Source: Bifidobacterium catenulatum DSM 16992 = JCM 1194 = LMG 11043
GTDB lineage: Bacteria; Actinomycetota; Actinomycetes; Actinomycetales; Bifidobacteriaceae
Assembly: GCF_001025195.1 (NCBI RefSeq)
Contig: NZ_AP012325.1
Location: 1,922,001 to 1,986,000, forward strand
Direction of reading: 5' to 3'
Length of the DNA: 64,000 nt
The notes under the pieces are model-generated. The model was not told the DNA's origin, made no database searches, and saw nothing but the letters and a program-made list of their open reading frames with translations. The position numbers were made by a program, and so were the translations under genes. Positions 1 to 64,000 of this stretch are shown one piece after another. Numbering within the stretch: the first letter of the stretch is position 1; each line of letters begins with the position of its first letter.

Positions 1-49
1 TGGCCTGCCGCGCCGCGCGGGCTTGGGAGGTCCGAGATGCGCGAGCCAT
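1..49 (-). CDS. Possible start of hspR (partial, runs off window)
   Basis: An ATG lies six bases past the dnaJ stop on the same strand and opens a frame that runs off the window edge (MARASRTSQAR...). In bifidobacteria and other actinobacteria, dnaK-grpE-dnaJ is normally followed by hspR, the MerR-type repressor that binds HAIR sites, and such sites are present upstream of dnaK here. Sixteen codons are too few to recognise a family, so the identification rests on gene order only. Confidence 0.35.
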   Translation of the reverse strand, partial: MARASRTSQARAARQA

Positions 50-54
50 GACGA

Positions 55-1071
55 TCAGCGCTCCTTGGCAAGTTTGTCGGCAAAGTCGCCGCACTCCTTG
101 TCGAATTCCTTCGCCGCATGCTTGACTTTCAGGCTTGGCTTGTCAGGGATGCGAATCTGCACACGCCCGACCAAATCGCCGTCGCCCTGCCTGTTGGCCA
201 CGCCTTTGCCGGAAATACGCACTTCCGTGCCGCTGGATGAGCCCGCCGGCACTTTAAAGGTAATTTCGTTGCCATCGACGTCTTTCGCGGTCACTTTCGC
301 GCCCGCTACGGCCTGGCCGACGGTGATTGGCAAATCCATGATGATGTCACGCTTGCGCAGGCTGAATTTAGGATCTTCGGCAACGCTGATCTGCAAGTAC
401 AAGTCACCGTTTTTGCCGCCGTTACGACCCGGCTTGCCCTTGCCTGGAATGCGAATCTTCTGCCCGTCATGCACGCCTGCTGGAACATGCGTTTTGAACT
501 TCTTGCCATCGGCAGACAGCGAAACCGTTGCCCCTTTGACCGACTGGCGGAAGGTCAGGTTGATCTTGGAGTTACGGTCCTCGCCGTCTTCCGGTTGCGC
601 AGCCTGCTCGTAGCCGCCCCCGTAAGGGCTTCCGGCGCCAGCGCCGCCACCGAACATCGAGAAAATATCGTTGATATTCGGGTTGCCGCCGCTCTGGAAG
701 CGAATGCGCGAACCATTGCCGCCCGCGCCATACGCTCCAGCCCCAGCGCCACCGCCGAACATCGATCCGAAGATGTCGGAGAACGCCCCCGCATCGAATC
801 CGCCCGCACCGGAACCGCCGGCGAAGCGCGCGCCGCCCATGCCGAACTGGCGGATAGCGTCGTACTTCTGACGGTTGTCTTTATTGCTGAGCACGTCGTA
901 CGCTTCGGAAATGTCTTTGAACTTCTCCTCGGCCTCCTTGGTCTTGTTCAGATCAGGATGGTATTTACGTGCCAGCTTGCGGTACGCCTTGGTGATCTCA
1001 TCGTCCGTGGCGTCTTTGGAGACACCGAGGACCTTGTAGAAATCCTTGCTCAGCCATTCATTCTCAGCCAT
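55..1071 (-). CDS. dnaJ: DnaJ-type co-chaperone without zinc finger
   Basis: J-domain co-chaperone that delivers unfolded clients to DnaK and stimulates its ATPase in the cytoplasm. The N-terminal J domain (about residues 10-75) has the HPD motif in KYHPDLN. A long Gly-rich stretch (about 80-160) follows, then a C-terminal client-binding domain. The four CxxCxGxG zinc repeats of classical DnaJ are absent; the only cysteine I see is near the C-terminus. At 338 aa it fits the shorter actinobacterial DnaJ class. It is third in the operon, 40 nt after grpE, with an AGGAGG-type ribosome site. A zinc-finger DnaJ probably exists elsewhere in the genome. Confidence 0.95.
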
Positions 1072-1111
1072 GATGTGCCTCCTTTCACGAGGTTGCTGAT
1101 TGTCACTGCGT

Positions 1112-1792
1112 TCAGTTCTGTGGGGATGCTACGACCACGCGAGCCGCGCGAATCACGCGGTCTCCAATGCGATAGCCGGCTTCCACCACGGTGTCAACGG
1201 TTTCCTTCTCGGCCTGCGGATCCGGCTTGTGCAGGATCGCATCATGCTTGGTCGGGTCGAAATCCTCACCTTTTTCGCCGAACTTCTCGACACCGAACTT
1301 CTCGAACGCCTTGTCAATTTTGGTGGAAACGGCCTTGAAGGACTCGTCCATTTCGCTGTGTTCGCGAATGCGATCGATGTCATCAAGTGCCGGCAGCAGC
1401 GCGGTCAACACATCGATAATGCCGTGCTGGCGGAAGCGTTCCTGTTCCTTCTGCGAACGATTGCGGAAGTTGATGAATTCTGCACGTTCACGCTGGAGCG
1501 CTTCAAGATATTCCGCCGCTTCCTTCTTGGCCTGACCAAGCGGAGTCAGCGTATCTTCACCATCTTGCGTTGCACTATCCGCAGCATCGCCGTTTTCTTG
1601 AGATTCGGAAGATGCTGCATTCGCGGCCGTTGATGCAGTTTCAGAAGCTACGGAATCAGCAGATGCAGTTGCTGCAGAATCGCCATTACTCTGCGACTCC
1701 TGCGATGCACCGGCTGCAGGGCCGGCCTGCCCGGACAGGTTGTCCATGTCGGGCAGGTCGTTCAGATAGTCGTCCTTGTTGAAGTCGGACAT
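1112..1792 (-). CDS. grpE: Nucleotide exchange factor GrpE
   Basis: GrpE releases ADP from DnaK so that the chaperone cycle can restart. The 226-aa protein has a low-complexity, acidic and Ser/Ala/Asn-rich N-terminal 80 residues. A predicted long helical/coiled segment follows ([19 protein letters not shown]) and then the typical C-terminal beta domain with [20 protein letters not shown] and a [16 protein letters not shown] ending. It begins two bases after the dnaK stop, which implies coupled translation. The extended disordered N-terminus is common in actinobacterial GrpE. Confidence 0.96.
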
Positions 1793-1794
1793 GA

Positions 1795-3666
1795 TTACTT
1801 GTTGTCCTTGTCGTCATCGTCCACGACTTCGGCGTCAACCACGTCGTCGTCAGCGGGAGCGGAACCGGCAGCACCTGCGGCACCAGCGGCGCCCGCAGCG
1901 TCGGTGGCACCCTGCTGTGCGTAGAGGGCCTGGCCGATCTTCTGTGCGGAGGTCATCAGCTCGCTCTGGGCGGACTTGATCTTCTCAATGTCCTCACCCT
2001 TCAGGGCTTCCTTGAGCTCGTTGACCTTGTCGGTGACTTCCTTGGCCACATCGTCGGAGAGCTTGTCTTTATTGTCATTGACGAGCTTCTCGGTCTGATA
2101 GGCGAAGGATTCAGCCTGATTGCGGGTTTCGGCGTCTTCCTTGCGCTTCTTGTCTTCGGCTTCGTGGGCTTCGGCTTCCTTGACCATGCGGTCGATCTCG
2201 TCCTTGCCCAGACCGGAACCGCCGGTGATGGTCATGGACTGTTCTTTGCCAGTGCCCTTGTCCTTGGCAGACACGTGCACGATACCGTTGGCGTCGATAT
2301 CGAAGGTGACTTCAATCTGCGGAACGCCACGCGGAGCCGGAGCGATGCCGGTCAGTTCGAAGGTGCCCAGCGGCTTGTTGTCGCGAGCGAACTCACGCTC
2401 ACCCTGGTAAACCTGAATAAGCACGGACGGCTGGTTGTCTTCAGCGGTGGAGAAGACTTCGGAACGCTTGGTCGGAATGGCGGTGTTACGGTCGATGAGC
2501 TTGGTCATGATGCCACCCTTGGTTTCGATGCCGAGGGACAGCGGGGTCACGTCGATGAGCAGCACGTCCTTGCGGTCGCCCTTGATGACGCCGGACTGCA
2601 CGGCTGCGCCGACTGCCACGACTTCATCCGGGTTCACGGACTGGTTGGCTTCCTTACCGCCGGTGAGCTCCTTAACGAGCTCCTTGACGGCCGGCATACG
2701 GGTGGAACCGCCGACGAGCACCACGTGGTCGATGTCGGAAACACCGATGCCAGCGTCGTGCAGCACGTTGTTGAACGGGGTGCGGCAACGGCCCAGCAGG
2801 TCGGAGGTCATGCTCTCGAAGTGGGCGCGGGTCAGGGTTTCGTCCAGGTGCACCGGAGTGCCGTCAGGGGTCATGGCCAGGTACTGCATGGAGATGGAGG
2901 TGCTCGAAGAGGAGCTCAGCTCCTTCTTGGCCTGTTCTGCAGCTTCCTTCAGGCGCTGCAGGGCAATCTTGTCCTTGCTCAGGTCGATGCCGTACTTATT
3001 CTTGACTTCGCCGACGAGCCAGTCGATGATCTTCTGATCCCAATCGTCGCCACCCAGGTGGTTGTCGCCGTTGGTGGCCTGCACCTGAATGGTGGAGAAG
3101 CCGTCGTCATCCTTGCCGATCTCCAGCAGGGACACATCGAAAGTACCGCCGCCGAGGTCGAAGACCAGAATGGTTTCGTCTTCCTTGCCCTTTTCGAGGC
3201 CATAAGCCAGTGCGGCCGCGGTCGGCTCGTTGATGATACGCAGAACGTTCAGGCCTGCGATGGTGCCGGCGTCCTTGGTGGCCTGACGCTGAGCGTCGTT
3301 GAAGTATGCCGGGCAGGTGATCACGGCGTCGGTGACCGGCTCGCCGAGGTAGGCTTCGGCATCGCGCTTCAGCTTCATCAGCACCTGTGCGGAAATCTCC
3401 TGCGGAGTCCACTTCTTGCCGTCGATTTCAACGGTCCAGTCGGTGCCCATGTGGCGCTTGACGGAGCTGATGGTGCGGTCGACGTTAGTCACGGCCTGAC
3501 GCTTGGCAACTTCGCCGACAAGGATTTCACCGGACTTGCTGAACGCCACGACGGACGGCGTGGTGCGAGCGCCTTCAGCGTTTACGATAACGGTGGGCTG
3601 GCCACCTTCAAGAGTTGCGATGCAGGAATTGGTAGTACCCAGATCGATGCCAACTGCGCGTCCCAT
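1795..3666 (-). CDS. dnaK: Chaperone DnaK (Hsp70)
   Basis: ATP-dependent Hsp70 chaperone of the cytoplasm. The 623-aa protein opens with [10 protein letters not shown] (phosphate-1 motif). It has [12 protein letters not shown] (phosphate 2) and [10 protein letters not shown] in the ATPase domain, then the substrate-binding domain and a C-terminal acidic tail rich in Ala/Gly/Asp. An AAGGAG ribosome site lies 7 nt before the ATG. First gene of the heat-shock operon; expression is expected to be repressed by HspR through the HAIR-like sites upstream. Confidence 0.98.
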
Positions 3667-3762
3667 AACTTGTCTCCTTTGTAGATAGGTTCGCTATGCG
3701 TTTTCTGTTCTGTTCGTTCTTTCGCCCGAGTTTCGGTTTGCCGTCTCTCGGACTTTCCAAAA

Positions 3763-3843
3763 CTTGAGCCTACACCACTCAACTTTTGAACGCAACTTTT
3801 TATTCCCGAATCCACAAAAATTCTTGAGCCATCTTCGCTCAAC
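3763..3843 (-). promoter_or_regulatory. dnaK promoter with two HAIR (HspR) sites
   Basis: Two inverted repeats match the HAIR consensus CTTGAGT-N7-ACTCAAG at 12 of 14 (3763-3783) and 11 of 14 (3823-3843) positions; they begin exactly 60 bp apart. On the minus strand a promoter TTGCGT (3790-3795), 17-bp spacer, TAGGCT (3767-3772) places the -10 inside the proximal HAIR, so bound HspR would block polymerase. Family knowledge: HspR with DnaK as co-repressor binds HAIR in actinobacteria. The promoter itself is inferred from spacing and sequence. Confidence 0.85.
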
Positions 3844-3860
3844 TTTGTCGATCCCCTCAA

Positions 3861-4002
3861 TCTACCGACGCCCACACCCGCCTCACCGTCGGCAGACTAA
3901 GAAACAACCCAAACTACCGACCCTGACGACCACCTCACCGTCGGCAGATTGAGAACGCCTCAAACTACCGACGCCTAGAGGACACTAAGCGTCGGCAGTT
4001 TG
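3861..4002. repeat. Three tandem hairpin repeats of about 51 bp
   Basis: Three units each carry a left arm CTACCGAC (3862, 3914, 3964) and a right arm GTCGGCAG (3888, 3940, 3991), so each can fold into a stem. The third is longest (CAAACTACCGACGC against GCGTCGGCAGTTTG, one mismatch). They sit between the phosphatase stop and the dnaK promoter. No T-run follows, so a simple terminator function is uncertain for the array, although the unit next to the phosphatase gene may serve as one. Confidence 0.75.
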
Positions 4003-4024
4003 GGAAAAGGATGGACGACCCGGA

Positions 4025-6097
4025 TCAGCGGGTGATCTTCACGGTCTTGATGATCATCGCAATGGCGGCCAACATGGCCACGGCAATCGCGACGACGGCC
4101 ACCGCGGTACCGGTCTCACCGAGCGGCGAGCCGTCGACCTTCGGATTGTTGTTGACCTTGCCGGAAGCGATCACACCGTTCTTGTCGGCATTCTTGTCGG
4201 CGCTCTTGTCGGAAGAACCGGCGGCCGGAGCCTGGAAGTCAACGGTCACGCTCTTGCCGGACTGGCGTCCGGTGACGGTAAGCGTATATTCGTTGCCTTC
4301 GGCCACCTTGTCGGGTGCGATCGCGGTGGTCTGCGCGGTCTTGACTCGCACACCGGAGAGCGGAGTGGTGGAGTCGGAAGCGGCAATCACATTGCCCGAT
4401 TTGTCCTTCAGCTCATAGCTGAGTACAGCATCACCGTTGAAGCCCATCGCATCGGCGGCATACGAGCCGTTTTCGGTGGCGACCTTGACTTCGGCGTTGT
4501 CGGACAATGCCTTCTGCTGGTCGGTGGTGGTGGCCAAGCCGAGCGCGCCGGCGATGGTGTAGAAGTTGTCGGTCTGATCGGTCAAGCCGATCACACGCTG
4601 GGCGCCCGGACCAGATGCCGCTATGCGCAGCTGAGTGCCGGTGTGTTCCATGTCACCACCGTTGTAGCCGCCTTCCTCATCGCGGGAGTCCTCCTGAGCG
4701 GTGCCGTAGGAGACGACCATGTTGTTGCCGTCGGCGGTCTTGAGCACGGTGGAGAGCGCATAGGCCGGCTGAGCGGTGAGAATCTGCGAGGTGTGGGCGT
4801 GGTCGGCGGTGACGATCACGAGCGTGTCGGAAAGATCAACGTTCTGCAGCACGTAGGAGATGGCCTGATCGAAGTCATCGGTCTCACCGATCTGTCCACA
4901 GGCGTTGCCGGCATGATCCTGCTTGTCGATCGAAGCGCCCTCGATCTGCAGGAAGAAACCGTTGGATTGGCTGGCCGGATTGGCATTGAGCAGTTCGAGT
5001 GCCTTCTTGGACATGTCCTTGAGTGAGGAGCCCTGGTTGCCGAGCCACTGATCGTTCACGGTGCACACGGTCGGATTGGCGTCCTTGGACGGATCCTTGG
5101 CGGTCGCCTTCGACGCGTTGAACTTGGTCGGCATATTGCCATCGCTCATCAGCGCGAGTACCGGCTGGCCTTCCTTGTATTCAAGCGCGTTCATGGCCGC
5201 CGGATCGTTTTCGACGGTCTGGTAGCCCATCTCCTTGGCCTGTTCCCACACGGTCTTGCCCGCATATTCGCCGCCCTGTACGGTCTGGCGGAAGTACTTG
5301 GAACCACCGCCGATGGTCACGTCGGCGCGGGTGTCGAGCAGCTGCTCGGAGATGGAGCCGATGCCGCCGTTCTCCTTAAGCTGGTTCACGAGGCAACGCT
5401 TCGCAGCATCATTAGAGGAACCATCGGTCTTGCCCTGCGGACCGTAGCAGCCACGCTCGGAGGAATGTGATTCCAGTACGGCCGGAGTGGCGTCCTGGAT
5501 TTCCGCGGTGGTCACGTTGCCGGTCGCCTTGCCTGCAGCCTTGGCGAGTTCGAACAGATTGAGCTGTGGATTGCCATACACGTCGACATCCACCGCGTTG
5601 TTGTAGGTCTTGGTACCGGTTGCCCAAGCAGAACCGGATGCGGAGGAGTCGGTGACTGCGGTAATCTTGCCGGGATTCGAATTGGCGTTCAGATTGCCCT
5701 TACCGTCCTTACCGACGGCACTGTCGGAGCTGTTGGAACCGAGCGAGAAGGTCGTGTACTGTCCGGTGCCGGCTTCCACGTCGTCGAGCGCACCGGGCTG
5801 ACCTACCGCGTCAAGACCGTCGAAATGGCCGTTGACACCCTTGAGATAGTTACGTGCCACGGTGATTTCGGAGTCGCCCATGCCGTCGCCGATGAACAGG
5901 ACGACATTCTTGGCGGACTTGTTGCCGATTGCTGCGATGCGTTGTGCGCCGCCATGCTGGGCCAGTTCGGCCACGGATTTGCCGTTCGGACTGTAGGTGG
6001 ATGCGCTGTCAGCGAGCGCCGGTACGGCGAGCGCGCCAAGCGTGGCGACGGAGGCGAACGCCGCGATGGCGCCCTGAAGAGCCTTGTGCTTGCCCAT
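4025..6097 (-). CDS. phoA: Secreted alkaline phosphatase, surface-anchored
   Basis: Hydrolyses phosphate monoesters outside the cytoplasm. With the ATG at 6097 the 690-aa protein begins with a signal peptide (basic n-region, hydrophobic core, likely cleavage after PALA near residue 29). The catalytic core has FIGDGMGDSE (metal ligand Asp71), the nucleophile motif VTDSSASGSAW (Ser151) and the histidine metal motifs DKQDHAG, TADHAHTSQ and MEHTGTQ. The C-terminus has SPLGETG followed by a hydrophobic helix and a short basic tail, which resembles an atypical sortase signal or a plain membrane anchor. An upstream in-frame GTG at 6118 has a better ribosome site (GGAAAGG) and would add seven residues. 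Confidence 0.93.
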   Translation of the reverse strand: MGKHKALQGAIAAFASVATLGALAVPALADSASTYSPNGKSVAELAQHGGAQRIAAIGNKSAKNVVLFIGDGMGDSEITVARNYLKGVNGHFDGLDAVGQPGALDDVEAGTGQYTTFSLGSNSSDSAVGKDGKGNLNANSNPGKITAVTDSSASGSAWATGTKTYNNAVDVDVYGNPQLNLFELAKAAGKATGNVTTAEIQDATPAVLESHSSERGCYGPQGKTDGSSNDAAKRCLVNQLKENGGIGSISEQLLDTRADVTIGGGSKYFRQTVQGGEYAGKTVWEQAKEMGYQTVENDPAAMNALEYKEGQPVLALMSDGNMPTKFNASKATAKDPSKDANPTVCTVNDQWLGNQGSSLKDMSKKALELLNANPASQSNGFFLQIEGASIDKQDHAGNACGQIGETDDFDQAISYVLQNVDLSDTLVIVTADHAHTSQILTAQPAYALSTVLKTADGNNMVVSYGTAQEDSRDEEGGYNGGDMEHTGTQLRIAASGPGAQRVIGLTDQTDNFYTIAGALGLATTTDQQKALSDNAEVKVATENGSYAADAMGFNGDAVLSYELKDKSGNVIAASDSTTPLSGVRVKTAQTTAIAPDKVAEGNEYTLTVTGRQSGKSVTVDFQAPAAGSSDKSADKNADKNGVIASGKVNNNPKVDGSPLGETGTAVAVVAIAVAMLAAIAMIIKTVKITR

Positions 6098-6264
6098 GTG
6101 TTCTTCTTTCTTCTGCACGCGGAACCTTTCCGCGCCTTAATGTTGCGGAATCTTACGTTTCCATCACCCACGCTAAGTATGCAAAACCAACGCAGTTCAA
6201 TTCGCACCCTAACGGCAGATGAATTCTGAGCCTGCCAAAGTGAATAACTTCCCTACCATCACAA

Positions 6265-6308
6265 AACGGGTCTGTGACCCCCTGTTATGAGGAAGTCGCA
6301 GACCCGTT
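6265..6308 (-). terminator. Terminator after the GH31 relic
   Basis: Inverted repeat AACGGGTCTG / CAGACCCGTT with a 24-nt interior; on the minus strand the stem is followed by TTTTG. It lies 64 bp beyond the end of the GH31 remnant and upstream of the phosphatase gene, so it separates the two units. Confidence 0.65.
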
Positions 6309-6372
6309 GACTCGCTTATATGATATCGACCGCTGATTCATCGCATATGGCGGATGCCCCCTAGCATGCTTA

Positions 6373-7798
6373 TCAGCTACGCAACAGAATCTCCTCCAAG
6401 ACGCCGTTTACCGCGTCGGGCATGCCGTATGCGACGAACGGTTCCTTGCTGAAGCGTGGTTTGCCGTCAAGCGTGCGCAAGGCGCCAACCGCTCGGACGC
6501 CTTGTTCTCGGATTGCCTGTAACGCATGCTCTTTGGTGACATACGGCATCTGTGCATGTAGCAGCGCATCAAGTACATCCTTGTCAATCGGATTATCCGC
6601 GACGGACAAACCTTTTGGAACGGCGACACTCAGCCGAGCAGTTGAAGGCACGTCATGTACGGCGACGGACAGGCTCAGCGTCTGTTCATCGTACACAATC
6701 TCAGCCGTCTCGCAGGCGATGCCGTTGATGGTAACCTGCAGTTCGTCGGACCCAACCGGCGAGACGCCACGGAACACAATCGTCCAATCGCGTCGTTCCG
6801 GCACGGATTCGACGACTCCGTCAACCGGTGAAATCTCGAACCGACTGCCGCCGGATCCGGTAGCGTCACCATCCTTGGCACTATCAGCAATGTCGGCACG
6901 CCAATCGAACGTCATCATCGTAGCCGCGATGTGCGCACGTCTCGCGCAGGATACGATTCCGTCATCCTCACGCAACGTGAAAGTTCCGTCCGTACCGGGA
7001 AAACCAGCACGTGCAGGACCGAGGGATTGCGAAGGTCGTTGACATCGTCACCGGTTGCAAGTTCCTGCAACGGAATGATGCCACCCGCTTTAGCGAACAC
7101 AGGTATGCGGTCAAGCGCGCGCCACACTTCAAGTCGCCGCCCGGACGCGTTATCGGAGACATAGCGCCGTCCATCGAAGAAGTCGTACCATTCGCCTTGC
7201 GGCAACCATGCTTCAGTCCTGCCACGCTGTGCCGTCGGATCGTCATCGGTCACGATGGGTGCCACCAGCAGTTCGGTACCGAATCGGAATTCGTCTTGCC
7301 GTCGACTTCATCGGCCTCGACGATGACGTTCGATCCGGAATCATCGATCACAGCCCAACCGTCACGTGAGAGTACACCGTCATCCAACGCGATTTCGCCA
7401 TCAGCCTCGTCGAGTGTACGCGCGGTACCTTTGAGATTGTGCAGAGGCGCATCGCCGTAATGCCAAGTATTGAACTGAGTATCGGAGACGCCTTTGACGA
7501 CGATGCTCAGCCCTTCCTTGCTGAACGGTTTGCCGTCGTAGGTCAGGTAGAGTGCAGGGGTATCGACGATGAGCAGCCCGTTACGATGCGTTACGGTGAA
7601 TTCCGGATCGGCTCCAAAGTCGCGATTGACGGCCATCTGCGTCAACCGATCCTCAAACTCGCCTGAATCGGACCATTCGAGCCGAATGAGGGATTCGGTG
7701 AGGATGCCGATCCTCCAATGCTTGCCCTGTAGGACTGTCGCGTCGCGCATGCACGGTCGTGCATTGCGTACATAGTCGATGAATACGTTGCTTGTCAT
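6373..7798 (-). pseudogene. GH31 alpha-glucosidase, catalytic domain deleted and frameshifted
   Basis: The first about 170 residues from ATG 7798 match the N-terminal beta-sandwich of GH31 enzymes (FEDRLTQMAVNR, LLIVDTPALYLTYDGKPFSKEGL). Near 7285-7300 the sequence jumps directly to the distal part (RFGTELLVAPIVTDDD, then the proximal C-terminal domain with FFDGRRYVSDNA). The whole TIM barrel with both catalytic aspartates, roughly 350 residues, is missing. A further frameshift at about 6986 fits loss of one G (GGACGGGAACT expected, GGACGGAACT seen). After it the C-terminal domain reads on in the new frame to 6373. It lies 13 nt downstream of the permease remnant in what was an alpha-glucoside operon. 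It cannot encode an active hydrolase. Confidence 0.88.
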
Positions 7799-7811
7799 GG
7801 TGTTTCCCACT

Positions 7812-8632
7812 TTACTTGCCACTGCCAGTCGCGATGCCGGCGATGAACTGCTTCTGGAAGATCATGTAGACGATGATTACCGGCACGATGGCCAGCGAGG
7901 TGGCCGCGAACAGTCCGCCGTAATCAGTGCCGTACTGGCCGTTAAAGGCCTTCAATCCGACGGCGAGCAGCTGCTTTTTCTCATCAGTGATCATAAGGAA
8001 CGGCCACAGGTAGTCTTCCCAGTTCCACAGGAACGTGATATCGCCAATGCTGCGATGGTATTGTGGCTCATCGGCAGGATGATGCTGTGGAAGATTCTGG
8101 TTTCGGAAGCACCGTCGAGTTTGGCGGCTTCGATCAGCTCATCGGAGATGCCGGCGATGGATTGGCGGAACAGGAAGATGCCGAACGCGCTTATCATGCC
8201 GGGCAACACGAGGGACGTGTAGGTGTCTTGCAAACCCCAGTTGGTGAACATCTCGTACTGCGGGATGATGGTTACGGCCCATGGGATCATCATGGTGCTC
8301 ATGACGACGCCGAAGAGCAGGTTACGGCCACGGAAGCGCATTTTGGAAAACACGTAGCCGAGCACGGCACTGGTATAAACCGCAATGCCGGTTTTCAGAC
8401 CCGCTACGACCAGAGAGTTGATGAACAAGCGCAGGAAATTGAATTTTTCCTGGATACTCACATAATTGGCAAGTGCGGATGGCTTGGGGAACAGCCCTCC
8501 GGTCACCTTGACGATCTCGCTGTTCGGTGCAAATGACGAGATAAACATCCAGATGAAAGGAACGATGGTGATCAGGGCGACGGCGAACAATAACGCCGTG
8601 AGGATGATGCCGCCGATTCTGCGATTTTTCAT
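7812..8632 (-). pseudogene. Sugar ABC permease (MalG type), frameshifted
   Basis: The frame from ATG 8632 encodes a typical MalG-type inner-membrane permease with several hydrophobic segments and the EAA loop (ELIEAAKLDGASETRIFHSIILPM). Near 8040 the frame is lost: the sequence reads GCGATATCACG, while inserting one T restores IFTFLWNWEDYLWPF and joins it to the last 60 residues (to 7812). The combined length of about 273 aa is normal for the family. It overlaps the preceding permease fragment by 4 bp. The lesion may be real or a sequencing error, but the neighbours are also degraded. Confidence 0.85.
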
Positions 8633-8910
8633 GCCAGGTCCTCCGAATCTCCCGAAATCTTGAACATGATGAGGGTCAGCACGCCGGTAAAGAGGAAGAG
8701 GATGACCGCCTGCGCCGACGCGACTCCGAAGTTATATTTCTGGAATGCCTGATTGAAGATGAGATAGCTGATGGTGTAGGTCGATGTTCCCGGCCCGCCT
8801 TCGGTCATGACGAGAATTTGCACATATGCCTGCAGATAGCTGATAAGCGACGTGATGACGATGAATAAGGTGGTCGATTTAAGCAGTGGCAGAGTGAAAC
8901 AAGCATCACG
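8629..8910 (-). pseudogene. Sugar ABC permease (MalF type), 3' fragment
   Basis: About 93 C-terminal residues of a MalF-type permease survive (LPLLKSTTLFIVITSLISYLQAYVQILVMTEGGPG, then YLIFNQAFQKYNFG and a final membrane helix). The similarity stops at about 8907, where the leader of the divergent lacI gene begins. The first two thirds of this permease, and presumably the solute-binding protein gene before it, were removed by a deletion ending next to lacI. Confidence 0.85.
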
Positions 8911-8927
8911 AATCATTCGGAGGCACC

Positions 8928-9944
8928 ATGAAGGCGAGTATCGGCGACGTAGCACTCAAAGCCGGCGTATCCAACGCGACGGTGTCGCGCACCTTCGCGC
9001 ACCCTGAGCAGGTATCCGAAGCAACTCGCATCAAAGTGCAGGCCGCAGCCGATGCGTTGAATTTCAGCATCTCCCGATCGGCGAGAATCCTCAAATCAGG
9101 ACGCACCTACCGTGTCGCATTGCTAATCGGCAGTCATGCCATCGAATGGTTCACGGCAGAGATTATCGCCGGACTCAACGACGTCCTACGCGACGCCGGC
9201 TACGATCTCGTCATCTACCCCATCGAAGGGGCCGAGGCACGCGATGCATTCTTCGAAGAGCTGCCCGTCCGCAACAACGCAGATGCCGTGTTCGTATCCT
9301 CTTTCGGCATCAGCCCAGACGAAGTGAAGCATCTCGGCACCGCCAAAATACCGATTGTCGGAGTCAACACCACCAGCGAGGGCTTCGATGCGACTGTTGG
9401 CATCGACGACAAGGAAGGCATTAAGCTCATCGTGCGGCATCTTGCCAAACTAGGGCATCGCAATCTTCTGTACCTCTATGAGAGCTTCTCATCTACGCTC
9501 GGTTTCAGTTCATACAACCGCATCACTGGATTTCAAGAAGCCTGCGGCACCATCGATGGCATGAATGCGCGCACACTGGCCGTGCAGAAGAACGACAACA
9601 TCATCGATGCCGCGATCTCCGAAATGATGGCGCAGGACAATCCGCCCACTGCCCTATGCTTCCACCAGGATTCGCAGGCTATCCCGCTGTTCTTCCGTCT
9701 TCAACGAAGCGGGCTATCCATCCCATTGGATATTTCCGTGACAGGTTTCGATGACAGCGCGTTCGCCGAAGAAGCCCAATTAACCACCGTCCGGCAACGG
9801 CCGCATGATATGGCCGTCGCAGCTGCAAGGAAAGCGCTGGATCTGATTGAAGGACGACCCGTCCCCAAACCGTTCGAGACGTTCCCGGTTCAACTACAGG
9901 TACGCGGCTCGACCGCAAAGCCACGAACTACGCCTTTACTGTAG
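8928..9944 (+). CDS. LacI-family transcriptional regulator
   Basis: A 338-aa repressor with an N-terminal helix-turn-helix (residues 4-24, IGDVALKAGVSNATVSRTFA), hinge helix and a periplasmic-binding-protein-like sugar domain (TGFDDSAF near residue 265). It belongs to the same subgroup as the intact regulators at 15630, 18809 and 30509 (shared NFSISRSA..LKSGRTYRVALL after the HTH). A CGGAGG ribosome site precedes the ATG. It was presumably divergent from the alpha-glucoside operon now in ruins. Only about 18 bp of its own leader remains before the deletion point, so its native promoter is likely gone. Confidence 0.93.
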   Translation: MKASIGDVALKAGVSNATVSRTFAHPEQVSEATRIKVQAAADALNFSISRSARILKSGRTYRVALLIGSHAIEWFTAEIIAGLNDVLRDAGYDLVIYPIEGAEARDAFFEELPVRNNADAVFVSSFGISPDEVKHLGTAKIPIVGVNTTSEGFDATVGIDDKEGIKLIVRHLAKLGHRNLLYLYESFSSTLGFSSYNRITGFQEACGTIDGMNARTLAVQKNDNIIDAAISEMMAQDNPPTALCFHQDSQAIPLFFRLQRSGLSIPLDISVTGFDDSAFAEEAQLTTVRQRPHDMAVAAARKALDLIEGRPVPKPFETFPVQLQVRGSTAKPRTTPLL

Positions 9945-10022
9945 ATACGGTTGTTTCACAGACGGATGCCCGACCTCGCCAATCGATCTTGGCGCAGGTC
10001 TTCTGACCGGCATTGACCGAAA

Positions 10023-10864
10023 CTATGCGCGGGAACCACGAGCCGCACGAGTGGCTTTGACGGCCACGAAGAAGCTGCGGACCAATAACACGCACAGGTA
10101 GGCCGCGAACATGATGGCTCCGGCACGCGGCGAGACCGCCCCGGCGACCCATGTGCCGAAAGGTGTGGTCAGCGCAGCTATGACGCCGATGATCAGCCCG
10201 GCCTTGATGTGCACCAACTTACGTTTCATATTCGCCACACTGGTGGTGATCGAGTTCGGGAACATGGCAAGCAACGAAGTACCGCGCGCGATCAGATCGG
10301 ATGCCCCGAACAGTATCGACAATGCCGGCACGGCCAGTGCGCCGCCGCCAATACCCAGCAACCCGGCCAAAGTGCCGATGACCACGCCCAACAGCACCAG
10401 CCCGATGCCCGTCACCACACTCATGAAGATCCGTTGGTCCCGCGACGGCGTAAAAATCACCTGATTGGCGGTTACGAATATCAGAAACACCACGAACACC
10501 CACCGCAGTACGAGTTCTGGCAACCGCGACAACAGCCAGCTACCAAACTGTCCGCCGGCGAACATGCCAACGAACAGCAGCGGGCCGCGACCCAGTCGAC
10601 GTTGCCATTGTGCGCATAGGAAATCACACCGGAAATCGACGTCGGTACGATCGCCAGCATGGAGGTCGCCGCCGCATGGCGTTGCGACAGTCCGAGCCAC
10701 ACCAGTGCGGGCACGATCACCGTACCGCCGCCGATGCCGAACATGCCGGACAACAGGCCGACGATCATGCCGACAATCACCAGCACCATCATGCCGTGAG
10801 GCGATTCATCCAGCCCACTCGGATTCGGCCCGAATAGGCGATCCTGCCCATCATTTTCAGTCAT
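10023..10864 (-). pseudogene. TauE/SafE-family sulfite exporter-like protein, frameshifted
   Basis: A polytopic inner-membrane protein with the duplicated TauE/SafE pattern: GLLSGMFGIGGGTVIVPAL in the first half and GTLAGLLGIGGGALAVPAL in the second. Family members are implicated in export of sulfur-containing or organic anions; the substrate here is unknown. The first half runs in one frame to VDWVAA near 10590 and the second half continues in another frame as PLLFVGMFAGGQFGSW, consistent with one missing base. The total of about 280 aa is normal length. The start used is ATG 10864 (MTENDGQDRL); an alternative is 10894. Confidence 0.82.
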
Positions 10865-11074
10865 ATCGTCCCCATGACGCAACCCTCCTTCCATCTTCCG
10901 CTATCACGCCCGATGTTGCTGCAGTCGCACGCAGAGGATAATGGCCATCTACTATTGGGCATGTCCGAAGCCACTATTGCTCCCAAAAAGAGCGTCTACT
11001 TGTATCGGCAAAGTCTCGACACATGTCGCAATACGGCAACAAAAAATACGCCAACACGCATAAACCCTCCGACT

Positions 11075-11121
11075 TTGACAGTAGCGAACCGGTTCGATAC
11101 AATCAATCTCGGACCGGTTCG
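11075..11121 (+). promoter_or_regulatory. Promoter with double LacI-type operator for sugar-binding protein
   Basis: TTGACA (11075-11080), 17-bp spacer and TACAAT (11098-11103) form a near-consensus promoter. A perfect 12-bp palindrome CGAACCGGTTCG (11085-11096) fills the spacer, and a near copy CGGACCGGTTCG (11110-11121) lies just after the -10, centres 25 bp apart. The same perfect palindrome recurs upstream of the permease genes at 16862. A LacI-family repressor bound here would block the promoter directly. Confidence 0.88.
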
Positions 11122-11247
11122 ACACAGACGATGACCGTCTGCAAGAATCAGGCCACGGTCAGATTGTATCAGGCAAGAGAGGGCCCGCATATGACCTTGA
11201 CAAGTGATTTCCGACGAAGGAAGGTCGCAAGGAGGAAAGGAAACCCC

Positions 11248-12597
11248 ATGAAGAATCTCACGAAAGGCATCGCCGCTGTCGGCGCGTTGGCCATGTTGAC
11301 GGGCGTCGGCGCCTGCGGTTCCAACACCGCGGACGACAAAGGACATGTCTATTTCCTGAACAACAAGCCGGAAGTTGTCAATCAGTGGAACGAACTCGCC
11401 GAAATGTACACCAAGCAAACCGGCGTGAAAGTGGATATTCAGAGCGCCACCTCCGGCAGCTACGAGTCCACTCTGTCGTCCGAACTCGCTAAGAACAACG
11501 CCCCGACCATGTTCGGTATCGGCGGCTTCGATCAGTATGCCAAATATAAGGACTACCTCGAACCTTTGCAGGATACTGAGGCTTACAAGCTTCTCAACGA
11601 TCAGGGCAAGCAGATGGCCCACAAGGACGGCGACAACGTGTACGGCCTGCCATATGCCGCCGAATGGTTCGGTATCATCGTCAACAAGAAGCTCATCAAC
11701 GAGTATGCCAAAAAGGACTACGCCGTCATCAAGTCCTTCGACGACATCAAGGACTACAACACTTTGAAGAAGGTCGCCGACAGCATGCAACAGCATAAGG
11801 ATGATTTGGGCATCGACGGCGCGTTCTCCACGCCGGGTCTGGACTCATCCAACTACTACCGATATGCTTCGCATATGACTCAGGTGCCAGTCGCCTACGA
11901 GTACATTGACGAGGGCGTGGACTTCGAGAAGGAACTCAAGGGCACCTATCTCGATAACTACAAGAATCTGTGGGATCTCGAGATGAAGGACAACCCGACC
12001 GAAAACACCATGCTTGGCTCGGTGAATTATGAGGACTCCACCGCCGAGTTCTCCGCCGGCAAGGTCGCTTTCTACCCGAATGGTGTATGGGCCTATAGCC
12101 AGATCAAAGGCAACGAAGTTGCCGATGAAGACTTGGCCATGCTGCCGTACTACATGGGTTTCCCGAATGAGAGCAAGTACGCCGCGAACTCCATCTATGA
12201 CATCTCCTGGTCTGTGAACAAGAACGCTTCCGACAAGGACAAGAAGGCCACTGAGGATTTCATCAAGTGGATGGTCTCCGACGAGGATGCCAAGAAGATT
12301 CTCTCCAAGGATATGGGCTTCGCCGTTCCGTTCACCACCTTTGACTCCGAGGATTTCCAGCCTGACAACCCGCTGACCAAGTCCGCGCTCAAGCTTGAGT
12401 CCGATGGCCTCACTCCAATTCATGGCGCCTATATTCCGGGACAGGCATGGGCTGACGGCGTGGCCAATGCACTGCTCGAGTACGCTCAGGGCACCGGTGA
12501 CTGGAATGGCGTGAAGAAGGCATATCTGGACGATTGGACCAGCGCCTGGAATGATTATGAAAACAACTTCGGCATGCTTCCGCCGGCCCACAAGTGA
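11248..12597 (+). CDS. ABC sugar-binding lipoprotein (first of three paralogues)
   Basis: Extracellular solute-binding protein of a carbohydrate ABC importer, 449 aa. The start at 11248 follows GGAGG (11231). The N-terminus MKNLTKGIAAVGALAMLTGVGAC is a lipoprotein signal with the lipobox cysteine at about residue 23. The body is a family-1 extracellular binding protein with the shared opening GHVYFLNNKPEVVNQW and a C-terminal ALLEYAQGTGDWNGVKKAYLDDW, both closely repeated in the proteins at 14214 and 20320. No permease follows it directly; the only intact permease pair nearby (16964, 17815) shares its operator. The substrate is inferred to be a fructose-containing oligosaccharide from the neighbours. 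Confidence 0.93.
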   Translation: MKNLTKGIAAVGALAMLTGVGACGSNTADDKGHVYFLNNKPEVVNQWNELAEMYTKQTGVKVDIQSATSGSYESTLSSELAKNNAPTMFGIGGFDQYAKYKDYLEPLQDTEAYKLLNDQGKQMAHKDGDNVYGLPYAAEWFGIIVNKKLINEYAKKDYAVIKSFDDIKDYNTLKKVADSMQQHKDDLGIDGAFSTPGLDSSNYYRYASHMTQVPVAYEYIDEGVDFEKELKGTYLDNYKNLWDLEMKDNPTENTMLGSVNYEDSTAEFSAGKVAFYPNGVWAYSQIKGNEVADEDLAMLPYYMGFPNESKYAANSIYDISWSVNKNASDKDKKATEDFIKWMVSDEDAKKILSKDMGFAVPFTTFDSEDFQPDNPLTKSALKLESDGLTPIHGAYIPGQAWADGVANALLEYAQGTGDWNGVKKAYLDDWTSAWNDYENNFGMLPPAHK

Positions 12598-12663
12598 TTC
12601 GCCTATGGGCCGCGGTGAATCGCATAACGCCATTTTCACCTGGTCCATAACGGCATGACCACA

Positions 12664-12697
12664 GTCTCCATCGGCTTTCTCGCTCGCCGATGGAGAC
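12664..12697 (+). terminator. Terminator after first sugar-binding protein
   Basis: Perfect 12-bp stem GTCTCCATCGGC / GCCGATGGAGAC with a 10-nt loop, followed by TTTCTC. It separates the binding-protein gene from the GH172 gene, which therefore may need its own promoter or read-through. Confidence 0.8.
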
Positions 12698-12802
12698 TTT
12701 CTCATATTCAAAAAACAAACAACGTCTGTGACCGAAGCTGATACGCACAGATATGAATGTATCGCGCAAACAGACGCAGCATACGCCATGAAAGGAACGA
12801 AC

Positions 12803-13897
12803 ATGACACTAGAATCCTTGACCAAGATACGGCACGAATCAAGCCGCGCAGTCAACGCGGAAAACCCGACCGGCGAACCGGGCAAAGGCGGCATAGCGGC
12901 CAGTGAGCTTGGCCCAAGTCGCAAAGGCAGCCCTTGCCTACGTAACATACCCGTCGGCGCAACGGCGACTCTTGCTGATATCACCGGCCCCGGCTGCATT
13001 CGACACATCTGGATAACCGTTGACGAGAAGACCACCGATGCCGATTGTTTTGTACTGCGGGACCTTGTGCTGCGCTTCTATTGGGATGACGAGGAGGAAC
13101 CAAGTGTGGAGTGTCCGCTTGGTGACTTCTTTTGCTGCGGATTCGGCCGTGCGTGCCTAGTAAATTCCATGCCTGTCGCCGTAGTGCCGAACCGCGGTTT
13201 CAACATGTACTTTTCGATGCCGTTCGGCGCACGCGCACGCATCACGCTCGAAAACCAACACAAGAACGCCATCAGCGCATTTTTCTACCAGATTGACTAC
13301 ACCGTGAATGACGAGCCGTTCGACGATGACATTGCCTATTTCCACGCACAATGGCGGCGCCAGCGCCTTACTGAAAAGGGGAGAGACTATGTGGTGCTTG
13401 ATGGCGTGAAAGGTGAAGGGCATTATGTAGGTACCTACCTGGCACTGACCACGCTTGAGCGCTACTGGTGGGGTGAAGGCGAATTCAAATTCTACATCGA
13501 TGACGATGAAGAGTACCCCACGATCTGCGGCACCGGCACCGAGGACTATTTCGGAGGCTCTTGGAGCTTCGCCAAGCAGGTCAATGGCAAGACCGTGGAG
13601 CAAAACTACTGCACACCGTATCTCGGATACCCGTATTACTCTTCACACGACGAGCTGATTCACAACGATTATCACAATGATGATTGCCCCCCGATGCGTG
13701 GCTTCTACCGTTGGCACATCCCCGATCCGATTCGTTTCCGTTCCAACCTGAAGGTGACCGTTCAGCAAATCGGTGTTGGTCACCGCGGATTCTTCGAACG
13801 TCAGGATGATGTGGCATCAGTTGCCTACTGGTACCAGAAGGGGCCACACGCTCCATTTCCGCAACTACCTAGCGCCGAGGAACGTTGGCCGCGCTGA
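12803..13897 (+). CDS. GH172 enzyme (DUF2961): alpha-D-fructofuranosidase / difructose dianhydride I hydrolase-like
   Basis: A 364-aa cytoplasmic protein (no signal peptide) of the former DUF2961 family, now GH172. Motifs include DITGPGCIRHIWIT, CPLGDFF near residue 105, WWGEGEFKFYIDDDEEYPTICGTGTEDYFGGSW (222-254) and YRWHIPDPIRF. The characterised member from B. dentium converts inulobiose to and from difructose dianhydride I and also has alpha-D-arabinofuranosidase activity, using two glutamates. By spacing these probably correspond to one in GEGE (225 or 227) and Glu247 in GTGTED; I could not align them. Start 12803 is chosen because AAAGGA lies 6 nt upstream. The neighbouring binding proteins and the GH32 gene support a fructan-anhydride role; an arabinofuranoside substrate is the alternative. 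Confidence 0.9.
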   Translation: MTLESLTKIRHESSRAVNAENPTGEPGKGGIAASELGPSRKGSPCLRNIPVGATATLADITGPGCIRHIWITVDEKTTDADCFVLRDLVLRFYWDDEEEPSVECPLGDFFCCGFGRACLVNSMPVAVVPNRGFNMYFSMPFGARARITLENQHKNAISAFFYQIDYTVNDEPFDDDIAYFHAQWRRQRLTEKGRDYVVLDGVKGEGHYVGTYLALTTLERYWWGEGEFKFYIDDDEEYPTICGTGTEDYFGGSWSFAKQVNGKTVEQNYCTPYLGYPYYSSHDELIHNDYHNDDCPPMRGFYRWHIPDPIRFRSNLKVTVQQIGVGHRGFFERQDDVASVAYWYQKGPHAPFPQLPSAEERWPR

Positions 13898-13922
13898 CGT
13901 CATCCATAAGTAGCTCACCTCA

Positions 13923-13959
13923 AGCCGCATCCCTTGTCTCTCAGGGGATGCGGCTTTTT
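13923..13959 (+). terminator. Terminator after GH172 gene
   Basis: Stem AGCCGCATCCC / GGGATGCGGCT with a short loop, followed by TTTT. It lies 25 bp after the GH172 stop codon. Confidence 0.88.
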
Positions 13960-13993
13960 GCTACAGTCAATCGTTTGATGTACAACTTTTTTA

Positions 13994-14128
13994 GCAAACG
14001 CTTGCATAGCGTGTCGCCTAATTTTATGCCTAAAAATGGCAGCAAATAGCGGATTGCCCGGTATTGCAACGTGATAAATCAACAAAATACTGCCATCGTT
14101 TGCAAAAAAGATGAAAGTGATGCATAAT
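13994..14128 (+). promoter_or_regulatory. Promoter and LacI-type operators of second sugar-binding protein
   Basis: TTGCAA (14100-14105), 17-bp spacer and CATAAT (14123-14128, preceded by TG) form a promoter whose -35 lies inside ATCGTTTGCAAA. An upstream near-palindrome GCAAACGCTTGC occurs at 13994-14005. Both resemble the classical LacI/CcpA-type core GCAAACGTTTGC, and differ from the CGAACCGGTTCG operators of the first binding protein, so the two genes are probably under different regulators. Confidence 0.72.
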
Positions 14129-14213
14129 AGGGGCATCGGCAGAAAGCAGCACTATCTCAGTGCACATATCCAACGGGGACGTTGGACCCGATGCAGAAAA
14201 GGAAGGTTCGAAG

Positions 14214-15542
14214 ATGAATCGTAAATTGAAGTCCGCACTAGCCCTCATTGCGGTCACCGCCATGTCTGTCACGACATTTGCCGCTTGTGGCAGCTCATCG
14301 AGCTCTGATTCAAGCAAGGGCAAGGTATACTACCTCAATTTCAAACCAGAAGCCGCCGACGAGTGGGCCGATTTGGCTGCGGAGTACACTAAGGAAACCG
14401 GTGTCGAGGTCAACGTTCAGACCGCGGCCTCCAATACCTATGAGCAGCAGCTCAAGAGCGAGATGGCTAAGTCCGAGGCACCGACCCTGTTCCAAGTCAA
14501 CGGTCCGGTCGGTTACGCCAACTGGAAGAACTACACTGCTGACATGTCCGGCACAGAGGTATACAAGCAACTGCAGAACCAAGATGTTGCCCTCAAGGAT
14601 GGCGACAAGGTCGTTGGCGTACCGTACGTCATGGAGACTTATGGCCTAATCTACAACAAAGACATCCTTAACAAATACTTCAGCACTTCCGGTGCCAAGG
14701 CCAAGTCCATCAAAGACATCAACTCCTTTAGTAAGCTGAAGGCCGTTGCTGACGACATGCAGTCCAAGAAGGATGAACTCGGCATTAAGGGCGCCTTCAC
14801 CTCTGCTGGTTTCGACTCCAGCTCCGATTGGCGTTTCAAGACCCATCTAGCCAACCTGCCTCTTTACTATGAGTTCAAAGATGACAACATCACTGAACAG
14901 CCGGCCACTATCAAGGGAACCTATCTGCCGGAGTACAAGAACATCTTTGACCTGTACATCACCGATTCCACCACCGAGCCGTCCCAACTAAGCTCCAAGA
15001 CTGGTGACGACGCCAATTCCGAATTCGCACTCGGCGAGGCCGCTTTCTATCAAAACGGCACTTGGGCATGGTCCGATTTGCAGAAAGCCGGCATGGAGGC
15101 CGATTCCGTTGGTATGATGCCAATCTACATCGGCGCCAAGGGCGAGGAGAACCAAGGTCTGGCAACCGGCTCCGAGAATTACTGGTGCATTAATTCGAAA
15201 GCATCCAAGGCCAATCAGAAAGCGACCGCCGACTTCCTGAAGTGGGTCATCACCTCCGATAAGGGCAAAGAAGCGCTGTCTCAGAAGATGGGCTTCACCA
15301 CCCCGTTCAAGACCTTCTCCAGCGTCAAATCCGACAACCCGCTGGTCACTGACGCCATGGACGACCAAAAGTCCGGTACCACCGCAGTGTCTTGGAACTT
15401 CACCATGATGCCGTCCGAACAATGGAAGAACGACCTCGGCTCCGCTTTGCTCGAGTATGCCCAAGGCACCGGCAATTGGGATGGCGTCAAGTCCGCGTTC
15501 GTGGATGGCTGGGCCAAGGAATATGCCAACGCCCACAAGTGA
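14214..15542 (+). CDS. ABC sugar-binding lipoprotein (second paralogue)
   Basis: Lipid-anchored solute-binding protein, 442 aa. The start at 14214 has GGAAGG upstream. The signal MNRKLKSALALIAVTAMSVTTFAAC carries the lipobox cysteine at about residue 25, followed by a Ser-rich linker. The fold motifs match its neighbours (GKVYYLNFKPEAADEW, FALGEAAFYQNGTWAWSDL, ALLEYAQGTGNWDGVKSAFVDGW). It forms a single-gene transcript between two terminators, so it must work with permeases encoded elsewhere, most simply the pair at 16964-18651. The substrate is not determinable from sequence. Confidence 0.93.
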   Translation: MNRKLKSALALIAVTAMSVTTFAACGSSSSSDSSKGKVYYLNFKPEAADEWADLAAEYTKETGVEVNVQTAASNTYEQQLKSEMAKSEAPTLFQVNGPVGYANWKNYTADMSGTEVYKQLQNQDVALKDGDKVVGVPYVMETYGLIYNKDILNKYFSTSGAKAKSIKDINSFSKLKAVADDMQSKKDELGIKGAFTSAGFDSSSDWRFKTHLANLPLYYEFKDDNITEQPATIKGTYLPEYKNIFDLYITDSTTEPSQLSSKTGDDANSEFALGEAAFYQNGTWAWSDLQKAGMEADSVGMMPIYIGAKGEENQGLATGSENYWCINSKASKANQKATADFLKWVITSDKGKEALSQKMGFTTPFKTFSSVKSDNPLVTDAMDDQKSGTTAVSWNFTMMPSEQWKNDLGSALLEYAQGTGNWDGVKSAFVDGWAKEYANAHK

Positions 15543-15577
15543 CCGCAATTGACTTCACTGTCTGATTCTCTCCTTAT

Positions 15578-15613
15578 AGAAAACCGCTCCGGAACCAACC
15601 GGAGCGGTTTTCT
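15578..15613. terminator. Bidirectional terminator between convergent genes
   Basis: A perfect 15-bp inverted repeat AGAAAACCGCTCCGG / CCGGAGCGGTTTTCT with a 6-nt loop. A/T tracts at both ends allow termination of the binding-protein gene (plus) and of the lacI gene (minus). Confidence 0.9.
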
Positions 15614-15629
15614 ATGTATCGGTAAGCGA

Positions 15630-16649
15630 TTAGCCCTTATCCAAGGACACTCGCGAAGTGCTGGAGCGAACGATCAGTTGCGCCGGAAACGTCTGAAACG
15701 GCATACCCGTGGTCTTGCGATTGATCAAGTCAAGAGTCTTACAAGCCGCCTCGTGTGCCATGCCAATCGGATCCTGGCGAATCGTGGTCAAGCCGATATC
15801 GTGCGCATAGAAGCTGTCGTCATAGCCGATGACGGAAATATCAGACGGAATACGGTAGCCACAACGCACAAGCTGATAAATCAGTGGAATCGCGATGCCG
15901 TCCTCCTGACAAGCGATGGCGGTTGGCATTTGCGGCAAGCTCAGCAACTCGGAGACAATCGTGCTAATGCGGTCCTCACTTTCCTGCGCAACCAACGTAG
16001 TTGGCGTGACACCCTGTTCCAGACAGGCCTTGACGAAGGAGTCATAACGTTGCTGCACACTGAAGTGCAAGGAAACCTCACGCGACGTACGTACGTAGAC
16101 AATGTTGCGATGCCCCAGCCCGATAAGATGGCGCGCAACCAGACGCGAACCTTGATCATCGTCTATCCCCACGGCCGCAGTGAAACCGTATTCTCTTGGA
16201 TTCACACAGTTGATGCCGATAATTGGTACGCCGGTGCTGGCCAGCTGTGCGCTTTCCTGCGCATCGACATCGATGGAAGCAACGATCACCGCGTCGGCAT
16301 TGCGACGAACCGGCAGCATATCAAAGAACTCACGGCGTTCCTCGATACTGGAGATCTGGAAGATCGATAAATCATAGCCGTCTGCGTGCAAAACCTGGTT
16401 CAACCCTTCGATGACGGAAGCGCTGAACCATAGTCGGATATGGTCGCTCATCAGCAAGGCGACACGCAATGCTTTGCCGGACTTGAGCGCAGTGGCCGAA
16501 CGGGAGATGGAGAAACTCATCTCGTCGGCGATGCGCAACACCCTGGACCGTGTCGCCTCAGATACGAGCTCAGGTCGGGTGAATGATCTGGACACCGTGG
16601 AAACCGACACCTTTGCCGCTTTGGCAACGTCTTGAATATTGACTGACAT
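15630..16649 (-). CDS. LacI-family transcriptional regulator
   Basis: A 339-aa repressor. The start at 16649 (MSVNIQDVAKAAKVSVSTVSRSF) has AGGAG 8 nt upstream; a longer frame to 16784 has no support. The HTH is at residues 4-25, then the hinge and a sugar-binding domain (VGIDDDQGSRLVARHLIGLGHRN, VIGYDDSFYAHDIGLTTI). Divergent from the permease operon and convergent with the second binding protein. A perfect palindrome CAAACGTTTG sits 60 bp upstream of its start, so it may repress itself and the genes with similar sites at 14100 and 30150. The true ligand is unknown. Confidence 0.94.
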   Translation of the reverse strand: MSVNIQDVAKAAKVSVSTVSRSFTRPELVSEATRSRVLRIADEMSFSISRSATALKSGKALRVALLMSDHIRLWFSASVIEGLNQVLHADGYDLSIFQISSIEERREFFDMLPVRRNADAVIVASIDVDAQESAQLASTGVPIIGINCVNPREYGFTAAVGIDDDQGSRLVARHLIGLGHRNIVYVRTSREVSLHFSVQQRYDSFVKACLEQGVTPTTLVAQESEDRISTIVSELLSLPQMPTAIACQEDGIAIPLIYQLVRCGYRIPSDISVIGYDDSFYAHDIGLTTIRQDPIGMAHEAACKTLDLINRKTTGMPFQTFPAQLIVRSSTSRVSLDKG

Positions 16650-16708
16650 GCACAACTCCTTTATGGCAGTAGATACTACAAGACACAACGTGTTTTGCAA
16701 AAAATATC

Positions 16709-16718
16709 CAAACGTTTG
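16709..16718. promoter_or_regulatory. Operator-like palindrome upstream of lacI
   Basis: Perfect palindrome CAAACGTTTG within CCAAACGTTTGCAAC, in the divergent spacer. On the minus strand a promoter TTGCAA, 16-bp spacer, TAGTAT follows it toward the lacI start. The core matches the sites near 13994 and 14095. Confidence 0.65.
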
Positions 16719-16827
16719 CAACGACACGACAATACGTATTTCTTGCTTATTTCCAAGGGTATCCGTATACTGATGACTGTTCACATTTGATAAATGAATT
16801 GACGTTGCATGAAAATCATGACAACGT

Positions 16828-16874
16828 TTGACTTTTATTTATCTGTGAAGTAGGGTATTCTCGAACCGGTTCGA
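16828..16874 (+). promoter_or_regulatory. Promoter and operator of the permease pair
   Basis: TTGACT (16828-16833), 17-bp spacer, TAGGGT (16851-16856), then the 14-bp perfect palindrome TCGAACCGGTTCGA (16861-16874) at the expected transcription start. Its 12-bp core is identical to the operator of the binding protein at 11248, so both transcripts are probably controlled by the same LacI protein. Confidence 0.85.
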
Positions 16875-16963
16875 ACCCGACGTTGCGGTCACGGTCGAAC
16901 TGTCGTTGAATCACTCGAGGGGTGTTCCCCGGGTGTACCCAAGGAGGAGAAAGTGGGCATGAA

Positions 16964-17818
16964 ATGATTACGATGTCCGGCAAGGCAATTCGCAGGTGGT
17001 GGGCGCTGTTTGCGCTACCCACGTTCGCGGCTTTCGTCATTGGTTTCCTGGTGCCGTTCGCCATGGGCGTGTACCTGTCGTTCTGCAAGTTCAGCACGGT
17101 CACTGACGCCACGTTCGTGGGCGTGTCGAACTACCAAAACATAATCACGGATCCGGAGTTCCTGCACGCGCTGGTGTACACGGTCCTGTTCACGATTGTG
17201 ACAACCGTGGTGATCAACGTAGTCGCGTTCGCCATTGCGTACATGCTGACCAAGGCCATCAAGGGCTCCACGCTGTTCCGTTCGGTGTTCTTCATGCCGA
17301 ACCTAATCGGCGGCATCATCTTGGGCTATATCTGGCTACTGCTGCTCAACGGCGTACTGGCGCACTGGGGTCGTTCGATCACATTCTCGGGCGTGTACGG
17401 CTTCTGGGGCATGGTTCTGCTGACCTGCTGGCAGCAAATCGGTTACATGATGATCATCTACATCGCGGGTCTGCAGGGCCTGCCCGGCGATGTGATCGAG
17501 GCTGCCGCGGTTGACGGCGCGAACTCCCGCCAGACGCTGTTCAACGTGACGATTCCATTGATGATGCCGTCAATCACAGTGTGCACATTCTTGACGGTGA
17601 CCAACGGCTTCAAGATGTTCGACCAGAACCTCGCCCTGACCAATGGCGCCCCGTCAAATAGCTCCGAGCTCTTGGCTCTGAACATCTACCGCACGTTCTA
17701 CGGACGCGCCGGCTTCGAGGGCGTGGGCCAGGCCAAGGCCGTGGTGTTCTTCATCATCGTGGCCGTGATTGCCCTCATCCAGAACAAGCTCACCACCAGC
17801 AAGGAGGTCCAAGCATGA
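16964..17818 (+). CDS. Sugar ABC transporter permease (MalF type)
   Basis: Inner-membrane permease of a binding-protein-dependent sugar importer, 284 aa with about six hydrophobic segments and the EAA loop (DVIEAAAVDGANSRQTLFNVTIPLM) that docks the ATPase. The assigned start is ATG 16964 (MITMSGKAIRRWW); AAGGAGGAG at 16941 is 14 nt away, which is long, and an upstream in-frame GTG at 16922 exists. It overlaps the next permease by 4 bp. No ATPase gene is nearby, as usual for bifidobacteria that share one MsmK-type ATPase. Confidence 0.93.
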   Translation: MITMSGKAIRRWWALFALPTFAAFVIGFLVPFAMGVYLSFCKFSTVTDATFVGVSNYQNIITDPEFLHALVYTVLFTIVTTVVINVVAFAIAYMLTKAIKGSTLFRSVFFMPNLIGGIILGYIWLLLLNGVLAHWGRSITFSGVYGFWGMVLLTCWQQIGYMMIIYIAGLQGLPGDVIEAAAVDGANSRQTLFNVTIPLMMPSITVCTFLTVTNGFKMFDQNLALTNGAPSNSSELLALNIYRTFYGRAGFEGVGQAKAVVFFIIVAVIALIQNKLTTSKEVQA

Positions 17819-18651
17819 GCGACAAGGTCAAGCATCCTGTATTCTGGACGGTTTTCCTTTCCATCGTCTCGCTGGCATGGGTCTATCCAATCGTGCTGGT
17901 GCTGATCAATAGCTTCAAGCAGAAGGCTTACATCTCGCGCAACGCATTCTCCCTGCCCACCGGCAAGGCCTTCGTGGGACTGGAGAACTACATCAGAGGC
18001 ATCGAGCGCACGAACCTAATCAGCAGTTTTGGCTGGACCGTAGTCGTCACGGTCGGCGCGGTCCTGCTGATCATCGTGTGCACGTCGATGTGCGCTTGGT
18101 GGATTGTACGTACGAACAACTGGGCTGCGCGCCTGCTGTACACACTGTTCCTGTTTAACATGATTGTTCCGTTCCAGATGGTCATGTTCACGCTTTCCAA
18201 GCTCGCCGACATGATGGGCCTGAACACCCCATGGGGCCTGTGGATTGTGTATCTAGGCTTCGGTGCGGGCTTAGCCGTGTTCATCTTCACTGGCGTGGTC
18301 AAGGGCATCCCGTCCGAACTCGAGGAGTCTGCGATGATCGACGGCGCGTCGGTACCGAGAATCTTCTTCCAAATCGTACTGCCTATCATGCGCCCGAGCC
18401 TGATTTCAGTGGCGATCCTGCAGACGATGTGGATCTGGAATGACTTCCTGCTGCCGTACCTGACGTTGGACATGCGCCGTTTCAAGACGATGTCGATTGC
18501 GATTCAGTACCTCAAGGGTGGTTATGGATCAGTGGACATGGGCGCCATGATGGCCTGCTTGGTGGTGGCGATTGTGCCGATCATCATATTCTACCTGTGC
18601 TGCCAGAAGTACATCATCAAGGGCGTGATGGCCGGCGCTGTCAAAGGCTGA
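17815..18651 (+). CDS. Sugar ABC transporter permease (MalG type)
   Basis: Partner permease, 278 aa. Its ATG overlaps the upstream stop (ATGA), so translation is coupled, and AAGGAGG lies just before. It has six hydrophobic segments and the EAA loop ELEESAMIDGASVPRIFFQIVLPIM. With the MalF-type partner it should form the membrane channel used by one or more of the three binding proteins in this region, since it is the only intact permease pair between 7 and 32 kb. Confidence 0.94.
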   Translation: MSDKVKHPVFWTVFLSIVSLAWVYPIVLVLINSFKQKAYISRNAFSLPTGKAFVGLENYIRGIERTNLISSFGWTVVVTVGAVLLIIVCTSMCAWWIVRTNNWAARLLYTLFLFNMIVPFQMVMFTLSKLADMMGLNTPWGLWIVYLGFGAGLAVFIFTGVVKGIPSELEESAMIDGASVPRIFFQIVLPIMRPSLISVAILQTMWIWNDFLLPYLTLDMRRFKTMSIAIQYLKGGYGSVDMGAMMACLVVAIVPIIIFYLCCQKYIIKGVMAGAVKG

Positions 18652-18667
18652 TTAACTTCATCGCATG

Positions 18668-18704
18668 AGGGGTGCTGTCGGAATTTTCGTCGGCACCCCT
18701 TTTC
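18668..18704 (+). terminator. Terminator after permease pair
   Basis: Stem GGGGTGC / GCACCCC with additional pairing inside, followed by TTTTC. It ends the two-permease transcript before the downstream lacI gene. Confidence 0.8.
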
Positions 18705-18808
18705 TTCATATCCGCAGAACACGCACGTCAACCGTTGCAAACACTTATGTTAACGTGTCTCTAGCAGTTGTCATGACAGCAATGTCGTTCGTCAGTGGAG
18801 GATTCTCT

Positions 18809-19819
18809 ATGAAAGCGAGCATCCAAGCCGTGGCCGCCGAAGCGGGAGTATCGATTTCGACCGTCTCTCGCACATTCGCCAAACCGAATCTGGTGCTGCC
18901 GGAGACTCGCAGCAAAGTGATGGCGGCCGCGGAAAAACTTGACTACCGCATCTCCCGCTCAGCGGCCGCACTGAAAACCGGTCAATCGTTCCGCGTCGCG
19001 CTGTTGATGAGCGATTCGATTTCGACTTGGTTCAATTCCAATACCTATGCCGGATTGGATTCCGTGCTGCACCCGGCCGGATATGACATTTCCATCTTCG
19101 AGATGGCCGACGCGCACGACCGCCATGAGTTCTTCGCAACGTTGCCGGTACGCCGCAACGTCGACGCGGTCATCGTAAACTCCTTCAACATCGTGCCCGA
19201 AGAGGTCGAAAAACTTTCGAACATGAAGGTACCGATCGTCGGCATCAACATTCCATCAATCAACGGATTCAATGCCACGGTGAGTATCGACGACCGTCAG
19301 GCCATGCATGTTGCTGTGAAGCACTTGTTCTCCATGGGCCACCGACGTATCGCTTATGCGTACGAGACATCAAATGACAATAACCAGAACATGGTCTTCA
19401 GCGCAGAAGCGCGTCTGCATGGGCTGATGGAAACTGCCGAAGAGCGAAAGATGACGGTGGAACGCATCGCAATCCGCAACTATGAAGACGCCACCAACAC
19501 TATTCTCAATTCATTGCTGACCATGGACCCCGCCCCCACCGCACTGTATTGCGAAAGTGACGAGCTGGCATTGCCTGTCATCTATAAGTTGTGCCAGTAC
19601 GGGCACGCCGTCCCTCAAGAGCTCTCGGTCATCGGATTCGACGACGTACCACTTGCCGCAAAGATCGGCCTGACCACGTTGCATCAGGATCCGTTCAACA
19701 TGGGCGAAAACGCCGCACGTAAGATGCTGAGTGTCATGTCCGGAAAAACACCGAAACCGCTGCATGAAACACTACAGGCACAACTCATGATGCGTGAAAC
19801 CACCGCATTCATCGACTGA
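18809..19819 (+). CDS. LacI-family transcriptional regulator
   Basis: A 336-aa repressor. The start at 18809 (MKASIQAVAAEAGVSISTVSRTFA) follows GGAGG by 7 nt. HTH at residues 4-24, hinge, then the sugar-binding core (VSIDDRQAMHVAVKHLFSMGHRRIAYAYE, IGFDDVPLAAKIGLTTLHQ). It lies directly after the permease pair and is the nearest candidate for the CGAACCGGTTCG operators at 11085 and 16862. It is closely similar to the regulator at 8928 in the first 70 residues. Confidence 0.94.
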   Translation: MKASIQAVAAEAGVSISTVSRTFAKPNLVLPETRSKVMAAAEKLDYRISRSAAALKTGQSFRVALLMSDSISTWFNSNTYAGLDSVLHPAGYDISIFEMADAHDRHEFFATLPVRRNVDAVIVNSFNIVPEEVEKLSNMKVPIVGINIPSINGFNATVSIDDRQAMHVAVKHLFSMGHRRIAYAYETSNDNNQNMVFSAEARLHGLMETAEERKMTVERIAIRNYEDATNTILNSLLTMDPAPTALYCESDELALPVIYKLCQYGHAVPQELSVIGFDDVPLAAKIGLTTLHQDPFNMGENAARKMLSVMSGKTPKPLHETLQAQLMMRETTAFID

Positions 19820-19909
19820 CCAAGCCACTACTACCTCGCCAAAGGGTTCTCTATGGCACATATGCTGTAACTGACTGCCCAACCGGCTATGAATCCGAAA
19901 TCACCATTC

Positions 19910-20238
19910 AGAGTGACCTTGGCGCATCGGCATCATCATCGAATCTCTAATTCTGTCCGGAATGGCAGGAAGATGGCATTTTCGAAAACCACGACACGCA
20001 GATAGTCATGACATCACGACCGGAATCCGACCAGCAATTCACCAAGACCCTGCAGGATGACCTACTCATCATCGACACTCCGGCCCTTCAGCCTGCCTAT
20101 GGTATGCGCCCCCTTCAGCAAAGAGGGTTTGAGTGTAGTGGTTAAAGGCCCTGCAACAAGCCAGATGAACACATACGCATTACAGTGAGGTTCAGCATGG
20201 CAAATCTTCGCGGTCCCGGTGAAGCTCAACCTGACTAG
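19910..20238 (+). pseudogene. Relic of a GH31 alpha-glucosidase N-terminal domain
   Basis: No open frame spans this 500-bp gap, but translating through frames recovers GH31 N-terminal pieces in order: RIGIIIESLIL (19923), PEWQEDGIFENHDTQIVM, LLIIDTPALQPAYG (about 20060), PFSKEGLSVVVKG (about 20110) and NLRGPGEAQPD (about 20200). The same order and wording appear in the GH31 remnant at 7798-7300. Several frameshifts and the absence of any catalytic domain mark it as long dead. It suggests that a second alpha-glucosidase gene once stood after this lacI gene. Confidence 0.75.
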
Positions 20239-20249
20239 TCCTATATCGT

Positions 20250-20300
20250 AATGCGCAAACGGGGCTTGGAGGTTTATCCGCCAAGTCCCGTTTGCGCATT
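20250..20300. terminator. Long hairpin between convergent units
   Basis: A 20-bp stem (AATGCGCAAACGGGGCTTGG against its complement with one G-T pair) and an 11-nt loop. No T-run follows on either strand, but its place downstream of the minus-strand binding-protein gene and of the plus-strand relic fits a terminator. Confidence 0.6.
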
Positions 20301-20319
20301 CGATGAGACTCTATTGCGC

Positions 20320-21633
20320 TCAATGAGTGGTCTTATATTCAGACGCCCAACCATCCACAAATGCATCATGCACGGTGTCCCATGTACCGGTCTCCTGCGC
20401 ATATTCCAACATCGCGTTGCCCAGCGTCAACACCCACTGAGTGCTTGGCAACGGATAGATCACAATATCGTACTTATCTGCCTTGGCATAGGCATCGTTG
20501 GCGCGATGAATCGGGTTCTTGGTCTGGTAGCCGGCCTTCGCATACGACTTAAACGGTGTTTCGAAACCCGCCTCATTCGTGATGATGTCACGTGCCTCAT
20601 CATCGTTCAGGATGTAGTCAAGGAACTGCTTGGTGGCCTTCTGATCTTTTTCAGAGGCGTTCTTGTTCATCGCAAAGTACAGGAAGCTCACGGTCAGGCC
20701 TGCATTCTCCTCACCCTTCACACCCATATAGATCGGCAATACGCCCATATCTTCATCGGCGACCTCTTGATCGCGAATCTGCGAATAGCCCCAAGAGCCA
20801 TTCTGCAAGAACACGGCCTCACCCAGTGCGAACTCGGAGTTGGCGTCGTCCATGGTGGCACTGGCGAGCTGCGTCTTCGGAATCGTGGCGTCGTTGATGT
20901 ACAGGTCGAAAATGTTCTTGAAGTTCGATACGTACTTGTCGGAAATGGTGGCCGGCATTTGCGTGACACCCTGATCGCGATACTCATAGTAGACGGAGAT
21001 ATGCGCCAGTTGATCACCGAAACGTTTGATGGAGCTGGTGTCGAAGCCGGCGGAGGTGAACGCACCTTTCACGCCCATCTCATCCTTATGTGCTTGTATT
21101 TCATCGGCAACTGTCTTCAGTGTCTTGAAATTGTTGATGCTGTCAACCGACTTAATGCTTGCCCAGGAAGAATCGAAGTACTTCTGCAGCAGCTTCTTGT
21201 TGTAGATGATGCCATATCGTTCCATGACGTAGGGCACAGCACCAACCGTATCGCCATCCTTCAGCGCATAGTCGGGGTTCTCCTGATCCTTGTAGATGTT
21301 GGTTCCCGACATGTCGGCATAATAATCAGTCCAATTCAGAAAGTCGTTGTTGTCGACATCGAACAACGTAGGCGCCTCGGATTTGGCCAGCTCACTCTTA
21401 AGCGACTGTTCGTAGGTGTCGGATGATGCAGTGGCGATATCGACCTGGATACCGGTCTTCTTGGTGAACTTTTCGGCCAGTTCCTTGAACTGGTCCTGTT
21501 GTTCCACCTTCATGCTGAGAAAATATACATGCCCTTTGTCAGCGTTGACATTTGAGCCGCCGCATGCGGAGAGCGCACCAACGGACATGGCGAGCGCCGA
21601 CACTGCGGCAATGGTACGAGTGAGTTTCTTCAT
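20320..21633 (-). CDS. ABC sugar-binding lipoprotein (third paralogue)
   Basis: Solute-binding lipoprotein of 437 aa. The start ATG 21633 (MKKLTRTIAAVSALAMSVGALSAC) has GGAGGAG upstream; the lipobox cysteine is at about residue 24. It shares GHVYFLSMKVEQQDQF, FALGEAVFLQNGSWGYSQI and a variant ending MLEYAQETGTWDTVHDAFVDGW with the two paralogues. It lies downstream of the GH32 gene on the same strand but has its own operator at 21721. Without dedicated permeases it likely uses the pair at 16964-18651. Confidence 0.93.
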   Translation of the reverse strand: MKKLTRTIAAVSALAMSVGALSACGGSNVNADKGHVYFLSMKVEQQDQFKELAEKFTKKTGIQVDIATASSDTYEQSLKSELAKSEAPTLFDVDNNDFLNWTDYYADMSGTNIYKDQENPDYALKDGDTVGAVPYVMERYGIIYNKKLLQKYFDSSWASIKSVDSINNFKTLKTVADEIQAHKDEMGVKGAFTSAGFDTSSIKRFGDQLAHISVYYEYRDQGVTQMPATISDKYVSNFKNIFDLYINDATIPKTQLASATMDDANSEFALGEAVFLQNGSWGYSQIRDQEVADEDMGVLPIYMGVKGEENAGLTVSFLYFAMNKNASEKDQKATKQFLDYILNDDEARDIITNEAGFETPFKSYAKAGYQTKNPIHRANDAYAKADKYDIVIYPLPSTQWVLTLGNAMLEYAQETGTWDTVHDAFVDGWASEYKTTH

Positions 21634-21720
21634 GATCTCCTCCAAAAAATAATGATTCTGACAGCGTCGTCAGATGATGACAAACGTCGTGCATCGTGCG
21701 ATATGTGGTACCGAAGTATA

Positions 21721-21736
21721 GTTTAATCGCTTAAGC
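21721..21736. promoter_or_regulatory. LacI-type operator of third sugar-binding protein
   Basis: GTTTAATCGCTTAAGC, the same class as the two operators before the GH32 gene (consensus GTTTAAGCGCTTAAAC). A TATACT -10 on the minus strand (21715-21720) abuts it, so binding would cover the promoter. Confidence 0.75.
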
Positions 21737-21835
21737 AAAAATGAGAGGAAAAGCCGCAAGGAGAGCCGCCGAGGCGAAAAGAAGGTACGAAACGACCTCG
21801 ACGACCCGTAATCAGTCAAAAAGAAATCAGATTGG

Positions 21836-23227
21836 TCAGACCTCCTTCAATCCGCGAGCGATGGAGACATTGCGTACCTCAACGACGCCGTCGGTGGCGA
21901 AAATGCTCAGCGACTCGCCGGGGCGCTCATACATGCGCACGTTCAGTGCCACTCCATCCACATACAACGTGCCGATAGTGTCATCGACGATGAGTTGCAG
22001 ATGATAGTTACGGCCTGCCTCGAGCTTGATAGGTCGCTCAAGCCCGATGTTCATGACATTAAACCATGGGAAGTTCGGACTGCCTTCGAACACATAGCGA
22101 TTTTCAGCTACGGGGAAGATGAACTGGTATCCCAGCGCGGTATCTTCGTTCTCGTTGACACGCAGGCCGAAGGAGCGAGTTCCTTCTGAGAAGGTGATGT
22201 CGGCTTCGAACGAGAACAAATCACCGCAGCCAAGGGCGAGTACCGCCTCCTGTCGCGCACCAGTACCATCGATGGTCACATTGCCGACATTCTCGCGCTC
22301 ATTGAATGCATTCCACACGGTATCGGGAATGCGCACACCGAGCGTGCCGTCTTCGCGCTGATACACCTCGTGCGCCACGAAAGTTCCGGCCCATTCGAAG
22401 TTGCTCCTGTCATCGCACTTCTCTTTGGTGCCGACCCAGCCAAACAGGATGCGTTGGCCATTCAGTTCGAAGGTACGGCCGGCATAGTAGGCACTGCCGT
22501 CGAATGCATCGTCCGACGGTGCAATCCATGGGCCGTCAAGGCTCTTGGCCATACGATAGACCATCTTGTGCTTGTCGCTGTATTCGGTGACGATGTGGTA
22601 CCACCAGTCGCCCATCTTGAACAGGTCGGGCATTTCATGCATGGTGTACAGGTTTGGAGCCCAGAAATCACCCTCAAATTTCCAGTCCTTGAGATCCTTA
22701 GAGGTGAACTTCACGGTACGGCCGGTCTGGCAGGTTTTCGGACCGATTTTACGGGCACCAAGAATCAGCAGATACTGGTCATGTTCTTCGTCCCGAATGA
22801 CCCACGGGTCACGCCAGTCATCAGGGTCATAGCCCTCTTGCGGCGTAAAGGTGATAGCATCCTGTGTTTTGGTCCAGTGGTACAGGTCGTCACTGACCGC
22901 ATGCATGAGCACCTGCGCAGGCCTGCCCTGTGCGGGATAATCGCGGTTATAGCCGGTGTAGAAGATGTGGTACTGGCCCTCGCCCTCAAACACCGAGCCC
23001 GCGAAGATGAATTGATCCTGTGCGTCATATGCACCACGGGGGATTGCCACTCCATGATTCTCGTAGTTTACGAAATCTTTGGTTGTGGCAAGATCCCAGC
23101 CGAACGGCTCTCCGAACGGCTCCGGGTTGCGATTGTCCCGCTGGTGGAACAGGAAGAATTCGTCGCCCTTGCCAAATGGCATGCAGTCACCGAACCAAGT
23201 GCCAGGGAACTGGTAATAAAGCTTCAT
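21836..23227 (-). CDS. GH32-family beta-fructosidase-like enzyme (atypical)
   Basis: A 463-aa protein without signal peptide. An N-terminal five-bladed propeller carries GTWFGDCMPFGKGD (likely nucleophile Asp14), DPDDWRDPW (stabilising Asp140 of the RDP motif) and a candidate acid/base Glu198 in HEMPDLF, where ordinary GH32 invertases have ECP. A C-terminal beta-sandwich follows (TLYVDGVALNVRMYERPGESLSIF). The usual WMNDPNG nucleophile motif is replaced, so this is a divergent GH32 subgroup and the exact linkage is unclear; cleavage of beta-fructosides is the best guess. An AAAGG ribosome site precedes ATG 23227. It is controlled by the palindromic operators just upstream. Confidence 0.88.
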   Translation of the reverse strand: MKLYYQFPGTWFGDCMPFGKGDEFFLFHQRDNRNPEPFGEPFGWDLATTKDFVNYENHGVAIPRGAYDAQDQFIFAGSVFEGEGQYHIFYTGYNRDYPAQGRPAQVLMHAVSDDLYHWTKTQDAITFTPQEGYDPDDWRDPWVIRDEEHDQYLLILGARKIGPKTCQTGRTVKFTSKDLKDWKFEGDFWAPNLYTMHEMPDLFKMGDWWYHIVTEYSDKHKMVYRMAKSLDGPWIAPSDDAFDGSAYYAGRTFELNGQRILFGWVGTKEKCDDRSNFEWAGTFVAHEVYQREDGTLGVRIPDTVWNAFNERENVGNVTIDGTGARQEAVLALGCGDLFSFEADITFSEGTRSFGLRVNENEDTALGYQFIFPVAENRYVFEGSPNFPWFNVMNIGLERPIKLEAGRNYHLQLIVDDTIGTLYVDGVALNVRMYERPGESLSIFATDGVVEVRNVSIARGLKEV

Positions 23228-23315
23228 ATCTTTACCTTTCTTCAGCTGCTTTGCCTTTCGCCCGGCAATCGTCTGCGATTACCTTTTGAAGGAACCAGTA
23301 TTACTTCGCATTATT

Positions 23316-23381
23316 CAGTTTAAGCGCTTAAACTGTTTAAGCGATTAAGCACAAATATAGCACTTAAAATCAAAATGTCAA
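23316..23381 (-). promoter_or_regulatory. GH32 promoter with tandem palindromic operators
   Basis: On the minus strand TTGACA (23376-23381), 16-bp spacer, TATATT (23354-23359). Immediately downstream are GTTTAAGCGATTAAGC (23335-23350) and the perfect 20-bp palindrome CAGTTTAAGCGCTTAAACTG (23316-23335), centres 17 bp apart. Placement over the start site indicates repression, most simply by the LacI protein encoded at 23469-24503. Confidence 0.88.
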
Positions 23382-23468
23382 ACGATTGACGCAGTCACCT
23401 TGCACAATGCCGTTTTTCCACCGTTTCGTGAGTGTTTCCACGAGTGTCGCAGCACTACGACGACCATG

Positions 23469-24503
23469 CTACAACCTCTTCACCGAATCCCTAGATACCG
23501 CCGGACATTGCACAAAAATCGGCTCGAACGTCCTCGTCACTACATGTTCATCACCATCATCCTCATTGCGGCCGCACTGCCGCAACAACGTTCGCACGCC
23601 CATCACACCGAGCTCATATTGTGGCAGACCCACGGTGGTCAGCGCGGGATGCATGTGCGCGGAAATCATTTCCTGATTATCGAACCCAACCACGGAGATA
23701 TCATCCGGCACACGTTTACCTAACTCACGCAACGCATCGTACAAACCAAGCGCAGTGCGGTCATTATGGCAAAACACTGCGGTCGCATCCGTCGCCATCA
23801 CCTTTTCCGCTGCCCCGTATCCACCTTCTTGGTCAGCGTTCGCAGGTACCACCAGTGACGAATCAAAATCGATGCCGAATGCCGCAAGCGCCGCTTTGTA
23901 TCCTTCAAGTCGGCCAAGCGACGCAGGCGAGGGCGTAATGGCGTTAACGAACGCGATACGCCGATGTCCGGCCTCAAGCAATAGTCGCGTGGCTGTGGCC
24001 CCACCCTGAACTTCGTTCGGCACCACAGCAGGAAATCGGCCACGTTCGTCATAGCAGTTCACCAACACCGCCGGCACCTTATCGAGTTCGCTCGGTGGCG
24101 TAATTGATTCATGAACCCACTTCGAGTAGATGACGCCTTCGACCTGATGCTCAAGCATGAACGCGAAAGTCTTACGTTCCACATCTTTTTTACCGTTGGT
24201 GTTAACCACCAGCAGAATCTTCCCGTTACGCCAAGCCTCATCCTGCGCACCTTGGATTACCTGCCCCGCGAACGGAGAGGTAGCCACACCGTCGCTGATG
24301 AAGCCTATGATGTCGGAACAGCCACGGGCCAACCCCCGAGCCAATGCATTGTGATGGTAACCGAGCGAATCGGCGGCCTTACGGACTTTGCGGCGCGTGG
24401 ATTCCGGGATACGCACATTACGATTGTCATTCACCGCCCATGAAGCAGTCGCGATAGAGACGCCGGCCGCTTTGGCAACGTCTTGCAACGTTACTTTCGC
24501 CAT
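23469..24503 (-). CDS. LacI-family transcriptional regulator (probable sucrose/fructan repressor)
   Basis: A 344-aa repressor with the HTH at residues 4-24 (VTLQDVAKAAGVSIATASWAV), hinge (NALARGLARG) and sugar domain (VGFDNQEMISAHMHPALTTV). It differs in subgroup from the other four intact LacI proteins. It starts within the end of the upstream DUF624 gene (13-bp overlap), so the two are cotranscribed. It is the closest regulator to the GTTTAAGCGCTTAAAC operators of the GH32 and third binding-protein genes. A decayed paralogue is at 27254. Confidence 0.94.
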   Translation of the reverse strand: MAKVTLQDVAKAAGVSIATASWAVNDNRNVRIPESTRRKVRKAADSLGYHHNALARGLARGCSDIIGFISDGVATSPFAGQVIQGAQDEAWRNGKILLVVNTNGKKDVERKTFAFMLEHQVEGVIYSKWVHESITPPSELDKVPAVLVNCYDERGRFPAVVPNEVQGGATATRLLLEAGHRRIAFVNAITPSPASLGRLEGYKAALAAFGIDFDSSLVVPANADQEGGYGAAEKVMATDATAVFCHNDRTALGLYDALRELGKRVPDDISVVGFDNQEMISAHMHPALTTVGLPQYELGVMGVRTLLRQCGRNEDDGDEHVVTRTFEPIFVQCPAVSRDSVKRL

Positions 24504-25129
24504 ACCGTCCCCCGACCATCAGACTCCGGCTTGTTGACGTATTTGGCGAACGCATGTTCGAGAATCGGGACGTGAAGCATAAGCACGCTGCCATACCCAA
24601 GCACCACCAGCAAAAACAGACCCTGCGGCATGTAGAACCAAGAGCCGACAATCAGCCCTAGGAACGCAACATCGATTATCGCCAGCGCGATGGTCGACGC
24701 GACATTAGTCACGCCGAAGATGAATGCATTGGCGAGGGTGCCACCAAGGCTATTTTCGAAACGAGCCTGTAACGCCCAGACCCATTCGAAGCCCATGATC
24801 CATACGATGGTGAAACCGAATTTTGGAATTAGCAACGGTACAATCTGCAGAACGACCCACGCGTAGGACAGCACTGCCAGCGCCACACCGAAGATTAGCC
24901 ACTGCACCGTGGACTTCACAAAATTACTTTTGAATGATCTGAAATAATTGGTGGTGACGTGTCCCTCTCCCGCAAGCGTCTTGCGAGCAGCGTCGTGGCC
25001 GGCGGTCAGCGCGGCACCGACAGTCACAAGCGGAATGCTGGTGACAAGCATGAGAATATTGATCCACACACCGTCGGTCAGATTGTTCCAACCGCGCATG
25101 AGACCTGAATCAGGTGACAGGAATTTCAT
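24491..25129 (-). CDS. DUF624 (YesL-like) membrane protein
   Basis: A 212-aa integral membrane protein with about five hydrophobic helices and the DUF624 opening MKFLSPDSGLMRGWNNLTDGVWINILMLVTSIPLVTVGAALTA. Members are often encoded beside ABC sugar importers and GH genes in Gram-positive bacteria; their biochemical role is unknown. AAAGGAG lies 5 nt before ATG 25129. It overlaps lacI, forming a two-gene unit divergent from the GH13 gene. Confidence 0.88.
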   Translation of the reverse strand: MKFLSPDSGLMRGWNNLTDGVWINILMLVTSIPLVTVGAALTAGHDAARKTLAGEGHVTTNYFRSFKSNFVKSTVQWLIFGVALAVLSYAWVVLQIVPLLIPKFGFTIVWIMGFEWVWALQARFENSLGGTLANAFIFGVTNVASTIALAIIDVAFLGLIVGSWFYMPQGLFLLVVLGYGSVLMLHVPILEHAFAKYVNKPESDGRGTVWRK

Positions 25130-25325
25130 ATCGCTCCTTTGTGCAAGGCCATGACCGCCAACGTTGTGTTCAATCTTACCAAGACTCCGCCATGTCCGTG
25201 ACAACGTAATCACAACACACCCGTGATGCATTGGCACCATTGGTGATATCGTTGTCATTAGCTGTTCATAGGCGAACAATCACTAGAACAGGGACATATC
25301 GGGACAAAGACGTAAGGACAACATC

Positions 25326-27077
25326 ATGACCGCGAATAATGAACGTGCGGATTGGTGGAAGCAGGCCGTTGTATATCAGGTCTATCCACGATCGTTCAAG
25401 GATTCCGACGGGGATGGCTTGGGCGACATCGCCGGCGTCTCCGAGAAGATGGACTATCTGCGGGCCCTCGGCGTGGACGCCGTCTGGCTGAGCCCGTTCT
25501 ATCCCTCCGAACTCGCCGACGGCGGCTACGACGTGATCGACTACCGTGACGTAGACCCACGCCTAGGCACCATGGACGACTTCGACGAGATGACGCTCAG
25601 GGCTCACGAGGCCGGCATCAAAGTAATCGTCGACATCGTACCCAACCACACCGCCAACAAGCATCGGATGTTCCTAGAGGCTCTTGCCGCGGGGCGCGGC
25701 TCCAAGGAACGCGACCGCTACATCTTCCGCGAGGGACGCGGTGAGAACGGTGAACTTCCACCGAATGACTGGATCTCCCTGTTCGGCGGCCCAGCCTGGG
25801 AGCGTGTGGAAGATGGCCAATGGTACCTACATATCTTCACCAAGGAACAACCAGACCTCAACTGGAAGAACCCGGAGGTACACGAGGAATTCAAGAAAAC
25901 GCTACGCTTCTGGTCCGACCATGGCACTGATGGCTTCCGTATCGATGTGGCGCACGGCCTAGCCAAGGATCTTGAATGCATGCCACTTGAAGAGATGGGC
26001 AAACGCTATCCGATTCACGAATCGCTATGCCATGACGGCACTAACCCGATTTGGGATCGTTTTGAAGTGCACGACATCTACCGCGAGTGGCGCGAAGTGT
26101 TCAACGAGTACGATCCGCCACGCTTCGCCGTCGGTGAGGCCTGGTGCGTACCGGAGCATCAGCATCTGTACGCCTCCCCCGAAGAGCTGGGACAGGTGTT
26201 CAATTTCGAGTTCGCCGAAGCCAACTGGAACGCCGCCGAGATGCGTACCGCCATCGAGGAGGGCTTGGATTCAGCCACACATTCCGGCGGCTCCACCACC
26301 ACGTGGGTCATGAGCAACCACGATGTACCGCGTCATGCCAGCCGTTACGCCCTGCCTCAGATCAAGACCCCCAGTCATCATCAGGTAGCCAAGGACTGGT
26401 TGCTGCGCGACGGCACCTCTTATATTGAAGACCGTGAACTCGGCACCAAGCGCTCCCGCGCCGCCATCATGATGGAAACCGGGCTACCAGGTTCTGTATA
26501 TGTGTATCAAGGAGAGGAACTGGGCCTGTTCGAGGTAGCAGATATTCCTTGGGATCGTCTTGAGGACCCAACTCCGTACTTCACCACCCAGCGTTATTAT
26601 GAAAAGGGCCGCGATGGCTGTCGCGTGCCGATGCCGTGGATCGCCGCGGACAAGCCGACGCCGGCTTCCTGGAATGAGAGTTTTGGCGACGGAGCCTCCT
26701 TTGGCTTCTCCCCCGTCACCAAGGTGGATGGTACCCAATCCGAACGCCCCCATTTGCCGCAGCCTCTCTGGTACGGCAATTTCACCGCCGACAGCGAAGC
26801 ACAGGATCCGGATTCAATGTTGTCGCTGTATCGCGCAGCACTCGCCGCACGTCAGGACATACTCACCGCCACGGCGGATACCTCCTGCACTCTAATCGAC
26901 GTAGGCGATGAGATAATCGCCTACACGCGCCCTGCCGCCGATGGTCGCACATTCGCCTCCTATACGAACTTCGGTAAGACTCCAGCTTCACTGCCAAACG
27001 GAGAGATCATACTGGCGTCTGGCGATGTATCCAACGGGCAATTGCCCCAAGACACAACCATCTGGATGCTGCTCTAA
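25326..27077 (+). CDS. GH13 alpha-glucosidase (AglA type)
   Basis: A 583-aa cytoplasmic alpha-amylase-family hydrolase that releases glucose from alpha-glucosides. The four GH13 regions are DIVPNHTAN (about 100), GFRIDVAHG with nucleophile Asp near 206, AVGEAW with acid/base Glu near 271 and MSNHDVPRH with the stabilising Asp near 332. The residues after the nucleophile (DVAH) fit the GH13_30-type group that often favours alpha-1,4 links, unlike the DVIT of the gene at 53041. It is divergent from DUF624-lacI with 196 bp between. Likely substrates are sucrose, maltose or short malto-oligosaccharides. Confidence 0.92.
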   Translation: MTANNERADWWKQAVVYQVYPRSFKDSDGDGLGDIAGVSEKMDYLRALGVDAVWLSPFYPSELADGGYDVIDYRDVDPRLGTMDDFDEMTLRAHEAGIKVIVDIVPNHTANKHRMFLEALAAGRGSKERDRYIFREGRGENGELPPNDWISLFGGPAWERVEDGQWYLHIFTKEQPDLNWKNPEVHEEFKKTLRFWSDHGTDGFRIDVAHGLAKDLECMPLEEMGKRYPIHESLCHDGTNPIWDRFEVHDIYREWREVFNEYDPPRFAVGEAWCVPEHQHLYASPEELGQVFNFEFAEANWNAAEMRTAIEEGLDSATHSGGSTTTWVMSNHDVPRHASRYALPQIKTPSHHQVAKDWLLRDGTSYIEDRELGTKRSRAAIMMETGLPGSVYVYQGEELGLFEVADIPWDRLEDPTPYFTTQRYYEKGRDGCRVPMPWIAADKPTPASWNESFGDGASFGFSPVTKVDGTQSERPHLPQPLWYGNFTADSEAQDPDSMLSLYRAALAARQDILTATADTSCTLIDVGDEIIAYTRPAADGRTFASYTNFGKTPASLPNGEIILASGDVSNGQLPQDTTIWMLL

Positions 27078-27088
27078 TCCACACATTG

Positions 27089-27139
27089 AATGCTCCCGTG
27101 TTACCCCCCCCAATGAAGCATCAGCAACACGGGAGCATT
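27089..27139 (+). terminator. Terminator after GH13 gene
   Basis: Perfect 14-bp stem AATGCTCCCGTGTT / AACACGGGAGCATT, the loop containing a run of C. It starts 12 bp after the stop codon. Confidence 0.8.
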
Positions 27140-27253
27140 ACTGTCACAAGAATCTCCCTCGGCCCTCCGTCTCGCAGCGTCTGGCCACGGCTGCGCATGC
27201 GGCCACCGAACTAAGCGATGGGTTGCTGGGACAGGTTGCGTAGGTTACATGGC

Positions 27254-27780
27254 ATGAACGGAGTGACGATTCAAGATTATGGCCAGAGCAGCCGGAGTGT
27301 CAGTGGCCACCGTTCCCTGGGTGGCGAACAACAAAGGTCAACATTCCAGAATCCATAAGAAGCCGAGCACGCAAGGTTGCACAACAATTTGGATATCGCC
27401 CCAACGCATTGGCGAAGGGTTGGGTCAGTGGGCTCTCTAAACTTATTGGCTTCATCAGCGATGGCGCGCCCCATGCCGGACAAGTCATTCGAGGCTCGCA
27501 GGATGGGGCATGGCATCAAGGTATGATTCTGCTGATCGTGGACACCAATGGTGAAAAACGTTGAACCGCAGGCCTTTGAATCCAAGATGGACCACCAGAT
27601 AGATAGCATCATTCATTCATCTTGGGCGCACCGGCAGGTAACTCCTCCCGAAATCTTACGCAAAACCAGAGCGGTTCTGGTGAACTGCTCTGCTAGGCAC
27701 GCTGAATTTCCATCGGTGGTTTCCGATGAAATCGGCGGCGGTCGCTCGGCAACCAAATTGCTATTAAAATCATGTCAAGA
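27254..27780 (+). pseudogene. Decayed lacI paralogue
   Basis: Pieces of a LacI protein in at least three frames: MARAAGVSVATVPWVANN (HTH), IPESIRSRARKVAQQFGYRPNALAKGWVSGLSKLIGFISDGAPHAGQVIRG (hinge and start of the sugar domain), then after a TGA KNVEPQAFESKMDHQIDSIIHS...VTPPE.LRKTRAVLVNCSARHAEFPSVVSDEIGGGRSATKLLL. The order and wording follow the intact regulator at 23469 to about its residue 170, after which the gene stops at a terminator. A probable duplicate of that gene that has been truncated and frameshifted. Confidence 0.82.
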
Positions 27781-27814
27781 GCCGTCGTGACACATATTGC
27801 CGCGACGGCTCTTG
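27776..27814. terminator. Terminator between lacI relic and malQ
   Basis: 12-bp stem CAAGAGCCGTCG / CGACGGCTCTTG, 15-nt loop. It lies 30 bp beyond the malQ stop on the minus strand and at the truncated end of the lacI relic. Confidence 0.75.
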
Positions 27815-27843
27815 ACTCAGCTATGCTAAGGAAACGGTCTGTC

Positions 27844-30015
27844 TCAAGCATCCATGATGGCAGCTAACGATTTGACTCGTGGCAAATCGAACACTTCGTC
27901 GGTGTGCACGACACGTCCATGCTCATCAGCCAGCGGAATACGCCAATTCGGATACTGATCGGACGTTCCAGGCTGGTTCTGGGTACGACGCTCGCCGACG
28001 CCATCAACCAGTGCGGCCTGTATTAGCAACGATGGTGATTTACGCAGCATGGCGTGCATGGCTTCAACAATCTGCGGGATGTGGCTGTCCGCATCGTCAG
28101 CTTCCTCATCGGAGATCAGACCAAGTGTCCGCAGACGATTGAGCATGGCCTGACGTTCCGCGGTGGCCGATGCTTGGAAGGATTCCACCGATTCGGTAAG
28201 CAGATGGAGCCGCTCACGCAACTGTACATGCTCGAACTGCAGGTACCCTGCGGTCGGTGGCAGATCGTGCGTAGTGACGGACGCTAACGCATACTTGCGA
28301 TAGTTGGTCGGATCATCGTATGGATCGCCTGCGTTGGGAGAGTCATCCACTCGTGCGAACCACTCCACCACGGTACCAAGCACACCATGTGAAGCAAGCA
28401 CCTTGCGTACATAGTTCGGCACTGTACCCAAGTCCTCACCGATCACCAGGCCGTCCGCACGGGAGGCTTCGATGGTAAGGATGGCTATCATCGCATCAAC
28501 GTTGTATGTCACGTAGGCACCGTTCTTGGCGCCTTCGCCCTGAGGAATCCACCATAGGCGGAACAGGCCGAGTACATGGTCGATACGCACCGCACCGGCG
28601 TGAGCGAACATGGTATGCACCATGTCACGGTACACACCGTAACCGGTGGCGTTCAGATAATTCGGATTGAACGGCGGCTGACCCCAATCCTGCCCCTGTT
28701 GGTTGTAGAAGTCAGGCGGGCAGCCCACAGTCACGCTACCGACAGCGAATCGTTCCGGATTCCACCACACATCCGCACCTAACGAATGCACACCCACGGC
28801 CATGTCCTGCATCAAGCCTAATGCCATACCGGAGTTCTTGGCAATCTGCTGAGCCGCCGACACTTGTTCGTCGGCAATCCACTGCAACCAGCACTGAAAT
28901 TCAACCAAATCGGCATGCTCACGTATAAGTTCGGCCACTTCCGGCGAGTCACGATTGGTGTCGTTAAACCAGGAAGTTTCCCACGGCGCACCCCACACCT
29001 CGAACGCCACAGACCAAGCAGCGAACGCTTTCAAATCCGGACCGGCCTGCTCCTTGAACCGTTCGAAGGCAGACTGACGCTCAACGGAACGCGGTTGCCT
29101 GAAGATGATTTTCAGCGCCTGTCGTTTATGACACCATGCGGAATTGATGTCCATCGGATTCACATCATCATTGGCAGCCGACACCTGCGCATGCAGACGC
29201 GCCACCTCCGCCTTATCGGATTCACTTAGATCAGCGTATTCGGCGATATCCTGCGGACGAATATACGTGACATTCAGGAAGCGACGGGATTCCGGCAGGT
29301 ACGGCGAAGGTTCCAACGGCGGGATCGGCGCACATGCGTGAATCGGATTGATCAGCATAAAGTCGGCATGCGTTTTTTCTGCAGCGTCCTTGAGGAGGTG
29401 TCGCAAATCACCGTAATCGCCCACACCCCACGATTCGGAGGAACGTACGGAATACATCTGCGCCATCCATCCCCAACGTTGCCTATCGGCCACCGCTTTC
29501 GGGACCGGAATACTGGCAGGTGCACAAATCAGCGTCGCCTCGCCATATGCGTCGCCAGCATTGATACGCAACGTGTGATAGCCAGAGGGAATATCATCTG
29601 GCAGGTTCAATCTCAATGTACCGTCATTCTCTGCTAATAGGCACATCGCCAGATTGCCTGCGTAGGCGGTACCGTCTTCCAGCAGCAGGCGCAATGTAAC
29701 GTTCCGGCCTGCCGGACGAATCGGAATGGCGGTAGGCGTACCGAGGAATTTAACAATGGTCGACGGCACCAGCGTAGTCTGGGTCTTACGCACAGTTGCC
29801 TCATATGATTTCGTAACCGCCTCATCGGTGGAGGCATCCACGCCAAGCGCCCGCAGTACGGAGACGAGTACTTCGTCGCGAATCTCCACATAAGCGCCCA
29901 ACTGATCGATGTATGATGTCGAAATACCGTTGGCTTTGGCTAGCTGAATCAACGGACGTGCAAGACGTTCGGCGCTTTCTTCGTTTCTGGGTGCAGCGAC
30001 TGGTGAATTCGGCAT
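27844..30015 (-). CDS. malQ: 4-alpha-glucanotransferase
   Basis: Amylomaltase (GH77) that transfers alpha-1,4-glucan segments between malto-oligosaccharides in the cytoplasm. The 723-aa protein has an N-terminal extension (about 170 residues, usual in actinobacteria) and the GH77 barrel: RWGWMAQMYSVRSSESWGVGDYGDL, SPYLPESRRFLNV, AGAVRIDHVLGLFRLWWIPQG with the catalytic Asp, and VIGEDLGTVP with the acid/base Glu. The start ATG 30015 (MPNSPVAAP) is preceded by AAAGGAGAG. It is a single-gene unit with its own promoter, not linked to a glycogen operon here. Confidence 0.96.
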   Translation of the reverse strand: MPNSPVAAPRNEESAERLARPLIQLAKANGISTSYIDQLGAYVEIRDEVLVSVLRALGVDASTDEAVTKSYEATVRKTQTTLVPSTIVKFLGTPTAIPIRPAGRNVTLRLLLEDGTAYAGNLAMCLLAENDGTLRLNLPDDIPSGYHTLRINAGDAYGEATLICAPASIPVPKAVADRQRWGWMAQMYSVRSSESWGVGDYGDLRHLLKDAAEKTHADFMLINPIHACAPIPPLEPSPYLPESRRFLNVTYIRPQDIAEYADLSESDKAEVARLHAQVSAANDDVNPMDINSAWCHKRQALKIIFRQPRSVERQSAFERFKEQAGPDLKAFAAWSVAFEVWGAPWETSWFNDTNRDSPEVAELIREHADLVEFQCWLQWIADEQVSAAQQIAKNSGMALGLMQDMAVGVHSLGADVWWNPERFAVGSVTVGCPPDFYNQQGQDWGQPPFNPNYLNATGYGVYRDMVHTMFAHAGAVRIDHVLGLFRLWWIPQGEGAKNGAYVTYNVDAMIAILTIEASRADGLVIGEDLGTVPNYVRKVLASHGVLGTVVEWFARVDDSPNAGDPYDDPTNYRKYALASVTTHDLPPTAGYLQFEHVQLRERLHLLTESVESFQASATAERQAMLNRLRTLGLISDEEADDADSHIPQIVEAMHAMLRKSPSLLIQAALVDGVGERRTQNQPGTSDQYPNWRIPLADEHGRVVHTDEVFDLPRVKSLAAIMDA

Positions 30016-30126
30016 CTTCGCTCTCCTTTGCTGGCTGATCATTGCCAGACTGCGTAATCATATGAATCCCTGAGCCTGTTATCACTATCATGAACAGATA
30101 GTGCAACAGGAATGTTTCTCATCTTT

Positions 30127-30155
30127 AGAATATCGCAGATTGACATCGTTTGCAA
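30127..30155 (-). promoter_or_regulatory. malQ promoter with LacI-like site
   Basis: On the minus strand TTGCAA (30150-30155), 17-bp spacer, TATTCT (30127-30132). The -35 lies in TTGCAAACGATG, which shares the GCAAACG half-site seen at 13994, 14095 and 16709. Confidence 0.6.
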
Positions 30156-30508
30156 TACCAACAAACGGCATGTTGCGGCGCTTATGGCGACACCACGTCA
30201 ACAATCCGCATCCTTGGATATTGTTTTATGACATACGTTTGCACTACGACGTTTTGCACACTGCCCGCATTCATCGTCACATGAGCGGACTAGAACAGTG
30301 CAAACAGCGACAACATCACCGGATGTAAGATCAGAATATGACGAACAGCACGGCAATGAAAATCGCGCCGATGCCGTAAGCCATGATGAGCATGGAGTTG
30401 TCGCTGACGTCACAGCATACAACACTATCGATATGCAGTACCGCTTACATCGAACTGACGTATTTCCTGCAGAGTGAGCGACAGCCAATGCATGGCCCTT
30501 TAGGTTCG
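30156..30508. other. Intergenic stretch with possible membrane-protein tail
   Basis: About 350 bp upstream of malQ and downstream of lacI. On the minus strand a short frame (about 30450 to 30329) ends DNSMLIMAYGIGAIFIAVLFVIF, one hydrophobic helix that looks like the C-terminal end of a lost membrane protein. I cannot assign a family, and there is no start or ribosome site. Nothing else recognisable. Confidence 0.35.
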
Positions 30509-31564
30509 CTACTCGTTGATTGCCCGGTCATTGTCACGCAACACCAACTGCACCGGCGCGTCGGTCTCACGTAAGGTCAGGCGAGCATGCATGATTTCAT
30601 GCGGCTGACCGAGAGTCTCCCCATTAATGAGTGTGAGCGCTTTATGTGCGGCTTTACGGCCCATCAGAAACGGATCTTGTTTCATGGTGGTCAGGTTCAT
30701 GATATCCGCATACTGACTGTCATCAAATCCGATAATCGAATAATCCCGCGGCGTGAGCTTGTCATACCGTTCCAGTCGCACAATCAGCGGAATCGCAATG
30801 GTGTCGGTTTGACAACAGATTGCATCCGGGAATTGATCAAGCGCCAACAACGAGGCCAAGGCACTGTCGGCGTAGCCACCATCGCGCGGCACTTCAAGCA
30901 CCTTCCAGTGCAGGTCGTGGCTTGTCTCAGCGGTCTGACAAGCATGGATGAAACCCTGACGACGAGCATCGATAGAGGCATTAAGCGAATCGGCGGCGCG
31001 CGAGCAGATGTACACGATGTATTTGTGACCGAGATTGATGAGATGCTGCGTAGCAATCATCATGCCCTCGTCGTCGTCAATGCATACGGTGGCATCGAAA
31101 TCTTCACGTCCCGGCGTATTGATACCAACGATCGGCACACGAATGCGCTTGAGCTGCTCAACTTCACGCGAATCGACGGCGAAGGAAGCGACGAATACTG
31201 CATCCACATTGCGACGTACCGGCAAAGTGGTGAAGAACCGTTCGCGGTTCTCAGCGGTATCGATATGCTGGAACAGTGAAATGTCATAGCCAGCACCATG
31301 CATGACATCATCCAACCCAGCAAGCACCCTGTTATTGAACCAACTGGTGATGTCTTCATTCATCAGCATCGCCGCACGATAGGTCAGGCCAGACTTGAGT
31401 GCCGTGGCGGAACGGGAAATGTTGAAATCAAGTCTGTCGGCGGTTTCCAACACCTTCCGACGTGTTTTATCGGATACCAAGTCAGGACGCGTGAAAGCTC
31501 GCGACACCGTGGAAACGGAGACGCCTGACGCTTTGGCCACCTCACGAATGCCTACTTTGGTCAT
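30509..31564 (-). CDS. LacI-family transcriptional regulator
   Basis: A 351-aa repressor: HTH at residues 4-25 (VGIREVAKASGVSVSTVSRAFT), the subgroup signature FNISRSATALKSGLTYRAAMLM, and a sugar domain with VCIDDDEGMMIATQHLINLGHKYIVYIC and IIGFDDSQYADIMNLTTM. A GGGGC-poor leader (AAAGGGGC) precedes ATG 31564. Neighbours are malQ downstream and a dead lacI upstream, so its target is not evident; the malQ promoter site is one candidate. Confidence 0.93.
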   Translation of the reverse strand: MTKVGIREVAKASGVSVSTVSRAFTRPDLVSDKTRRKVLETADRLDFNISRSATALKSGLTYRAAMLMNEDITSWFNNRVLAGLDDVMHGAGYDISLFQHIDTAENRERFFTTLPVRRNVDAVFVASFAVDSREVEQLKRIRVPIVGINTPGREDFDATVCIDDDEGMMIATQHLINLGHKYIVYICSRAADSLNASIDARRQGFIHACQTAETSHDLHWKVLEVPRDGGYADSALASLLALDQFPDAICCQTDTIAIPLIVRLERYDKLTPRDYSIIGFDDSQYADIMNLTTMKQDPFLMGRKAAHKALTLINGETLGQPHEIMHARLTLRETDAPVQLVLRDNDRAINE

Positions 31565-31640
31565 GATGCCCCTTTGCTACTTCTCGTCTTGCACGGCACG
31601 CGACACATTCGTTGTGCGCGCGCGAACATATCTACGTATA

Positions 31641-32312
31641 TCATACTGCCAACGTTGTCAAAAATGAAACGGTTAAAGAAGACACCGTACTTCTTATCCA
31701 CAATTGCAAACGAATGTAAACCAGCAGGAATGGATACGCCGCACATGATTCTAATAATGTATAAATCACTGTGATTCCAGTGTGTAAAAGTTTAAGGTAC
31801 CGCGTAGCGAGTCGCATCGCCTGCTCATCGTCGATGGAAACAGACAACGTAAAGGCGCTTTCAGGCAATGCATTAATGCCGACAAGCGGTAGGTTCGCAC
31901 TTTGCAAACGACTCGCCTCATCAGGGTCTATGTCGAAGGAGGGAATGATTACGGCATCAGCGTTGCGGCGAATCGGTAGGTTCTCGAAAAAAGTGCGCCT
32001 GTCTTCCTTGGTGGAGATGGGGTAGACGGAGATGTCGTAACCGGCCGGATTGAACACTGCATCAAGGCCCTCGTAAATTCGTGCGTTGAACTATGACGCA
32101 AAGCGATCGTTCAGCAATAGGGCAATACGGTACGTCCGCCCGGCCTGAAACACAGTGGCGGAGTGAGAGATCGAAAAATTCAGTTCATTTGCGGCAGCCA
32201 GAACCTTGTCACGTGTCTTCTTCGCTACCACGTCAGGATGCTTGAAAGTACGCGAAACCGTAGCGATGGAGACACCAGCCAGCTGCGCCACGTCTTCGAT
32301 ATTGGCTTGCAT
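31641..32312 (-). pseudogene. LacI regulator with nonsense codon and lost C-terminus
   Basis: From ATG 32312 the frame gives an intact LacI start (MQANIEDVAQLAGVSIATVSRTFKH, NFSISHSATVFQAGRTYRIALLLND). An in-frame TAG at about 32088 stands where the relatives have Trp (SWFN). The same frame continues to a recognisable DAVFNPAGYDISVYPI...LPLVGINALPESAFTLSVSIDDEQAMRLATRYL. After about 31805 the similarity is lost, so roughly the last 160 residues are missing. Clearly a decayed paralogue of the neighbouring intact lacI. Confidence 0.88.
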
Positions 32313-32467
32313 GCGCACTCCTTGCATATGATTAGCGCCGTCTTACGGCGATTGTCTCATTATATGCTGAATGCGTTTACATCATTGTCATACCGCCGTT
32401 ATGACGGCTGATTGTGCCAGACTGCTGCAAATGCCGGTAGGCAACCGACCTTCCATCCGATATGTCT

Positions 32468-33172
32468 TCAGCAGTTCCAACGCTCTATGACATTGTCACC
32501 CTTGTACTGGCTCAGGATGCAGTAATGCGCGGTATCGAGCCGCAGCAGACGGGCGAAATGCGGGTCGACGCCCAACCATTGCGAAGTAAGGATGCGCAGA
32601 ATATGCGCATGAGCCACCAGCAGCACATCGTGGCCGACGTTCAGCAACGGCAATACTCGTTCGATGGCGTCCCGGGTACGCGCGGCGGCCTCCTCCACGT
32701 CCTCGCCCGGACCGTTATGCACCGGAACCTGCTCGCCGGACGGCAATGTCTCAATCCAATCGCCTTCAAGTCCGGGGTTCAGCGAACGCGGACCATCCCG
32801 CCATACGTCCCAGGCGAAACCGCTGGCCTCGCTGACCTGCTGGCGTGTGCGCCCCTCGGCGCGACCGTAATCCCATTCGGCGATCTCGGGCAGGATCCTG
32901 TAATCGCCGTAACCGGCGAGCGCCGCGGTCTGGCGGGCACGGCGAAGCGGACTTGCGAACATGCAGCCTGGATCGAAACCGTTCGGGAAGGCCGAACGCA
33001 AACGCTCTCCCGCGGATTCGGCCTGTAGCCGACCGGCGTCGGTCAATGGAATATCAGTGCGTCCGGTATGCTGACCGGATTCGCTCCACACCGTCTGTCC
33101 GTGGCGCAACAGCACCAAGCGTCCGGGCGCAACAACGGAAGCGTCCTTGCTTCCAACATGATTTTCAGTCAT
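32468..33172 (-). CDS. Histidine phosphatase (phosphoglycerate mutase-like)
   Basis: A 234-aa member of the histidine phosphatase superfamily. The catalytic motif is LVLLRHGQT (His24), then RTDIPLTDAGRLQAE, ASPLRRARQTA, a central EWDYGRAEG acidic motif and the second histidine in VLLVAHAHILR. The pattern fits the small-molecule phosphatase branch (SixA/PhoE-like acid phosphatases) as well as cofactor-dependent mutases; I cannot tell the substrate. No ribosome site precedes ATG 33172; instead TAGAGT ends seven nucleotides before the ATG, suggesting a leaderless transcript. Confidence 0.88.
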   Translation of the reverse strand: MTENHVGSKDASVVAPGRLVLLRHGQTVWSESGQHTGRTDIPLTDAGRLQAESAGERLRSAFPNGFDPGCMFASPLRRARQTAALAGYGDYRILPEIAEWDYGRAEGRTRQQVSEASGFAWDVWRDGPRSLNPGLEGDWIETLPSGEQVPVHNGPGEDVEEAAARTRDAIERVLPLLNVGHDVLLVAHAHILRILTSQWLGVDPHFARLLRLDTAHYCILSQYKGDNVIERWNC

Positions 33173-33312
33173 ATCCCTACTCTAACCGACCCCGCCCATG
33201 AACCCCTGCACTTGCTCCCTCGTGTCTTCGGAAATCGCAACATCATTCCGCTACGCGCTTCGCCCATCCGGATTGGCAGGAAAGCACGTCGATCACGCAT
33301 TACTATGGAACC

Positions 33313-33681
33313 ATGAGTGAAACGCCAGATCTGGAATCTACAGCGGACCGTGTGGTAGCGGCCCTGCGCAACATCGACGGGAAAGTGAACGCCAAGCGCG
33401 ATCAGAGACTGAACGATCCCGATTCCTTCGGTGACAAAATCTTCAAATTCGCCATGCCTACGCTAGTCGGACTGGCGTTCGGCAAGATGTTCGAGATGGC
33501 GTGGAAGCAGAGCGTTGGCCGCAAGGCGACCCTTCCCGACGGCACCACCGACGCACGCAAGGACGCCATCCTCGGCATCGCCTTCGCCGTCATTTCCGCA
33601 GCCTTGGGCGCACTGGTCTCGCAACTGTCCGACCGCGGTTCCAAGGCCATCGTCAACCATCGCCACGCCAAGCGCAGGTAG
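33313..33681 (+). CDS. DUF4235-type small membrane protein
   Basis: A 122-aa protein with two hydrophobic segments (FAMPTLVGLAFGKMFEMAW and ILGIAFAVISAALGALVSQLSD) separated by a polar loop, and a basic C-terminus. The layout (membrane helix, MAWKQSVGRKA, loop, second helix) matches the actinobacterial DUF4235 family of unknown role. No Shine-Dalgarno; TACTAT ends 7 nt before the ATG, so translation may be leaderless. Divergent from the histidine phosphatase. Confidence 0.75.
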   Translation: MSETPDLESTADRVVAALRNIDGKVNAKRDQRLNDPDSFGDKIFKFAMPTLVGLAFGKMFEMAWKQSVGRKATLPDGTTDARKDAILGIAFAVISAALGALVSQLSDRGSKAIVNHRHAKRR

Positions 33682-33689
33682 CACGATCA

Positions 33690-34280
33690 TCACCGATCGT
33701 CCGACTTGCCCTCCGGGAAGATGATCTTGTATACGAAGAAGTAGATCACCATGGACACGCCTCCGGTGATGAACGTGACCAGCAGATTGTATACGGCTGG
33801 ATCGAACCGTGCCTGCGCCAACGGCAGCCACAGGCCGTTGATGGCGTTGCAGAACAATGAGATCAGCACCCATGCGATGAAGTACCACAGTATCTGATAT
33901 GCCACGTTGCCATGTGATTTGAACGTCACGTTGCGTTGCAGCGGGAAGTTGACGCACTGCGCCACGAATGATCTGATCTCATAGCTCAGGAAATATCCAA
34001 GGCCACCGCCGATCACCACTTCCCCGGCCGCATTGCGCGCCACCCCATAGCCAAGCACATTCCACGAGTAGTCGATGCCTGCGAACGATATCGGAATATG
34101 CGGCCACATGAATGCCGTGGAGGCCAGCCCCTCGCCAAACAGATACGGCAGGAACGTGAACAACGCATATTGCAGCACGGTGACCGCCAGACTGAACAGA
34201 TAGAACACGCCTATCTGCCAGACCCATTTTGCGGCCTTCGGATGATTCCTCGCAAAGGTTCGCCAAGGATTGACCGCCAT
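33690..34280 (-). CDS. GtrA-like membrane protein
   Basis: A 196-aa integral membrane protein with four to five hydrophobic helices and the signature CVNFPLQRNVTFKS, which corresponds to the conserved N-(F)-x-x-x-R-x-x-TF segment of GtrA-type proteins (lipid-linked sugar flippase helpers). Its start overlaps the stop of the GH2 gene by one base, making it the last gene of the GH3-GH2 operon. A role in moving a lipid-linked sugar is family inference only. Confidence 0.75.
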   Translation of the reverse strand: MAVNPWRTFARNHPKAAKWVWQIGVFYLFSLAVTVLQYALFTFLPYLFGEGLASTAFMWPHIPISFAGIDYSWNVLGYGVARNAAGEVVIGGGLGYFLSYEIRSFVAQCVNFPLQRNVTFKSHGNVAYQILWYFIAWVLISLFCNAINGLWLPLAQARFDPAVYNLLVTFITGGVSMVIYFFVYKIIFPEGKSDDR

Positions 34281-36673
34281 TATCTCACCTCGATTCGAGC
34301 CGTGGCCTCACCGTACGGACTGCTTGCCTTCACGCTGAGGATTCCCGTCTCGCAAGGCCTGATGATGGCCATCGCCTCGCCGTAGTAGGTGTCGGCGGTA
34401 TCGCTGCGATAGCTACGCTCGTAGTATGGGCAGGCGCTGCCAAAACCTAGGATTTCGCCGTTTTCCACTTCGATATGCACGTCACCTCGCAGTAATGGTT
34501 TGACGGTTCCCGCAGCGTCGGCATACATGAACCGCACATATGCGAGCCCGTCACCGAGCGCGATGCGCTCCGCTTCCGGCACGGCATGCAATCTCGTTTC
34601 CTTGCCCGCCGTGGCCAGTGATGTTCTCGCGATTTCCACGCCGTCGGCGTCATACGCCACCGCCGTCAGACTGCCCGGCCTGTAGACGGCCGTGAATGTC
34701 ACGCGAGCGTCACGTCCGACACGAGCCGACCCGATTTCACACCCGTTCAGCAAGAGTTTCACCCTGGCGGCACGCGCATATACCTCCACTTGCGTGCGTT
34801 CACCTTCCTGACCGTCCCACGACCAACTTTCGACCGCATTGGTCATCTTCCAGGCGGACGGCGAATGTTCACGGCCAAGACCGACCGGCACCACGCCGAT
34901 CGCAATCAGTTTCAGACCGAATGCGACCTGAGTGTATGAAGCCTCCGCCAAAGGCTTGCCGGTCAGGTCGAATCGACCGGCGCCCGCACTCACCCAGCCA
35001 AGTGATCCGTCGAAGTTCTTGGCATATTCCGCATACTCCTGCGAGCCGATACCGACTTCCCCGAGATAATCCATACCGGACCATACGAAATCACCGATCA
35101 GCCGCGGATTGCTCTGCGCCAAATCCCAGAATCGCGCCGCATCCGAGCAGAAGGTTTCCGAGCCGACGATCACGCGATTCGGATATCTGTTCAGGTCATG
35201 CCTGTATCGGCGGATGCCGTAGTTGTATCCGGCAACGTCCATCACGGCGAACGCGCCGCGCGTCTTCCAATCGCAAGGAGGCAAGGTCGCACCGAACTTC
35301 ATGAAGTCGGCTCCCATGATGCCTGCGAGCCGATTGAAGAATTCGCTGCCGACCGCCTTCTTCTTGCCGGAATGTTCGATTTCCTTCATCGCTTTTTCGT
35401 CGGTATACACGCCAAGTCCCATAGATGACAAGAAATTGAAGAAGATATTGACGCCGCAGGTCACTGGTCTGGTCGCATCGAGCCCATGCAGATATTGCGT
35501 CATGGCATCGGTCAGAGCGATACCTCGCGGCTGCGCGGTTTCCGACACTTCATTGCCGATCGAATACATGATCACGCTCGGATGGTTATAGTCCTTGGCC
35601 ACCAGATCAGCCAGATCATCACGATAGTTCGCCTCCACTTCAGTGCCGTAGTCGTAGCGGGTCTTGTGGATGTACCAGCCGTCCACATACTCGTCGAGCA
35701 TCAACATGCCCAGTCGGTCATAGGCGTCAAGCAACGCCTTGGAACAAGGATTGTGCGCGGAACGGATGGCATTATAACCGCCGCCTTTCAGCAACGCCAC
35801 CTTGCGTTCCTCGGCAGCCGGATATGCGCATGCACCCAGCAGTCCGTTGTCATGGTGGAGGCAGCAACCACGCAGGATCACACGTTCGCCATTGATACGG
35901 AATCCCCGTCGCGCATCACATTCCACCGTACGCACGCCGAAGACCTCACGTTGCTCGTCATCACCGAACCGCACCACACAGGTGTAGAGATTCGGCTCAT
36001 CGGTGTTCCACAGGCGAACATCGGGAATCACGCATTCCTCATGCATGAGATTGCCCTGCCCATCGAGCCGATCCGACAACGCCTTGAATTGCGCCATGGA
36101 CCTGCCATCGACATCAAGAACGCTCACATATACGACTCCCGGATGGCTGGTGCGTACGTCGACCGCGATGCGTCTGGTACGGTAATCGACCGTCGTTATG
36201 CGCACGCCGTCGGGCATGATATGTCGCTCCGGCATGACACATAGCCATACCGGACGATAGATGCCGGTACCGGAATACCAGCGACAGCTCGGCTGGTCGC
36301 TGTTATGCGCTTCGACCGTCAACACGTTGTCGCCTTCGGCTATGTACTCGCTCAGATCCGCATAGAAGCCGGAATAGCCATAATCATGGGAGGCGATCAG
36401 CCTACCGTTCAATCGTATGCGGGCATTACGGTAGACACCTTCGAACTCGAGCAGGGTGAGATCACCGGAAGATCTGCGAATGTCGGCGGAAGAGAAATGC
36501 TTGGTGTACAGGTAGTCGCGAGCGCTGTACCAGCCGCTGTTCACTCCGGATGGGCTGTCGGCGCTTTTCGGATCCCACTGCATGGCGTCGTGGGGAATGG
36601 TCACCGGCACTTCCTCGGCCTCGGATGCGGCCGGACGGCACATCCAGCCGGTATTGAATGGGATTCTGTTCAT
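34280..36673 (-). CDS. GH2 family beta-galactosidase-like glycosidase
   Basis: A 797-aa cytoplasmic protein (no signal peptide). Domain order is a sugar-binding jelly roll (RIPFNTGWMCRP...WYSGTGIYRPVWL), an immunoglobulin-like domain, a TIM barrel with acid/base Glu in MYSIGNEVSE (about 374) and nucleophile Glu in VIVGSETF (about 504), then two C-terminal beta domains. The short barrel and IPHDA motif fit GH2 beta-galactosidases of the BgaB/DUF4982 kind, but other beta-linked substrates are possible. The start is ATG 36673; an upstream GTG 36697 lacks a ribosome site. Third gene of the operon starting with GH3. Confidence 0.88.
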   Translation of the reverse strand: MNRIPFNTGWMCRPAASEAEEVPVTIPHDAMQWDPKSADSPSGVNSGWYSARDYLYTKHFSSADIRRSSGDLTLLEFEGVYRNARIRLNGRLIASHDYGYSGFYADLSEYIAEGDNVLTVEAHNSDQPSCRWYSGTGIYRPVWLCVMPERHIMPDGVRITTVDYRTRRIAVDVRTSHPGVVYVSVLDVDGRSMAQFKALSDRLDGQGNLMHEECVIPDVRLWNTDEPNLYTCVVRFGDDEQREVFGVRTVECDARRGFRINGERVILRGCCLHHDNGLLGACAYPAAEERKVALLKGGGYNAIRSAHNPCSKALLDAYDRLGMLMLDEYVDGWYIHKTRYDYGTEVEANYRDDLADLVAKDYNHPSVIMYSIGNEVSETAQPRGIALTDAMTQYLHGLDATRPVTCGVNIFFNFLSSMGLGVYTDEKAMKEIEHSGKKKAVGSEFFNRLAGIMGADFMKFGATLPPCDWKTRGAFAVMDVAGYNYGIRRYRHDLNRYPNRVIVGSETFCSDAARFWDLAQSNPRLIGDFVWSGMDYLGEVGIGSQEYAEYAKNFDGSLGWVSAGAGRFDLTGKPLAEASYTQVAFGLKLIAIGVVPVGLGREHSPSAWKMTNAVESWSWDGQEGERTQVEVYARAARVKLLLNGCEIGSARVGRDARVTFTAVYRPGSLTAVAYDADGVEIARTSLATAGKETRLHAVPEAERIALGDGLAYVRFMYADAAGTVKPLLRGDVHIEVENGEILGFGSACPYYERSYRSDTADTYYGEAMAIIRPCETGILSVKASSPYGEATARIEVR

Positions 36674-36783
36674 GATGGTGCTTTCAAAGACGTTCACGAA
36701 GGAAGGTCGTCATTCGGGCGCAAGAACGATCGTGGCGCCCCTTCGCCCGAACGACGTCTGACAAATGACGGAGGGCCGGCAGC

Positions 36784-37191
36784 CTACTTACGCTTACGCA
36801 TAAACGACGACACCATGAGCATCAGCACGGTGACTGCGGTCAGCACGGTCACCGTCATGACCGGACCGAACAGGCTCTGGTCGCCGAACATGTTCAGATT
36901 CATGAAATGGCCGACGAACGTATACATGCATTCCATGACGAACGCACACCATGCGATCATGCCTATCGCCGGCGTTACGGCAATCAGCCAGTCATTGTCA
37001 AGAGGTATGGTCGCGGCCTGCGCAAGCACGACCAACACAAGCGGTGCGATGACCCACACGTTGTATGAGCCAGCGGCAACGGCATACATGGCGTAGGCAA
37101 CCAGTGAGACGATGGCCATCACACCGGCGGCGAGTCCTAGGTAAAAGCCGATAGTTCTGTTGGAGAACATGGATGGAGTTCTGCTATTCAT
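36784..37191 (-). CDS. Small four-helix membrane protein, unknown function
   Basis: A 135-aa protein of almost entirely hydrophobic segments (IGFYLGLAAGVMAIVSLVAYAMYAV; NVWVIAPLVLVVLAQ; LIAVTPAIGMIAWCAFVMECMYTFV; FGPVMTVTVLTAVTVLMLMV), predicted four helices with a basic RKRK end. I do not recognise a family. It begins 9 nt after the GH3 stop, so it is cotranscribed with a membrane-anchored GH3 and lies before GH2. A role in secretion, anchoring or uptake of the GH3 product is speculation. Confidence 0.8.
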   Translation of the reverse strand: MNSRTPSMFSNRTIGFYLGLAAGVMAIVSLVAYAMYAVAAGSYNVWVIAPLVLVVLAQAATIPLDNDWLIAVTPAIGMIAWCAFVMECMYTFVGHFMNLNMFGDQSLFGPVMTVTVLTAVTVLMLMVSSFMRKRK

Positions 37192-37200
37192 AATGATTCC

Positions 37201-40200
37201 TCACTTTCCCGTCGCGGTTTCGGATTCGACCTTGACCGTTTCCCGCGCATTCTTGCCTCGACGTCCGGAACGCCACATCATGTAGGCGCAGCCAAGCGTC
37301 ATCAACGCAAACGCCGCATCCACACCGAAGATCGCGTAACGCCACCAAGGGGTGACTTTGACCACTTTGGCGTTGGCATCCAACCCGTTGATCAGGCTGG
37401 TACGAGTCAGCGCATAGTGGAAGTTCTTCATTGAGGTGCGCAGATAGCCGAGCATATCGCCGTCGTCATTGTCTTCGATCTGATTCTTGATGCCTGCGGC
37501 CGCGGTATTGCCCGGATCGATGCAGTAGGTGGTCACGCCTGCTGCCAATGATGACGGGAAATGCGACTTGTAGGAGCCGCCGGCCACGCCGTCGGTTTCG
37601 ATCATGCCCTTAAAGCCCCATTCGTTGCGGATCACCTGAGTGGTCAGCGCGGTGCTGGCTGAGGACCAGACCACACCGAGTCTGTTGAACGACATCATCA
37701 AAGCGGTGGCGTTCTCGTTGCTGACGATGCCTTCCACGCCCTTGAGCGCACCCTCGCGGAATGCCTGCTCGTTGAAGAACATGTTCAGACCTTCGCGATA
37801 CAGCTCCTGATCATTGCCTGCAACATGCTTGACACCCTGTGCGAAGCCTTTCTTCTGAGCAGCTGAAAGTTCCACGAGGTTGTCAAGGTAGACCATGATG
37901 CTGTCTTCGGACCAGTATTCGCCATTGCGCCCGCCGAACGGAGTGCGGTGCAGATTGCCGCCACCACCCCATCCGACCGGGGTCTTGGCATACAGGGCTT
38001 CCTCACCGACCAGTTCGCCACGACGTTGCATGCGTCCATAATCCCAAGTGCTGGCGAGCACATTGGTCGCCGGATACAGGGTGACGTCACGGGCGTCACC
38101 GTACTCTTTGGCGTAGGTATTGCCGCCGACGCTGGCGGTACCGTCACCAGCCGCATACGCCGGTCGGTTCACGGAAGCCGCTTCGGCCGTGCCGAACAAA
38201 TCGGAAAGCTGGGTGGTCATCTCATCGATGGTCATTTCGTCAAGATATTTGTTCCAGGTCTCGTCATCGTTGTAATCGACGTCTTTCATCATCACGAACG
38301 TCAGACCATTGTCGGCTCCCTGCGTGTAGTCGCTGACGGACTTGGAATCCTTGGACTGCCGATACAGATCACCCTTAAGCAGTTCGATCATCTTGCCGGT
38401 AGCGGTCATCTTGACCGGTTCGGTCGGGAAGGTGCCTTTCCAATCGGAACGGGTCAGATAGGTGACGGCACCATCCTTCCAATAGTTCGCGTCGGCATCC
38501 TCGAACCGGTTGGTGACCCGTTCGCCCGCATCGGATTTGGCATAGGTCTTGGTGTCGACGTCGTCATACGACCACCGGTAGGTTTTGGCCGCATCCCCCT
38601 CCACCGGCTTGCCATCGAAGTCGGTCATACCAGTGGCGTTTTCGGCCGCAAGTACATTATTCAAAGCATCATGCGCATTGTCGCCAATGGTGAAATAGTA
38701 GTCACCGGCGCTCAGAATATAGCCCTTGGCCTTGGTGTAGTCATAGCTGGCCAACAGGTAGCGGTCCACCGTAACGTCCACGGTTTCGGAAGCACCCGGC
38801 TGCAATGTCTTGGTACGGCCTTAGCCGGCAAGCTGGATGGCGGATTTCTCGACCAGATTCTTCCGCTCATATTCACCATACGGGGTCTGCGCATACAGTT
38901 CCACTACAGAGGCACCCGCAATATCACCGGTGTTCTTCACCGTTACCTTGGCGGTGAATTCATCCTTGTCACGGTCGTAGCTCACACCGTCGAGCGTCTG
39001 TTCAAAAGTGGTGTAGCTCAGACCGTACCCAAACGGATAACTGACTTCGTCCGCATAGTTCCATGCCGAGGCACCATGCGAAGCTCCGACCGAGCTGGCC
39101 GCTCCGCTGCCCGGATTCGTCACGGCGTCCGCGTAGCGGGTCTCATAGTATTTATAGCCGACATAGATGTTCTCGGGCTGTACGGTCACATTATCGATAT
39201 TGACCGGCTTATCGCTGACTGCGGCGTTCACTTCATCGACGTTCGTCCATTGGTTTGAGTTCTGGCTGGAAGTGTGCGCGGCCGGCGACGACATGGAATC
39301 GACGGCATACGTGTCGGTCAAACGGCCCGAAGGGTTGGCCTTGCCCACCAACAGATTGGCCACTCCTTCGAAACCACGCTGCCCTGGATTGCCGATCCAC
39401 ATGCAGGCATCCACACCGTAGTCATCAAGCCAGCCGACCTCCATCGGAAAGGCGGAATTGAGCAGCACGATGGTCTTGGAGAACTTGCCGGAATCCTTGA
39501 TCATCCGCAGCAGGTCCTTCTCGTCCTGATGCAGACTCAGAGCACTGATGCCCTCCGGATCCTTCATCATCATCTCCTTGTCTTCACCGCCTTCACGGGC
39601 AAGCATGACGATGGCGACATCGTGGTAATCGTCCTGCCAGCTGGCCTTGAGCTGATCGGTATAGAACGATGCCGGCTCCTCGCCAAGCACCGGGGCGTCA
39701 TTCAACGCGCCATTCGAACGTGGATCGCCGGAAACCTGCAGGTTGTTGCTGGCCACACGCTTGGTATCGCTCTTCGAATAGGCGTCAAACAGAGTGTTGT
39801 TCACCGAGAAACCGGCATGTTCCAGTGCGGATTTCAGATCAATCACATATTTGCCGATGTCGGCGGCGCTGTTGGCGCCACCCGGGCTGTAGACCGGCTG
39901 CACCACGGCGTGGCCGAACAACGCGACATGTTTGTCTGAGGCAAGCGGCAGCGTGCCGTCGTTGTTGCGCAACAGCACCGAACCCTCCTCCTGCTCAAGC
40001 ACGGACTCGCCGTACGCGTCGGCGATGAGCTTCTGTAGATTTTCGGCATTCAAGTCGCCATATTCGCTGGCGTAGTACGTAGTGTTTCCGCCGCCTTCAC
40101 CGGCGACGATTCTCGTGCTGGACGTTCCCAGCGCGGAGTTGATCGTTCCCGCATACATGTACGAGCATTGCGTCCCACAGATGCCAAGCACCAGCAATGT

Positions 40201-40251
40201 GCCTGTCACCGATGTGAGCCCTCGCCACAGCAGACCGGAATTCCCTTTCAT
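37201..40251 (-). pseudogene. Membrane-anchored, domain-permuted GH3 glycosidase with in-frame stop
   Basis: One reading frame of about 1,016 codons is interrupted only by a TAA at 38821-38823 (LAG-stop-GRTKTLQPGA). Before the stop: an N-terminal membrane helix, then the domain normally C-terminal in GH3 (EGSVLLRNNDGTLPL, DACMWIGNPGQRGFEGVANLLVG) and the Fn3-like domain (YPFGYGLSYTTFEQ). After it: the domain normally N-terminal (GGGNLHRTPFGGRNGEYWSED, KHVAGNDQE) with the candidate nucleophile Asp in GMIETDGVAGG, then a second membrane helix and polar tail. Such permuted GH3 enzymes are known from gut bacteria. TAC to TAA by one substitution is the likely cause. The 534-codon second part has a TTG at 38805 that could restart, but with no obvious ribosome site. 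Confidence 0.87.
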
Positions 40252-40341
40252 CTCGACTCCTTCGTTGTCACATGTTGATACCGACATCAATGTCAATTCC
40301 ATGGTGCGCGGCACGGCCACCCCCTACCTTCCCGGATGGCG

Positions 40342-40412
40342 TAACTGGTCATTCCCAGGGGCATAACTGGTTCTTTCGCCATTCGACCCGAGCATGTGAC
40401 GTTTCCTATAAT
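40342..40412. promoter_or_regulatory. Direct repeat (candidate LytTR site) and response-regulator promoter
   Basis: TAACTGGT occurs at 40342-40349 and again at 40364-40371, exactly 22 bp apart, in the 184-bp spacer between the divergent GH3 operon and the response-regulator gene. LytTR regulators bind paired direct repeats about two helical turns apart. Downstream lies TATAAT (40407-40412) without a good -35, as expected for an activated promoter. Confidence 0.68.
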
Positions 40413-40435
40413 GGAATCCGTCGCAATGAGGAGGC

Positions 40436-41152
40436 ATGAACACCGTGAGGATCGCAATCATCGACGATGACGCCGACGAACGCAAGACCCTGCAGGCATC
40501 GTTCGAACGGCTTGCGCAGGAGAGCGGATCCGCAATCGTCATCATTGAATTTGCCGGCACCGATGATTTTCTTGACGGCTACGACCGCTCCTTCGACCTG
40601 ATCTGCATGGATATCGACATGCCCGGCACCGACGGCATGTCCGCCGCACAACGCCTACGTCAGATGGACGCCGATGTTCCACTGGTATTCGTCACCAACA
40701 TGGCGCAGATGGCGATTCATGGCTATGCCGTACATGCGTTGGATTTCATACTCAAACCCATCAACTACTACTCCTTCTCCATCAAAATGCGCGGTATTCT
40801 GGCACTGATCGGCAATCGTCGTAGGAAATCGCTCGTTTTCCCGACGACGGACGGTTTTCTACGCATTTCATCCGACAATCTCTACTATGTGGAAGTGCGT
40901 GGGCACCATCTGTCCTTCCACACCACACAAGGCGTCATCCGGCAACGTGACTCCCTACGCAACTGGGAAGCCAAACTGGAGGGATTGCCGTTCGAACGCT
41001 GCAATAACAGCTATCTGGTCAATCTCAAGCAGGTTACGGCCGTGGCCAAGGACTCCGTGCAGGTCGGATGCGACTGGCTGCCAATCAGCCGAACCAAAAA
41101 GAAACCGTTTATGAACGCACTCACCGAATACATGGGAGGCACCAGCGTATGA
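40436..41152 (+). CDS. LytTR-family response regulator
   Basis: A 238-aa AgrA/ComE-like regulator. The receiver domain (residues 4-125) has the acidic pair IIDDD, phosphoacceptor Asp59 in ICMDIDMPG, and Lys in FILKPI. The LytTR DNA-binding domain (about 140-235) has RISSDNLYYVEVRGHHLSFHT, FERCNNSYLVNLKQV and LPISRTKKKPF. GAGGAGG precedes the ATG. It overlaps the sensor kinase gene by 4 bp. The direct repeat upstream suggests control of the divergent GH3-GH2 operon and of itself. Confidence 0.93.
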   Translation: MNTVRIAIIDDDADERKTLQASFERLAQESGSAIVIIEFAGTDDFLDGYDRSFDLICMDIDMPGTDGMSAAQRLRQMDADVPLVFVTNMAQMAIHGYAVHALDFILKPINYYSFSIKMRGILALIGNRRRKSLVFPTTDGFLRISSDNLYYVEVRGHHLSFHTTQGVIRQRDSLRNWEAKLEGLPFERCNNSYLVNLKQVTAVAKDSVQVGCDWLPISRTKKKPFMNALTEYMGGTSV

Positions 41153-42449
41153 TCGACCACGCCTGGCTGCAGGTTTCCTACATGGCACAGATCATCGTGG
41201 CCTGCCTACTGTTCATGATTCCGGTCGCAAAACGACGTCGTTTCCCCGCACGATTCGCTTCATGCACCATTGTTCTGCTAATGATCGCCTATATGTTCGG
41301 CGCCGCCGTCACGGTACCCGACAACCTGCTGTTGGCCATACTGTATTGGCCTGCATTCGCGGTCATATGCCTTCCCGCAGTGGCGTTGTGTCTGCAGGCG
41401 GGATTGTCGGAAGTACTCTACTGCACCATCTGTGCGAACGCCACGCAGCATGCGGCCAACGAATGCTATCTGGCGCTCAGCATCGCACTCGGACGCACAA
41501 CGCCGATCTGCCCACGCTCCTCAACGGACTGTTGACCACGGTGATCTATATCGCCATCTACGGCGCGTTCTTCATCATGTTTGCACGCAAACTCGCAGTG
41601 CATGGACATTATCGGGTGAATCGCAATGACCTGTTCCCCATGGCCTGCATTCTGCTGTTCGTGTGGGTATTGGGCGTGTTGTGCCATGATGATGTCTCGC
41701 TCCATGGCGTGGTCTACCACATCAGTGACGCATTATGCTGCTTTTACATCATGTGGGCTCAGCGCAGCAATCATGACAAGGCCGAACTGCAGCGCGAACT
41801 CGACGGCGTACGATACACGCTGCTGCAGCAACAGAAGCAGTATACGGTCAGCCAGGAGACGATCGACATCATCAATCGTAAGTGCCACGACCTGAAACAT
41901 CAGATTCGCACGCTGCAGACCATGCAGGAAAGCCCGGAGCGTGACGCATACTTCGCCGAAGCCGAACGGGCGATCATGATCTATGACACCCGCATCGACA
42001 CAGGCAACAAGGCCCTCAATACCGTACTGATGGAAAAAGGCCTGTACTGTCAATCTCACGATATTCAACTCACCTGCATGCCGAGCGGCGATTCACTGGA
42101 CTTCATGCAGGTCGCGGATATCTATGCACTGTTCGGCAACGCGCTCGACAATGCCATCAACGCCACTATGGAACTGAATGACCCATCCAAGAGGGTAATC
42201 AACGTACGCTTCTCATCACAAGGCAACCTGATGCTGATTCAGATTCAGAACTATCATCAGCGTCGGCTGCGTTTTCGTAATGGCCTGCCCATTACGACGC
42301 ATCAGGATGCCACCCGACACGGATTCGGCATGAAAAGCATGCTGCACACGGTCGAACAGTACGGCGGCACCATGCAGGTGGATGATACCGACAGTGTGTT
42401 CACGTTGCGGATCCTGCTGCCGAAGAATCCGGAATCCTCTACCGGCTGA
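41149..42449 (+). pseudogene. AgrC/ComD-like sensor histidine kinase, frameshifted
   Basis: ATG 41149 overlaps the regulator stop. The first frame gives about four membrane helices and ends YLALSIALGRT near 41490; the second gives HNADLPTLLNGLLTTVIYIAIYG, two more helices, a coiled segment, the dimerisation motif INRKCHDLKHQIRTL with candidate phospho-His in HDLKHQ, the N box FGNALDNAINA and a G box RHGFGMKSMLHTVEQYGG. One missing base between the two frames explains the break. The repaired length of about 433 aa is normal. If real, the sensor would be dead and the regulator orphaned. Confidence 0.85.
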
Positions 42450-42497
42450 ACCAAGGCATCCTTGCGTAATCCTGCAAAACGGACGAAAATGGGTGAC

Positions 42498-43277
42498 ATG
42501 AGCAATCTTCTTCACAATGCCACTGTTGACACTCTGCTGGAACGTCGTTCCATCCGCAAATTCAAGTCGAAGCCGCTGGGGGATGATGTAATCGAAACCC
42601 TTGAAACCGTTGCACAGCATGCGGCGAGCAGCCAGTTCCTCAATGACTGGTCCGCAATCCGCGTGACCGATCCCGCAGCCAAGAAGCGTCTCGCCGAAAT
42701 CGGCGGACAGCCGTATATCGCCACCGCGCCACTGCTGTATGTGTTCGTACTTGACGAACACCGCAATGCCGCAATCGCTTCCACAAAGGGCGTAGATACC
42801 ACTTCCGACACGTTTACGCTGAATGGCAGTTACCGCTACTCACAGGCCCAGAACGATGCCGTACTGGCCCTGCATGCGATGGAAACGGCCGCATACTCAC
42901 TCGGCCTTGGCTGCGTGATTCTCGGCTCGCTGCTGAATGACGTTCCGGCGCTGATCGATCTGCTGAATCTTCCGGAATACACGTACCCTGTGCTGGGACT
43001 TGCGATCGGTAAGCCCGATCAGGATCCTGCACTTAAGCCGCGTATGCCGCGTTCCATGCAGTTCTTTGAGAATGAGTATCCGTCGAACAATGAGACGTTG
43101 CTTGCCGGTTTGCAAGATTTCGACGAGGAAGTGCATCGATATTACGATTTACGCAATACCGAGCGCCCGGTTGATACGTTCAGCGATCAGATCGCATCAA
43201 ATGCGGTCGATCCCGGTGTGACCAGCAAGACCGTGGCTCCAAACGCCAAGCGCCAAGGCTTCCGCCTCGAACGCTGA
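42498..43277 (+). CDS. NADPH-dependent nitroreductase / FMN reductase family
   Basis: A 259-aa flavoprotein of the nitroreductase superfamily (NfsA-like). It has an FMN-phosphate arginine pair in ERRSIRKFK, AASSQFLNDWSAIRV, ALHAMETAAYSLGLGCVILGSL and LGLAIGKPDQDPALKPRMP. It reduces nitro compounds or quinones with a reduced nicotinamide; the natural substrate is unknown. ATG 42498 (MSNLLHN) is preferred; 42489 and 42462 are upstream in-frame options without good ribosome sites. It lies 48 bp after the sensor kinase but its function is unrelated. Confidence 0.92.
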   Translation: MSNLLHNATVDTLLERRSIRKFKSKPLGDDVIETLETVAQHAASSQFLNDWSAIRVTDPAAKKRLAEIGGQPYIATAPLLYVFVLDEHRNAAIASTKGVDTTSDTFTLNGSYRYSQAQNDAVLALHAMETAAYSLGLGCVILGSLLNDVPALIDLLNLPEYTYPVLGLAIGKPDQDPALKPRMPRSMQFFENEYPSNNETLLAGLQDFDEEVHRYYDLRNTERPVDTFSDQIASNAVDPGVTSKTVAPNAKRQGFRLER

Positions 43278-43285
43278 CGGAACTA

Positions 43286-43537
43286 CTACTTGCGGCGTGG
43301 TTTGTAACCTTTTTTGCGGGAATGCGGTTTAATCTGCTGATTGAAAGGCACGTACGTGTAGCTGGATTGTGGATCGCGATGCGTGAGATGCCAAGTTCCG
43401 CAGAATTCGCACCGATAGACCCAAAGTTCAGTGCCGCGTTCACGCCAACTTTGGTCGGCGGCCTGCTGGGCTGTTGCTTTGTCGTGATACATGATTTTGT
43501 TCGATTCGACACAGCGTTTGGGTACGAAATAATGCAT
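43286..43537 (-). CDS. Small Cys-containing protein, unknown function
   Basis: An 83-aa basic protein with YRCEFCGTWHLTHRDP in its middle, a CxxC plus two His that could bind zinc like a single finger, and a Lys/Arg-rich end (HSRKKGYKPRRK). I do not recognise a named family; the sequence pattern (PKRCVESNKIMYHDKATAQQAAD) recalls small actinobacterial or phage-associated proteins that pair a short knuckle with a basic tail. Convergent with the nitroreductase gene, 8 bp apart. Confidence 0.7.
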   Translation of the reverse strand: MHYFVPKRCVESNKIMYHDKATAQQAADQSWRERGTELWVYRCEFCGTWHLTHRDPQSSYTYVPFNQQIKPHSRKKGYKPRRK

Positions 43538-43718
43538 AGTTCTTCAGTCTATTCAACCATCGGATAAGCGCAAGAGGCTCCCCCTGAAATTCCTGAAATC
43601 CCTCGGCGTTCTAGATCTCCCGGCGCGTGGAATAATCCGGACGCCGAGCAACGGGAAAGGCCCGACGGGAACCCCCGAGGCAATGGGCTCCGGTCGGCGG
43701 GCCGGCACAACAAAGCAT

Positions 43719-43761
43719 AAAAAAGGGGGTTCCCGGAGCGTTACGCCCGACGGGAACCCCC
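43719..43761 (-). terminator. rrn terminator, distal
   Basis: Minus-strand stem GGGGGTTCCCG / CGGGAACCCCC with a 15-nt loop, followed by TTTTTTATG. Second of two tandem terminators after the 5S gene. Confidence 0.92.
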
Positions 43762-43778
43762 AAGGGAAATACGAAAAG

Positions 43779-43820
43779 GGACCTTCCGGGAATCCCGCAG
43801 GGGACTCGACCAGAAGGTCC
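43779..43820 (-). terminator. rrn terminator, proximal
   Basis: Minus-strand stem GGACCTTC / GAAGGTCC with a large structured interior, followed by CTTTTCG, starting 10 bp after the 5S rRNA. Confidence 0.85.
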
Positions 43821-43829
43821 AGACAGTTG

Positions 43830-43946
43830 GATGCGGCGGCGTGCTACTCTCCCACACCCTCTCGAGTGCAGTACCATCGCCGTGCCAGGCCTTAGCTTCC
43901 GGGTTCGGAAAGGGACCGGGCGTCTCACCTGGGCCATGACCACCGC
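43830..43946 (-). rRNA. rrf: 5S ribosomal RNA
   Basis: On the minus strand the 117-nt stretch starts GCGGTGGTCATGGCCC. It carries the conserved core CCCGGTCCCTTTCCGAACCC and GGAAGCTAAGGCC, and ends with GGGAGAGTAGCACGCC and its closing stem. Ends estimated to within a few bases. Confidence 0.95.
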
Positions 43947-44169
43947 AAAACCACTCTAAACGGCCAACCCCCAACCGGGATCGGCCGGCAACGGAACCAG
44001 CCACACGACCGATTCCGGTCGTGGCGGTCCGGGAACCGGACAACGGACGCAAGCAAATCAAACGCCTTACCAGTATCGTCGTCGTGACCACAAGAAACAG
44101 CGTTCCTTGCCATCCAACGAGAAAACCACCACAGGACGAGACCCAATCCCCAACCAGGGGATCGGAAAG

Positions 44170-49225
<5,056 letters not shown>

Positions 49226-49523
49226 AAATTTCATGAAGAGAACCAACATGTGACTCTCAAAAAATAAGAAAATTGACGATCGCCTTATAAGGAAAGGCGC
49301 ATCGCACGAAAACCCCACCGTCCTTCAAAGGCCTCCCGGCCACTCCCCCACACGGGAGAAGCGGACGATGGACTGGCAATCATTGACTATAAAGAAGTAG
49401 TACAAATACGCTCTTGAGTTCTCAAACCACCACCACTCACCCACCTTACGGAACCCCGACCGGGGAACCACTCGCTGAGCGGCAGCGAAGAGTTAATTTA
49501 CACGAACCCCGGCAATCACGCAA
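49226..49523 (-). promoter_or_regulatory. rrn leader and promoter
   Basis: On the minus strand TTGCGT (49518-49523), 17-bp spacer, TAAATT (49495-49500) is a good promoter about 270 bp before 16S. The leader has TTTGAGAACTCAAGAGCG (about 49,410-49,430), a boxA-like or stem element also present in the spacer, and an AT-rich stretch next to the 16S 5' end. Only one promoter is clear. Confidence 0.72.
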
Positions 49524-49820
49524 CCCGGCACCCCGAAAACACCGCCAAAACCCCTGCAAAACAACACATCCACCGGCGTGTCGAAATTCCGTCCTCCCTG
49601 CCGCGCAGATCGCAAGACCGACTCCACCACCGCCAAAAAACCGTCAGAAAAACCGATCGCAGCGTGTCGCACAACGCGACGACACGGCAATCAGCAGCCC
49701 GGCAACGCATCACAGGTATCCGAAATCATCCTGATCCAAGTCGGAGATCACTTGGCAATCTTCCGGAAGCTCGTCGGTATGCGGGAAAACTTGATCTGCT
49801 CGACCGGCGTAGGAATCGGG

Positions 49821-49940
49821 TCAAGCTGGGTCGGCGACGGCGGCGCCACCATCGATTGCCCCGATCGCCGTAACCGTCTCGGTCATCTCGGCCGCATCGG
49901 CGCCATCATCTGTAATGCTTTGTGCAGTATCAGTAGTCAT
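49821..49940 (-). CDS. Possible small peptide gene or 5' remnant
   Basis: ATG 49940 is preceded by AAAGGAGTGAGAGGTG, a strong ribosome site, and opens a 39-aa acidic frame (MTTDTAQSITDDGADAAEMTE...). It ends at TGA 49821, but the same frame continues as DSYAGRADQVFPHTDELPEDCQVISDLDQDDFGYL to a stop at 49710. Another frame over the same DNA reads PTQLDPIPTPVEQIKFSRIPTSFRKIAK to 49748. Either a genuine small peptide or the start of a broken gene. No family recognised. Confidence 0.4.
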   Translation of the reverse strand: MTTDTAQSITDDGADAAEMTETVTAIGAIDGGAAVADPA

Positions 49941-50019
49941 AATGCACCTCTCACTCCTTTTTTGTTCCATACATGATTATCAAGATTGCTTTTCTCGAAT
50001 TTGATTGCCCGATGCTCCC

Positions 50020-50035
50020 TGTTTCACGTGAAACA
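50020..50035. other. parS: parS centromere-like site (ParB binding)
   Basis: TGTTTCACGTGAAACA, a perfect 16-bp palindrome identical to the widely conserved chromosomal parS consensus bound by ParB. It is intergenic, between the rrn upstream region and an MFS relic. In actinobacteria parS sites cluster near the replication origin, so the window is probably in the origin half of the chromosome. No parA or parB gene is here. Confidence 0.9.
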
Positions 50036-50110
50036 TCAGAAGTTACGTCGCGCGACCATGGCCTGAAATACATGGCCGCACATCGCTCTTGTTTTTACGA
50101 TTAATCGCAC

Positions 50111-50480
50111 TTAATTGCGTTTCTTATCGAATGCATTGAAAGCAACGATCATAATGCAGACAATCATGAGCACGGCTGCAAAATTTAGCGACTTCCACGT
50201 GCTTGTCATGCCGGTAATCGCCGAAGAGAAGATCGTGGCACCCAAGCCGACCATGGTCGACCGGATACCCATCAGGGCGTCAGCCTCGCTGCCCTTCTTA
50301 AAGCAGTCCACAATCAGCGACGCGGAAAGCGGCTGAATCAGTCCGACGCCAAAGCCACATATCGCGCGCAGCACAATCTCCAACGTGAGCGAAGGCACAA
50401 ACATTGGCAGGAATCCACCAAAGAAGCACACCAGCAGAGATAGCGACAAGACAGCCGCCTTGAGCATATGTCTGCGAGGT
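50111..50480 (-). pseudogene. Internal fragment of an MFS transporter
   Basis: About 122 residues from RRHMLKAAVLSLSLLVCFFGGFLPMF through ICGFGVGLIQPLSASLIVDCF and GIRSTMVGLGATIFSSAITGM to a stop after FNAFDKKRN correspond to helices 3-6 of a major facilitator protein. The first two helices and the whole second half are missing, and the upstream continuation is not transporter-like. A relic with no usable start. Confidence 0.72.
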
Positions 50481-50671
50481 CCAGGTTGAGGCAACGCCTC
50501 CACAGGATTGCCGACAGATCGATTACTGACAGAATGATGATGGGAGAATGATGATGAGAGATTGATGATTGGTGGATCGATTATTGACTTGCGCCGCTGC
50601 CAACTTGCGTTTTCACCAACTTGGGACTTCGCCGACTTGGGACGTTCACGAAAAACGGCTATACCTAAGAT

Positions 50672-51433
50672 ATGAGCAAAAAGATCGCAGTATTGACGGG
50701 GGCGGGGATTTCCACGTCCGCAGGTATTCCCGACTTCCGCGGACCGGACGGCGTCTGGACCAAGCACCCTGAACAAACGAAAGTGTATGATATCGACGCA
50801 TTCCTCGCCAATGAGGAAGACCGCGAGTATTCCTGGCGTTGGCAGAAGGAATCGCCTGTATGGAACGCGCAGCCGGGCACCGCGCACAAGGCGCTCGTCA
50901 AACTGGAACAGGCTGGACTGCTAACACTGCTCGCCACACAGAATTTCGACGCGCTGCACGAAAAAGCAGGCAATAGCAGCGACGTCATCGTCAATTTGCA
51001 TGGCACCATCGGCACCTCGCACTGCATGAAATGTCATGCAAAATACGACACCGCCGACATCATGGCGAATCTCGACAACGAACCAGACCCGCACTGCCAT
51101 CGCAGACTGCCGTACAGTGGCAACATGCCATGCAACGGACTCATCAAAACCGACGTGGTCTATTTCGGCGAAGCGCTGCCGGACGGCGCGCTTGAAAAAT
51201 CGTATCGCCTCGCGACGCAAGCCGACGAACTGTGGGTTATCGGATCCACGCTGGAAGTCATGCCCGCGGCAAGCATTGTGCCCATGGCCGCAGAGGCTGG
51301 CGTACCAATCACCATTATGAACATGGGGCGCACGCAATACGACCGCTTGGCAGACCGGCTCATCCACGACGATATTGCCGTCGCCCTGCCGCAACTCGTT
51401 GATGAGGCAGTCGCCGCCGAACAAGGCAAGTGA
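50672..51433 (+). CDS. NAD-dependent protein deacylase (sirtuin, SIR2)
   Basis: A 253-aa sirtuin. The NAD-binding motif is GAGISTSAGIPDFRG (10-24), then TQNFD (89-93), the catalytic His110 in NLHGT, and zinc cysteines 118, 121, 142 and 154. It has WVIGSTLEVMPAASIV and a C-terminal NMGRTQYD. It removes acyl groups from lysines using NAD in the cytoplasm. No Shine-Dalgarno: a TTGGGA (50637) - 17 - TATACC (50660) promoter places the start of transcription at about the ATG, so the mRNA may be leaderless. Confidence 0.93.
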   Translation: MSKKIAVLTGAGISTSAGIPDFRGPDGVWTKHPEQTKVYDIDAFLANEEDREYSWRWQKESPVWNAQPGTAHKALVKLEQAGLLTLLATQNFDALHEKAGNSSDVIVNLHGTIGTSHCMKCHAKYDTADIMANLDNEPDPHCHRRLPYSGNMPCNGLIKTDVVYFGEALPDGALEKSYRLATQADELWVIGSTLEVMPAASIVPMAAEAGVPITIMNMGRTQYDRLADRLIHDDIAVALPQLVDEAVAAEQGK

Positions 51434-51455
51434 CGTCAAGTACACAAAAGTACGC

Positions 51456-51497
51456 AAAAAAGGCTCCTCGACCCGATTGGATCGAGGAGCCTTTTTG
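51456..51497. terminator. Bidirectional terminator between sirtuin and ilvA
   Basis: Stem AAAAAGGCTCCTCGA / TCGAGGAGCCTTTTT with a 10-nt loop, flanked by A and T runs on both sides, between two convergent genes. Confidence 0.93.
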
Positions 51498-51540
51498 ATG
51501 AGGAAGATATGCGGAATCCGCACGTATCTACCGTGGACAA

Positions 51541-52806
51541 TCAGTAAATACGCTTAGGCTGGAAACCGGCTTCGCGCATCGCGTCAAGAATGCGGTCGAT
51601 ATGCTCGGGACCGTTGGTCTCGACGGTGACGCCCAAGGAAACCGAATCAGTGTAATGGCTGGAAGCCTTGAACTGGTCATGGTCAAGCGCAATGACATTG
51701 GCGCGCTGCTCGGCCAGAATCGTAGCCACCTTGACAAGCTGGCCCGGAGTATCCGGAAGCTCGACCTCAAAGTTCATGATTCGACCGCGGGCGATCATGC
51801 CCTTCTGAATCACCGCACTGATGGAGACGGTGTCCTCATTGCCACCGGAAAGAATCGGCACCACCACATGCGGGTCCTTAGCCTCGGCGAACTTGCGCGA
51901 ACGCAGGTTGAGATGTTCAAGCGCAGCCAGAGACACGGCGCCAGCAGCCTCGACAACCAACTTGTGCTTTTCGAGCATGAGCAGGATCATCTCGTTGATG
52001 TCGCGCTCGGTCACGGTGACGATGTCATCAAGGAATTCGTTGAGCAGCGCGAACGTGAGATCGCCCGGACGCTTCACAGCAACGCCTTCGGCGGATGTAC
52101 GCACCTGGTCGGCGGCAACCACATGCCCTGCGGCCAGCGAGTTCTTCCACGCTGGGCTGCCTTCCGGGATCGCGCCAATCACGCGCACTTCCGGCTTGAA
52201 CGTCTTGATAGCAAGCGCCACGCCGGCGCCAAGGCCTCCACCACCCAGCGGTACGACCACATCGGTGACGTTCGGCACATCTTCGAGAATCTCGAGGCCA
52301 ATAGTACCTTGACCACACAGTACCTCGTAATCGTCAAACGGCGGCACGTAAATCATGCCTTCCTTGTCGCTCAATTCCTGGGCGCGGGCTGCGGATTCGT
52401 CGAATACCTCGCCGTACAGCACCACATCTGCGCCGTACGCCTTGGTGGCGTCAACCTTCAGCGGCGGGGTGATCTGCGGCATGCAGATCGTTGCTTTTGC
52501 GCCGCGTTCGCGAGCCGCATATGCCACACCCTGCGCATGATTTCCTGCGGAAGCGGTGACAATGCCGCGAGCAAGCTGCTCATCGCTCAAGGATGCGATC
52601 TTGTTGTACGCACCGCGAATCTTGAATGATCCGGTAACCTGGAGATTCTCAGGCTTGAGCAAAATCTCATGTCCAGTCATTTCGGACAGCACCTTGGACG
52701 GAATGATTTCCGTATGGCGTGCAGTGCCCTCGAGTCGTTCGGCGGCTAGTTTCAGTTCAGCTGCGTGATTGCGCTGCAATGCTTTGAGAACCTCGTTTTG
52801 TTCCAT
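51541..52806 (-). CDS. ilvA: Threonine ammonia-lyase (threonine dehydratase)
   Basis: PLP enzyme converting threonine to 2-oxobutanoate, the first committed step to isoleucine, or used catabolically. The 421-aa protein has the PLP lysine Lys62 in GSFKIRGAY, the phosphate loop VPLGGGGLGAG, and a C-terminal ACT domain (FEVELPDTPGQLVKVATILAEQRANVIALDHDQF). One ACT domain and this length match the TdcB/IlvA2-type enzyme common in actinobacteria rather than the two-domain enteric IlvA. A single gene, with the perfect palindrome TATTTGCGCAAATA upstream. Confidence 0.95.
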   Translation of the reverse strand: MEQNEVLKALQRNHAAELKLAAERLEGTARHTEIIPSKVLSEMTGHEILLKPENLQVTGSFKIRGAYNKIASLSDEQLARGIVTASAGNHAQGVAYAARERGAKATICMPQITPPLKVDATKAYGADVVLYGEVFDESAARAQELSDKEGMIYVPPFDDYEVLCGQGTIGLEILEDVPNVTDVVVPLGGGGLGAGVALAIKTFKPEVRVIGAIPEGSPAWKNSLAAGHVVAADQVRTSAEGVAVKRPGDLTFALLNEFLDDIVTVTERDINEMILLMLEKHKLVVEAAGAVSLAALEHLNLRSRKFAEAKDPHVVVPILSGGNEDTVSISAVIQKGMIARGRIMNFEVELPDTPGQLVKVATILAEQRANVIALDHDQFKASSHYTDSVSLGVTVETNGPEHIDRILDAMREAGFQPKRIY

Positions 52807-52876
52807 AAGCGTTATTGTAAGCGCACGTCTGCCGAAACTACCTGATCATGCGGATTTTGCAATCAAAAGTGAGATT

Positions 52877-52890
52877 ATTTGCGCAAATAC
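52877..52890. promoter_or_regulatory. Palindrome upstream of ilvA
   Basis: TATTTGCGCAAATA, a perfect 14-bp palindrome 71-84 bp before the ilvA start in an AT-rich stretch. It may be an operator for an Lrp- or LacI-type regulator. Binding is inferred from symmetry only. Confidence 0.45.
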
Positions 52891-52972
52891 TTGCAAAATT
52901 GAGATTGCCCACAAACGCAATCGGGGCAATCGGAGGCAATCAGAAATAATCGCAGTACAACAATCGCAATAA

Positions 52973-53014
52973 AAAGCGTTCGCACGATTCCGTGATGAAT
53001 CGTGCGAACGCTTT
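52973..53014 (-). terminator. Terminator after GH13 oligo-1,6-glucosidase gene
   Basis: Perfect 18-bp stem AAAGCGTTCGCACGATTC / GAATCGTGCGAACGCTTT with a 6-nt loop; on the minus strand followed by TTATTG. It starts 26 bp after the stop codon at 53041. Confidence 0.92.
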
Positions 53015-53040
53015 GCAGAGAGTTTATAGGGAAAGATCGA

Positions 53041-54861
53041 TTAGAGCTGAATCACGACTCCCTCCCAACGAGCAAGCTCGCCACGAGCGATCGATTTCAC
53101 GCCATGCGCAACATCATAAGTGCTGAGCAGTATCTGCGATTCCGCGACGCCATCGCCGAGCAGCTCCGCCACTTCCCCCGGCAGACCGGCGGATCTATCG
53201 GTGAGATTGACGACAACAAGAATCGTATCGTCGCCGCTGGTACGGGTGAAGGCATACACCTGCTCGCTGTCCGCCGCGACCAGATTCCACTCGCCCGTCG
53301 CGACGGTCGCATTGTCGTGGCGCATGGCGATGAGCTTCTTGTAGAAGCCGTACACGGAATCCGGATCGTCGAACTCCTCGGCCGCGTTGATCTCCACGTG
53401 ATTCGGATTCACGCCGATCCACGGCTCCGTCGCCGCGTCCGCCGGGGTGAAGCCGGCATACCTGGAAGCGTCCCACTGCATGGGAGTGCGCGAATTGTCC
53501 CGCCCGATAAGCGCGAGGGCCGCCATCATCGATTCCGGCGACTGGCACCTGGCCTCCTCCACGCGCTGGCGGTAGGCGTTGATGGCCTCCAAGTCGCGGT
53601 ACTGGCCGAGCTCGGTGAAATGGGCGTTGGTCATGCCCAGCTCCTCGCCCTCGTAAATGTACGGGGTGCCGCGGTGCATGTGCAGCAGCATGCCGAACGC
53701 CTTGGCGCTCAACTCGCGCGACTCGCGGTCAGAGTCGTTACCCCAACGGGACACGACGCGCGGCTGGTCGTGGTTGCAGAAGAACAGGCTGGCCCAGCCG
53801 GCATTCCTCACGGCCTGCTGCTGGTCGGCAAGACGAGCACGCAGATTCTTGACTTCGAACGGCACGGTGTTCCACTTGGAACCTTCCTGGTCAATGCCCA
53901 CGTGGTCGAAGAGGAACAGCATATCAAGCTCACCGTTCTTCGGATCGGTGACGTGCTCGTTGCGGGCCGGAGTGATGCCCGGCGCCTCGCCGACGTTCAT
54001 GTAGCCCTCACGGCCCTCGAACACTTCGCGACGCATTTCAGCGAGGAATTCGTCGATGCGCGGACCGTCGGAACACCATGGGAACGGGCTGGAATAGCCT
54101 TCCTCACCAACTGGATAATCCTCAATTTCAGAACCGTCTTCACCCGGCAGTTTGCCGTTCTTATCAACAGTCTTCGAAACCTGAGTGATCACGTCCATGC
54201 GGAAGCCGTCGATGCCGCGATCCATCCACCAGTTCATCATCCTGTACACGGCCTTGCGCACCTCCGGATTCTCCCAATTCAGATCCGGCTGCTTCCTGGA
54301 ATACTGGTGGAGGTAGTACTCGCCGCGCTTCGGATCGTACTGCCAAGCGGAACCGCCGAAATACGAACCCCACCGGTTCGGCTCGGCGCCCGGAGTGCCC
54401 GGCTCATGGCCCGGCCTGGCCGGACGCCACCAATACCAGTCGGCATGCGGGTCGTCCCTGTCTCGGGAGGCCTGGAACCAGGCATGCTCGTCGGACGTGT
54501 GGTTGACCACCAGATCCATCACGATCTTCAGACCGCGCCTGTGCGCCTCGGCGAGCAGCTCGTCCATGTCCTCCAACGTGCCGAACAGCGGGTCGATGTC
54601 CTGGTAGTCGGAGATGTCGTAGCCGTTGTCGTCCTGCGGCGACCTGTAGACCGGGGACAGCCACAGCACGTCCACGCCAAGATCAGCCAAATAATCGAGA
54701 CGGCTGGTGATGCCCTTCAGGTCGCCGATGCCGTCGCCGTTCGTGTCCTGGAAGGAACGCGGGTAGATCTGGTAGACCACCGCGTTGGCCCACCACGGGT
54801 TCGGGGTCGCGCCGTTGGAACGCACGGCGTCGGGAAGGACGGAACGATTGAAATCAGTCAT
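53041..54861 (-). CDS. GH13 oligo-1,6-glucosidase / alpha-glucosidase
   Basis: A 606-aa cytoplasmic hydrolase. The GH13 regions are DLVVNHTSDEH (about 115), GFRMDVITQV with nucleophile Asp near 222, NVGEAPG with acid/base Glu near 291, and FFCNHDQPR with Asp near 360. Val directly after the nucleophile in a DVI context is the established mark of alpha-1,6-specific oligo-1,6-glucosidases, as opposed to Ala/Thr in maltases. The dGTP-like DxxxGDL opening (GDGIGDLKGITSRLDYL) is typical. It is the last gene of the raffinose-type cluster and probably processes isomaltose, panose or the sucrose left after galactose removal. Confidence 0.94.
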   Translation of the reverse strand: MTDFNRSVLPDAVRSNGATPNPWWANAVVYQIYPRSFQDTNGDGIGDLKGITSRLDYLADLGVDVLWLSPVYRSPQDDNGYDISDYQDIDPLFGTLEDMDELLAEAHRRGLKIVMDLVVNHTSDEHAWFQASRDRDDPHADWYWWRPARPGHEPGTPGAEPNRWGSYFGGSAWQYDPKRGEYYLHQYSRKQPDLNWENPEVRKAVYRMMNWWMDRGIDGFRMDVITQVSKTVDKNGKLPGEDGSEIEDYPVGEEGYSSPFPWCSDGPRIDEFLAEMRREVFEGREGYMNVGEAPGITPARNEHVTDPKNGELDMLFLFDHVGIDQEGSKWNTVPFEVKNLRARLADQQQAVRNAGWASLFFCNHDQPRVVSRWGNDSDRESRELSAKAFGMLLHMHRGTPYIYEGEELGMTNAHFTELGQYRDLEAINAYRQRVEEARCQSPESMMAALALIGRDNSRTPMQWDASRYAGFTPADAATEPWIGVNPNHVEINAAEEFDDPDSVYGFYKKLIAMRHDNATVATGEWNLVAADSEQVYAFTRTSGDDTILVVVNLTDRSAGLPGEVAELLGDGVAESQILLSTYDVAHGVKSIARGELARWEGVVIQL

Positions 54862-54997
54862 TTCGATGAGGCTCCTTTGCTTAAGTGAAATGGGTGAACT
54901 TTACTATGTCCAATGGTATACAAAGCGTTTTTTCTTTCTTGCCCGCGGCGCGTTTCGACAAGCGGGAAATGAATGCTGGCGATGAACGAGACAATCG

Positions 54998-56130
54998 CTA
55001 TTCCTCGAAAACCATAGCCTCCCCATAGGAGACGCGTTCCGAAATGGATTCCCCAGCTTGCAGCAATCGGACGTCGCCACTTTCGGGACGGATGACGCGG
55101 CCCGGCCTGCGTGCGGTTATGCGCGTCAAAGATTCCTTCATACGCCGGGCGACCTCGCCGTTCGGATCGACGCCGTTCCAATAGCTTTGGAACGCCTGCC
55201 ACACGCCGACATACTTCACGCCGAACTCGTCCTTCAGCAGACGCACGGTGTGCGAAAGTCCTTTGGGGAAGCGGCTTGGATCCGCACCGAACGAGCGCAA
55301 CGTGCCATTCTTCCGATCGACATCGGACCATCCATCGTCAAGCAGCACCCAGGATACTGGTATGTTCTTGCGACGGAATTCCTCCATTTTGGCGATGATT
55401 GCCCGTTCGCTGACGTCCTGCCCGAGCGAATCCCACGTACACCATCCAAACCCGGCAAGTTCCTTCGGGAATGCGCGTTAGGAACGCATGCGGATATGCG
55501 TCCGTGTGACGGCAGCGCGCACGCATTCATGGATGGCCCGATATGGATCATCGGACACGGCGGCAACGCCCAGCATCCCATCCAGCCGGGTGAAGCCCAT
55601 CGCGTTGGTGGACGCCCGCAACCGCAACCGTCCGTCGGAAGCCTCCCAAATCGGCACGGATATTACCCTCGCGCACTGCCAGCATCGCGTACCGCGTATC
55701 GGAGGAGCGCCACAGCAGAAGCTGGGTCCGTTCGGGAATGTCAGAGAACGTCCGCTCCCATATCGGACGCATCCACCATTCCTTGTGCTGGTACAAAGAC
55801 AGAATGCAGCCGTCGTGCGGCACGTCGACGTCGAAACAGACCTCGACCGCGCAGAACGGATTATACGTGTCCTGCTCCTGGAACCGTACAGCACGATGCG
55901 CGGTCTGGAAGACATGTCCGTGGCCGGGCACGACGGATCGGATGTGGCCGCCAGCATCAAACTGACCACCATGGCGCAGCCCGCGAGCGAAATCGGACGA
56001 ATCGCGGCACGCAAAAACATTGGATCTCGCCGCAAAAAAACACTGGACGAGCCGCGCACAATCATCCAGACCGTGCTGACGCCCGGCGATACGACGCGGC
56101 CAATCGCTCACGAATAGCGATTGGATGGCC
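54998..56130 (-). pseudogene. GH36-like (raffinose synthase/Sip1-type) alpha-galactosidase, degraded
   Basis: Family pieces occur in order but in different frames: DGCILSLYQHKEWWMRP and SDIPERTQLLLWRSSDTRYAML near 55,800-55,660; MGFTRLDGMLGVAAVSDDPYRAIHECVRAAVTRTHIRM near 55,600-55,480; LAGFGWCTWDSLGQDVSERAI near 55,430. Then a 129-codon open frame (55387-54998) has VSWVLLDDGWSDVD, FPKGLSHTVRLLKDEFGVKYVGVWQAFQSYW and the C-terminal end. The catalytic KVDNQ region and everything to the last about 35 residues are missing after GEVARRMKESLTRITARRPGRV. So: two frameshifts plus an internal deletion. It lies where other bifidobacterial clusters have a second alpha-galactosidase-like gene. Confidence 0.82.
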
Positions 56131-56558
56131 GGCGGACGGGAAGGGACGTCGGACGGGACTCCAGCCGATCGAGTAAATAAGCGAATAAATCGGTTTCGTA
56201 TCGAAAAAATCGAGTTTTTCGGGTTTGGGGGTACGCTTTCGATGCGATTCGACGGAAATTGCGCCCCCATATATGCACCGGGATTCATTCGATGATGGAA
56301 AACCGACTTTTTCGAATACGGGGGCAGAGCGATAGAAGACAAAGGTATAAAAGGTATAAAGGTCAGGCACGCAGAATCGACGCGCAGCCGCTGATATATA
56401 CGAAAAAGCGGGAATCCTCGAAAAAGGGGAAACGAGGATTCCCGCTCGGCGCTGTGAAGTGTTACTTCCTGAACGGACGGCCTACGGCCGCATTGTCCCT
56501 GCCTTCACTCGCCTATCGGCTCGCTCAGGGGGAGCCTATGAACAGACCACTGGGCTGT
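56131..56558. other. AT-rich intergenic stretch with terminator
   Basis: A 428-bp gap. It holds an AT-rich region with the short tandem repeat AAAGGTATA (56341-56365), and the terminator 56407-56446 (stem AGCGGGAATCCTCG / CGAGGATTCCCGCT, T5 on the minus strand) that ends the permease operon. No gene-like frame. Confidence 0.7.
56407..56446 (-). terminator. Terminator of the raffinose ABC operon
   Basis: Perfect 14-bp stem with a 12-nt loop, followed on the minus strand by TTTTTCG. About 110 bp after the second permease stop. Confidence 0.9.
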
Positions 56559-57434
56559 TCACTTAACGGCTCCCCTCATCACTCCACCGACGACCCACTT
56601 TTGAGCGAAGATGTAAACGATGAGGACCGGAGCCATGGCCATCAGGTAGGACGCGAAGGCCATCGGATAGTTCGACGTGAACTGGCTTTGGAACACATAC
56701 TGTGCGAGCGGAATCGTCTGATTGCTCTGATCAGTCAGCGTGATCAACGGCAGCAGGAAGTCGTTCCAAGCCCACAGTGCGGTCAAAATCGCAATCGTGG
56801 CATTAATCGGACCCATCAGCGGGAAAATAATCGTCCAGAAAATGCGCCAAGTGGAAGCACCGTCGATGCGAGCCGCCTCTTCCAACGAAATCGGAATCGA
56901 ACGAATAAAACCAATCGCAATAAACAGATTCGTACCAATACCGAGAATCGTATACAGAATAATCAGACCAAGCTGATTATCAAGATGCAGCGAACCCATT
57001 TCCTTCGCGATCGGCAGCATGATCACCGTGAACGGCACGAACATCATCGCAAGGAAGAAGTAATACAAGAAGCGGAAGAATCGCTTATCCATATTCCTTG
57101 CCACAGCATACGCGACGAACGTGTTCGTCAGCAGCGTCAACACCACCGCGCACACAGTGATGATCGCAGAATTAAGCGCGGCCTTCGGATAGTTCACCTT
57201 ATTCCATGCATCGGCGAAATTATGCCATTCCCACGTGGTTGGCAGGCTGAACGTGCCAGCCTCGCCCGGCGTCTTCAGCGCGGTGACCACGGTGAAATAC
57301 AGCGGCACGAGCACGGTGAGGCTCAACACGGTCACAACCGCGGTCAGCCACCAGTTGACCTTGTGATCCCGGCGGATTTTCTCCGGCCTTGCTTGCGCTT
57401 GAACGCCAGTCTTTGCAACAGTTGCGCTAGTCAT
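56559..57434 (-). CDS. Raffinose-type ABC permease (MalG type)
   Basis: A 291-aa inner-membrane permease with six predicted helices and the EAA loop SLEEAARIDGASTWRIFWTIIFPLM. It is the third gene of the binding protein-MalF-MalG operon (38 nt after the first permease). The importer probably takes up raffinose-family alpha-galactosides, judged from the flanking GH36, GH13 and ROK genes. Energy would come from a shared ATPase not in the window. Confidence 0.94.
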   Translation of the reverse strand: MTSATVAKTGVQAQARPEKIRRDHKVNWWLTAVVTVLSLTVLVPLYFTVVTALKTPGEAGTFSLPTTWEWHNFADAWNKVNYPKAALNSAIITVCAVVLTLLTNTFVAYAVARNMDKRFFRFLYYFFLAMMFVPFTVIMLPIAKEMGSLHLDNQLGLIILYTILGIGTNLFIAIGFIRSIPISLEEAARIDGASTWRIFWTIIFPLMGPINATIAILTALWAWNDFLLPLITLTDQSNQTIPLAQYVFQSQFTSNYPMAFASYLMAMAPVLIVYIFAQKWVVGGVMRGAVK

Positions 57435-57472
57435 GATATTTCCTCTTTACCTTCAGACTTTCAGACCCTTGC

Positions 57473-58408
57473 TCAGACCTTTTCCTTGCCGCTGAAGAAC
57501 TTCAGCTGCACAAAGGCCAGGATTGCCAGCACGATGAAGAACGTGACCGCGTTCGCCATCTGGTAGGAGTATTCGCCATTACCAAGGCCGTTCTGGAAGA
57601 TCAGGTACGAGACGGTTTCGGTCTTGGAATCCGGGCCGCCCTTGGTCAATGCCATGATCTGGTCGAACGCGCCGAGCGAATTCTTGAGGCTCAACACCAT
57701 GTTGATGGTGAAGAACGGGCCGATCAGCGGGAAGGTGATCTGCCAGAAGTTCTGCCAAGCGCTCACGCCGTCGATTGCGGCTGCCTCGTAAATCTCGTTG
57801 TCGATGGTCTGAAGGCCAGCCAAGTACAACAGCGTGGAGTAGGCCACGCCCTGCCAGATCGACAGGAACACAATCGGGAACCATGCCAAATCCGGATTGG
57901 AAATCATCGACGTCGACAGCCAATCAATATGCAGCGCCTGACCGATCGCCGGCAGCGGCGTCATGAAAATGTACTTGAACACGTAGCCGATCACCAGCAC
58001 CGACAAGGTGTACGGAATGAAGAAGATCGCACGGAATCCGTTTTTGAACGCGATTTTCGAATTCAGCAGCACCGCAAGGAACATGCCAAGGAAATTCGTG
58101 CCAATCGTAATCAAAATTGCGATGAAAACAGTAAACAGGTACGCGTGACCGACGCGAGAATCCTGGAACATCGCAATATAATTCTTCAATCCGATGAATT
58201 TAAAATCACCGTAACCCTGCGAATTAGTGAACGAGTATGCCGCGCCCTGCAGGAACGGCCAATACAGGAAGATGGACACCAGAATCACAGCCGGAATGGT
58301 CATCCAATAAAATGCCGGATCAACCTTGCGCTTGGAATATTTCGAAACCTTATTCTTGGAAGTTTTTGCCGATTTCTTCGCAGTATTTGCAGTATGTGCG
58401 GTAGTCAT
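57473..58408 (-). CDS. Raffinose-type ABC permease (MalF type)
   Basis: A 311-aa permease. The start ATG 58408 (MTTAHTANTAKKSAKTSK) has AGGAGG 7 nt upstream. A Lys/Ser-rich cytoplasmic N-tail is followed by six helices and the EAA loop NEIYEAAAIDGVSAWQNFWQITFPLIGP. It begins 14 nt after the binding-protein stop and forms one operon with its partners. Confidence 0.94.
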   Translation of the reverse strand: MTTAHTANTAKKSAKTSKNKVSKYSKRKVDPAFYWMTIPAVILVSIFLYWPFLQGAAYSFTNSQGYGDFKFIGLKNYIAMFQDSRVGHAYLFTVFIAILITIGTNFLGMFLAVLLNSKIAFKNGFRAIFFIPYTLSVLVIGYVFKYIFMTPLPAIGQALHIDWLSTSMISNPDLAWFPIVFLSIWQGVAYSTLLYLAGLQTIDNEIYEAAAIDGVSAWQNFWQITFPLIGPFFTINMVLSLKNSLGAFDQIMALTKGGPDSKTETVSYLIFQNGLGNGEYSYQMANAVTFFIVLAILAFVQLKFFSGKEKV

Positions 58409-58422
58409 GTCCGTTCCTCCTC

Positions 58423-59715
58423 TCACCTGAAGTTTCTGGCTTCGATCTTGTCGTATTCGGATTGCATGCTGTTCAGGAATTTTTCGGTGTTGCCCGACTG
58501 AATCAGCGTCTGCAGGAAGCCTGCGAGATTGATGCTGGCTGGCACGTAATGGTCGCAGAAGTCGGCCAGTTTGCCCGCCCGGTAGAAGTCGAGCACGCCA
58601 TTCAGCGCTTCGTCACCCACATACGTGTCTTTGTAGGGGGTAAATGCGGACTGCTGCTTGGAGTAGTCCTTGATGTTTTCGTCGTTCATCAGAAAGTCGA
58701 TGAATTCGCGCACTTCCTTCTCATGCTTGGTGTGCGCACCCATGGTCAGAATCACGTCATCGCCTGCCGTGAGCTGCTGTTCTTCGGCATTATCAGTTGC
58801 CGGCATTTGCGCGAACCGCAGGTTGGCATCGCTGTTGATGAGTCGGATCTGCGGAATCGCGTAGGTGCCGAGTGGCAGAATCGCAGCTTTGTCTGCGGCC
58901 AGATCCTGCGTGGCCTGCTGGTAAGTGACTGCCGGATTCTTCTGCGTGTAATTCTGGTAGATCTCGACCAACTGATCGCTGACAGTGCCCCACAGGTCGG
59001 AGAATTTCTTCGATCCGTCTTTGAGGGAAAGATATTCGGATTCCGGCACCAGCGTGGAGTTGAGTGACGCCAGCGGCGCCTGAAGTGTCCACGGATCGGC
59101 AGTGCTCGCTTCGAGCGGTACAATACCCTTGCTCTTGAAGCGTTGCAGCAGGTCGATAAATTCGCTCCATGTCTGCGGCGGATTGTCGGGATCCTCACCC
59201 GCCTGCTCCCACACGTCGGCGTTGATGATGTAGCCGGATGCGTTACCCGCATACGGCAGGCCGTACAGGCGCTTCTTGGATTCGTCGTTGGTTTGTACAA
59301 GGCTCTTGGCGATGTTGACCATGCCTGGATTGAGTTCGTCGACGATGTCGTCGTCGGTAAAATCGTGGAAGACACCTGCTTCGGCGAGCATACCGAAATT
59401 AATATCGCCATTGATAGTGATGACATCGGGTTCGCGATTTTTCACCAGTCGAGTACGCAGATCGGTAGTTGCGTCGGACGAATTGTTGACGTTGACTTTG
59501 ATGTTGGGATGGGTTTTCTCGAATTCCTTTGCTTTTGCGGTGAACCAGTCCGCCGCTTCGGCTTTATACTGAAAGAAATCCAAAGTGACGGTTCCAGCGG
59601 TACTGTTGCCGCAACCGGCAAGACCGGCAGTCAATGCGACTGCGCATACGGCTGTGAGCGTACGGCATACAATCCTCCTGAATTTACCTACACTGGTGGT
59701 GGAATCAGGTTTCAT
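58423..59715 (-). CDS. Raffinose-type ABC sugar-binding lipoprotein
   Basis: A 430-aa binding lipoprotein. The signal peptide (VCRTLTAVCAVALTAGLAGC) has its lipobox Cys at about residue 35. Body motifs are FEKTHPNIKVNVNNSSDATTDLRTRL, GLPYAGNASGYIINADVWEQAG and LPLGTYAIPQIRLI. It is a different subgroup from the three binding proteins at 11-21 kb. First gene of the operon and divergent from the ROK regulator, in the arrangement of bifidobacterial raffinose clusters. Confidence 0.94.
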   Translation of the reverse strand: MKPDSTTSVGKFRRIVCRTLTAVCAVALTAGLAGCGNSTAGTVTLDFFQYKAEAADWFTAKAKEFEKTHPNIKVNVNNSSDATTDLRTRLVKNREPDVITINGDINFGMLAEAGVFHDFTDDDIVDELNPGMVNIAKSLVQTNDESKKRLYGLPYAGNASGYIINADVWEQAGEDPDNPPQTWSEFIDLLQRFKSKGIVPLEASTADPWTLQAPLASLNSTLVPESEYLSLKDGSKKFSDLWGTVSDQLVEIYQNYTQKNPAVTYQQATQDLAADKAAILPLGTYAIPQIRLINSDANLRFAQMPATDNAEEQQLTAGDDVILTMGAHTKHEKEVREFIDFLMNDENIKDYSKQQSAFTPYKDTYVGDEALNGVLDFYRAGKLADFCDHYVPASINLAGFLQTLIQSGNTEKFLNSMQSEYDKIEARNFR

Positions 59716-59913
59716 TCTCGACTCCTTTGTATCTTTTCTCCACTACGGTGCAGCAGCTTCCTTACCGCATCACCGTTACTGGAAATTGTAGAAGGAGGCA
59801 GTTTTCATTCCCAGCTCAGCGCGCCTGTACGGGGCGGAAAACAAAAACGACGAGATTTTGTCACTCTGAGAAAGTAATTTGATGCACGATGTACGCGAAC
59901 AGGAGCACGAAGG

Positions 59914-61125
59914 ATGGTGCAGATGGCGGTTTCACCTCTGCCACAGTGGTTTGAAGGCTCGGAATATACCCATAAAGTCGCGGTTTGCGTCATGAAATAC
60001 GGTCCGATTTCGCGTATTACTTTGGCACAGATTTTAGGACTTTCGCAAGGCGCGGTTTCCCGTATTACCAGCGATCTGATTTATGCTGGTGTGATCGAGG
60101 AGACGCCGATGCCGTCCGGCAAGGCCGGTAAACTGCCGAAAGGTTTCGTTCAGAAAGAAAATACGGAACGTCGCGGCCGCCCGCAAATGGGATTGCGAAT
60201 AATCAAGAACGCGCGATCTTTCGTCGGCATGAAAATCAATGCGACGCATATTTCGGCGGTTGCGGTCAACGCAATCGGGCAGATTATCACCGGATGCCAC
60301 GATTTGGAAATCGAAGACACGTCGCCGCAAACCGTGGTCACGCTGATCAAACAACTGACGATCGACTGTTCCGACGAGGCGGAGATGGCAGGATGGCCGA
60401 AACCGTGCGCCGTGGGAATCTCGCTGGGCGGGTATGTCGTCGACAATGCCGTAGTGACGTTCGCACCGTTCATGCACTGGTCGCAGCCCGTGGAGCTTTC
60501 CGCTATGGTTCGCGAGGCTACCGGATTGCCGACAGGCATTTACAATGATATCGATTCGTTGGTCGTTGATGCCTGCCTGTTTGGGTCCGGTGTTGGATTG
60601 GATAGCTTCGCGGTGCTGACGTTCGGCGCAGGCGTCGGCTATTCGTTGACGGTCAACGGCGAGCTGGTGAGCTGTCCGGATAAAAGTTACGGTTTGGTTG
60701 GGCATATTCTGGTCGATCCGGATGGACCGCGTTGTGTTTCCGGACACAAGGGATGCGCGCAATGCCTGTCCGACAACTCGATCGCGGCGGAATATTCGCA
60801 GATTATCGGCCATCCCGCATCATTCGACGATTTCGCACGTGACGCACGCGCGAACAAACCGCAGGCGACGAATCTGGTGAACCGCACCTGCTTCCGTCTC
60901 GGCACCATGGTGGCGACCATCGCCAATCTTGCCATGCCAGACAAAATCATGATCGCCGGAGAATCGTCGTTCATCGCGAAATTCGGCATTGACGACTTGC
61001 GCAACGGCATCAACATGTATCGGCATAGCCAGGCCGCGCCAGTGGATTTTGAAATTCCCGACCATGATTGGGCATTGTGGGCCAAGGCTGCCGCAGCGCA
61101 GGCGATTCGGCAATATGTTGGCTGA
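59914..61125 (+). CDS. ROK-family transcriptional regulator
   Basis: A 403-aa repressor with an N-terminal winged HTH (residues 25-60, SRITLAQILGLSQGAVSRITSDLIYAGVIEE) and a sugar-kinase-like ROK domain (VGISLGGYVVDN, GIYNDIDSLVVDACLFGSGVGLDSFAVLTFGAGVG). The usual zinc motif CxCGxxGCxE is altered to CVSGHKGCAQC, so zinc binding may differ. AGGAG precedes ATG 59914. It sits between the divergent importer operon and the convergent alpha-galactosidase, and most likely controls both. Confidence 0.93.
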   Translation: MVQMAVSPLPQWFEGSEYTHKVAVCVMKYGPISRITLAQILGLSQGAVSRITSDLIYAGVIEETPMPSGKAGKLPKGFVQKENTERRGRPQMGLRIIKNARSFVGMKINATHISAVAVNAIGQIITGCHDLEIEDTSPQTVVTLIKQLTIDCSDEAEMAGWPKPCAVGISLGGYVVDNAVVTFAPFMHWSQPVELSAMVREATGLPTGIYNDIDSLVVDACLFGSGVGLDSFAVLTFGAGVGYSLTVNGELVSCPDKSYGLVGHILVDPDGPRCVSGHKGCAQCLSDNSIAAEYSQIIGHPASFDDFARDARANKPQATNLVNRTCFRLGTMVATIANLAMPDKIMIAGESSFIAKFGIDDLRNGINMYRHSQAAPVDFEIPDHDWALWAKAAAAQAIRQYVG

Positions 61126-61151
61126 TTGATTACTTGATTGTTTTTTAATGC

Positions 61152-61184
61152 AAAAATCCTCCCTTTTGTTCAGGGAGGATTTTT
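61152..61184. terminator. Bidirectional terminator between ROK gene and alpha-galactosidase
   Basis: 13-bp stem AAAAATCCTCCCT / AGGGAGGATTTTT with a 7-nt loop. The A and T runs within the stem serve both strands of this convergent pair. Confidence 0.93.
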
Positions 61185-61200
61185 GTTATGCGATTACGGC

Positions 61201-63513
61201 TTATTCAGCGCTCTCGACGGGCGCAAGCACAGCCTTGAAAAGGACTGCTTGCGCCGGATGCAGTGCCGGCGGGCGGATGCCGTACGTGGCGAGCGCACGT
61301 CCGGTCATCTTCACACCTTCGGTCTTCCACCAGCCGAGCGGGCTCTGTCCGTTGGCGATGTCTTGCTTGGCGAGGTCGAGGCTCACGTCGAGCGGAGACA
61401 CCTCATACACCTTGTCGGGGTCGAGGCCGGGCAGGCGTACCGGCGCGGCCGGGTAGGTCTGCGAGGTGGTGAGCTGGGTGAAACGGTAGATGGCGGCTGC
61501 CTTGTTGGGCATGACCACACCGTCCAAGCGCACTGCCGGATCGGCGGCGTCGGAATGCACGACTGTGTCGACTGCGAACCATTCGCGATGCTTCTTGAAT
61601 TCGGCGACCCATTCGGCGAGCGCGTCGATGTCTTCCTGCGGTTCCTTGAGCAGGTTCCATTCGATGCCCATATGCCCGAAGAAGGCCATGGCCATGCGCA
61701 GTTCCTGCGTGGTTGCGCGATGCGTGGAGTGCGCCGGTGATGCGCCCACGTGTTCGCCGATCATTTCCGGAGGCACGAGCAGCGATGTATAGCGCTGGAT
61801 GTCGGCGCGTTCCACCGGATCAACGCAGTCGGATCCCCAAATGCGGTCGGCTACTTCGAGAATGCCGAGGTCCACGCGGCCGCCGCCGGAAGAGCAGCTT
61901 TCGATTTCAAGTCCCGGATGTGCGGCCTTCAGATCGGCGAAAATGCGATATACGGCGAGCGTCTGCTGGTGCACTGCCGGGCGTCCGGTGCGCGGGGAGA
62001 CGGCTTCGGTGACGAGCTTGTTGTGATCCCACTTGATGTAGTCGATGCCGAGTTCACCAACGAGCTTGTCCATTGCGTCGTAAATGTAGTCGTAGGCGTC
62101 CGGATTGGTCAGGTCCACAACCTGCTGGGTACGTCCCTGCATTGGCAGACGGCCTTCAGTGGGCTTCAACACCCAGTCGGGATGCGTGCGGAACAGGTCG
62201 GAATCCGGGTTGACCATTTCCGGCTCGAACCACAGGCCGAATTCGAGTCCCTTGCCATGCACATAATCGGCGAGTGCCTTGAGTGACTTGTCGCCGTCGG
62301 GCCACACGTCTTGCGAGATCTGCCAGTCACCAAGGCCGGAGGTGTCGTCGCGGCGGGAGCCGAACCAGCCGTCATCCACCACGAAACGTTCCACGCCACT
62401 TTCCACGGCCTTGTCGGCGAGTGCGGTGAGGGTGTCGTAATCATGGTTGAAGTAGACGGCTTCCCACGTGTTGAGAATGACCGGGCGTGGCTTGGGTGCG
62501 ATGTTGTGTTCAGCGAGCCAGTCGCGGTGCACGCGGCGAATGTAGCCGTGGAAGCGGGCTGCGACTTCGTTGAGGCCTTCGCCATAGGAGCCGATGAGCC
62601 ATGGGGTGGTGTAGGACTCTCCGTTGGCGAGACTGATTTCACCGCCGAACAGCACTTCGCCGCCGCCAATCACGCCGCTGGTATAGGGCAGGCGTTCCGC
62701 GGAAAGCACGCTGTTGCCGCTCCAGGCCACGTGTGCGGAGTAGACGTTGCCGTGCGTGAAGCCGAAGCCTTTTTCGCCGACGCTGAGCAGCAGGGTGGCA
62801 TCGAAGTCTGGGCGTCCGGCCATGGATGCTTTGGCGAAGCGGCCGAGGGTGAAGTCTTGACGCTGTGGGGAGCGTTCGCGCAGATGGTGGCCGGTGGTGG
62901 TGAGGATTTCGTTGGCGTCGGCCGGCACGGTGAATGCGAGTTCGATCTTGCCGACTTCGAGCTGGCCTTCGCCAGTGTTCACGACTTCGGCGTTCTGACG
63001 GATGAGGCCGGTTTCGTCGAGTTCGCAGGTCCAGATGAGTTTCACATGCTGTTCCACGTCTTCTGCGGTGACGGTAACGGTTGGGGTCTGCTTGGGTTCG
63101 TCGGCCACGCTCCAGCTCGGGTATCCGTCTTTTTCACCCATGACGTAGGTTTTGCCAGCTGCCACGGTTTCGGCGGTGATGTTGCTGACTGCGAACTTGC
63201 AGAACAGTTCCACGCCGTCGCGGCGCACGTCGAAGCGGGTTGCGCCAATCCAGGATTCGGATTGCGTGGGCAGTACGCTCGGCCATGGGGTGTAGTCGAG
63301 CGCGCCGGAAACGCGCTGTGGCATTTGCGCGTCGAACATGTCGATCACGGTTGCCGGGACTGCGAGCGGACGGCCCCAGTGCACAAGTCGCGGCAGATCA
63401 TTGCCGGGGAATACGAGTGCGAACGCCACGTTCGCGGCTGGCTGTTCGGCGTAGACCGCAGTGAGTTCGGTACCGTTGGTAGCGTTGCCATGGAAGGTCT
63501 GAATGAGCGTCAT
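61201..63513 (-). CDS. aga: GH36 alpha-galactosidase
   Basis: A 770-aa cytoplasmic enzyme that removes terminal alpha-galactose from melibiose, raffinose and stachyose. An N-terminal beta-sandwich is followed by the barrel with RPVILNTWEAVYFNHD, FVVDDGWFGSRRDD, FGLWFEPEMVNPDSDL, the nucleophile Asp in IDYIKWDHNK (near 496), SCSSGGGRVDLGIL and the acid/base Asp in WGSDCVDP (near 560). A C-terminal beta domain ends the protein. Full length and motifs all intact. With the ROK regulator, ABC operon and GH13 gene it makes a complete raffinose pathway despite the dead GH36-like gene at 55 kb. Confidence 0.96.
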   Translation of the reverse strand: MTLIQTFHGNATNGTELTAVYAEQPAANVAFALVFPGNDLPRLVHWGRPLAVPATVIDMFDAQMPQRVSGALDYTPWPSVLPTQSESWIGATRFDVRRDGVELFCKFAVSNITAETVAAGKTYVMGEKDGYPSWSVADEPKQTPTVTVTAEDVEQHVKLIWTCELDETGLIRQNAEVVNTGEGQLEVGKIELAFTVPADANEILTTTGHHLRERSPQRQDFTLGRFAKASMAGRPDFDATLLLSVGEKGFGFTHGNVYSAHVAWSGNSVLSAERLPYTSGVIGGGEVLFGGEISLANGESYTTPWLIGSYGEGLNEVAARFHGYIRRVHRDWLAEHNIAPKPRPVILNTWEAVYFNHDYDTLTALADKAVESGVERFVVDDGWFGSRRDDTSGLGDWQISQDVWPDGDKSLKALADYVHGKGLEFGLWFEPEMVNPDSDLFRTHPDWVLKPTEGRLPMQGRTQQVVDLTNPDAYDYIYDAMDKLVGELGIDYIKWDHNKLVTEAVSPRTGRPAVHQQTLAVYRIFADLKAAHPGLEIESCSSGGGRVDLGILEVADRIWGSDCVDPVERADIQRYTSLLVPPEMIGEHVGASPAHSTHRATTQELRMAMAFFGHMGIEWNLLKEPQEDIDALAEWVAEFKKHREWFAVDTVVHSDAADPAVRLDGVVMPNKAAAIYRFTQLTTSQTYPAAPVRLPGLDPDKVYEVSPLDVSLDLAKQDIANGQSPLGWWKTEGVKMTGRALATYGIRPPALHPAQAVLFKAVLAPVESAE

Positions 63514-63642
63514 TGCAGCATCCTTTACATATTGCGATTGCCTTGTATTGTCACCTTCGATGATATGTCAAGCTTTATTTGTTGACGTCGTCGAGCGTGT
63601 TTCTTTCTTTCGGAAAGTATTTCTTGCGACTGCAAAATCGAG

Positions 63643-64000
63643 TTACCGTTTTCCAGCAAAAAAATCAGTCATTAATCGTGCGCATTCCATTTCGCACACA
63701 CCACCGACGACTTCCGGAACGTGGCCGACGTGAGGGTCACGCGGAATGTCCCAAATCGAACCGCATGCACCCAACTTGGCATCCCACGCGCCGAACACGA
63801 TTCGTCCGACATGCGTTTGCAGACACGCGCCGGCGCACATCGGGCACGGCTCCAAGGTAACAATCAACGTGCAATCGGCAAGATTCCACGTACCAAGCGA
63901 CCGAGCGGCCTGCGTCATGGCCTTGACCTCGGCGTGCGCCAACGGATCGGCATGCGCCTCACGCAGATTACGCCCCCGACCAATCACCGCTCCCCCAGCG
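63643..64000 (-). CDS. tadA: tRNA-specific adenosine deaminase (3' part, truncated by window)
   Basis: Deaminates the wobble adenosine of tRNA-Arg to inosine. The visible 119 codons carry the zinc and catalytic motifs HAEVKAM (His, catalytic Glu) and LEPCPMCAGAC (two Cys), the typical VGRIVFGAWDAKLGACGS, and the C-terminal LMTDFFAGKR. The N-terminus, roughly the first 40 residues, lies beyond position 64000. Confidence 0.93.
   Translation of the reverse strand, partial: AGGAVIGRGRNLREAHADPLAHAEVKAMTQAARSLGTWNLADCTLIVTLEPCPMCAGACLQTHVGRIVFGAWDAKLGACGSIWDIPRDPHVGHVPEVVGGVCEMECARLMTDFFAGKR

Follow-up and report, generated by a model that had tools for sequence, protein, structure and literature searches.

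A probably decayed copy of a glycosidase-linked, Agr-like module with a conserved direct repeat in Bifidobacterium catenulatum

Results

Genes and features of the locus

The window (the whole stretch of 64,000 nucleotides of Bifidobacterium catenulatum DNA that was analyzed) contains a two-component system that faces a glycosidase operon. The genes and other features are the following, in window coordinates:

32467–43275, no strand: block with 98.5% identity to genome G027, extending into the flanks
33639–42485, no strand: cassette, absent from five related genomes
33690–34280, minus strand: GtrA-like membrane protein of 196 aa, Pfam score slightly under the cut-off
34280–36697, minus strand: GH2 glycosidase, 805 aa (Pfam)
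36784–37191, minus strand: membrane protein, 135 aa, four hydrophobic segments, no Pfam match
37201–40251, minus strand: domain-permuted GH3 gene, hydrophobic segment at each end, TAA codon at 38821–38823
40338–40349, no strand: distal half-site GGCGTAACTGGT, core TAACTGGT at 40342–40349; kept in locus L034, present as TAACCTG in L035
40360–40371, no strand: proximal half-site GGCATAACTGGT, core TAACTGGT at 40364–40371, 22 bp from the distal half-site
40383–40412, plus strand: likely regulator promoter (TCGACC, 18 nt, TATAAT), −10 at 40407–40412
40436–41152, plus strand: response regulator, receiver and LytTR DNA-binding domain, 238 aa, intact (Pfam PF00072, PF04397)
41149–42449, plus strand: gene for an AgrC-like GHKL histidine kinase, frameshifted by a one-base difference near 41505

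Both domains of the regulator score above the Pfam cut-offs (58.6 bits for PF00072 and 51.4 bits for PF04397), which identifies it as a LytTR response regulator, and its Asp59 is invariant among 12 aligned relatives. The relative of the kinase in L034 (G027) is intact, 433 aa long, and matches PF14501 (HATPase_c_5) with 84.8 bits. A polytopic membrane sensor, an HDLKH-type histidine motif and HATPase_c_5 assign this kinase to the AgrC/ComD type, and His247 is invariant in 40 relatives. A structure model built from 40 relatives places seven helices in the sensor portion and lacks any extracellular domain. By E-value, the best PDB match of this model is the cytoplasmic part of AgrC (2.2e-7), narrowly ahead of another sensor kinase type (2.3e-7), and whole-length TM-scores against the PDB matches are low (0.27 by query length).

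The relative of the GH3 in L034 is also intact (a 1039-codon frame, 1016 aa from the ATG). Pfam recovers the domain order Glyco_hydro_3_C, Fn3-like, barrel in this relative and in the two window pieces, which is the order of permuted, GlyA1-like GH3 enzymes; the window copy is split by the stop. Assessed by alignment, the catalytic residues of the intact relative are the acid/base Glu223 in the sandwich and the nucleophile Asp887 in the barrel. A model based on 27 relatives aligns over about 930–950 columns with the two permuted GH3s whose structures have been solved, GlyA1 (5k6l-o) and a beta-glucosidase from Paenibacillus (5wug/5wvp), against about half that length for the other GH3 structures listed. 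Among 106 permuted GH3 frames of at least 850 aa (duplicates included; 66 non-redundant), the catalytic Glu is kept in all 106 and the Asp in 105, the remaining frame being cut off. The hydropathy threshold is passed at both ends by 95 of the 106, which are therefore predicted to be doubly anchored.

A sequence-only reading of this DNA had described a LytTR two-component system facing an operon for a surface GH3, a membrane protein, a GH2 and a GtrA-like protein. Pfam confirmed the LytTR regulator, the GHKL kinase, the GH3 and the GH2, but the GtrA-like protein fell just under its cut-off (24.2 versus 26.1 bits). The cassette combines glycosidases and a regulator with no recognised transporter, and thus falls outside the definition of a Gram-positive PUL. 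Nearby, a short LacI-like frame (31641–32057) lies beside a full LacI-type gene (30509–31564) and, judged by eye, is possibly a LacI remnant.

A direct repeat in the divergent spacer

The divergent spacer spans 184 bp (40252–40435), with the ATG of the GH3 (minus strand) ending at 40251 and the ATG of the regulator at 40436. The motif TAACTGGT is found twice in it, at 40342–40349 and 40364–40371, with 14 nucleotides in between and 22 bp from start to start, and each copy can be lengthened to 12 bp if one mismatch is accepted (GGCGTAACTGGT/GGCATAACTGGT). The final base of the proximal half-site is a C in the 98.5%-identical relative. What had been called a 22-bp direct repeat is therefore real and located in the divergent spacer, but 22 bp is its periodicity and the repeated unit is 8 to 12 bp long. 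An equally good 12-mer repeat was observed in 7 of 5,000 dinucleotide-shuffled spacers at lags of 20–23, and in 82 of 5,000 at any lag from 8 to 99. Allowing up to three mismatches, a 30-base pattern of the repeat presented one match in the 64-kb window relative to 0.09 expected (9 of 100 shuffles had one match). No RNA element was retained, as no Rfam family reached the gathering score in 33000–43600.

The repeat is conserved together with the gene pair, as the sequence-only reading required of a functional site: it is present in G047 (locus L035), whose regulator is 64% identical. In this genome, the GH3, the small membrane protein and the GH2 face the regulator and kinase in the same order, and the repeat lies at the same place with the same 22-bp spacing. 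TAACTGG is changed to TAACCTG in both half-sites, which represents a parallel change. We scanned the 112 genomes of the genus with a pattern covering both forms, and found it in three (G000, G027 and G047), once each and always at the GH3/regulator spacer; these are the three genomes that possess a regulator orthologue. Presence in these three genomes is given by construction of the pattern, so that the result of the scan is the single copy and the absence elsewhere. A reversed control pattern yielded one match among the 112 genomes (G103). The single copy per genome suggests that the regulator acts at one place. LytTR sites are characterized by short half-sites about two helical turns apart, and a direct repeat of this kind is both present and conserved here; we conclude from sequence that the repeat is probably a LytTR site, albeit a putative one.

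The best promoter found for the regulator is TCGACC-18-TATAAT, with 10/12 matches overall and 4/6 in the −35. The suggestion that the nearby promoter lacks a good −35 was thus half right, TCGACC being a poor −35. The center of the repeat is located 54–56 bp upstream of the regulator's −10 in L034 and L035, and −10 candidates lie 53–55 bp from the center of the repeat in modules L060 and L084 and 30–33 bp from it in L073 and L074. If transcription begins about 7 bases downstream of the −10, the center of the repeat would fall near −62 from the presumed start. For AgrA, the repeats are centered near −60 and the promoter spacers exceed the usual length (available portion of PMC4227749).

On the GH3 side, no −10 candidate was scored in the spacers of the window clade, and a GH3-facing promoter was rejected there. 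GH3-facing TANNNT candidates were detected 46–48 bp from the repeat in four compact modules belonging to three clusters (L073, L074, L060 and L084). The distance from the repeat to the GH3 side varies (about 102 versus 138 bp), whereas the distance to the regulator side is kept. This geometry suggests that the position of the repeat fits autoactivation of the regulator better than control of the GH3, with autoactivation as the better-supported target and the GH3 as a predicted one.

The module recurs within the genus

Relatives of the regulator were detected at E ≤ 1e-10 in 69 of the 112 genus genomes among the matches listed, which include up to 17 regulators in a single genome (G041) and 12 in another (G030). 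From part of these listed matches, we compiled 97 regulator frames in 83 loci, near-duplicates included, which correspond to 68 clusters at 85% identity. A GH3-like frame was found within 8 kb of 92 of the 97 frames and a kinase within 700 bp of 86. When considering frames of at least 90 aa within 8 kb, GH3 recurs in 61 of the 68 modules and the kinase in 59, followed by rarer partners: GtrA-like (11), GH2 (9), MFS sugar transporter type (8), ABC ATPase (5) and GH43 (4). An intact permuted GH3 (at least 850 aa) belongs to the chosen gene set of 55 of the 68 modules. No sugar transporter is a constant partner among these modules, which is odd for a catabolic locus.

We further analyzed this linkage in six complete genomes, sorting permuted and ordinary GH3s by hand among the matches listed and leaving out fragments (G027 near 1947302–1949225) and an ambiguous 811-aa frame in G074. 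Permuted GH3s were located within 5.5 kb of a listed regulator in 36 of 48 cases relative to 2.7 expected, and 33 of 39 listed regulators presented a permuted GH3 nearby. The distances between regulators and those between GH3s are correlated (Mantel r = 0.36; 53 pairs; 0/2,000 permutations). Judged by its gene content, the window locus is one case of a recurrent LytTR/AgrC-like/permuted-GH3 module. Many of the regulators of G041 and G030 adjoin permuted GH3s around 1.02–1.15 Mb and 1.69–1.81 Mb, forming a large paralogous array.

Repeats in sister modules

We searched for direct repeats upstream of the regulators using one region per 85% cluster (65 regions from the 68 clusters; L058, L092, L105, L110 and L115, with truncated or uncertain starts, were omitted). 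Across the 65 regions, lag 21 ranked first of 36 lags in all 12 settings, with counts from 5 versus 1.0 to 15 versus 4.2. The strongest signal came from the regulator side of the divergent GH3/regulator spacers, where 7 of 12 carry a lag-21 repeat relative to a mean of 0.76 per lag; on the GH3 side of the same 12 spacers the excess was smaller, with 2, 2 and 3 spacers at lags 20–22 versus 0.80. In the 53 regulator upstream regions without a divergent GH3, the lag-21 signal was weak, and at the strictest setting lag 21 was not the top lag (4/53, with 5 at lags 34 and 54). Upstream regions of 46 linked, non-divergent GH3s presented a modest lag-21 excess at k9/8 (5 versus 0.82), and lag 48 led at k8/7. 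No lag enrichment was observed in 12 spacers of Actinomycetales, and 15 spacers from Clostridia and other groups gave a slight signal (3 versus 0.25) at one setting.

Repeats thus recur at 20–22 bp in divergent GH3/regulator spacers: TTGTCGTGAACG is found twice in L073 and L074, with one mismatch or none, TTGCATGAGC twice in L100 and CAACATATC twice in L038. No repeat was detected at the threshold used in the divergent spacers L075 and L039. The sequences of the half-sites vary from module to module, and in footprints examined cluster by cluster some clusters presented clear repeats, while visual inspection of others revealed none. The LytTR-like spacing noted from the window sequence therefore has counterparts in sister modules.

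The module beyond the genus

Permuted-query GH3 matches (E ≤ 1e-60) were found in at least 39 of the 297 genomes from the order, a count that takes in the genus of the window; this number is a lower bound because two candidates were scored per genome. We then considered 20 of these genomes, with one stretch from each and none from the window's genus. A regulator was located within the stretch, up to about 8 kb from the GH3, in 14 of these genomes, and a GtrA-like gene was present in 13 of the 20 loci, often with a second GH3. The association of the regulator-kinase pair with a permuted GH3, another GH3 and a GtrA-like gene is possibly the ancestral arrangement.

A scan of named genomes gave 80 loci among the matches listed, of which 16, mostly from Clostridia, belong to the regulator subfamily (cut at E ≤ 1e-75 to the model of genus regulators). 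A full permuted GH3 was found in 7 of these 16 loci and in 2 of the 64 others (P = 1e-4; Fisher test; 80 loci listed); in two further subfamily loci the stretch stops partway through a GH3, and several others end at a contig end.

This arrangement, with the regulator and kinase in the vicinity of both GH3s and the GtrA-like gene, was observed in L146, L147, L152, L155, L156 and others, all from other Actinomycetales families. In a rumen Oscillospiraceae contig (L203:187-5413), a permuted GH3 is divergent from a more distant LytTR regulator, and the pairing may thus have arisen more than once.

Probable decay and origin of the cassette

The TAA codon of the window GH3 (38821–38823) separates the acid/base Glu from the nucleophile Asp, and, if the divergent right end is set aside, the kinase frameshift near 41505 is the sole indel in the block shared with G027. 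The frames of the GtrA-like protein, the GH2, the small membrane protein, the regulator and the nitroreductase are open. Because the GH3 and the kinase are both disrupted, the system is probably no longer working in this genome; the stop and the frameshift are single-base changes, and may represent assembly errors. The second LytTR kinase of this genome (L076:10183-10974; G000:C1:2010282-2011073) aligns only as residues 1–114 and 332–478 of its L082 orthologue, which implies that the stretch with the phosphoacceptor HDLKH at 290 is missing. Likewise, its second permuted GH3 (L131:6663-8795; G000:C1:2049162-2051294) aligns only over residues 91–801 of the 97%-identical L130 copy and looks shortened at both ends. 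A joint loss of kinase and GH3, apparently twice, fits the two acting as one functional unit.

Five related genomes, one of the same species, carry the flanks that end near 33638 and start near 42486 within about 270 bp of each other, which suggests that the cassette was inserted between these flanks (or lost in those genomes). The identity to G027 spans the flanks and points to a recent exchange of the whole block (32467–43275). The edges of this block are recombination-like, with differences rising inside the nitroreductase gene near 43030.

Candidate signals

The sequence-only reading had proposed control by a peptide or by cell density. AgrB (PF04647) matched none of the 112 genus genomes; the control search was strongly positive in C. 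difficile and C. oryzae and not in Cellulomonas (two of three control genomes). Agr quorum sensing is defined by AgrB together with AgrD, and AgrD was looked for in the cassette gaps. These gaps measure 51, 86, 9, 184 and 48 bp, the 184-bp spacer being the only one long enough for a short gene. It contains frames of 54–55 aa, one per strand, in which no likeness to a pheromone was seen by eye, and neither is conserved as an open frame in L035 (G047). The check for short peptide genes thus returned nothing convincing in the cassette gaps. With no AgrB match in the 112 genomes and the 55-aa spacer frame lacking a counterpart in L035, a peptide signal finds no support here. Because the modeled kinase lacks an extracellular domain, it could respond to a membrane ligand, to a small sugar or to the membrane helices of the GH3.

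Discussion

The DNA itself shows the parts of this locus and a repeat that is conserved together with the gene pair and occurs once in each genome that has it, as well as the pairing across the genus. From these, we infer binding, direction of control, signal and substrate. We consider it probable that the locus represents a self-contained, glycan-associated variant of the AgrC/AgrA type, whose regulator acts at the repeat to exert local control, and which has now decayed in this genome. The membrane-embedded GHKL kinase would phosphorylate the LytTR regulator, a dimer of which would bind the 22-bp-periodic direct repeat and act locally. The regulator would most likely activate its own operon, the repeat being centered about −62 from the presumed start. 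It would probably also act on the divergent operon encoding the membrane-tethered GH3, the four-helix membrane protein, the GH2 and the GtrA-like protein. The trigger would more likely be glycan-derived, or relayed by the GH3, than a peptide.

Several alternatives have to be weighed against this explanation. The repeat could be a chance occurrence without any role, which we regard as very unlikely: equally good repeats at any lag do appear in 82 of 5,000 shuffles and the repeat is common to only three of 112 genomes, but both half-sites changed in parallel in L035 and the enrichment in sister spacers is specific to the lag. If the repeat is a true site, it might serve only to autoregulate the regulator-kinase operon, the GH3 operon having its own promoter and not being a direct target. 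The constant distance to the regulator's −10 (54–56 bp), the variable distance on the GH3 side (about 102 versus 138 bp) and the lack of a scored GH3-facing −10 in the window clade speak for such a restricted role. Against it, four other compact modules (three clusters) present TANNNT on the GH3 side at 46–48 bp, and the 46 linked non-divergent GH3 upstream regions show the lag-21 excess at k9/8 (5 versus 0.82), although lag 48 leads at k8/7. The half-sites, moreover, resemble AgrA boxes when read in the GH3 direction. On balance, we find autoregulation alone rather unlikely.

The other alternatives concern the signal. Agr-type systems are the textbook peptide-hearing systems, and peptide receptors have membrane-embedded sensors. 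A kinase and regulator of the AgrC/AgrA type with a sensor modeled as membrane-embedded could therefore imply that an AgrD/ComC-like pheromone activates the kinase and that the glycosidases are density-controlled. This is highly improbable given that AgrB is missing from all 112 genus genomes while detected in two of three control genomes, that the cassette gaps hold no convincing peptide gene, and that only the kinase and the GH3 recur widely with the regulator over the 68 modules (frames of at least 90 aa). It is also conceivable, if somewhat doubtful, that the module remodels the cell's own surface glycans, the GH3 trimming a GtrA-built polymer and the system sensing the state of the envelope. 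This would agree with the GtrA-like protein encoded in the cassette, in 11 of the 68 modules and in 13 of the 20 loci from other Actinomycetales, with the predicted anchoring of the GH3 at both ends in 95 of 106 cases, and with the lack of a constant transporter among the 68 modules. However, the partners include GH2 (9/68) and GH43 (4/68), the permuted GH3 subfamily has been described from digestive-tract microbes that feed on plant polymers (available portion of PMC5104943), and the Butyrivibrio cases lie in PULs (available portion of PMC2914790). A more speculative extension of the glycan-associated Agr-type variant, which we hold to be quite unlikely, is that the doubly membrane-anchored GH3 is a sensory subunit whose state is read through the membrane by the kinase, which itself has no domain outside the cell. 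The module would then be a three-component glycan sensor, duplicated many-fold (up to 17 regulator matches per genome among the matches listed) and endowed with its own half-site code in each copy.

Parts of this arrangement have been described in other systems. In Butyrivibrio proteoclasticus B316, LytTR regulators were reported in 2010 near secreted GH3 enzymes with a C-terminal transmembrane helix, at three loci of that genome. In its available portion, that source (PMC2914790) devotes one sentence to the link, with no binding site, kinase type or permuted topology, and it concerns Clostridia rather than Actinomycetota. We found no apparent description of the LytTR-GH3 pairing in Bifidobacterium in the literature searched, mostly covered below the full-text level. 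The novelty suggested by the sequence-only reading thus appears to hold for bifidobacteria in that literature, but the LytTR/membrane-GH3 link had already been mentioned for Butyrivibrio. Staphylococcus aureus AgrC/AgrA (PDB 6e95, 6e52) shares with our system the GHKL kinase, AgrC being the best match by a narrow margin, and the LytTR regulator. Here, unlike in S. aureus, no AgrB was found, the repeat pattern is present at one place per genome and the partner is a glycosidase; the half-site also differs from the S. aureus AgrA box. The direct repeat centered near −60 and the over-long promoter spacer (18 nt in P2) are further common points with S. aureus (available portion of PMC4227749).

The permuted GH3 subfamily was defined in 2016 (available portion of PMC5104943). 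GlyA1 (PDB 5k6l-o) and the Paenibacillus enzyme (5wug/5wvp) resemble our GH3 in their permuted order, end-to-end fold match and conserved Asp and Glu, but the bifidobacterial protein has a hydrophobic segment at both ends, about 23% identity to them and a LytTR linkage. The Ros-7 PUL of Roseburia, another gut bacterium, associates an RR[LytTR] regulator and a kinase with a glycan locus (available portion of PMC5320581), but there the partners are GH25, GH43, GH51 and ABC and GPH transporters, with no GH3.

Our results indicate that the window contains a decayed copy of an Agr-like module that is linked to glycosidases, widespread and little studied. A single type of surface glycosidase accompanies this Agr-like subfamily across bifidobacteria, other Actinomycetales and some Clostridia, and no AgrB was found in the bifidobacterial genomes. 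If this pairing reflects glycan sensing, it would be the equivalent, in gut Actinobacteria and Clostridia, of the hybrid two-component systems known from Bacteroides, with a testable site, regulator and enzyme named for each copy.
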